Assembly (NCBI GenBank): GCA_022712835.1
Contig: JAFLJU010000274.1
Span: forward strand, 1-32,012
Direction of reading: 5' to 3'
Length of the DNA stretch: 32,012 nt
From: Desulfobacteraceae bacterium
Lineage (GTDB): Bacteria; Desulfobacterota; Desulfobacteria; Desulfobacterales; Desulfobacteraceae
Shown piece after piece: positions 1 through 32,012 of this stretch; the stretch's first letter is position 1, and every line of letters starts with the position of its first letter. A program made the position numbers and the translations under genes. The notes beneath the pieces were generated by a model. That model worked only from the letters and a program-made list of their open reading frames with translations. It was not told the origin of the DNA and searched no databases.

Positions 1-282
1 GGCGTTGACATGGAAAACATGCAGTTGGTCGGCAAGGTCGCCCGTGACGTGCTGGATGGCAATTTCAACATGACCCCGGACCTGAGCCTCAAGGAACGCA
101 AGGCGCGTACAAAGACCGCAGGGTTGATCATCACCCACACTGGTTATATCCTTGATTACGTCAATGCCGATCGTGGTCAGGTGCTCTATGAGGGGCATCT
201 GTGCTGTGAAGGTCGCCCCAGGGATATCCTTGATCACATTCGCCAGCATGGCTATAAGGAATGTGTTCGCTGCATGAACTAG
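1..282 (+). CDS. sufC: SufC-like Fe-S assembly ABC ATPase, C-terminal part only
   Basis: This is the C-terminal part of a SufC-type ATPase, the cytoplasmic energising subunit of the SUF iron-sulfur cluster scaffold. The reading frame is open from base 1, so the gene begins upstream of the window. The first residues (GVDMENM) fit the D-loop region just after Walker B in SufC proteins, so the ATG codons at 10 and 19 are internal. THTGYILDYV is the H-loop switch region, followed by a typical SufC tail (GQVLYEGHLCCEGRPRDIL). The protein ends in a CVRC motif close to the C-terminus. The Walker A, Walker B and signature motifs lie outside the window. The sufB-like gene follows 25 bases later on the same strand, which supports the SufC call over a generic ABC ATPase. 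Confidence 0.88.
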   Translation, partial: GVDMENMQLVGKVARDVLDGNFNMTPDLSLKERKARTKTAGLIITHTGYILDYVNADRGQVLYEGHLCCEGRPRDILDHIRQHGYKECVRCMN

Positions 283-307
283 CAACTCCATGACGGAGAT
301 TTCAGAT

Positions 308-1468
308 ATGAGTAAAATTGATCTTACCGAATTCAAGTTTGAAGGCCAGGAACAGGAAGCCATAGCCGATCTGAGTGTCTTGTCCGAGGAGGACAAGGAT
401 CAGTTGCTCATGGCGGGCGTGGTGGTCGATCAGACCAAGCGGTCGGCTTCCTACCTCCAGATGGACCATTCTACTGTGCACTGTCAGTCCTCGGACGATG
501 GTGTCGAGATAATGGACATCAAGGAAGCCCTCAAGAAATACGATGGCCTCAAAGAATACTTCTGGACTTTGGTGGACAAGGACCAGGACCAGTACACCAA
601 AGCTGCCTATGACAATCTTCATGGCGGCTACTTTATCCGCGTGAAGGCTGGGGCCAAGATCAAGAATCCCATTCAGTCCTGTCTGATGCTCAAGGCCGAA
701 CAGGTGGGGCAGAACGTCCATAATATTGTCATTATTGAAGAAGGTGCCGAGGCTGAGATTATCACCGGCTGTTCCGTGGCCCATGGAACCAAGGGCGGTG
801 CGCATCTGGGTATTTCCGAATTTTTCATAAAGAAGAACGCTTCCCTGACCTTCACCATGGTGCACAATTGGAGTGAAGACGTGATAGTTCGTCCCCGTTC
901 GGCAGGAATTGTCGAAGAGGGCGGCAAGTTTTTATCCAACTATGTTCTGCTCAAGCCAGTCAGGGACCTTCAAATGTATCCGACCATCACCATGAACGGT
1001 CCGCACTCGGTGGCGCGTTTCAATTCGGTGATTGTTGCTTCCAAGGGGTGTCTTCTCGACATGGGCAACCGTGTCATCATGAATGCACCCCATACCCGGT
1101 GTGAGATTATCGCTCGCACCATTGCTGCCGGTGGCACTATCATCAATCGGGGCCACATCGGTGCATATCATGTCCCAAGCAAAGGACATCTGGAATGTCA
1201 GGGGCTTATCCTTGGGGAAGGACGTATCTGGGCCATCCCCGAATTGGATGGGACCGCCGATGGGGTGGAGCTTTCTCATGAAGCGTCTGTCGGCAAGATT
1301 GCTCAGGAAGAGATAGAATACCTCATGGCCCGTGGTATGGATGAGGACGAAGCTACATCCACCATTGTTCGAGGTTTTCTGAACACTGACATCATGGGGC
1401 TTCCATCGCGTTTACAGGTGGAAATTGACAAACAAATTGAAGAGTTGCATGAATTCGATACAATGTAA
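308..1468 (+). CDS. sufB: SufB/SufD family Fe-S cluster assembly scaffold protein
   Basis: This 386-residue protein of the SufB/SufD family is the partner of SufC in building iron-sulfur clusters. The family signature LSHEASVGKI followed by EEIEYLMARGM lies near the C-terminus, after the repetitive beta-helix core (for example RGHIGAYHVPSKGHLECQG). I chose ATG 308 because GGAG at 294-297 lies 10 bases upstream; the in-frame ATG at 290 has no ribosome binding site. No further suf gene follows, so the visible operon is sufC then this gene. That resembles the two-gene SufBC systems of archaea and strict anaerobes, where a single B/D protein acts alone. Whether it should be called SufB or SufD cannot be settled by eye; the SufB role is inferred from the two-gene context. 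Confidence 0.9.
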   Translation: MSKIDLTEFKFEGQEQEAIADLSVLSEEDKDQLLMAGVVVDQTKRSASYLQMDHSTVHCQSSDDGVEIMDIKEALKKYDGLKEYFWTLVDKDQDQYTKAAYDNLHGGYFIRVKAGAKIKNPIQSCLMLKAEQVGQNVHNIVIIEEGAEAEIITGCSVAHGTKGGAHLGISEFFIKKNASLTFTMVHNWSEDVIVRPRSAGIVEEGGKFLSNYVLLKPVRDLQMYPTITMNGPHSVARFNSVIVASKGCLLDMGNRVIMNAPHTRCEIIARTIAAGGTIINRGHIGAYHVPSKGHLECQGLILGEGRIWAIPELDGTADGVELSHEASVGKIAQEEIEYLMARGMDEDEATSTIVRGFLNTDIMGLPSRLQVEIDKQIEELHEFDTM

Positions 1469-1496
1469 TTTCTTTGAACGATAAGAGTTTTTATTG

Positions 1497-1518
1497 GGCG
1501 GGGGCGTGAGCCTCCGCC
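1497..1518 (+). repeat. GC-rich hairpin, first copy of terminator-like stem
   Basis: GGCGGGGGC and GCCTCCGCC form a 9-bp stem (one G-T pair) with loop GTGA, 28 bases after the sufB stop. The same arms recur at 1671-1691, where a T tract follows. This copy has no T tract and runs straight into the long palindrome at 1521-1642. Confidence 0.75.
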
Positions 1519-1520
1519 TC

Positions 1521-1642
1521 AGGTTGCTGACAAAGGCCCGATTGCGTCGTTGCTGCAAAAAGTTCAAATCCTAACGTACAGGAAGTACGCGTCGGCCTTG
1601 AACTTTTTTTGCGCCTAACACTCGAACCTTTGTCAACAACCT
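1521..1642. repeat. Imperfect 122-bp intergenic palindrome
   Basis: The outer arms are 1521-1536 and 1627-1642 (15 of 16 bases complementary). Inner arms pair GCAAAAAGTTCAA (1555-1567) with 1598-1612, and a central stem pairs CGTAC (1575-1579) with GTACG (1585-1589) around loop AGGAA. The nested symmetry could form a cruciform or a long RNA hairpin. It holds no ORF and no transposase. Similar intergenic palindromes occur in multiple copies in Desulfovibrio genomes as far as I recall, but I see only this one copy here. Confidence 0.7.
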
Positions 1643-1648
1643 GTCAGA

Positions 1649-1714
1649 GTTGACTTTGTCAACAGTCTGGGGCGGGGGCATGGCCTCCGCCTTTTTGTTG
1701 ACTGGGGAGTCAAC
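1649..1714. repeat. Two short inverted repeats of GTTGAC/GTCAAC
   Basis: GTTGAC-TTT-GTCAAC (1649-1663) is a perfect 6-bp inverted repeat. GTTGACT-GGGG-AGTCAAC (1697-1714) is a perfect 7-bp inverted repeat. The same half-site also occurs at the right edge of the long palindrome (GTCAAC, 1632-1637). The repeated half-site could be a protein binding motif or part of the repeat element. Confidence 0.55.
1671..1696 (+). terminator. Rho-independent terminator, probably of the suf operon
   Basis: GGCGGGGGC-ATG-GCCTCCGCC forms a 9-bp stem and is followed directly by TTTTT. It lies 203 bases after the sufB stop and before the tetR gene, so it most likely ends suf transcription, with the repeat element inserted ahead of it. 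Confidence 0.75.
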
Positions 1715-1805
1715 TTTCGGATAAAAAATAAATACCACTTGAACAAAGGTGATTGTCGTACTAAGAACTTTCCTGCTATTTGCGATCCGGTCCAGAGTGT
1801 AAATA

Positions 1806-1827
1806 CTTAATCTGTTTTATGATTAAG
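1806..1827. promoter_or_regulatory. Candidate operator of the TetR regulator
   Basis: CTTAATC-N8-GATTAAG is a perfect 7-bp inverted repeat with an 8-base spacer, ending 25 bases before the tetR start codon. TetR-family proteins usually bind palindromes of this size near their own promoter, so autoregulation is a reasonable inference. No strong -35/-10 pair is evident beside it. Confidence 0.45.
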
Positions 1828-1852
1828 ATGATTTGAACAGGGAGTGTTCCTG

Positions 1853-2440
1853 ATGTCGAAGAAGGAAAAAATACTGATAGCGGCCCAAGAAATTTTTGCA
1901 CGTTGTGGATATGCTGGCACGACCATGAAGATGGTTGCCGAGCAGGCAGGAGTTGCATCCGGGCTGGTCTTTCATTATTTCGAGAGCAAGGAAAAGCTGT
2001 TCATGACGGCGGGTACTGGCTTGATCGACACCATGATCATTGTTTTGCATGATAAGACCAAGGATTGTGAAAATGGTTGTGAGGCACTGGGAGACTTTGT
2101 CAAAGCCTATCTCGACTTCACCATAGAGAACGAAAAAACATTCCCGACGATCATTCGATGTTCACCGTTTAGTGACGATAATCCTGATCTGGATCGCAAG
2201 AAAATTGGTGCCAAGTTCAAGGAACTCATCGACATGATCGAAGAGTTTTTGCGCCGGGGCATTGAGGATGGTTCCATCATCAATTTGCCTGTGCCTCAAA
2301 CGGCATTCATGGTCTACGCCAATATTATCGGTGCGGTTCGGACTCGTTTTCTGGCTCCATACGATATTCCCGGCCTTTTTGATGAGGCCAGTGAGTTTAT
2401 CATGCGGAGCGTCTGCACACCGGCTACAACCAATCTGTAG
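1853..2440 (+). CDS. TetR/AcrR family transcriptional regulator
   Basis: This 195-residue one-component regulator has a TetR-type N-terminal helix-turn-helix over about residues 5-50: EKILIAAQEIFARCGYAGTT, then VAEQAGVASGLVFHYFESKEKLF. The C-terminal ligand-binding half is variable, as usual for the family, and the ligand cannot be read from it. I chose ATG 1853 because AGGGAG at 1839-1844 lies 8 bases upstream; the in-frame GTG at 1844 would overlap that site. The gene is followed 38 bases later by a small membrane protein gene on the same strand, which may be co-transcribed and could be its target. No efflux pump or fatty-acid gene lies next to it, so the regulon is unknown. Confidence 0.92.
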   Translation: MSKKEKILIAAQEIFARCGYAGTTMKMVAEQAGVASGLVFHYFESKEKLFMTAGTGLIDTMIIVLHDKTKDCENGCEALGDFVKAYLDFTIENEKTFPTIIRCSPFSDDNPDLDRKKIGAKFKELIDMIEEFLRRGIEDGSIINLPVPQTAFMVYANIIGAVRTRFLAPYDIPGLFDEASEFIMRSVCTPATTNL

Positions 2441-2478
2441 CCTTCATCTATCCTGCCAATTCGCAGGACTTCATTACT

Positions 2479-2934
2479 ATGCCTGGATATAAAGGACATC
2501 TCGCCGGCGGACTCTTTTTCGGGGTCATGGGGCTGGTCGGGAGCGTTATGCTCGGCTGGCTGGTTCCTGATCCGCTCTTGGCAATCGGCCTGATGGGTTT
2601 TTGCCTGCTTGGCGCTCTTTTCCCGGATGTCGATACAGGTTCCAAAGGGCAAAATCTGTTTTATGCCGTTTTCGCAGCGGTCGATCTGGGGCTGATATTG
2701 AAGGGGCAGTATATCTGGGCCGCCTGGCTGGGGTTGTTTTCAATGTTCCCGGCGGTTGGATCACACAGGGGATGGACTCATACCTGGTGGGCCATGATTC
2801 TGGTGCCGATACCGATTCTCGGTATCCCGGCCATTGTGCAGGGGCTGGACGTTGCTGGGGGTTTTCTGCCTTTCTATGGTGCTTTTGTATTTGGATATTT
2901 TTCTCACCTGCTCCTTGATGGGGAGTTCAGGTGA
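2479..2934 (+). CDS. YdjM/DUF457-type membrane-bound metal-dependent hydrolase
   Basis: This 151-residue inner-membrane protein has the family hallmarks: GYKGHLAGG at the N-terminus, LFPDVDTGS around residues 48-56, HRGWTHT around residues 95-101, and SHLLLDG near the end. These His and Asp residues are the presumed metal ligands. Hydrophobic segments between the motifs predict about four membrane spans. The biological substrate of the family is unknown (E. coli YdjM is an SOS-induced member). ATG 2479 has AGGA about 10 bases upstream. The protein stops right after the last motif (LLLDGEFR). A shifted frame starting at 2931 continues with plausible coding sequence to 3065, so the gene may be frameshifted here (see findings). 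Confidence 0.8.
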   Translation: MPGYKGHLAGGLFFGVMGLVGSVMLGWLVPDPLLAIGLMGFCLLGALFPDVDTGSKGQNLFYAVFAAVDLGLILKGQYIWAAWLGLFSMFPAVGSHRGWTHTWWAMILVPIPILGIPAIVQGLDVAGGFLPFYGAFVFGYFSHLLLDGEFR

Positions 2935-3041
2935 TTTCGCCTCTCGGCGGACTTAAGACTGATGATCTCAAGAATTCCATATTGGCCTTTGCCAAGAGGT
3001 TTAAGAATAAGGCAGTCCCTTTTTGGAAGAGGGGGGGCTTG

Positions 3042-4100
3042 TTATGCTGTCAGGTCTCGATATAGGGCCATGTATTGATCTGCCATGGTTTTGTCGGTGT
3101 ATTGTGTGACCGATTTTGAGCCATTCGCCACAAGTTTGTCGGATAGCCTTGAATCATTGGCTATCTTTGAAATTGCAGATGAAAGCTCTGTGGCATCCCG
3201 ATTCCGGAAAACAAGGCCGTCATGTTCGTGGGTGACCAATTCTAGATTTGAAGGCAGATCAGAGGTGATCACCGGAGTTTCAGTGGCCCAGCCTTCCTTG
3301 ATCACGGCATTGGAGCCCTCGCCATCAACAGAAGGGACGGTCAGGATGTCGATTTCAGGTAAAACTTCACAGCTGTCACGATATCCGAGGAACAGGATGG
3401 ATTCGGCAAGGCCAAGTTTTTCAGCCTGGGCTTTCAACTCGTACTGAAGCGGGCCTTCCCCTGCGATCAGGCATTGCCAATCCGGCATGGAACTGTCGCG
3501 TTTCAGGTGGGCAAGGGCCTCGATGAGTACCTCAAACCCTTTTTGGGTGCTGAGTGCGCCAACCGCGCCAATGGTCAGGACAGGGTGTTTGCGCTTTTCC
3601 GTCTTGTACATATCCGCGTCGATACCGCTGTGGACAGTATGTGTCTTTTCGGGTGGAATTCCGCAGGATTCCAATATTTCCTGAATTTCCTGGCTGACGG
3701 CGACCAGTGCGTCGCCATGAAGGTATTTCTTTTTGCTCCAGCCCGGTTTGAGGCGGTAGGAAACCCGTCTGCTGTGAACAAGCTTGAATTTACCAAGTAT
3801 TTTTTTGGCAAGAGCGGCCAGTGAAGCTCCCTTTGCGTCATTGGTATGGACAATCGCTGGCTGATGTAGCGCAATTATTCTGAGCAGGCGAAACAGGTTG
3901 AAGGGGTTAAAATCACTTGAGGAAGGAAGCGTCACATACGGGATGTTTGCTTCATCCAGAAGGGAGCAGAGTGGGGCGTTTTTTGGTACTGCAACCAAAG
4001 GCTCAAACCCGGAGGTTTGAGCAAGACGGCGGGCAAGGTAGAAAACCTGCCGTTGTCCGCCGCGTACAATTTTTCCTAAATCAAGGAGCAGTATTTTCAA
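3042..4100 (-). CDS. GT4-like (GT-B fold) glycosyltransferase
   Basis: This 352-residue cytoplasmic glycosyltransferase probably transfers a sugar from a nucleotide-sugar donor to a lipid or polysaccharide acceptor. The N-terminal acceptor domain starts with LDLGKIVRGGQRQVFYLARRL, with the glycine-rich loop common in GT4 enzymes. The C-terminal donor domain has VGALSTQKGFEVLIEA, IAGEGPLQYELK and the E-x7-E motif EGSNAVIKE that contacts the donor. Translation starts at TTG (4098-4100), supported by AGGA seven bases upstream. The gene begins 12 bases after the stop of the fused CoA ligase on the same strand, so the two are probably one transcript although their functions look unrelated. Acceptor and sugar are unknown; lipopolysaccharide or capsule synthesis is possible. 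Confidence 0.87.
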   Translation of the reverse strand: MKILLLDLGKIVRGGQRQVFYLARRLAQTSGFEPLVAVPKNAPLCSLLDEANIPYVTLPSSSDFNPFNLFRLLRIIALHQPAIVHTNDAKGASLAALAKKILGKFKLVHSRRVSYRLKPGWSKKKYLHGDALVAVSQEIQEILESCGIPPEKTHTVHSGIDADMYKTEKRKHPVLTIGAVGALSTQKGFEVLIEALAHLKRDSSMPDWQCLIAGEGPLQYELKAQAEKLGLAESILFLGYRDSCEVLPEIDILTVPSVDGEGSNAVIKEGWATETPVITSDLPSNLELVTHEHDGLVFRNRDATELSSAISKIANDSRLSDKLVANGSKSVTQYTDKTMADQYMALYRDLTA

Positions 4101-4112
4101 GTCTTAATCCTG

Positions 4113-6191
4113 TTATTTTAGAACTTTGGCAGTCATTTCAGAGACCGCTTCCAGGCTGGGGCAGACCACAAATCCGGCCTTGCGCATGGTTTCAAGCTTG
4201 TGCTCGATACCGCCTCCCTTTTCCAAAATGGCTCCGGCATGACCAAGGCGTTTGCCGGGAGGGGCTGTGCGGCCTGCGATAAATGCAATTATCGGTTTGT
4301 CGAATTTCGTTTTGACGACGTATTCAGCCAGATTCTCTTCGGCTTGTCCACCGATTTCACCAAGTACCACGACAGCTTTGGTTTTATCGTGGTTTCTGAT
4401 TATCTCGAACATGTCCACAAAGTTGGTGCCGATGAATGGATCGCCACCGATTCCAACGCACAGGGACTGGCCTATGCCAGTCGATGTAAGGCGGTCCGCG
4501 ACTTCGTAGGTCAGCGTACCACTTCTTGAGAGGATGGCAATCGGGCCGGGCATGAAAGGAATGGTCGGCAGGATACCGATTTTGGTCTGGCCGGGAACGA
4601 TGATGCCCGGAGTGTTCGGACCAACGACTCTGGTAGGCGAGTCCTTGATCTGTTCGAAAACAGACAGCATTTCATGTTGGACGATACCTTCGGTAATGCA
4701 GATAGCCCAAGGGATTTTGTTGAATGCGGCTTCCAGTATGGCGTCAGCGGCCATGCGGGGTGGGACAAAGATGATGCTGGCTCCGATTTTGTGGGAGCGT
4801 TTGGCCTCGGCTATCGAGTTGTATACCGGTACGCCAAGCACTTCCTGTCCCCCCTTGAACGGGGTGACGCCAGCAACCACATTAGCCCCATATTCCTGCA
4901 TGAGCCGGGTATGGAGCTGGCCTTCGCGGCCAGTAATTCCCTGAACCAGAATGGGGGTATCCTTGTCGATGCCGAAAATTGCATCATTGCGATAACCGTT
5001 GTTTTTCGGGCATGAGATAGCAGAGGATGTTTCCGGGGCCGGGAACTCGACGACCGGAGCATTTTCCGGTTTCAATGTCATGAGTATCCCGATGGCTTCT
5101 TTCATGTCGGCAGCCATGTGAAGGTTGTCAACATTCAGGCTTTTGAGGATTTCTAGACCGGGCTTGGAATCTTTGCCAGACATGCGGGCGACAATGGGTT
5201 TCTTTGGAGCATTGCCACCAAGAGCACCTTTTATGGCAAGTGCGACTTTTTCGCAGGAGAGTATTCCGCCGAAAAGGTTGATGAAAATAGCTTTTACCTG
5301 ATCGTCGCCAAAGAGAAGGTCCAGAGCGGTCTCCATCCGTTTCTGGTCGGCAGCACCGCCAAGGTCCAGGAAATTGCTGGCCGGGAGTTTTGAAAAATTG
5401 AGGAGGTCCATGGTCGCCATGGCAAGACCGGCACCGTTGACCATCAGGCCTACCCAGCCGGGGAGTTTTACGAATGACAGTCCGGCATCACGCGCTTTGT
5501 TTTCTTCCGGGGTGGCGTGCTCTCGTTGATAGAATACTTCCATTTCCGGGTCGATCTCAGCGTAGTTGTCATCGATTTCGACTTTTCCGTCCAATGCGAG
5601 GAATTCGCCGGTACCAGTGATGATCAACGGATTGATTTCAGCCATGAGAAGGCCGAAGTCGAGAACCGCTTTGAACAAGGACATCAGAATGGCGGCAAAT
5701 CTTTTCAGAAATTCCTTTTCCAGACCTAGATGAAAAAAGGCGGCCCGAATCTGGTTGGGAGCAATCTCTGCCGGGAGCTTGATTTCCTGAACAAGCAGGT
5801 TGTCGGTACCTAATTTCTCGATTTCAACCCCACCTTCGCGGCCCGTGGTGAGTATGATACATTTGCGCTCTCGTGAAATCGTCAGGGAAAGATAGAATTC
5901 ACGTTTGATATCGACGGCGGGTTCTACACGAATGAACGGAACAGTATGTCCCTTGATCTTTAGGTTGAAGAGTTTTTTGGCTGTCGATGCAAAGTCTGTT
6001 TCATTGTCTATACGGAGTATGCCGCCAGCTTTTCCGCGTCCACCGGTCAGGACCTGTGATTTGAGGAACCAGGGCAGGGGAAATCCGGGTCTGAAGTCTT
6101 TTTCTTCTCCGGGAAAGACGGCAGTCCCCTGGGGAATGGGGATTCCCGCTTTTTTAAACAGAATTTTGCTTTTGTGCTCATTGATCAACAT
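4113..6191 (-). CDS. Fused SucC-SucD-like acyl-CoA synthetase (NDP-forming)
   Basis: This 692-residue protein joins a succinyl-CoA synthetase beta-like half to an alpha-like half. Residues 1 to about 375 carry the ATP-grasp domain (KSQVLTGGRGKAGG), AEINPLIIT, VNGAGLAMATMDLL and INLFGGILSCE. Residues from about 410 carry the CoA-binding domain (ILVQGITGREGQ), SRSGTLTYEVADRL, GIGGDPFIGT and GKRLGHAGAIL, where His651 should be the phosphohistidine. The expected reaction is acid plus CoA plus ATP to acyl-CoA plus ADP and phosphate, or the reverse. Succinate, acetate and malate are all possible substrates. I chose ATG 6191 because TGGAG lies six bases upstream; the upstream GTG at 6221 has no such site. 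The beta-alpha order differs from ADP-forming acetyl-CoA synthetases, which run alpha then beta. A glycosyltransferase gene follows 12 bases downstream. Confidence 0.88.
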   Translation of the reverse strand: MLINEHKSKILFKKAGIPIPQGTAVFPGEEKDFRPGFPLPWFLKSQVLTGGRGKAGGILRIDNETDFASTAKKLFNLKIKGHTVPFIRVEPAVDIKREFYLSLTISRERKCIILTTGREGGVEIEKLGTDNLLVQEIKLPAEIAPNQIRAAFFHLGLEKEFLKRFAAILMSLFKAVLDFGLLMAEINPLIITGTGEFLALDGKVEIDDNYAEIDPEMEVFYQREHATPEENKARDAGLSFVKLPGWVGLMVNGAGLAMATMDLLNFSKLPASNFLDLGGAADQKRMETALDLLFGDDQVKAIFINLFGGILSCEKVALAIKGALGGNAPKKPIVARMSGKDSKPGLEILKSLNVDNLHMAADMKEAIGILMTLKPENAPVVEFPAPETSSAISCPKNNGYRNDAIFGIDKDTPILVQGITGREGQLHTRLMQEYGANVVAGVTPFKGGQEVLGVPVYNSIAEAKRSHKIGASIIFVPPRMAADAILEAAFNKIPWAICITEGIVQHEMLSVFEQIKDSPTRVVGPNTPGIIVPGQTKIGILPTIPFMPGPIAILSRSGTLTYEVADRLTSTGIGQSLCVGIGGDPFIGTNFVDMFEIIRNHDKTKAVVVLGEIGGQAEENLAEYVVKTKFDKPIIAFIAGRTAPPGKRLGHAGAILEKGGGIEHKLETMRKAGFVVCPSLEAVSEMTAKVLK

Positions 6192-6481
6192 ATGGAACTC
6201 CAGATGAAATATTGAAATCACTAAATGGCTCGACAGAGTCTTTAATCGGGTGAATCAACTGGAATATGCTGCTCCGGGTAAGCCGCTTCCAAGCGAAAAG
6301 ATAGTAGGGCATAATAAATAAGTTAATTTTATGCTAGGAGAACCCTGCATCTTTATGCTGGGTGGCAGGATTTCGTATTTATATCAGTACATTAGCCTTG
6401 TAAGTGTATATGCCTGTCCCGCAAAAAAAGCATGGCAAATGCTCTGTTTTTTTTGCGGGATGAGCGGGTATTCGGTTGATA
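6192..6481. other. Intergenic region with a terminator; otherwise AT-rich
   Basis: This stretch separates two minus-strand transcription units. It should hold the promoter of the fused CoA ligase, but I found no convincing -35/-10 pair. An imperfect inverted repeat (GCATAA at about 6310 and TTATGC at about 6331) and the terminator at 6418-6459 are the only structures seen. I recognise no riboswitch. Confidence 0.5.
6418..6459 (-). terminator. Terminator of the DHH-response regulator transcript
   Basis: Read on the minus strand, AGCAT-ttgcc-ATGCT is followed by seven T residues, and the outer CCCGC/GCGGG bases pair as well. It lies 22 bases after the stop of the response regulator gene. Confidence 0.7.
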
Positions 6482-6895
6482 CTATAAAGATTGAATCAGG
6501 TTGATTTTTTCGAGTTCCTGAATAAGTTTTTTAGTAACAGTTTCCTTGTGGATGTAGGCATCGGCATCTCCTTTGAAAAAGGATTTGCTGACGTTTTTCA
6601 CATCTTTATGCACTGTGAGCATGATCAGTTTGAATGTTTTGAGTGGGGATATTCCGTTTTGTTTTTCAACCTTACGCATTTTCCCCACGACCTCATGGCC
6701 GTCCATCTTGGGCATTTCGATATCCATGAAAATGGCCTGGAAAGGAGTTTTTTTTTGTAGATGATGTTCAAACTGCAACAGGGCATCGTTACCACAGTTG
6801 GAAACCACGCAACTAGCATATTTCTCAAGTTTTTTGGCTATGAGGAGAGCGAATCGTTCGTCGTCATCGACGATGAGAAAGTATTTGGGCGTCAC
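6482..6895 (-). CDS. Receiver-only (CheY-like) response regulator
   Basis: This 137-residue protein consists of one receiver domain and no output domain. The acidic triad is Asp10-Asp12 (IVDDDERF), the phosphoacceptor is Asp58 (AIFMDIEMPKMDG), the switch Thr is in LIMLTVH, and the conserved Lys is in YIHKE. It starts at GTG (6893-6895), with AGGAGG nine bases upstream. It begins 17 bases after the stop of the DHH phosphoesterase gene and is probably co-transcribed with it. No kinase is adjacent, so it is either an orphan regulator or a partner of one of the many sensor kinases in the genome. Confidence 0.92.
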   Translation of the reverse strand: MTPKYFLIVDDDERFALLIAKKLEKYASCVVSNCGNDALLQFEHHLQKKTPFQAIFMDIEMPKMDGHEVVGKMRKVEKQNGISPLKTFKLIMLTVHKDVKNVSKSFFKGDADAYIHKETVTKKLIQELEKINLIQSL

Positions 6896-6912
6896 AGGAT
6901 CAAGCCTCCTTG

Positions 6913-7824
6913 CTAGCCATCCGCATTTATACTATCCAACAATTCTTTGAGAGTTCCAGACATTTCGCTTTCTGTTACCTGGCAGGTCCCGACGGCCTTG
7001 TGTCCGCCACCGCCAAAAGAAAGCATCAATTTGCCGACATTCGTTTTGCTGGTGCGGTTTAATATGGAATGTCCGACTGTGAATACGATATTTTGTTTTT
7101 TGAAACCCCAAATGACACGGATGCTTACGTTACATTGGTCAAACAGGGTGTAGATCATGAAACGATTGCCGCAGTATATTGGGTCCTGGTTCCTGAGGTC
7201 TAGGACGACTGCATTTTCATAGACGGTGGCATTGTCTTTGAGCATCTGGATGAAGCTCTTTTCATCTGCACGGTATTTGTCTATTCGTTCTTTGATATCA
7301 GGGAGTTCCACAATTTCTTCAGCGGTCATGCTGCGGCAGTATTCGATCATGTCCAGCATGAGTTGGTAATTGCTGATGCGATAGTCCCTGTAACGTCCCA
7401 ATCCGGTCCGTGGGTCCATGATGTAGCCGAGCAGAATCCAGCCGGTGGGGCTGGTGATTTCTTCTGCGGTCAGGTTTGCGGAATCGACCTTGTCCACTGC
7501 CTCCATGATGGAGGAAAACGCCTCTGGAAATTTATCAGCTCCGTAATATTCGTAGATGACACGGGCGCAACTGGGCAATTGTTCGCTTCTGCCTTCAAAT
7601 TCAATGTCACCAATACGATCTTGTTCGCTGGTGTGATGATCAAACCAGAGTCCGCAGCCTTCAACATAAGGAACGTTTGCTAAAATATCCTTTTTGCTTA
7701 CTTCGACTTTCCCATCCTGCAAGTCTTTGGGGTGAGCAAAGAGGTAATCATCAATGATGTTGAGGTGTTTCAATAGCGTGGCGCAGACCAGACCATCGAA
7801 ATCAGAGCGGGTGACAAGTCTCAT
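6913..7824 (-). CDS. DHH family phosphoesterase
   Basis: This 303-residue protein belongs to the DHH phosphoesterase superfamily, which hydrolyses phosphodiester or phosphoanhydride bonds with Mn2+ (RecJ, exopolyphosphatase and oligonucleotide or cyclic-dinucleotide phosphodiesterases). Metal-binding motifs near the N-terminus are RSDFDGLVCA and WFDHHTSE. The C-terminal DHHA1-like motif is FGGGGHKAVGTCQV. ATG 7824 has GGAG eight bases upstream. The substrate cannot be decided from sequence: a role in degrading nano-RNA or c-di-AMP/pApA, or polyphosphate, is possible. The following gene encodes a single-domain response regulator, so the pair may link a nucleotide signal to phosphorelay, but that is inference from position only. 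Confidence 0.88.
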   Translation of the reverse strand: MRLVTRSDFDGLVCATLLKHLNIIDDYLFAHPKDLQDGKVEVSKKDILANVPYVEGCGLWFDHHTSEQDRIGDIEFEGRSEQLPSCARVIYEYYGADKFPEAFSSIMEAVDKVDSANLTAEEITSPTGWILLGYIMDPRTGLGRYRDYRISNYQLMLDMIEYCRSMTAEEIVELPDIKERIDKYRADEKSFIQMLKDNATVYENAVVLDLRNQDPIYCGNRFMIYTLFDQCNVSIRVIWGFKKQNIVFTVGHSILNRTSKTNVGKLMLSFGGGGHKAVGTCQVTESEMSGTLKELLDSINADG

Positions 7825-7901
7825 GGCAAAAACTCCAGTTTATCAGTTGGTTGCTGTGTTGCTGTGTTCGATGTTTAACATTACAGAGATTAGCATCTAT
7901 T

Positions 7902-7928
7902 TTTATACGTTCCCAGGAAATTTGTCAA
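7902..7928 (-). promoter_or_regulatory. Candidate sigma-70 promoter of the DHH gene
   Basis: On the minus strand a perfect -35 TTGACA (7923-7928) is followed after 15 bases by TATAAA (7902-7907). The spacing is short, but an A/T-rich stretch continues downstream. The transcript would have a leader of roughly 70 bases before ATG 7824. Confidence 0.5.
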
Positions 7929-7946
7929 AAATAAGACATTATTTTT

Positions 7947-9050
7947 TTAATGCTTGGATAGCATCTGAGCGCGGAGTTGGCGCAAGCGTGTACCGGATCG
8001 GGCACCAAGGTTCATTTCACTCTTTTTCAATTTGGCTGATAAAATGCTGGAAAGGTCGCGTTTTGCAGTGCGAAGGTAGTTTTCATCGTTATCTGCCCGG
8101 ACCAAGTTGAAGAGCGGCGACAATACTCCTGACAGGTGGATATCCATGAGCAGGTCAACCTTGGTTCCGGGTCTGAGTTCCTTGTATCTGGAGGCAGTCA
8201 TGTGCCACCGTGCGCCCTTGCCGCCTGCCACAACATGAGTGTTCGGGAGCCTGATACGCTTTGCCAAAGTCTCTGCCAATACGATTCCGGAAGTGTCATG
8301 TCCATAGTGGTGCGGGAAATTCTCTTTTGGTGTCAATGTCTTGCCAAGGTCGTGACAGAGCCCCATCCAGACACTGATTTCATCTCCGGCCAGAGCGTCC
8401 ATGACCCGGCATGTGTGTTCAATGACATTCGTGTCATGATAGGGGAGCGGACCTGCGGGGATATCCGCACTGTCCTTGAACTCTTCAAACCATGGAGACA
8501 GACATTCTCCCTGAGCAAGGAGCCTGAGGTAGTTGCCGGGAGCCGGAGAGTTGAGTGCCTTGCGTGTTTCCTGACCGATACGATCGGCTGAAATCGAATT
8601 AAGAAGGCCCTTGGCCGAAATCGATTTCATCATATCAATCAACTCGTCATGCGGTGAGAAATCAGGAAATTTTGCCAAGAACCGGGCCGCCCTGAAGACT
8701 CGCAACGGGTCCTGAACGAACGATTGGCCGGATGCGGGTCTCAGTATCCGGTTTTTCAAGTCGTCAAGTCCTTGCGGGTGGCAGATCAGTTCGCCGTTCT
8801 CATTAAGAAGTTGTGCATTGACAGTCAGGTCTCTGGATTTTAATTCATCTATGAGTGTTGGTGCACGCGGGAAAGAGAATTCGAGATTATTGATGAGAAA
8901 AACCGGAAAGGTTTGACCAACTTCCTTTGCACCGGGAAATGCCCGCACAAAATCATCTCTGGTCGTTCCCATGACCAGATAGTCCCTGTCGGTAATTTGT
9001 CTGCCGAGCAGGAGATCGCGGACCGCGCCGCCAGCTAGATATATTCTCAT
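7947..9050 (-). CDS. cca: CCA tRNA nucleotidyltransferase with HD domain
   Basis: This 367-residue class II tRNA nucleotidyltransferase adds or repairs the 3'-CCA end of tRNAs. The polymerase-beta-like head shows LAGGAVRDLLLG, the metal-binding DRD (residues 21-23, ITDRDYLVMG), SRDLTVNAQLL and the nucleotide-binding DPLRVFRAARF. The C-terminal half carries an HD phosphohydrolase domain (CHDLGK, around residue 230), as in the multifunctional E. coli enzyme. The catalytic RRDLTINA motif is slightly altered to SRDLTVNA. ATG 9050 lies only 27 bases from the divergent birA gene, so the two start regions share a very short intergenic space. The ribosome binding site is weak. Confidence 0.92.
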   Translation of the reverse strand: MRIYLAGGAVRDLLLGRQITDRDYLVMGTTRDDFVRAFPGAKEVGQTFPVFLINNLEFSFPRAPTLIDELKSRDLTVNAQLLNENGELICHPQGLDDLKNRILRPASGQSFVQDPLRVFRAARFLAKFPDFSPHDELIDMMKSISAKGLLNSISADRIGQETRKALNSPAPGNYLRLLAQGECLSPWFEEFKDSADIPAGPLPYHDTNVIEHTCRVMDALAGDEISVWMGLCHDLGKTLTPKENFPHHYGHDTSGIVLAETLAKRIRLPNTHVVAGGKGARWHMTASRYKELRPGTKVDLLMDIHLSGVLSPLFNLVRADNDENYLRTAKRDLSSILSAKLKKSEMNLGARSGTRLRQLRAQMLSKH

Positions 9051-9077
9051 AGGCTCACTTCTAACATAAGGTAACCC

Positions 9078-10001
9078 ATGCTTCCAACAGGAATTTTTCT
9101 ATGGAGTTCTGGCTTTGAGGGCCTTGTTTCTTCTACAAATATGGCTCTGCTTGGCGATTGTCACCCTTTGTGGGCAAGTGGTCTCCGGGAGTTTGAGCCA
9201 TGGAAGTCATATTCGGATAATGAAAATTGTTTGGGACCTCTTCTCAAAAGTACAACCCGGAGTGATTCGACAATTGTCGTTACGGGGCCGTGTTCGACGA
9301 CCATGGAAGTCGCACGATATCTTGTTAAAAAGGGAGTGCTCGGAGAGTGGGGCACCGTTATTTCCTCCCAGCAATCCAGCGGAAGAGGACAGCTTCGTCG
9401 TCCATGGGTTTCCTTGCCGGGCAACCTGCACGCATCCATCGTGATGCCAGCTCCACCAACTCAGGGGGATTGGTCCGATCATCTTCAGGAATTGCTCCCG
9501 CTGGTTGCCGGTTTTGTCTTTGGAGAAGTTCTGGGCGACCTTGGTGCAAGTCTTGAAATCAAGTGGCCGAACGATCTTCTGCAAGATGGCCGCAAAGTTG
9601 GCGGGATGTTGATCGAAGAACAAAACGGTGTGGTTATTCTGGGTTTGGGCCTCAATCTGGCAGAGTCGCCACCAGATGAAATGATGCGCGAAGGTTATTC
9701 TGTTTCGGCTACCAGATTGAAAATTCTGCCCCCTGCAAATACCCCTCTCACCCTATTGGAACTCCTTGTAAATCGCGGTAAAAGTGTGTATTCAGTCTTG
9801 CTTGACGAGTTAGTGCCCACTCAATTTATTTCAGCCGCAGCCAGTCGACTCGCATGGCTGGGCCAAAATGTTCTTGTTCGGGAAGGAGGTCAATCCTCCT
9901 ATGAGGCCGAAGTTACAGGCCTTTCCCCCAAAGGCGGGCTCGTCTTACGTCGAAGTGGAAAAGAAATGGTTCTTTATTCCGGCTCGATTTTCCCCCTCTA
10001 G
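9078..10001 (+). CDS. birA: Biotin-[acetyl-CoA-carboxylase] ligase (biotin protein ligase)
   Basis: This 307-residue enzyme should attach biotin to the lysine of biotin carrier domains through biotinyl-5'-AMP. Family motifs are SSQQSSGRGQLRRPW (the adenylate-binding loop, GRGRxG in most members and altered here to GRGQLR), IKWPNDLL, KVGGMLIEE and ILGLGLNLAES. The first 60 residues do not look like the helix-turn-helix of repressor-type BirA, so it is probably a monofunctional (class I) ligase. AAGG lies six bases before ATG 9078. The next gene on the same strand, 77 bases on, is pyruvate carboxylase, whose carrier domain is the obvious substrate. Confidence 0.93.
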   Translation: MLPTGIFLWSSGFEGLVSSTNMALLGDCHPLWASGLREFEPWKSYSDNENCLGPLLKSTTRSDSTIVVTGPCSTTMEVARYLVKKGVLGEWGTVISSQQSSGRGQLRRPWVSLPGNLHASIVMPAPPTQGDWSDHLQELLPLVAGFVFGEVLGDLGASLEIKWPNDLLQDGRKVGGMLIEEQNGVVILGLGLNLAESPPDEMMREGYSVSATRLKILPPANTPLTLLELLVNRGKSVYSVLLDELVPTQFISAAASRLAWLGQNVLVREGGQSSYEAEVTGLSPKGGLVLRRSGKEMVLYSGSIFPL

Positions 10002-10078
10002 GTTTCGCGTATTTGAGACGCAACAGGACTAGAGGGCAGTTTTACAGTCATTTCTTTCCAAGGAGATCAGTGAAATCC

Positions 10079-13000
10079 ATGAAGCCGAAGTCCTTTGAAA
10101 AGGTACTTAAAGAGGTCAAGGGAAAGCGGATTCTTGTTGCCAACCGGGGAATTCCGGCCAGGCGCATATGCCGTTCCATTACCGAGAGGTTTGATGCCAA
10201 GGCAATCATGACCGCCACGGATGTTGATAAAACATCACCCGCCAGTTCCGGCGCGAACGAGCTGCTCATGCTCGGTTCCGATCCCCGTGCTTATCTTGAT
10301 CTTGACAGAATCATTCGTGAAGCCAAAGACAACGATGTTGTTGCCATTCATCCCGGTTGGGGATTTGGTGCCGAAGACGACACATTCCCTGCAAAATGCA
10401 AGAAAGCTGGCATTATTTTTATTGGCCCTCCACAGGAACCAATGCGTATCCTTGGTAACAAGGTTGCCGTTCGCAAGCTCGCCATCGAGCTGGGTGTACC
10501 GGTCGTTCCCGGTTCTGAGAGTGCCGTATCTATCCCGGAAGCTCGTGAGATCGCAAAGGAAATCGGATTTCCTGTCATGCTCAAGGCTGAAGGCGGCGGC
10601 GGTGGACGTGGCATTTATGAAGTCTATGAAGATGAAGAGCTGGAAAATGCCTTTTCCAAAGCTTCCGCTTTGGCCCAGGCCTCTTTCGGAAATCCGCGGC
10701 TGTACGTCGAAAAGCTGCTGACTTCGGTTCGTCATATTGAAATTCAGGTCATTGCCGATCAGCATGGCAATATATTCTGTCTGGATGAACGTGATTGTTC
10801 TGTTCAGCGCAATCATCAGAAACTTATTGAAATCACACCATCTCCCTGGCCCGGCTATACCGAAGAACTTCGCGCCCGGCTCAAGGATTATTCCAGGCGT
10901 CTTGTGGAAGCCGTTGGCTATTATTCTTTGGCGACGGTCGAATTTTTGGTGAACGCCGAGGGTGTGCCGTTTCTCATTGAGGTCAATACCCGGTTGCAGG
11001 TCGAGCATGGTATCACTGAGTGTCGTTACGGCATTGATCTGGTTGAAGAGCAGATCGCCATCGCATTCGGCGCAGAGCTTCGCCTCAACGAAGAAGATAC
11101 AAAACCGTATCAGTGGGTCATGCAATGCCGCATTAACTGCGAAGATCCCCAGAAGGATTTTGAACCCAATTCCGGGCGTATCACCCGCTATGTCTCTCCT
11201 GGCGGGCAGGGGATTCGCATTGATTCATGCATCGGTGACGGCTATCGTTTTCCGTCCAATTATGATTCTGCGGCGTCCCTGCTGATCGCTTACGGCAATT
11301 CCTGGGAAAAAGTCATTGCCTCAATGAGGCGGGCCTTGCGCGAATACATGATTGGCGGCCTGAAGACGACCATTCCGTTCCATCGCAAGATCATAGATCA
11401 GAAAAAATTTGTTGAATCCACTTATGATACCAATTTTGTGCGTCAGAATTATGCTGAACTCATGGATTACTCGGATCGCGAGCCTGATTCCCTGCGCATG
11501 ACCCGTCTCATCGCTGAGATTTCCGCTTTGGGGTACAACAAGTACGTTCAGCTTGGCGAATATCGTGGCCGTGAAGATAAAAGGGTGGGCCGTTTCGAGT
11601 TGGTCGAATCGCCTGAGGTACCCACTTGGTTCGAGCCGCGCATCGTGCGTGGGATGGACAGGGATAGCATTCTTGATACCCTGCGCAGTGATCGTGAGAG
11701 TGGCATTATCCATATGACGGATACCACCACTCGTGATATTACTCAGTCCAATAGCGGAAACCGCTTCCGTCTGGCCGAGGACATGATTGTCGGCCCGACA
11801 CTTGATAAATGCGGTTTCTTTTCTCTTGAAAATGGCGGAGGCGCGCATTTCCATGTGGCCATGCTCGCCAACATGACCTATCCGTTTCATGAAGCTGCCG
11901 AGTGGAACAAATTCGCGCCCACCACGCTCAAGCAGATTCTCATTCGCTCCACTAATATACTGGGCTATAAGCCGCAGCCAAAGAACGTCATGCGCCTGAC
12001 TGGTGAGATGATCAACGAACATTACGAAATCATCCGTTGCTTTGATTTCCTCAATCATATTGAGAATATGCGTCCATTTGCAGAAGTGGCCATGAATTCG
12101 ACGAAGAATATCTTTGAACCAGCCATTTCATTATCCTGGGCCAAGGGATTCGATGCTGAGCGGTACTTGCTTGTTGCAGAAGATATCATCGCCATGTGTG
12201 CTGATGTAGCAGGTGTCAGCAAGAAGCAGGCTGAGAAGCGGATCATTCTGGGCCTCAAGGATATGGCCGGTGTCTGTCCGCCGAGGTTCATGCGCGAACT
12301 TATCGGAGCTCTTCGGGCCAGATACCCGGAACTGGTCATCCACAGTCATCGTCATTATACCGATGGTCTGTTTGTTCCGACCATGGGTGCTGCCGCTGAA
12401 GCCGGGGCGCATATCGTTGATGTCGCAATCGGTTCAGCCGTTCGTTGGTATGGCCAGGGTGAAGTTCTGTCCACCGCCGCCTACATTGAGGATGAGATCG
12501 GCCTGAAGACGCATCTGGATAAGGATATGATCCGGGCTGCCAATTTTCAGCTCAAGCAGATCATGCCGTACTACGACAAGTATACGGCACCGTATTTTCA
12601 GGGTATTGATCACGATGTGGTCAGGCACGGCATGCCGGGCGGCGCGACATCATCATCTCAGGAAGGCGCACTCAAGCAGGGCTATATCAAGCTGTTGCCC
12701 TATATGCTCAAATTCCTTGAAGGAACCCGCAAAATCATCCGGTATCACGATGTGACTCCCGGTTCGCAGATTACCTGGAACACCGCATTTCTTGCCGTCA
12801 CAGGTGGTTACAAGCGTGGCGGAGAACGTGAGGTTCGCAGGCTCCTCAACATGTTGGATATCGTCAACCTTTGCAAAGAAGAGAATTTGACGGATCTTGA
12901 GCGTACAGCCAGACTCGATCTGTATCGTGATTCCAATGATGCGTTCAGAAATCTTTTGCTTGGCAAGTTTGGTAAACTGCCCCTCGGATTCCCTGAGGAC

Positions 13001-13780
13001 TGGGTTTATCAATCTGCATTCGGTAAAGGTTGGGAAGCAGCCATTAAGGAGCGCACGGAAGAATCTCCGCTCAATACGCTGGTTGACGTTGATCTGGTGG
13101 CGGAAAGAGAAGCCTTGCAGACTCGTCTGCATCGCCAGCCGTCCGAGGAAGAGTTCGTCATGTACCTCAATCATCCTGGCGATGCCATTACGACCATTGA
13201 TTTCTGTGAAAAATACGGTAATATCAATAATTTACCGATTGATGTGTGGTTTGAAGGCCTTGAGAAGGGAGAGGTTCTGCACTTTCAGGGTAATTGTAAA
13301 AAGCCGCACAGAATGCGTATTCTGGATATTTCCGAACCGGACGAGAACGGTATGGTCGTTGTCCGGTATGTCCTTGATTCCGAGATCATGAGCCATCAGG
13401 TCAAGGTTGCCGAGCCGGAAGCCGGGGGCAAGGATATTACGGAAATGGCGAATCCAGCCAATGAATACCATGTCGGTTCGCCGAGCAACGGTGATCTTTG
13501 GGTCACTCATGTGCGTCCGGGAGACAAGGTCAAGGTGGGAGAGGAGTTGTTCAACATCTCCATCATGAAACAGGAAAAGTCAGTGCTTGCGCCAGTTGAT
13601 GGCGTAGTGCGGCGAGTGATCAAAGCTGGCAACTACACCGAGGACAAGAAAATGATCCCGGTCGTGGAAGGAGAACTGCTTATCGAACTCGGACCGGCAG
13701 CGGGCTTATGTCCAACCTGCAAAACTGACATTCCGGGTGAAGACTGCAACTTCTGCCCTAATTGCGGACAGAAAATGTAA
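10079..13780 (+). CDS. pyc: Pyruvate carboxylase with C-terminal zinc ribbon
   Basis: This protein of about 1233 residues carboxylates pyruvate to oxaloacetate with ATP and bicarbonate. Biotin carboxylase comes first (RILVANRGIPARRICRS; ATP loop GGGGGRGIYEV; EVNTRLQVEHGITE). The carboxyltransferase domain starts near residue 560 (TTTRDITQSN), with the carbamylated lysine expected in LKDMAGV and a divergent MPGGATSSSQ loop. The biotin carrier domain ends with MKQEKS, where Lys1164 should be biotinylated (most enzymes have AMKM). The protein ends with four CxxC-type cysteines (CPTC and CPNC, residues 1211-1229), a zinc ribbon not expected in pyruvate carboxylase. The start is either ATG 10079 or GTG 10070: AGGAG at 10061-10065 is 13 or 4 bases away, respectively. 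It sits behind birA and before PEP synthase. Confidence 0.92.
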   Translation: MKPKSFEKVLKEVKGKRILVANRGIPARRICRSITERFDAKAIMTATDVDKTSPASSGANELLMLGSDPRAYLDLDRIIREAKDNDVVAIHPGWGFGAEDDTFPAKCKKAGIIFIGPPQEPMRILGNKVAVRKLAIELGVPVVPGSESAVSIPEAREIAKEIGFPVMLKAEGGGGGRGIYEVYEDEELENAFSKASALAQASFGNPRLYVEKLLTSVRHIEIQVIADQHGNIFCLDERDCSVQRNHQKLIEITPSPWPGYTEELRARLKDYSRRLVEAVGYYSLATVEFLVNAEGVPFLIEVNTRLQVEHGITECRYGIDLVEEQIAIAFGAELRLNEEDTKPYQWVMQCRINCEDPQKDFEPNSGRITRYVSPGGQGIRIDSCIGDGYRFPSNYDSAASLLIAYGNSWEKVIASMRRALREYMIGGLKTTIPFHRKIIDQKKFVESTYDTNFVRQNYAELMDYSDREPDSLRMTRLIAEISALGYNKYVQLGEYRGREDKRVGRFELVESPEVPTWFEPRIVRGMDRDSILDTLRSDRESGIIHMTDTTTRDITQSNSGNRFRLAEDMIVGPTLDKCGFFSLENGGGAHFHVAMLANMTYPFHEAAEWNKFAPTTLKQILIRSTNILGYKPQPKNVMRLTGEMINEHYEIIRCFDFLNHIENMRPFAEVAMNSTKNIFEPAISLSWAKGFDAERYLLVAEDIIAMCADVAGVSKKQAEKRIILGLKDMAGVCPPRFMRELIGALRARYPELVIHSHRHYTDGLFVPTMGAAAEAGAHIVDVAIGSAVRWYGQGEVLSTAAYIEDEIGLKTHLDKDMIRAANFQLKQIMPYYDKYTAPYFQGIDHDVVRHGMPGGATSSSQEGALKQGYIKLLPYMLKFLEGTRKIIRYHDVTPGSQITWNTAFLAVTGGYKRGGEREVRRLLNMLDIVNLCKEENLTDLERTARLDLYRDSNDAFRNLLLGKFGKLPLGFPEDWVYQSAFGKGWEAAIKERTEESPLNTLVDVDLVAEREALQTRLHRQPSEEEFVMYLNHPGDAITTIDFCEKYGNINNLPIDVWFEGLEKGEVLHFQGNCKKPHRMRILDISEPDENGMVVVRYVLDSEIMSHQVKVAEPEAGGKDITEMANPANEYHVGSPSNGDLWVTHVRPGDKVKVGEELFNISIMKQEKSVLAPVDGVVRRVIKAGNYTEDKKMIPVVEGELLIELGPAAGLCPTCKTDIPGEDCNFCPNCGQKM

Positions 13781-13784
13781 ATCG

Positions 13785-13814
13785 GTCCCTCTGCGAAAAG
13801 CAGAGGGACTTTTC
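13785..13814 (+). terminator. Rho-independent terminator after pyruvate carboxylase
   Basis: GTCCCTCTGC-gaaaa-GCAGAGGGAC is a perfect 10-bp stem followed by TTTTC. It begins 5 bases after the pyc stop, so the PEP synthase gene is probably expressed from its own promoter or by partial readthrough. Confidence 0.85.
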
Positions 13815-13867
13815 ATTTATCATCAGGGAATTGAGTATTATTTTCCTGAATGATTGACGGATAGTAG

Positions 13868-13890
13868 GATTACCTTGTAAGCGGGTAATC
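13868..13890. promoter_or_regulatory. Inverted repeat upstream of PEP synthase
   Basis: GATTACC-N9-GGTAATC is a perfect 7-bp inverted repeat 120 bases before the PEP synthase start. TTGACG at 13854-13859 could be a -35 box, but its -10 partner is poor. A regulator binding site is possible. Confidence 0.35.
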
Positions 13891-14010
13891 TGAGCTGGAA
13901 TCAGGACTGCTGTATAGATTGTTCACGCTAAAATTGTAGTGAGTGTGTGGCTTTGACTGAAGGGGATTGGGATTTCGCTTCGGACTGCCCGGACTTTCTA
14001 GGAGGAAAAA

Positions 14011-17000
14011 ATGGCCAAGACCCAGAAAAAGCCTGCCAAACCGGCTGCGACCAGCAAAGCCAGTAAGGCTGAGGCAAAAACTGAGAGTCTCAAAGAGAAG
14101 TTGGTTCTCAACGGATCCGAGATTGAAATGATCGGCGAAGATGCCGAGCTTCTTGTAGGTGGTAAGAACTATAATACCGCCATAATCAGTCAGGTTCCAG
14201 GAATCATGGCTCCTGAATTCAGGGCCATTTCCTCTCATGTATTTCATACTATCCTGGATGAAACAAAGGTTTACGCCGCAGTTGTTCGCGCTACCGTTGA
14301 CAAGGAATACAACAAAGTTGACTGGAGTTCCGATGCCGTAAACGAAGATTCTGAATTTCTTCAGCATTTTGTTCGTGAAGTCGGCAAGAAAGCGCGTGAA
14401 CAGGCAAAGAAGCAGTCGGGTACGCCCATCAAGCTTCGGACATTCATCAACAACGTTGTCGAAGGCTTTGCCACGTCTCCTGAAGGTATCGACCAGCTTC
14501 GCATGCGTTCTGTTCTCGTGCAGTCTGCAATTCTTTCGGTTGAAATTCCTGACGAAATAGGCAAGGCCGTCAAGAGTGCCTATGCTGCCATCTGCAAGGA
14601 GGCAGCTTCTGATGATGTTCCTGTTGCCGTGCGCTCTTCTGCTGCGGGCGAAGACAGCCGCAAGAAGGCATTTGCCGGTCTTCAGGATACGTATTTGAAT
14701 ATTGTGGGTGAGGATGAGTGCCTCATTGCATATCATTGGGATTGCGCTTCCGCCTACAACCTGCGTTCAATGACCTATCGCCGCGAGGCCATCCTCGATG
14801 CCATTACCAAGGCAGAGGAAACCGGCGATGATTCAATTGCCGAACTCGCCAAGAGGGAGTGGGCCATTGAGCACACTTCCTTGTCGGTTTGCATCATGCG
14901 CATGATCAACCCGATCATCTCCGGTACAGCTTTCAGCGCAGATACCGCCACTGGTTGCCGCGGTACTGATCGCAACGACCTCGTTTCCATCGATGCCAGC
15001 TACGGTCTTGGTGAAGCGGTTGTCGGTGGAATGGTTACTCCTGATAAATTCTATGTATTCCAGCGTGATGGTGGCCGTGAGGTCGTCATTCGTTTCATGG
15101 GTTGCAAGGAAAAGAAGATTATTTACAAGCCGGACGGAAGCGGAACTCAGGTCGTGAAAGTCCCTGAGAACGAAGTCTTTCGGTGGGCCCTTTCCATTGC
15201 CCAGGCGGAAATGGTCGCTCAGGGTGTGCGCGCTATCTCCAAGGCTTATGGCGATATGATCATGGACTCCGAGTTCTGTATCGACAAGACAGATCGTCTC
15301 TGGTTCGTGCAGGCCAGACCGGAAACCCGCTGGAACGAAGAATTCGAGCAGCATCCTGACAAGATATTCATGCGCCGTCTTGAAGTTGACAAAAAGGCCA
15401 TTGAGTCTGCTGAAGTCATCCTTGAGGGCAATGGTGCATCCCGTGGCGCAGGGCAGGGGACCGTCAAGTACCTGCGTTCTGCATTGGAACTCAATAAAAT
15501 TAATAAGGGCGAGATTCTGGCTGCCGAACGTACTGACCCGGACATGGTTCCCGGCATGCGTATCGCATCTGCCATTTTGGCCGACGTTGGTGGTGACACC
15601 AGTCATGCGGCCATCACATCTCGTGAACTGGGCATCCCGGCAATCATTGGCATCCAGCGTCTTGAGGTCCTGAGGACTCTTGATGGGCAGCAGGTCACCG
15701 TTGATGGGTCTCGTGGCAAAGTCTACCGGGGTGAACTCCCGCTGGTGGAAGTTGGCGGCGAAATTGATATTGCTGCATTGCCGGCCACCAAGACCAAGGT
15801 CGGCCTGATTCTGGCTGATGTTGGTCAGGCATTGTTCCTGTCTCGTCTGCGTCAGGTTCCCGATTTTGAAATCGGCCTGCTTCGCGCTGAGTTCATGCTT
15901 GGTAATATTGGCGTTCATCCCATGGCTCTCGAAGCCTATGACAAAGCCGAGTTGAATGATCTGGTTGAGGAAAATCTCAAGCAGATGGACAACAAGCTGA
16001 CCAAGGTCATGATCGAGCAGCTTGCAGCCGGCTTGATTACAATGCCGCTCAAGCTTCGCGAATACGTTGGCCTGCTCACCGGCCTGTCCAAAGAAATGGA
16101 CGCTCTGGCCGAGCAAGAAGGTTCGCGCAGCACCGATGAAGTGCTCGCCATGCACCGCAAGTTGCGTGAGATGGACCACAAACTTGATGAACACATCGCC
16201 CACGCTACCGAGCGTCTCGATGTCCTCAAGACATCCATTGATCTTGATGCTCATATTGCTGTTATCCTTGGATATCAAGATGTTCTGGACCCCATGCCTC
16301 AAACGCATAGTGAAGCGTGGAAGATTCGTCAGCAGCATGAACAGGTCGTCGCCGGCTATGTTGCACGTGTGAAGGATGAGCCAGAGCTGGTTGCCTACTT
16401 TGATCAGATAACAGCGATGCGTGAGGAAGTTGCGCTCAAGATGGGCCTCAAGTCTGAAATGGACGAAGTGGCAACTCTGCCGGATCGCATTCGCAATCTC
16501 TTGGAATCTCGTGGTTACACCACAGGTAAAGAAAACTATATTCAGACGCTGTCACAGGGCTTGGCGCTCTTCGCCATGGCTTTCTATGGTAGCAATATTG
16601 TTTACAGAACCACTGACTTCAAGTCCAATGAGTACCGTAACCTCTTAGGTGGCTTGCTCTTTGAGGCTTACGAAGACAACCCCATGATCGGTTATCGTGG
16701 TGTTTCTCGTAATATCCATGACTGGGAACTGGAAGCTTTCAAGCTGGCTCGTGGCATCTATGGCGGCAAGAACCTGAGCATCATGTTCCCATTCGTCCGT
16801 ACTCTGGAAGAAGCGCGCAGCATGAAACGTTACCTCAAGCAGGTACACAATCTGGAATCCGGCAGGGACGGCCTCAAGGTCATCCTCATGGCAGAAATTC
16901 CGAGTAACGCAATTCTGTGTAAGGAATTCCTCAAGGAAGTTGATGGATTCTCCATCGGTTCCAATGATATGACACAGATGGTGCTTGCTACAGACCGCGA

Positions 17001-17601
17001 TAACGCGAGCCTTCAGCACATCTATGATGAAGAAGATCCCGCTGTTGTCTGGTCCATCCTTGCCACCATCTTTGCTGGTCAGCATGTTGGTAAAAAGGTT
17101 GGTTTCTGTGGACAGGGCGTGAGCAACAGCATCATCCTCCGCGGCCTTGTGGCCATCGCAGGCATCGTCTCTGCATCGGTCGTTCCTGATACTTACCGCC
17201 AGACCAAATTCGACATGGCGGCTATCGAAGCTGAAGACATCAAGACTCGCGATCTCGGCAAGTGGCTCGGCGAGCAGCACATGAATAAGCTGCGCGAGCT
17301 TCTTGAGGCCAACAGTTACGGCCATATCCTGAAAAAGTACAAATCTTCCGAAGACTTCATGGAGTGGTATGAGGGCGAGCTGGATCGTTTCAGTGAGCAA
17401 CTCCGCGACAGCATAGATTCTCACAAGGAAGATTTTTACCGCCAGGAAATGGAACTGTTCCGCGCCATGTTCCACAAACCGGTCATCTACGCTGACTGGA
17501 ATTGGACCAGCACAGTTGAAGACGCCATGCGTCATGCTGGATTCAATTCTTTCGATGAGCAGGAAGCTGCACTCGAAATACAGCGTACGAAAGAATGGTA
17601 A
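14011..17601 (+). CDS. ppsA: Enlarged phosphoenolpyruvate synthase-like enzyme
   Basis: This 1196-residue protein of the PEP synthase/pyruvate phosphate dikinase family should convert pyruvate to PEP through a phosphohistidine. A Lys/Ala-rich tail of about 35 residues precedes the ATP-binding domain (VGGKNYNTA, VPVAVRSSAAGEDS, SYGLGEAVVGG, VQARPETRW). The swivelling domain has GGDTSHAAITSRELGIPA with catalytic His532. The C-terminal barrel has RAEFMLGNIGVHP, FKSNEYRNLLGG, NPMIGYRGVSR, FSIGSNDMTQMVLATDRDN and the active-site Cys in GFCGQGVSNS. The usual length is about 800 residues. The extra length is a helical insertion at about 641-830, splitting the barrel, and a C-terminal extension of about 110 residues. 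GGAGG lies five bases before ATG 14011. With pyruvate carboxylase upstream, a gluconeogenic role is likely. Confidence 0.85.
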   Translation: MAKTQKKPAKPAATSKASKAEAKTESLKEKLVLNGSEIEMIGEDAELLVGGKNYNTAIISQVPGIMAPEFRAISSHVFHTILDETKVYAAVVRATVDKEYNKVDWSSDAVNEDSEFLQHFVREVGKKAREQAKKQSGTPIKLRTFINNVVEGFATSPEGIDQLRMRSVLVQSAILSVEIPDEIGKAVKSAYAAICKEAASDDVPVAVRSSAAGEDSRKKAFAGLQDTYLNIVGEDECLIAYHWDCASAYNLRSMTYRREAILDAITKAEETGDDSIAELAKREWAIEHTSLSVCIMRMINPIISGTAFSADTATGCRGTDRNDLVSIDASYGLGEAVVGGMVTPDKFYVFQRDGGREVVIRFMGCKEKKIIYKPDGSGTQVVKVPENEVFRWALSIAQAEMVAQGVRAISKAYGDMIMDSEFCIDKTDRLWFVQARPETRWNEEFEQHPDKIFMRRLEVDKKAIESAEVILEGNGASRGAGQGTVKYLRSALELNKINKGEILAAERTDPDMVPGMRIASAILADVGGDTSHAAITSRELGIPAIIGIQRLEVLRTLDGQQVTVDGSRGKVYRGELPLVEVGGEIDIAALPATKTKVGLILADVGQALFLSRLRQVPDFEIGLLRAEFMLGNIGVHPMALEAYDKAELNDLVEENLKQMDNKLTKVMIEQLAAGLITMPLKLREYVGLLTGLSKEMDALAEQEGSRSTDEVLAMHRKLREMDHKLDEHIAHATERLDVLKTSIDLDAHIAVILGYQDVLDPMPQTHSEAWKIRQQHEQVVAGYVARVKDEPELVAYFDQITAMREEVALKMGLKSEMDEVATLPDRIRNLLESRGYTTGKENYIQTLSQGLALFAMAFYGSNIVYRTTDFKSNEYRNLLGGLLFEAYEDNPMIGYRGVSRNIHDWELEAFKLARGIYGGKNLSIMFPFVRTLEEARSMKRYLKQVHNLESGRDGLKVILMAEIPSNAILCKEFLKEVDGFSIGSNDMTQMVLATDRDNASLQHIYDEEDPAVVWSILATIFAGQHVGKKVGFCGQGVSNSIILRGLVAIAGIVSASVVPDTYRQTKFDMAAIEAEDIKTRDLGKWLGEQHMNKLRELLEANSYGHILKKYKSSEDFMEWYEGELDRFSEQLRDSIDSHKEDFYRQEMELFRAMFHKPVIYADWNWTSTVEDAMRHAGFNSFDEQEAALEIQRTKEW

Positions 17602-17620
17602 GCGGATTCGTTGATAAATA

Positions 17621-17654
17621 AAAAAGGGCTCTGTCGTATGACAGAGCCCTTTTT
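17621..17654. terminator. Bidirectional terminator between ppsA and the convergent small gene
   Basis: AAAAAGGGCTCTGT-cgtatg-ACAGAGCCCTTTTT is a perfect 14-bp inverted repeat with a T tract on both strands. It serves ppsA from the left and the minus-strand gene at 17673 from the right. Confidence 0.92.
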
Positions 17655-17672
17655 CTTTGTATGATTAGCTGG

Positions 17673-17966
17673 TTATGCTATCTTGTCGGCAATGGATCCC
17701 ATGCCACTCATGAGAGTGGTCTGGATGGCATTTTGGATATTGACGTCAGTGCCCGTAGAGCTGAAATCTGTGCCTGTTCCAATGTAATCATCGGTAGGGG
17801 ACACCACTTCGGCCCCAATAACTGCCTGCACCATATCGTTGGAGCCTTCGTCGCTGGCGCCGGACGCAATGGTATTGCTCGTTTCGCTGACAAACTCGGC
17901 ACCGGATGCCAGGCTCTCTGTTGCTATGGACGACATGGTGTCTGCGGACATACTGATATCGGACAT
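17673..17966 (-). CDS. Small Ser/Thr-rich hypothetical protein
   Basis: I do not recognise this 97-residue protein. It is rich in Ser, Thr, Ala, Gly and Asp, acidic, and has no Cys, Trp or obvious membrane segment and no Sec signal peptide. Phrases such as MSADTMSSIATES and TTLMSGMGSIADKIA suggest short amphipathic helices around a low-complexity middle. ATG 17966 is clear: GGAGG lies six bases upstream, and the longer frame to 18047 has no such support. The gene is read towards the terminator at 17621-17654 and lies 143 bases downstream of flaG on the same strand. That suggests, but does not prove, a link to motility or the cell surface. A candidate promoter (TTGCCA, then CATATT after 17 bases) lies upstream on the minus strand. 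Confidence 0.7.
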   Translation of the reverse strand: MSDISMSADTMSSIATESLASGAEFVSETSNTIASGASDEGSNDMVQAVIGAEVVSPTDDYIGTGTDFSSTGTDVNIQNAIQTTLMSGMGSIADKIA

Positions 17967-18056
17967 GATGGCCTCCAAAAAGTGACTCTCTGTTCTCTTA
18001 ATATGCAACAGGTGACGGTGTTTGGCAAGTCCTTGAAAAAAGGGCACGACATAACA

Positions 18057-18080
18057 CCCCCGGCCCGCGTGGGGCGGGGG
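18057..18080. repeat. Very GC-rich hairpin between flaG and the small gene
   Basis: CCCCCG-g-CCC-gcgt-GGG-g-CGGGGG forms a strong stem with one G-G mismatch, 30 bases beyond the flaG stop. On the minus strand no T tract follows directly (six Ts occur about 18 bases later), so it may attenuate or stabilise flaG mRNA rather than terminate it cleanly. Confidence 0.55.
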
Positions 18081-18109
18081 GCGGAAATGTCATAGGGTGT
18101 GCCGCGAAG

Positions 18110-18502
18110 TTAAGAGACTTCGTCGAGGAACCCGCGTTCAAGATTCTTCAAAGACTTGGAGAGCTTAAGAAGGTCATCTCCAGGAATCTTCCGTATAGTC
18201 TTGCCATCGGGGTCGACGATCTCTACCTGTACGCCATCGTCTTCTTCCAAGACCTTGAACTTCAACTTGACGTCGCTCTTCTCGAGTTGCTTTTCAGCTT
18301 CTTCGATAAGATTGTCCAATTCTTCCTTGGAATGATTAAGGGGCTGCTTGTCCCCATGTGCCTCATCCTGCTTCTGAACCGTTTCAAGCTCTGGGCTAAC
18401 GGTGCCATCGCGGACGTGTGGCTTGTCCTCTGACAGAGCCGGGATCACGCTTTCTGTGCGTAATCCTTGCTTCATCTCATTGTTGAATTCGGGAATATTC
18501 AT
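18110..18502 (-). CDS. flaG: FlaG family flagellar protein
   Basis: This 130-residue protein belongs to the FlaG family, small proteins of polar flagellates that influence filament length. The conserved C-terminal half is present: LKFKVLEEDDGVQVEIVDP, then GKTIRKIPGDDLLKLSKSL. The N-terminal half is charged, probably disordered and variable, as is typical. AAGGAGG lies six bases before ATG 18502. A sigma-28 (FliA) type promoter lies upstream at 18559-18585 on the same strand, which fits late flagellar gene expression. The gene is divergent from the fapA-motA-motB operon, with a 199-base shared intergenic region. Confidence 0.9.
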   Translation of the reverse strand: MNIPEFNNEMKQGLRTESVIPALSEDKPHVRDGTVSPELETVQKQDEAHGDKQPLNHSKEELDNLIEEAEKQLEKSDVKLKFKVLEEDDGVQVEIVDPDGKTIRKIPGDDLLKLSKSLKNLERGFLDEVS

Positions 18503-18558
18503 GGTCTCCCTCCTTGGTTACACGAATCATCCCAACCTATTTACCTCTTACGCATATT

Positions 18559-18585
18559 TAATCGGTTACTTTCCTGTTTTCTTTA
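18559..18585 (-). promoter_or_regulatory. Sigma-28 (FliA) promoter of flaG
   Basis: On the minus strand TAAAGAAA is followed after exactly 11 bases by ACCGATTA, against the consensus TAAAGTTT-N11-GCCGATAA. The leader to ATG 18502 would be about 50 bases. Confidence 0.75.
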
Positions 18586-18642
18586 GGTTTGTAATAATAT
18601 TATTGTTTCATGGTGTGAAAAATGACGAAAGGGCCAAATAGA

Positions 18643-18671
18643 TTGACGCCAAATAGAAAATCAAATATGAT
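18643..18671 (+). promoter_or_regulatory. Sigma-70 promoter of the fapA-mot operon
   Basis: TTGACG (18643-18648) and TATGAT (18666-18671) are separated by 17 bases. Transcription would start near 18678, giving a leader of about 24 bases. Two 9-bp direct repeats GCCAAATAG (18633-18641 and 18648-18656) flank or overlap the -35 box and may bind a regulator. Confidence 0.75.
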
Positions 18672-18701
18672 ATCAACCGTTAAAAAAAGTCAATAATTCT
18701 A

Positions 18702-19892
18702 GTGTCTTCCCGTAAGGTGGCCTTTTCTCCATACGTTGATATCGAACACTTTCTGCTAATCCGAGACGCAATGCCATTTTTATTGAAACACCATTTTGAT
18801 CCGGATTTGGACCGTCAAAACCTCACGCCTGAGCATCAGGACGATGGGAGTGTGGACCATTACGAATTGAATTTTGTGCAAAACGTCGAAGCTGGCTCTG
18901 TCTTGGCTCATTGGGTTGAGCTGGCTGAAAATGAAATTACTGACGAAGATAGGCGTTTTATTTTTAGCGATAAAAAGTTCCCAGCAGGCAAGGGAACTGG
19001 TGTTAAGCGAAAGCAGCTGGATAATCTGTACGCTGCAGTCAATGGTTGTGTGAGTTATCTGGATGGCAAAATTGTTGTTCAAGATTCTTTGGTTATACCG
19101 GAAGACATTGATTTTCATACAGGCAATATCAATTTTGTCGGCGACTTGACTGTCGGCGGTTCAATTCGTTCCGGGTTTGCTGCACAAGGGCGGGATATCA
19201 CTGTTCAGGGGCAGATCGAAGCGGTTCGAGTTGATGCTTTACGTGATATTAACTGTCCGGGTGGGGTCAAGGGGGCTAAAGAAGCGTGCCTTGAAGCTGG
19301 CAGGAACATGAAGCTTGCCTTTTGCGAGTTCGCTACGCTGAAAGCATCAGATGATATTTTGGTGAAGGGTGCTTTGATGCACAGCCAGGTTTATGCAGGT
19401 GGGCGCTTAGCCGTTGGTGGGCGCCTGACTGGTGGGAATATTTATTGCCATAAATACGTATATGTTGGCGAACAACTTGGCGGCGGCCTGGGTACTGATA
19501 CTTCGTTAGTTCTTGGGTATGATCCGGCGCTGCTTTATGCAGATGGTCAATATAATAGTAGGATAAAAAAGCTCCATAATGATATTGCTCTTTTAGAGAA
19601 GCTGTTGAACAAGGATGATACTCATGCTGAAGAGTATACTCCAAAGCTTGAAGCTACTACGAGAGAGCTGGAATTATTAAAGCTTCTTAAGTTCAAGTTG
19701 TGGGAAGGTATTCAGGAAACGGAACAAATCGATGATTGCAAGGTTCTGGTTTCAGGAGTGGTGAACCCTGGGGTCGAAATTAGCATTGGTTCTGCCTATT
19801 TGAAGGTGGATGATTATATGGAAGATGTGTATTTCTATTGCGAAAATGACGAAGTAAAAATTGGCGCTTCAGCCAAAAAGATTAAAAGATAG
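18702..19892 (+). CDS. fapA: FapA (DUF342) family protein
   Basis: This 396-residue cytoplasmic protein belongs to the FapA/DUF342 family, linked to flagellar assembly and polarity in some bacteria. The middle carries the repetitive beta-helix typical of the family: DFHTGNINFVGDLTVGGSIR, ILVKGALMHSQVYAGGRLAV and GGNIYCHKYVYVGEQLG. A coiled-coil stretch follows around residues 283-330 (KKLHNDIALLEKLL and on). The annotated start is GTG 18702. It has no clear ribosome binding site, and the next in-frame ATG is at residue 24, so the N-terminus is uncertain. motA begins 3 bases after the stop, so fapA and the stator genes form one transcript, which supports a motility role. Confidence 0.85.
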   Translation: MSSRKVAFSPYVDIEHFLLIRDAMPFLLKHHFDPDLDRQNLTPEHQDDGSVDHYELNFVQNVEAGSVLAHWVELAENEITDEDRRFIFSDKKFPAGKGTGVKRKQLDNLYAAVNGCVSYLDGKIVVQDSLVIPEDIDFHTGNINFVGDLTVGGSIRSGFAAQGRDITVQGQIEAVRVDALRDINCPGGVKGAKEACLEAGRNMKLAFCEFATLKASDDILVKGALMHSQVYAGGRLAVGGRLTGGNIYCHKYVYVGEQLGGGLGTDTSLVLGYDPALLYADGQYNSRIKKLHNDIALLEKLLNKDDTHAEEYTPKLEATTRELELLKLLKFKLWEGIQETEQIDDCKVLVSGVVNPGVEISIGSAYLKVDDYMEDVYFYCENDEVKIGASAKKIKR

Positions 19893-19895
19893 CTT

Positions 19896-20651
19896 ATGGA
19901 TATTGCAACACTTATTGGCGTAGTAGGCGCATTTGGCCTTATTATTACCACCATCTTTATGGGTGGCAACCCTGCCGGTTTTATTGATATACCGTCAATG
20001 GTTGTCGTTCTCGGTGGTTCTTTTGCCGTTATCTTTGTCATGTTTCCCTTGAGTATCGTCATTGGTACAGTCAAGGTTGGTTTGAAGACGTTACTCTTCA
20101 AATCAAACGACCCGCTGGAAGTCGTTCAGCTGATCGTTACTTTGGCAGACACCGCGCGTAAGGAAAGCCTTGTGGCTCTTGAAAAAGTGACCATTGAGGA
20201 TGCCTTTCTCAAGAAAGGCGTCATGCTGGTTGTCGATGGGTCCAGTGAGGCCCTTGTTCGGTCCGTCATGGAGATCGAGCTGGACTTTATGAAACAACGA
20301 CATCGGCAAGGTCAGGCCGTTTTCAAAGGCCTTGGTAATATGGCACCCGCCATGGGAATGATCGGTACCTTGATCGGTCTGGTCAACATGCTCTCAAATC
20401 TTTCTGACCCTGCTTCCATTGGCCCTGCAATGGCGGTTGCTCTCCTGACCACCTTCTACGGCGCTGTTATCGCCAACTGTCTGTTTCTCCCATTCGCCAC
20501 CAAGCTCGAAGTACGCTCCGACGAGGACGCATTATTCATGCAGCTTATGGTCGAAGGTGTTTCTTCCTTACAACGCGGAGATCATCCATCTGTTGTGAAA
20601 GAAAAGCTCCAGGCATTCCTGCCGCCGAATCTGCGCGAACAAACTGCATAA
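19896..20651 (+). CDS. motA: MotA/PomA flagellar stator subunit A
   Basis: This 251-residue inner-membrane protein is the A subunit of the flagellar stator, which converts ion flow to torque on the rotor. It has four predicted membrane spans: two at the N-terminus (IATLIGVVGAFGLIITTIFM and the MVVVLGGSFAVIFVMF segment), and two at about 145-200 carrying the conserved Pro and Gly residues (GLGNMAPAMGMIGTLIGLV, then AVALLTTFYGAVIANCL). The loop between spans 2 and 3 is cytoplasmic and charged. Residues around spans 3 and 4 match the sodium-type PomA pattern more than E. coli MotA. It lies 3 bases after fapA and 23 bases before the first motB gene. Confidence 0.93.
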   Translation: MDIATLIGVVGAFGLIITTIFMGGNPAGFIDIPSMVVVLGGSFAVIFVMFPLSIVIGTVKVGLKTLLFKSNDPLEVVQLIVTLADTARKESLVALEKVTIEDAFLKKGVMLVVDGSSEALVRSVMEIELDFMKQRHRQGQAVFKGLGNMAPAMGMIGTLIGLVNMLSNLSDPASIGPAMAVALLTTFYGAVIANCLFLPFATKLEVRSDEDALFMQLMVEGVSSLQRGDHPSVVKEKLQAFLPPNLREQTA

Positions 20652-20674
20652 GCTCCTGTTTATAGAGATGATTC

Positions 20675-21442
20675 ATGGCTGATGAAGTTGTAGAAGAAAT
20701 ACAAAAAAAGCCTCCGTCTGAGCCCCCAGCGGATGAGGGGTTACCTGCGTGGATGGCGACGTTTGCCGATATGGTGACGTTGCTCCTGTGCTTTTTTGTT
20801 CTTTTGCTGTCCTTTGCCGAACAAAGCGAAGAAAAATATCGTGATGCACTCGGTTCCTTGAAAGGCGCTTTTGGTGCAACGGAACTCAGAGCCGTTTCTG
20901 ACGATATGGCCCAGTTTAATACCAGTCCCGCCGCCAAAGAATTGGCTGCCAAGATTTCCCATGATGAACGGTTGCTGCTTGGTGTCGTTATGCGAATCAA
21001 GTCGCTCATGGAAGAAGAGGAAGACGTCAAACTCAAAGAGGGTACCGGCGTTACCGCAGATAGAGATGGCGTTGTATTTAGTGCCAACTCAGCATCCATG
21101 TTTGAACATGGCTCTGCTGAATTATCCAGTGGTTCCGAACGAATACTGGATAATGTCATCAAGGTACTGAAAGATTATAAACTGAATTTGGTCGTTCGTG
21201 GTCATACCGATGATCGGCCGATTTCATCGGTCAAGTTCCCGTCCAATTGGGAGTTATCAGCCGCTCGAGCAGCTGTAGCTCTCGATTATATTATCAATAA
21301 GGGCGGTATCGAGATCAACAGGGCTAAAGCTGTCGGGTATGCAGATACTCGGCCGTCGGCTCCCAATGACTCGCAAGAGAACCGTGCGAAGAACCAACGT
21401 GTTGAATTTTATCTTCATATGCCACAGCGTGACGCGTGGTAA
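20675..21442 (+). CDS. motB: MotB/PomB stator subunit B, first copy
   Basis: This 255-residue B subunit has one transmembrane helix and a periplasmic peptidoglycan-binding OmpA-like domain. The ion-binding aspartate is Asp32 in WMATFADMVTLLLCFFVLLL, a sequence close to sodium-type PomB. A plug or linker region follows. The C-terminal domain shows LVVRGHTDDRP, SNWELSAARA and AKNQRVEF, which anchor the stator to the cell wall. It lies between motA and a second motB copy in the same transcript, only 13 bases upstream of the latter. Confidence 0.92.
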   Translation: MADEVVEEIQKKPPSEPPADEGLPAWMATFADMVTLLLCFFVLLLSFAEQSEEKYRDALGSLKGAFGATELRAVSDDMAQFNTSPAAKELAAKISHDERLLLGVVMRIKSLMEEEEDVKLKEGTGVTADRDGVVFSANSASMFEHGSAELSSGSERILDNVIKVLKDYKLNLVVRGHTDDRPISSVKFPSNWELSAARAAVALDYIINKGGIEINRAKAVGYADTRPSAPNDSQENRAKNQRVEFYLHMPQRDAW

Positions 21443-21455
21443 TAGGCGGGTATAA

Positions 21456-22208
21456 ATGGCTGATGATGCAGTAGTTGAAGAAGAAGGGGGAGGAGTAAAA
21501 TCTTCACCACCTCCACAGAGTGAGGGCATTCCAGCATGGATGGCGACCTTTGCCGACATGGTGACGTTGCTGCTGTGCTTCTTTGTCTTGCTGTTGTCCT
21601 TTACCAATTCTGACATCACAAACTTTCGGAAGATGATGGGATCGGTACAGGAAGCCCTTGGTGTCCAGCATGACGAAAGATCGGCCCTCTATACTCCATA
21701 TGCTGAGGCGAGCTTCAAGGAGCGCAGAAGCGTCCGCGAAAACCGCGAAATAGTCGAACTGGGCGCACTCTTGAAAAAATTTATACGCGCCAAAGATTTA
21801 TCCAGTATGGCCCGTGTCAGTAGCGACAAGTCCGGCGTTATGCTGCGGTTCGATAACAGTGCTATGTTTGATAAAGGTTCTGCTCAGTTGAAAGCTGGCT
21901 CGTCGAAAGCATTGAATGCTGTTATTGAAGGTATGGAAACCAAAGATTTTAATCTTATCATTCGTGGCCATACCGATGGAAAGGCGAGCGAATCCACGTT
22001 GTATTCCTCGAATTGGGAGTTGTCTGCGTCACGTGCTGCTACATGCTTACGGTACATTTTGGCGAATTCAACCATCGCTGCCAAGCGTATGAAAGCAGTT
22101 GGTTACGCTAGCGCCAAACCTATTTTGCCCAGTACCACTGAAGCGAACAAGGCCGTTAATCGCAGGGTCGAATTTTTCTACATGCCGGTTGGCAGAGGCA
22201 AGTGGTAG
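21456..22208 (+). CDS. motB: MotB/PomB stator subunit B, second copy
   Basis: This 250-residue protein is a paralogue of the preceding gene. It has the ion-binding aspartate (Asp34 in WMATFADMVTLLLCFFVLLL) and the OmpA-like domain (LIIRGHTDGKA, SNWELSASRA, AVNRRVEFFYMP). The membrane helix is nearly identical in the two copies, while the linker and periplasmic domain have diverged. Both proteins end in Trp. GGCGGG lies 5 bases before ATG 21456. It may form homodimers or mixed dimers with the first MotB around the single MotA. It is the last gene of the operon, followed by a strong terminator. Confidence 0.92.
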   Translation: MADDAVVEEEGGGVKSSPPPQSEGIPAWMATFADMVTLLLCFFVLLLSFTNSDITNFRKMMGSVQEALGVQHDERSALYTPYAEASFKERRSVRENREIVELGALLKKFIRAKDLSSMARVSSDKSGVMLRFDNSAMFDKGSAQLKAGSSKALNAVIEGMETKDFNLIIRGHTDGKASESTLYSSNWELSASRAATCLRYILANSTIAAKRMKAVGYASAKPILPSTTEANKAVNRRVEFFYMPVGRGKW

Positions 22209-22217
22209 ACTTACAGT

Positions 22218-22270
22218 AGACCATAAAAAAGCCCCGATAGCAGAATGCTGTCGGGGCTTTTTTATGGTCT
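22218..22270. terminator. Strong bidirectional terminator between motB and the hybrid kinase
   Basis: A 25-bp nearly perfect stem (22218-22242 with 22246-22270, one G-T pair) has loop GAA. The core GCCCCGA/TCGGGGC is flanked by A6 and T6. It ends the fapA-mot operon on the plus strand and the kinase transcript on the minus strand. Confidence 0.95.
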
Positions 22271-22274
22271 GAAT

Positions 22275-24860
22275 CTATTTGCTCATAATACGTTTCAAAG
22301 CTGCTGTGAGCTGCTCAAAAGAGACTGGCTTGGACATATAGTCATTCATGCCGACTTTGAGGAAGTTGTCGCGATCCTCGGGCATCGCGTGTGCCGTTAA
22401 TGCGATGATAGGGATGCTCGATACATCGATCATGTTCACCGAGGTTCTGATAGCTTTGGTTGCTTCAATTCCATCCATGATAGGCATTTGGATGTCCATG
22501 AAAATACAGTCGAATTCTTCTTCAAGAAGTATACTCAGGGCCTTTTTACCGTCGCCTACACATGTGGGAATATGGCCCATTTTCTGGAGCATCCGGCTAA
22601 TGGCTATCTGATTGACGCGGTCATCTTCGACAACCAGAATGTTTAATCCGGTAACTTGCGGCTGCAAGATTTCCTGGGTGGGTCTCTCAGAGACTTGTTC
22701 GTTGGTCGGAAGGGCGAGTTGCAGGGTCACATATATGGTGGTGCCTTCGCCTGCCTCACTGTCCACGGTGATGGTCCCTTTCATGTACTCTACAAGGCTT
22801 CGGACAATACCGAGCCCAAGGCCTGTTCCCTGGTATCGACGAGTATACGTGCCATCAACCTGCGTGAAGGATTCGAAAACATAGCCGATTTTTTCAGAAG
22901 GAATACCGATACCTGTGTCGGTAATGGTGAAGAGGACGTCGACCATTCCTTTGACGCGTTCGTTTGGGAGCTTTTGCGCATAGATACTGATGCCGCCTTC
23001 GTCCGTGAACTTCACGGAGTTACCGACCAGATTGAAGAGAATCTGTCGTATTCGCACCTCGTCACCAATGAGGAAATCAGGGAAGCCCGGTTCAACTTCC
23101 ATGGAGAGTTCAAGATCTTTTGACTCCGTGGCATGTTTGAAGAACCTGAAAATGGTCTCCAATATTTCATTGGGAGAAAACAACTGTGTATGCAGGGCGA
23201 GTTTTCCTGCTTCAATCTGTGCGATGTTCAGAATATCATTAATGACGTTGAGCAGAACCTTACTGGAACTAATGGCAGTATCGATATATTCAACCTGCTC
23301 AGGATTCAGAGAGGTGTCTCTCGTTAACTGTAACATGCCAAGGATGCCGTTGAGCGGTGTGCGCAGTTCGTGGCTCATGTTTGTCAGGAATTCGGTCTTG
23401 GCCTGGCTGGCAGACTCCGCATCTTGCTTTGCAATCAGCAGGGCAGTCTGAATCGCTTTACGTTCGGTTATATCTTCGGCCACACCAACAAGGCGAACGC
23501 GAACACCTTCTTCGTCATAAACGGGGAAAGACTGTGCACGAATCCAACGCTGAACACCTTCGGGCAAATGAATGGTAAATTCTTCATCAAGAATACGACC
23601 TTCGGTTCTGAGAGAATTCACAGCTTCTGTGACTCTCAAACGGTCTTTCTTGTCAATGGCGAGGAAGAATGATTCCGGGTTTTCATACAGTGATTCGCGC
23701 GTACGCCCCCATATCATTTCATAGGAAGGGCTGGCGTAAATTACACGGTTATCAGCAATGTCGCTGATCCAGTATGCTTCGTGAATGTTCTCCACAAGCT
23801 GTCTGAATCGTTCCTCATTTTCCTTAATCTCACGCTCACGTATGTTGACCTGTCTGACCATGTTGTCGAACTCTTGTTCAATGATGGCCAGCTCTGTAAA
23901 CGTTTCCTGCTCATCCAGCGGCTTTTGGTAGTGCCCCTGTACCGTCAGTTCAATGGACTGCGTAAACAGAGCGAGGGGTTTAACGATGCTTTCTCTGAGT
24001 TTATACTGGAGGAAGCGCGCGAAAATAAAGAACAGGCATAAAATGAGCGTCAGTAAAGTTAGCAGGGGCGTAAGAATCGGCAGAAAGACTTCTTTAAGCG
24101 GCTTGGATATCAGCAGGATCCAGTCGGTTTGCGGGATCTTTGAGATTGTGCCGAGGTAGTACGTGCCTAATTCTTTATAAATATCAGTATGATGTGTCTT
24201 AAGGTTGGTGTCGCGCACAATACTGAGATTGCCGATGTTATCCTGTGTCAGAACGCGCTGGAAGTCTGGATGAGAAATGAGGTTGCCGTAAGCATCGCAG
24301 AGGATCAGAATTCCCTCATTATTGGGAAGGAGGTTCTCCAGGTGTTTTTGCAATGTTTTCAGGCTGAGTTCACCGATAAGGATATTCCCAGTCTGAAGGC
24401 GTACTCCAACGTAAACGACCAGATTTTGGGTAGCGGGGGAGGGGGTCGGATCTGAAAGGATCATCGGAGTCTTCGTTACCTTATCTATGAACAACTCCAT
24501 GGAGAGCAAATCACTCGCCTGTGGTGACGTTGCCAATATCTTTCCTTCCGGGTCAAGGTACATAAGTCGTTCAAAATGTGGGTATGCTTGGAGAAAATTG
24601 CTTAAAACCCAGTGGAACCAGAAGGGGTCGTACCGCGTGATACTCATTGAGAGCGACGTGAGTGCGGTCTTGGCATCGTTCAGATGTGATGAAATCTGGC
24701 GGCTGAGAGATTGTGTTAGAATCGCATTCTTAACTTCAAACTCATGGCTTTTTTCGTATGCAGCGTACCCACCCAATAAAAGGATGAGGCAAATACTTGG
24801 AATAAGCATCCAATTGGTCAGGTTTTTCCGAACCAAGCTTCGTAAAGAATTAGTAGCCAT
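22275..24860 (-). CDS. Membrane hybrid sensor histidine kinase (dCache-HAMP-PAS-HisKA-HATPase-REC)
   Basis: This 861-residue inner-membrane sensor has a membrane helix at 17-35, a periplasmic dCache-like domain at about 36-255, and a second helix at 260-284. HAMP (about 285-345) and PAS (about 350-468, ending [11 protein letters not shown]) follow. HisKA carries phosphoacceptor His497 ([12 protein letters not shown]). The ATPase has the N box ([10 protein letters not shown]) and DTGIGIP and GTGLGLGIV motifs. The C-terminal receiver has Asp789 ([11 protein letters not shown]) and Lys in MSKPVS. No output domain is attached, so phosphate probably passes on to an Hpt protein or stays as an internal sink. 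A lone solute-binding lipoprotein gene ends 42 bases upstream on the same strand and could present ligand to the Cache domain. Confidence 0.92.
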
Positions 24861-24902
24861 CTGTCAGTGTTGCCCCTGGTTTTTTATGAGCATTAAGAAA
24901 AA

Positions 24903-26027
24903 TTAGCGCATTTCAACTGTTCGGAATTCGCCTTCCTGGACAGTTACAATAAATAAATTCCGTTGCACATCACCATACTCATTGAGCTTGAAGTCGCTGA
25001 CAACACCGGTAATGGTATTGCTCGGAGCCATGGCATCCACCAAGCCTTTGGATGAACCGCCAGTCTTTTCCAAACCTGCGGCCAAGGCTAACACTGCTTC
25101 ATAACTGAATGCTGATGAGAAATTGGGAGTCGCCCCGAATCTGTTTTTGTAAGATTCTCTAAATTTTATGAAATTAGGATTCGGATTATCTGCGGCATAA
25201 TCTATGACAAAGATCATCCCTTCAGCATACTGCCCACCCCATTTTAGTAATTTCTCCGTATAGGCCCAAGGGGCTGAGAGTATGCGTGTTTTAAGCTCTG
25301 CATTGTGGATTCGCTGTATAATAGAAACGGCATCTTGGGCTGGGCAAGTCAGCAGGACTGCGTCGGGGTTCTGCTCAATGAGTGCATCGATTATCGGGTC
25401 CCAGTTTGGTTTTTCACTGGAGGAATAATTGAGTTGCTGAAGGACTTTTCCGCCTGCCTTGGTGAATGATTTTACAAAGCTGTTTGTAAATGACTGCGAA
25501 TAGCTTCGGTTATCACTTTCGGCCACGGTAACGACGGTCATGATATCCAGTGCAGAGCGAGTATAGTTGGATAATTCTTTGCTTTGCATGGTGTTTTCAA
25601 CAACGATTCGAAAAAAGGAATCTGCTTTTTCTGAAAGTTCAGGAGTCGAAGACGTCGGGGAAATCATGACGATTCCCTGTTTATTGATAAGTGGCATGAC
25701 GGCCAACGTTTGTGAGCTCGTCATATGTCCGACGATGGCGACGGCACCGGCATTAATAAGCTCTTTGTCTGCTTGAATCGCGCCTTCCGGTGTATTGAGG
25801 TCGTCTTTAGCGATCAGTTTCAAAGGCCGTCCATCGACTCCACCGCTAGCATTGATACGTTCAACGGCCAGCATGGCACCATTGCGGCCGGTGACGCCAA
25901 TATCTGAGAGTTTTCCCTTGAGCTGCCCGGAGAAGCCGATGACAATAGGTGCAGAATCGCCACATGCATGCAGTAAAAGCGTGAGGATAAGAATGGGTAT
26001 AATGCGCAGTATTTGTTTACGTTTCAT
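24903..26027 (-). CDS. Leu/Ile/Val-type periplasmic binding lipoprotein
   Basis: This 374-residue exported protein belongs to the branched-chain amino acid type (LivK/AmiC-like, type 1 periplasmic fold) of solute-binding proteins. Residues 1-21 form a lipoprotein signal with Lys/Arg at the start, a hydrophobic core and lipobox LLHAC, so Cys22 should be lipidated. The mature part shows IVIGFSGQLKG, NGAMLAVERINASGGVDGRP, VGHMTSSQTLAVMP, ISPTSSTPELS and FSSAFSYEAVLALAAGLEK. No permease or ATPase gene lies nearby. The next gene, 42 bases downstream, is a sensor kinase with a periplasmic domain, so I infer a sensory rather than transport role. The ligand is unknown. The ribosome binding site is weak. 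Confidence 0.88.
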   Translation of the reverse strand: MKRKQILRIIPILILTLLLHACGDSAPIVIGFSGQLKGKLSDIGVTGRNGAMLAVERINASGGVDGRPLKLIAKDDLNTPEGAIQADKELINAGAVAIVGHMTSSQTLAVMPLINKQGIVMISPTSSTPELSEKADSFFRIVVENTMQSKELSNYTRSALDIMTVVTVAESDNRSYSQSFTNSFVKSFTKAGGKVLQQLNYSSSEKPNWDPIIDALIEQNPDAVLLTCPAQDAVSIIQRIHNAELKTRILSAPWAYTEKLLKWGGQYAEGMIFVIDYAADNPNPNFIKFRESYKNRFGATPNFSSAFSYEAVLALAAGLEKTGGSSKGLVDAMAPSNTITGVVSDFKLNEYGDVQRNLFIVTVQEGEFRTVEMR

Positions 26028-26074
26028 TCTGATTGTGCCGTGTGTTATGCTTTGGATCTCTCAAAATTCATTCG

Positions 26075-26101
26075 ATGAGACACTATAATTATATATCTCA
26101 T
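26075..26101 (-). promoter_or_regulatory. Inverted repeat around a TATAAT box upstream of the binding-protein gene
   Basis: ATGAGA (26075-26080) and TCTCAT (26096-26101) form a 6-bp inverted repeat with a 15-base centre that contains TATAAT on the minus strand. It lies about 50-75 bases before the lipoprotein start. No good -35 box is visible, which would suit an activator-dependent or repressed promoter. Confidence 0.4.
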
Positions 26102-26304
26102 ACAATAAGAGAGTAGTGAGAGCAATTAGAACTAGGACAATGAGTATGAATAATAGCAGGTTCTCGTATAATGAAAGCCATAAAATACAAAAATGGGCTG
26201 TCGAACCTGCGCCTGATAACTATCAACTCAAAGCGTCTACATGTGTAGGTCTGGTGGCGTTGTTTTTTTTATGCGCAGCCCTCAAGCGCTATGCTCAAAA
26301 TATT

Positions 26305-26333
26305 GGCCAGGCATTCTTTGAGAATGCCTGGCC
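26305..26333 (-). terminator. Terminator of the chemoreceptor gene
   Basis: GGCCAGGCATTCT with AGAATGCCTGGCC forms a perfect 13-bp stem around a 3-base loop, 50 bases beyond the chemoreceptor stop. On the minus strand it is followed by AATATTTTG, a weak T tract. Confidence 0.75.
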
Positions 26334-26383
26334 ATGGAGAGTGGCCGTATTATGGCCTATAGTTTTTCGTTCTTAAGGTTTTG

Positions 26384-28432
26384 TTAGAACCTTTCAAAGC
26401 CCTGATCGTCACCCATGTCGAGTGCAACTCCGCTGGCTGCATTCTTTGGCTTGGCTGCTGCGGGAGCTCCCAGCGCTTTTGGTGGCTTCCTTGTGGCTGT
26501 CACAGTGCGTTGGTAGCTAACAGTGTTTCCAAGGTTGAAGAAAGCAACAGTATCTTGAAGTTGCGCCGCTTGAGAAGATAATTCCTCTGAGGTCGAGGAC
26601 ATTTCTTCTGAGGCAGATGCATTTTGCTGCACGACACTATCAAGCTGCTGGATTGCTGCGTTGATCTGTGACGCTCCTGCATTCTGTTCATTGCTGGCTG
26701 TTGTTATTTCTTCGACTAACTCTGCTGTGCGTTGGATGTCCGGTACGAGTTTGCTCAGGAGTTCGCCAGCGCGGTCCGCAACATCCACACTGCCAGTTGC
26801 CAAGAGGCTAATTTCTCCTGCTGCAACACCAGAACGTTCTGCCAGCTTTCGAACCTCTGCGGCGACTACTGCGAATCCTTTGCCATGTTCTCCAGCTCTT
26901 GCTGCCTCGATGGCTGCATTGAGAGCCAACAGGTTTGTTTGTCTTGCTATCTCTTCGATGATACTAATTTTATCTGCAATTTCACGCATGGCTTCCACTG
27001 CTTCGGCAACAGCCTTTCCACCATCTTCTGCTTGAACCGCAGCACTGTCTGCCAGTTTTTGAGTCTGGACGGCATTGTCAGCATTCTGGCTGATATTTGA
27101 GGCCATCTCTTCCATGCTTGAGGATATTTCTTCGATTGATGCGGCTTGCTCAGTGGCGCCTTGAGACAACGTGACCGATGTTGATGAAAGCTCTCCAGAG
27201 CCAGAAGCCACGCCGTCAGTTACTGTGCGCACTTCTCCAACGACTTCACGGAGTTTTTCACCCATTGCAGTCAATGTGGAAGCCATGAGGCCCACTTCAT
27301 CTTTCTGGTTGATGTCGAGTTGTGCAACGAGATTACCTGCTGCAATTTCTTGAGCAAACGCCACGCTTTTGACCAATGGCAGGGTGATGCTCTTGGCAAT
27401 CAGGAAGACGATCACAGCGACAAGGATGAGTGCTATCAGTGTAAGCATGACACTGAGATAGAGGAAGTCGTTGGCGTCTTCATATATCTTGTCTTTGGGG
27501 ATAGCGATGCCGATTGTCCACGGTGTGCTTGTTCCCCGAATGAGGATGGGTTGGAATAGAAACAGGTAGTCCAGTCCATCGAGCGGTGATGTAATGAAAG
27601 CTTCAAACGTATTACCGTCTTCGATTGCTGATAATATCGCTGACTTCTGTTCAGGGGGAAAGGCCTCGGCAATACTCTTGTTCACGATGTTACTGTCAGG
27701 GTGAGCAACGCAGTAACCTTTGTTGGACGCGATGAAGGCATACCCCGAGTCCATCGGTTTAATATCATTGACCATTTTCTGAAATGCGTCCAGCTTGAAG
27801 TCAATTCCAACGATTCCAATGAATGTATTATTCTCTCGCATGGGGACACTGATAGTAGCCATATTCACCTTGGCGACCTCGGTGTAGTATGGCTCGGTCA
27901 GGAACGGGCCATTCGTATCTCGTGGGCCTTTATACCATGCACGCGTGTTCACATAATCATACTTTGTCAGGTTTTCAACTTTCAGGGTTCCGCCTGCTCT
28001 CCACCAGTAGTTGCCGTAAGCGCCGCCCATGTGTTCCCACATTGGATCGCCAGTGGCTTTGAACTCGGCATCCTTACCGTCAAGTGCGTTGGGTTCGAAG
28101 GCTGACTGTATTCCGTAAAATGCGTCGTCAGACAAAGTCACTCGTTTTTGGATTTCATCAATAATTGACCTGTCGATGATGTCCCTATTTTTGACCATGC
28201 CCTCAAATGCCGCAGCTGTCGCCAGGCTCGCATCCAGGGCCTTTTCGACATCATTCTTGACTTGGTTGCCATATCTATTCGCCATTTCATGTGCGATCTC
28301 TTTTGCAGAGTCTACAGAGATTGTCTGAGTTTTTAATACGACTACTGTCGTATAGACAATCAAGATGAGTGAGACGGCCAAACAAATGCTACCGCCAATC
28401 TTAATACGTAAAGAAAGATCCTTAAATGACAT
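26384..28432 (-). CDS. Methyl-accepting chemotaxis protein with dCache domain
   Basis: This 682-residue chemoreceptor has membrane helix 1 at 11-33, a periplasmic dCache domain at about 35-315 ([26 protein letters not shown] and [10 protein letters not shown] are typical), helix 2 at about 324-346, HAMP at about 347-400, and a signalling coiled coil. The kinase-contact hairpin [21 protein letters not shown] and following [20 protein letters not shown] are canonical. After a Pro/Ala/Lys-rich linker the protein ends in GFERF, which fits the x-aromatic-x-x-aromatic pattern of CheR/CheB docking pentapeptides. GGGAG lies seven bases before ATG 28432. The ligand is unknown; dCache receptors of this type often bind amino acids or carboxylates. 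It is read towards the binding protein-kinase operon but separated from it by a terminator. Confidence 0.95.
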
Positions 28433-28772
28433 ACAACTCTCCCAGTTCGAATTTGATTTCTATTTAAGGAGTTACCACTAAATATCGGGGGGAACTATTA
28501 GAAATGTCCAGAACACGACAATTAATTTTTTTCTGATAATACTTCATGAAGACCTCAGAGTGGGGCACGTGCAAAGTACTATAAAAAAAGAGATATATGC
28601 ACTTAGCTGACACTCCGTAAGCAAGCTTCTTCCTACCAGCTTATACAGTCATACAAAGAGATAACAGAAAAGTCCTATGACACGACTGGGTCTCGCAGGG
28701 GGGGGGATTTGTTATATCTATGACGAATTCAAGGAATGAGGTATATATTCCCCAAAAGAAAGGGTTCCTCAA
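28433..28772. other. Divergent intergenic region between chemoreceptor and ercA
   Basis: This 340-base AT-rich region carries the start signals of both divergent genes. It contains a nine-G homopolymer (28698-28706) and a weak ercA promoter candidate (ATGACG, 17 bases, ATATAT; -35 near 28721). I found no ORF or stable long hairpin. Confidence 0.55.
28482..28508 (-). promoter_or_regulatory. Possible sigma-28 promoter of the chemoreceptor gene
   Basis: On the minus strand GACATTTC is followed after 11 bases by CCCGATAT (consensus TAAAGTTT-N11-GCCGATAA). The -10 match is fair and the -35 match is weak (4 of 8). Chemoreceptor genes are often FliA-dependent, so the position is plausible. Confidence 0.35.
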
Positions 28773-29942
28773 ATGATAGACTCCGCATTGTTAGAGATTA
28801 GAAAGACGGTTATTCCGGAATTGGTGTTTGGTGTTGGCTCAAGGCGGCTCTTAGGACAGCATGCAAATAATTTATCACTTCAAAAACCATTAGTAGTCAC
28901 AGACGGTGGAATGATTGCGACTCCTTGGGTCGAAGATATTCTGATCACTTTGCGTGATGCAGGTCTTGAATCAGTCGTTTTCAGTGACGTATCTCCCAAT
29001 CCTCGGGACTATGAGGTTATGGAAGGAGCCGAGCTCTATGCAAAGACAAAGTGTGATTCCATAATCGCTATTGGAGGCGGAAGTCCCATGGATTGCGCAA
29101 AAGGGATCGGCATTATTGTTTCTAATGGGCGGAATATTCTTGATTACGAAGGTGTCGATCAAGTGGATCATCCATGTCCTCCCCTGATTTGCATACCAAC
29201 AACAGCTGGATCGTCCGCTGACGTTTCCCAGTTCGCCATTATCAACGACACTACTCGAAAAGTTAAAATCGCCATCGTATCGAAAATGATGATTCCAGAC
29301 ATGGCTTTCGTCGACGCGGAAGTGACGACGACCATGTCGAAGGAGCTTACAGCCCATACCGGGTTGGATGCTCTGACCCATGCTATTGAAGCATACTGCT
29401 CCAATGCGCATTCTCCCACAACGGATTTGCATGCGCTGGAGGCTGTCCGGTTAATTTCCGAATGGCTGGTGTCAGCCATCAACAACCCCGATGACCTTGT
29501 TGCCAGAAGCCAAGTTATGCTGGGGAGCATGTATGCAGGTTTTGCCTTTTCAAACGCCATTCTGGGCGCAGTTCATGCAATGGCGCACAGTCTAGGAGGT
29601 TTGCTAGACCTACCACATGGGCTGTGCAACGCTATCTTGTTGGATCATGTTGTAGCCTACAACTTTGACTCCGCCCCACAGAGATTTATTAAGCTTGCTG
29701 ACGCGTTGGGGGCAGATGTTGCGAGTATCCAAAGTACCGATGAGGGCAAAAGAATTCTGCTTGACCGCATAGCGGAGATAAAACAAGCAGCAGGTGTGAC
29801 GATTACCTTGGGCGATGTAGGCGTCAAAAAAGAACATTTGGCACAACTTGCTGCTCACGCTCTTGATGATGCGTGTATGATAACAAATCCCAAAGATGCC
29901 GACCTTGCAGATATAATAACTATATACAAACAAGCTTTGTAA
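28773..29942 (+). CDS. ercA: Iron-containing alcohol dehydrogenase, ErcA type
   Basis: This 389-residue group III (iron) alcohol dehydrogenase has the NAD-binding GGGSPMDCAKGIG, a TTAGSSADVSQFAI segment, and all four expected metal ligands: Asp and His in TGLDALTHAIE, His in LGAVHAMAHSLGG and His in LDLPHGLCNA. The start (LEIRKTVIPELVFGVGSRRL), SPNPRDYEVM and EGVDQV are what I remember of ErcA, the alcohol dehydrogenase-like protein of Pseudomonas ethanol-oxidation regulation, as opposed to classic AdhB. Catalytic residues look intact, so it may act as enzyme, sensor or both. AAAGGG lies eight bases before ATG 28773. A histidine kinase gene starts 2 bases after its stop, matching the association of ercA with sensor kinases. 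Confidence 0.88.
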   Translation: MIDSALLEIRKTVIPELVFGVGSRRLLGQHANNLSLQKPLVVTDGGMIATPWVEDILITLRDAGLESVVFSDVSPNPRDYEVMEGAELYAKTKCDSIIAIGGGSPMDCAKGIGIIVSNGRNILDYEGVDQVDHPCPPLICIPTTAGSSADVSQFAIINDTTRKVKIAIVSKMMIPDMAFVDAEVTTTMSKELTAHTGLDALTHAIEAYCSNAHSPTTDLHALEAVRLISEWLVSAINNPDDLVARSQVMLGSMYAGFAFSNAILGAVHAMAHSLGGLLDLPHGLCNAILLDHVVAYNFDSAPQRFIKLADALGADVASIQSTDEGKRILLDRIAEIKQAAGVTITLGDVGVKKEHLAQLAAHALDDACMITNPKDADLADIITIYKQAL

Positions 29943-29944
29943 CT

Positions 29945-32012
29945 ATGTCAAAAAGCAAAGAAGAAGCCCGGAGACGACTTATAGGCTTGGGCGAGAAATC
30001 TATAGGGAAAAGTTATTACCCAGAGTTGAAAAAACGACTGGAAGAACTCGAGGGTATCAACAAGCGTTTGACCGCCATCGTCCGTTCGGCTCGATTGTTT
30101 GCCCAGTATGATCGATTGAATGAGATCGCTACGCCACTTTTGGAGGAATTCGCCAAAAATATGGTGGCCTCAGGTGGGGCGTTGTACCTACTCGAAGAGG
30201 GCGCTCTTTTGCTCGCGGCAGCCTTGGATAAAAGCCATACAGCAGAGCATCTAGCTCTCCCACTACCTAATACCAACCCGATAGGTGCGGCGCTGACGAC
30301 GAAAAGGCCGGTCCGGATCGAGGACTTGCTTTCCGCTGGGGAAATTGATGCAAGCGGATGGGGCGGGCACACCAATGGCACGCTGCTCGTTCTTCCTCTG
30401 CTGGACACCCACCAAAAGGTTCTTGGCGTGGTGACGCTCCACAATAAGAACACTCCCCCCTTTTCGAAAGTCGATGCAGAGATTGGCCACATTTTTGCTT
30501 CGTATCTTTGCGAGATATTGCGGTCAGTCAGAGCCCTAGAGAAATTGACAAGCAGCGAGGAAAAATACCGAGATCTATACGAGAACGCACCGATCGGGTC
30601 ATTTCTAGCAACTCCTGATGGTCAATACCTCAGTGTAAACCCAGAGCTTGCCAAGCTCTATGGCTATGAATCCCCTGAGGTTTTAATGAGCTTGACTCAT
30701 GACATTGGCAAGGAGCTCTATGCGCACCCTGAAGATTGGCTCCGCGTACTGGAGATAGTTGCCAGAGAGGGCGAGTGTCTCGATTTTGAATGCCAGCGTA
30801 GGCATAAGGATGGGCACCTTTTCTGGACATCTATGAACATGAGAGCGAAATTAGATGAGCATGGCGAAATCGTCTTGTTGCAAGGATTCACGAAGGACAT
30901 CGACCTGCAGAAGCAGCATGAATCGGCTCTCATCGAAGCCAAGGATAAAGCGGAGGCAGCCAATGCTGCAAAGTCCGAGTTTCTTGCGAATATGAGCCAT
31001 GAGATACGGACACCACTTAATGGTATAATTGGCATGCTACATCTTCTTCAGATGTCAAAAATGGATGAGGAGCAAGCTGACTTTACCGACAAGGCGCTCC
31101 TTTCTGGTAAAAGATTGACCGCACTGCTTTCTGACATTCTCGACCTTTCTGTCGTGGAGTCAGGAAAGTTGCGCCTGAACGAAGGGGCGTTGGATATACC
31201 AGACCTCATAGATTCCGTGGAGAACCTGTTTACAATTACTGCACAGCAAAAGGGGATAGAGTTATCCACCAATATCAACATAAGGAGTCAGCAAGAGCTT
31301 ATCGGTGATGACTTACGGCTAAGACAGATTCTTTTCAATCTTGTCGGCAATGCAGTAAAGTTTACTGAAGAAGGCGTCGTTAAGCTGGATATTTTCTTTC
31401 TTAAATATCACAAGGAAGGTCAGGCGCGCATGCTTATTACAGTCGAGGACTCTGGACCCGGAATATCAGAAGACAATTTTAAGCATGTATTCGAGATGTT
31501 TAGTCAAGCAGACCAAGGGTTCAAACGTAGCTATCAGGGGGCGGGTCTTGGTCTCCCTATTGTCAAACGGCTGGTGACTTTGATGAATGGAACGCTTTGT
31601 CTCGAAAGCCGCCTGGGCGAAGGCACGACGTTTTTCGTATCGATACCATTGAACGTCAGTACCAATGTATCGGGACTTCTCCGAAAACCTATTGGCAAAG
31701 AACATTCTGCCGTCGCAGAGAGTGCGGAAGGTGGAAAGACAGTGGTACTTCTTGTCGAGGATGAAAGAGTCAACTCAATCGCACTTTCTCGTTTGATTGA
31801 AAAGATGGGTAACATCGAAGTCATCACAGTAGAGAATGGCGAAAAGGCTATTCAGAAAATGCACGAAACTCAATTCGACTTCGTGTTTATGGACATCCAA
31901 ATGCCTGTAATGGACGGTATCGAAGCGACGAAATTGGTCAGAGCGGGACAAGCCGGTCTCAACAACGTGAACATTCCGATCATCGCTATGACAGCGTATG
32001 CCATGCAGGGAG
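29945..32012 (+). CDS. Soluble GAF-PAS hybrid sensor histidine kinase, cut by window end
   Basis: The frame is open from ATG 29945 to the last base (689 codons visible), so the gene continues past the window. No membrane segment is seen, so it should be cytoplasmic. The order is a short N-terminal helix ([20 protein letters not shown]), GAF (about 45-195), PAS (about 205-320), HisKA with His352 ([16 protein letters not shown]), ATPase ([32 protein letters not shown]) and a receiver with Asp650 ([12 protein letters not shown]) and the switch Thr in IIAMTAYA. The conserved receiver Lys and any Hpt or output domain lie beyond the edge. It starts 2 bases after the ercA stop, so the two are translationally linked, which suggests that the kinase reads or is modulated by the ErcA protein or its metabolite. 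Confidence 0.93.

Follow-up and report, generated by a model that had tools for sequence, protein, structure and literature searches.

The gene pair at the 3′ end of the window, the whole stretch of 32,012 nucleotides of Desulfobacteraceae DNA that was analysed, consists of an ercA gene and a hybrid histidine kinase gene and probably forms a receptor–transducer module of the ErcA type, in which ErcA is coupled to its signaling output through an N-terminal tag of the partner. A pair of ErcA and a kinase is already a known kind of system, and the tag module is the apparently new part. The open-licence literature yielded no description of it (searches with KSYYPEL/YYPEL gave only seemingly unrelated papers), and a Pfam and NCBIfam scan of the tag returned no credible family, only chance-level matches. 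The preliminary description, in which the dehydrogenase and the kinase were read as a possible metabolic sensor, is supported in its interpretation of the pair; the N-terminal module of the kinase had been overlooked there.

The ercA and kinase genes of the window

The features of the pair are collected in Table 1.

Table 1. Features of the ErcA–kinase pair, in positions of the window
Feature	Position	Strand	Basis
ercA, Fe-ADH-type regulatory protein, 389 aa	28773..29942	+	NF041833, PF00465, PF25137, tree clade
KTVIPE motif near the ErcA N-terminus (KFxxPE in the consensus of kinase-coupled classes)	28803..28820	+	class counts
Region containing the expected metal ligands D199, H203, H268, H282	29367..29618	+	motif search; four columns invariant in 50 aligned rows
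Soluble hybrid histidine kinase, runs past window end	29945..32012	+	Pfam domains, hydrophobicity
N-terminal tag module, class I form, kinase residues 1-45	29945..30079	+	alignments, genome surveys
GAF domain, residues 58-188	30116..30508	+	PF13185/PF01590
PAS domain, residues 218-319	30596..30901	+	PF13426/PF08447
HisKA, residues 342-406, presumed phospho-acceptor His352 in SHEIRTP	30968..31162	+	PF00512, motif
HATPase_c, residues 454-570	31304..31654	+	PF02518
Receiver domain, incomplete, residues 601-687, DIQMPVMDG present	31745..32012	+	PF00072 positions 1-81 of 111, motif

ErcA is recognized by the NCBI equivalog model NF041833 (“alcohol dehydrogenase-like regulatory protein ErcA”) with 596.7 bits over residues 8-389, above the curated cut-off of 550, and the other best-scoring NCBI models stay far under their own cut-offs. 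Pfam assigns an Fe-ADH and an ADH_Fe_C domain. The motifs that had been singled out as ErcA-like (LEIRKTVIPELVFGVG, GSSADVSQFAI, and EGVDQV) are all present. The expected metal site, whose residues D199, H203, H268, and H282 we take to be the ligands by analogy with FucO, is intact, as is the GGGS motif. The nearest database proteins are 99%, 81%, and 75% identical, and NCBI applies the name ErcA to a number of Desulfovibrionales proteins.

The ercA gene ends with a TAA stop codon (29940-29942), and the ATG of the kinase (29945) lies 2 bases past it. The GAF-PAS-kinase-receiver order that had been given for this protein agrees with its coordinates and Pfam domains, and it is soluble, with no membrane-type segment: no membrane helix is expected because the most hydrophobic 19-residue stretch has a mean of just 1.36 on the Kyte-Doolittle scale. 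The first 689 residues are inside the window, whose end falls within the receiver. HisKA, HATPase_c, and receiver domains as well as the acceptor His and Asp are found, as in a hybrid histidine kinase, with the receiver present up to position 81 of 111. On the NahK/ErcS kinase model NF041832 the protein scores 150.4 bits against a cut-off of 400, and by this test it is therefore not ErcS; the match spans profile positions 1-336 of 370 despite the truncation by the window end. Among the other open reading frames of the window, which were read and partly searched, neither a regulator resembling erbR/agmR nor a PQQ alcohol dehydrogenase was recognized. Promoter and terminator scans yielded no more than in shuffled sequence, and a search of plasmids for the lineage returned nothing but distant pyruvate carboxylases.

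The tag of the partner and its linkage to ErcA

The tag was reached through ErcA. An initial search, in which named genome contigs were queried with the window ErcA alone, gave 21 loci of 33-62% identity, at each of which the next gene was read. The segment that opens the window kinase also opens the next protein in L001-L008, L012, L013, L020, and L021, whose hosts are Gammaproteobacteria, Bacteroidota, Clostridia, methanogens, Geobacteraceae, and Desulfuromonadaceae; the tag of L005 is a diverged form. A second tag form is found instead in L009-L011 (Bacillota) and L014, and neither form occurs in the next gene of L015-L019, whose dehydrogenases are 33-37% identical to the window ErcA.

The class I tag is about 40 residues long, with the consensus REKIIGLGExSxRKSYYPELQxRLxELERF. 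In 81 tags with E<1e-6, aligned on the motif K[SNT][YHF][YF] that is present in 81/81, the best-conserved columns are G at −8 (100%), S at −3 (97%), Y at +3 (98%), P at +4 (97%), and L at +6 and +13 (97% each). The window tag carries the core G..S..K.YYPEL.......L within the first 50 residues, which places it in class I, and is itself among the 12 tags that make up the profile (A2) defining the class; at −1 it has G where class I has R. Among 10 partners, the window’s and nine reached via ErcA alone, the 30 tag residues show 60% identity on average between pairs, compared with 28% in the 150 residues that follow and 30% in the last 200.

The outputs behind the tag are exchanged. In 73 scanned partners, PAS was found in 66, HATPase_c in 56, HisKA in 49, HisKA_2 in 6, and a receiver in 18, next to GAF_2 (12), GGDEF (8), EAL (7), HD (1), and SpoIIE (1). 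Four of these partners belong to class II, an intact adjacent ErcA is missing for two (L031 and L032), and the proteins left out of the scan were mostly near copies and cut open reading frames. The tag is thus the constant part, because the partner domains behind it vary.

The linkage was surveyed from both sides, with the 12-tag profile and NF041833 each run over the same genomes (five sets, 824 genome rows, with at least four genomes in two sets; G004, G005, and G007 had supplied profile rows). All 119 over-cut-off ErcAs have the tag directly 3′ (118 distinct, G050 being counted twice), and 131 of the 138 strong tags (E<=1e-5) sit directly behind an ErcA-family gene. The largest contribution comes from the order of G050 (150 genomes), in which 83 ErcAs in 77 genomes are all followed by a tag and 87 of 88 tags are paired; among the 67 sub-cut-off ErcA matches listed there, 4 have a class I tag and 63 have none. 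The phylum of a methanogen genome (129 genomes) has 12/12 over-cut-off ErcAs with a tag, 25 tags of which 20 are directly paired, and a tag at 8/10 of the sub-cut-off matches listed. In Pseudomonadota, the phylum of a Marinobacter genome (249 genomes), 15 ErcAs and 15 tags (E<=0.01) correspond one to one. The phylum of G011 (148 genomes) gives 7 tags at 7 over-cut-off ErcAs, and Bacteroidota (148 genomes) 2/2 with 0/2 among the sub-cut-off matches listed. No over-cut-off ErcA was found in 14 named control genomes. The adjacency of ErcA and its partner is far beyond chance, and chance adjacency is rejected by its recurrence at 119/119 ErcAs in five sets. The conservation in relatives that the preliminary description had proposed to look for is thus borne out by 83/83 cases in the order of G050 and by the four other sets.

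The strong tags that are not directly paired are mostly found near ErcA genes or their remains. One lies behind an ErcA with its middle missing (G016), one behind an ErcA remnant (G563), one at a contig end (G590), and three (G634, G673, and G678) belong to additional tag genes a short distance upstream of an ErcA with a tag gene downstream as well. G492:C9 is an orphan with no ErcA nearby. Of the weak matches (1e-5 to 0.01), G011:C89 and G031 are class II tags, and G011:C6 and G728 look like chance.

The arrangement of the genes bears on a reading by co-inheritance, in which a one-time overlap, with the partner’s start codon within the last part of ercA, was passed on as a block and the segment reflects common descent without interaction. 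The partner is in frame +1 relative to ercA in 72/75 distinct pairs and in 87/87 pairs from the G050 order, 62/87 of which have a tag match that starts before the ErcA match ends; all this would be expected from such a history. The best-conserved tag residues lie downstream of the overlap, however, the rest of the partner is exchanged, partner open reading frames also start 92, 130, and 262 nt behind ercA, and in three archaeal genomes the additional tag gene lies upstream of an ErcA, so that this explanation is very unlikely. The window pair, with its kinase start 2 bases past the ercA stop, is an exception to the overlap.

Two dehydrogenase clades and two tag forms

The second tag form, class II, has the consensus LLGxExSKIGFYxEVKxKIxELE and is found in kinase-type proteins behind 14 Fe-ADHs (L009-L012, L014, L030, L091-L096, L104, and L105). 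The 10 of these dehydrogenases that were scored on the ErcA model (L009-L012 left out) reach 404-499 bits, under the cut-off. A response-regulator gene adjoins the class II pair in L009-L011, L030, L093, L094, L096, and L104, and receiver, sigma54-activator, and Fis-type HTH domains were found in 5/5 regulators tested (L009, L010, L030, L094, and L096). A class II profile of 11 tags gave 9 strong matches (E<1e-10) in 148 genomes, 9/9 directly behind an Fe-ADH, of which only those in G095 and G123 are independent because 7 of the 9 genomes supplied profile rows. Among 25 weak matches of this profile, four fall on class I tags (G156, G046, G131, and G011:C107; E 8e-6 to 0.008); the other 21 have E >= 7e-4, and 19 of them match only from position 23 on, which is the coiled-coil half.

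The two tag forms match two dehydrogenase clades. A tree of 114 Fe-ADHs, built with a quick method (SH-aLRT), shows class I as a clade of 74 rows with support 99 and class II as one of 14 rows with support 95, and 26 uncoupled Fe-ADHs lie on one side of a branch with support 35. Tag form and clade agree: the labels need two changes on the tree, the minimum possible, and 0/200 shuffles were as low. An N-terminal KFxxPE motif of the dehydrogenase follows the same division (68/74 in class I, 13/14 in class II, and 0/26 in uncoupled Fe-ADHs); the KTVIPE of the window ErcA departs from it (KT) and was scored as a miss.

The comparison with ordinary Fe-ADHs that the preliminary description had called for places the window ErcA inside the 74-row tag-coupled clade, apart from the 26 uncoupled enzymes. 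Within that clade it belongs to a 14-row set with support 97, the other 13 rows of which come from the order of G050, and this fits the probable sulfate reducer that had been suggested as the host. The order is most likely Desulfovibrionales, judged by sequence matches: a Humidesulfovibrio sp. protein (P0045) has the same sequence as the ErcA of G496 (L061), and 13 other ErcAs that carry names from the order match loci of the set at 63-89% identity. The grouping of its ErcA makes the window, too, most likely of Desulfovibrionales origin.

The pair could also be read as a catabolic alcohol dehydrogenase of the ordinary kind that adjoins an unrelated kinase, and the solved structures closest to ErcA are those of catabolic methanol and alcohol dehydrogenases. 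A model of the L002 ErcA matches Mdh2 of Bacillus methanolicus (8zrl), Zymomonas AdhB (3owo), and E. coli FucO (1rrm) with TM 0.93-0.97, normalised to the target, with Mdh2 at 0.97, and the expected metal ligands are likewise shared with these enzymes. The surveyed uncoupled Fe-ADHs, a set that does not have 8zrl, 3owo, and 1rrm among its tree rows, differ from ErcA in lacking the N-terminal KFxxPE and in falling outside the coupled clades. With the NF041833 score over the cut-off, a clade apart from uncoupled Fe-ADHs, and adjacency in every over-cut-off case examined, a purely catabolic enzyme is scarcely credible, and it is rejected by tree and conserved adjacency as far as sequence can tell.

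Proposed coupling through the tag and comparison with known systems

In the favored explanation ErcA retains the fold of an iron-dependent alcohol dehydrogenase together with the expected metal site; its most likely role is that of a soluble receptor, for which the tag would be the socket. A short alcohol or aldehyde together with NAD(H) may change the state of ErcA through binding or turnover. The tag on the kinase N-terminus is predicted to form a helix-turn-helix, with the turn at LGExS and the second helix from about KSYYPEL, that would run into the GAF/PAS domains of the kinase. By engaging the tag, ErcA would set the activity of the attached output. From there, the signal would pass from His352 to the receiver, to a phosphotransfer protein, and to an unlinked regulator.

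The helical form of the tag was seen in one of two AlphaFold2 runs on the L002 pair, in which ErcA, modeled as a monomer, and tag were joined as a single chain. The Fe-ADH part is predicted confidently. With 50 ErcA-rich rows the tag is poorly modeled (pLDDT 39-58 as block means). When aligned tag rows were used, two helices are predicted, at 387-399 and at 405-433 (GRKSYYPEL...), connected by a loop at LGDNS; block means in the tag reach 84, and the model does not fix the placement of the tag relative to ErcA.

The same components could be coupled by a metabolite only. ErcA would then make aldehyde/NADH, the GAF/PAS domains of the kinase would sense the product, and the N-terminal segment would be a dimerisation helix without ErcA contact. 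The intact expected metal site and GGGS motif, the presence of PAS in 66/73 and GAF_2 in 12/73 partners, and the predicted helicity of the tag are consistent with such a route, which is nevertheless rather unlikely: sensor and output domains change, whereas the tag stays and tracks ErcA almost always, and a general dimerisation helix would be expected in kinases without ErcA too, while 15/15 Pseudomonadota tags (249 genomes) lie behind ErcA. Metabolite coupling leaves unexplained why the tag, and not the sensor domains, tracks ErcA.

Docking of ErcA on the tag has observations against it as well. Conserved adjacency of overlapping genes is also expected from co-inheritance without contact, and the unconfident placement of the tag in both AlphaFold2 models, the orphan tag G492:C9, and the window’s own departures from KFxxPE and from R at −1 count against the receptor–socket explanation.

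On a wider scale, we favor with moderate confidence the view that ErcA-like dehydrogenases are a general receptor subunit of bacteria and archaea that docks on a portable tag of ~40 residues, carried by histidine kinases, by GGDEF/EAL and HD proteins, and by a SpoIIE-type phosphatase, and that the enzyme–tag pairs fall into two or more separate specificities (class I with ErcA; class II with an Fe-ADH, often with a sigma54-type response regulator). A tag that follows the dehydrogenase while the outputs change is a concrete candidate contact with specific residues. Its linkage suggests a way in which cells connect an alcohol sensor to signaling proteins of many types, and also a route to building alcohol sensors; candidate alcohol-receptor proteins become findable by sequence in many genomes, including those of methanogens and sulfate reducers.

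The link between ercA and a sensor kinase in Pseudomonas, to which the preliminary description had referred, is known as ercAS or yiaY-yiaZ. According to passages of a 2026 review, ercA-ercS (yiaY-PP_2683/yiaZ) are co-cistronic and rank above the regulator that governs PQQ-dependent alcohol oxidation, loss of either gene disturbs induction of the ped cluster, and a change of H281 in YiaY impairs this induction (PMC12997753). The same passages report that ErcA is required for alcohol-dependent gene expression in Pseudomonas, give an AlphaFold 3 prediction of contact between the N-terminal domains of the pair, and call the signaling route from ErcA/YiaY to the kinase unresolved (PMC12997753). 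The ercA–kinase link is restated in parts of PMC7427536 and PMC10308882.

A comparison with NosP-NahK, also drawn in these review passages (PMC12997753), concerns an NO-responsive protein that likewise controls a hybrid kinase as a separate sensor protein; its receptor differs from ErcA. G222 has a PAS-type hybrid kinase ~19 kb from its ErcA pair that is 46% identical over 437 residues to the ErcS-like kinase of L078 and, from position and similarity, is presumably NahK. This paralogue has no GLGExS...KSYYPEL, its one match being weak and of coiled-coil type (5.5 bits), and the flanks examined in G218, G299, and G327 contained no kinase as similar to the ErcS-like kinase. An occurrence of the tag in NosP/FIST-coupled kinases is not supported, with 15/15 Pseudomonadota tags behind ErcA (249 genomes) and the one paralogue examined devoid of it.

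ErcA-ErcS of P. aeruginosa (PA1991-PA1992) and YiaY-YiaZ of P. putida (PP_2682-PP_2683) resemble the window pair in that a hybrid histidine kinase comes immediately after an Fe-ADH-type regulatory protein. In contrast to ErcS, the window kinase has GAF and PAS domains and stays under the cut-off of the NahK/ErcS model. The partners in Marinobacter (L005) and in other genomes of the same phylum (for example, L076 and L078), which are presumably ErcS orthologues, carry tag forms such as LLGLGSHSARKSHYPxL.

The second hybrid kinase and other gene groups of the window

Besides the partner of the ErcA-like protein, the window harbors a second hybrid kinase, which lies near a periplasmic binding protein gene (see the table below). 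The kinase gene follows the Peripla_BP_6-type gene on the same strand, separated from it by 42 bases, and this order resembles that of TorT/TorS or LuxP/LuxQ. The pyruvate-carboxylase-like and PPDK/PEP-synthase-like genes adjoin each other and possibly form a gluconeogenic unit.

Additional features of the window and of surveyed loci
Feature	Position	Strand	Basis
Pyruvate-carboxylase-like gene, 1255 aa	window 10013-13780		
PPDK/PEP-synthase-like gene, 1196 aa	window 14011-17601		
MotA_ExbB gene, then two tandem MotB_plug-OmpA genes	window 19896-22208		
Hybrid kinase: dCache, PAS, HisKA, HATPase, REC	window 22275-24860	-	domain matches (dCache below gathering score)
Periplasmic binding protein gene, Peripla_BP_6 type	window 24903-26027	-	domain match
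Internally deleted ErcA gene	L029:6787-7296	+	
Archaeal tag gene behind ErcA remnant	L031:3473-5299	+	
Orphan tag gene	L032:3808-5253	+	

Variation in tag gene number, place, and output

Three archaeal loci (L033, L034, and L035) take on the order tag gene, ErcA, tag gene, all on the same strand, and may represent a single receptor with two outputs. The sole strong orphan tag without a nearby ErcA among the surveyed genomes was found in L032; its genome, G492, has a normal ErcA-tag pair elsewhere (L070). In two Clostridia (L006 and L013 downstream of 10608), the tag protein is a GGDEF-HD protein, as read from the sequence. The gene after it in L006 is of the POR_N/TPP_enzyme_C/ferredoxin type, a make-up like that of indolepyruvate ferredoxin oxidoreductase; for L013, the next gene was read from the sequence.

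Tag proteins behind damaged ErcA genes

In L029, ErcA has lost residues ~115-323 in frame, and an intact-looking tag protein is still encoded 3′ of it. The archaeal tag protein of L031 is preceded by an ErcA remnant that comprises the first part only, and the same genome also bears an intact ErcA-tag pair (L043).
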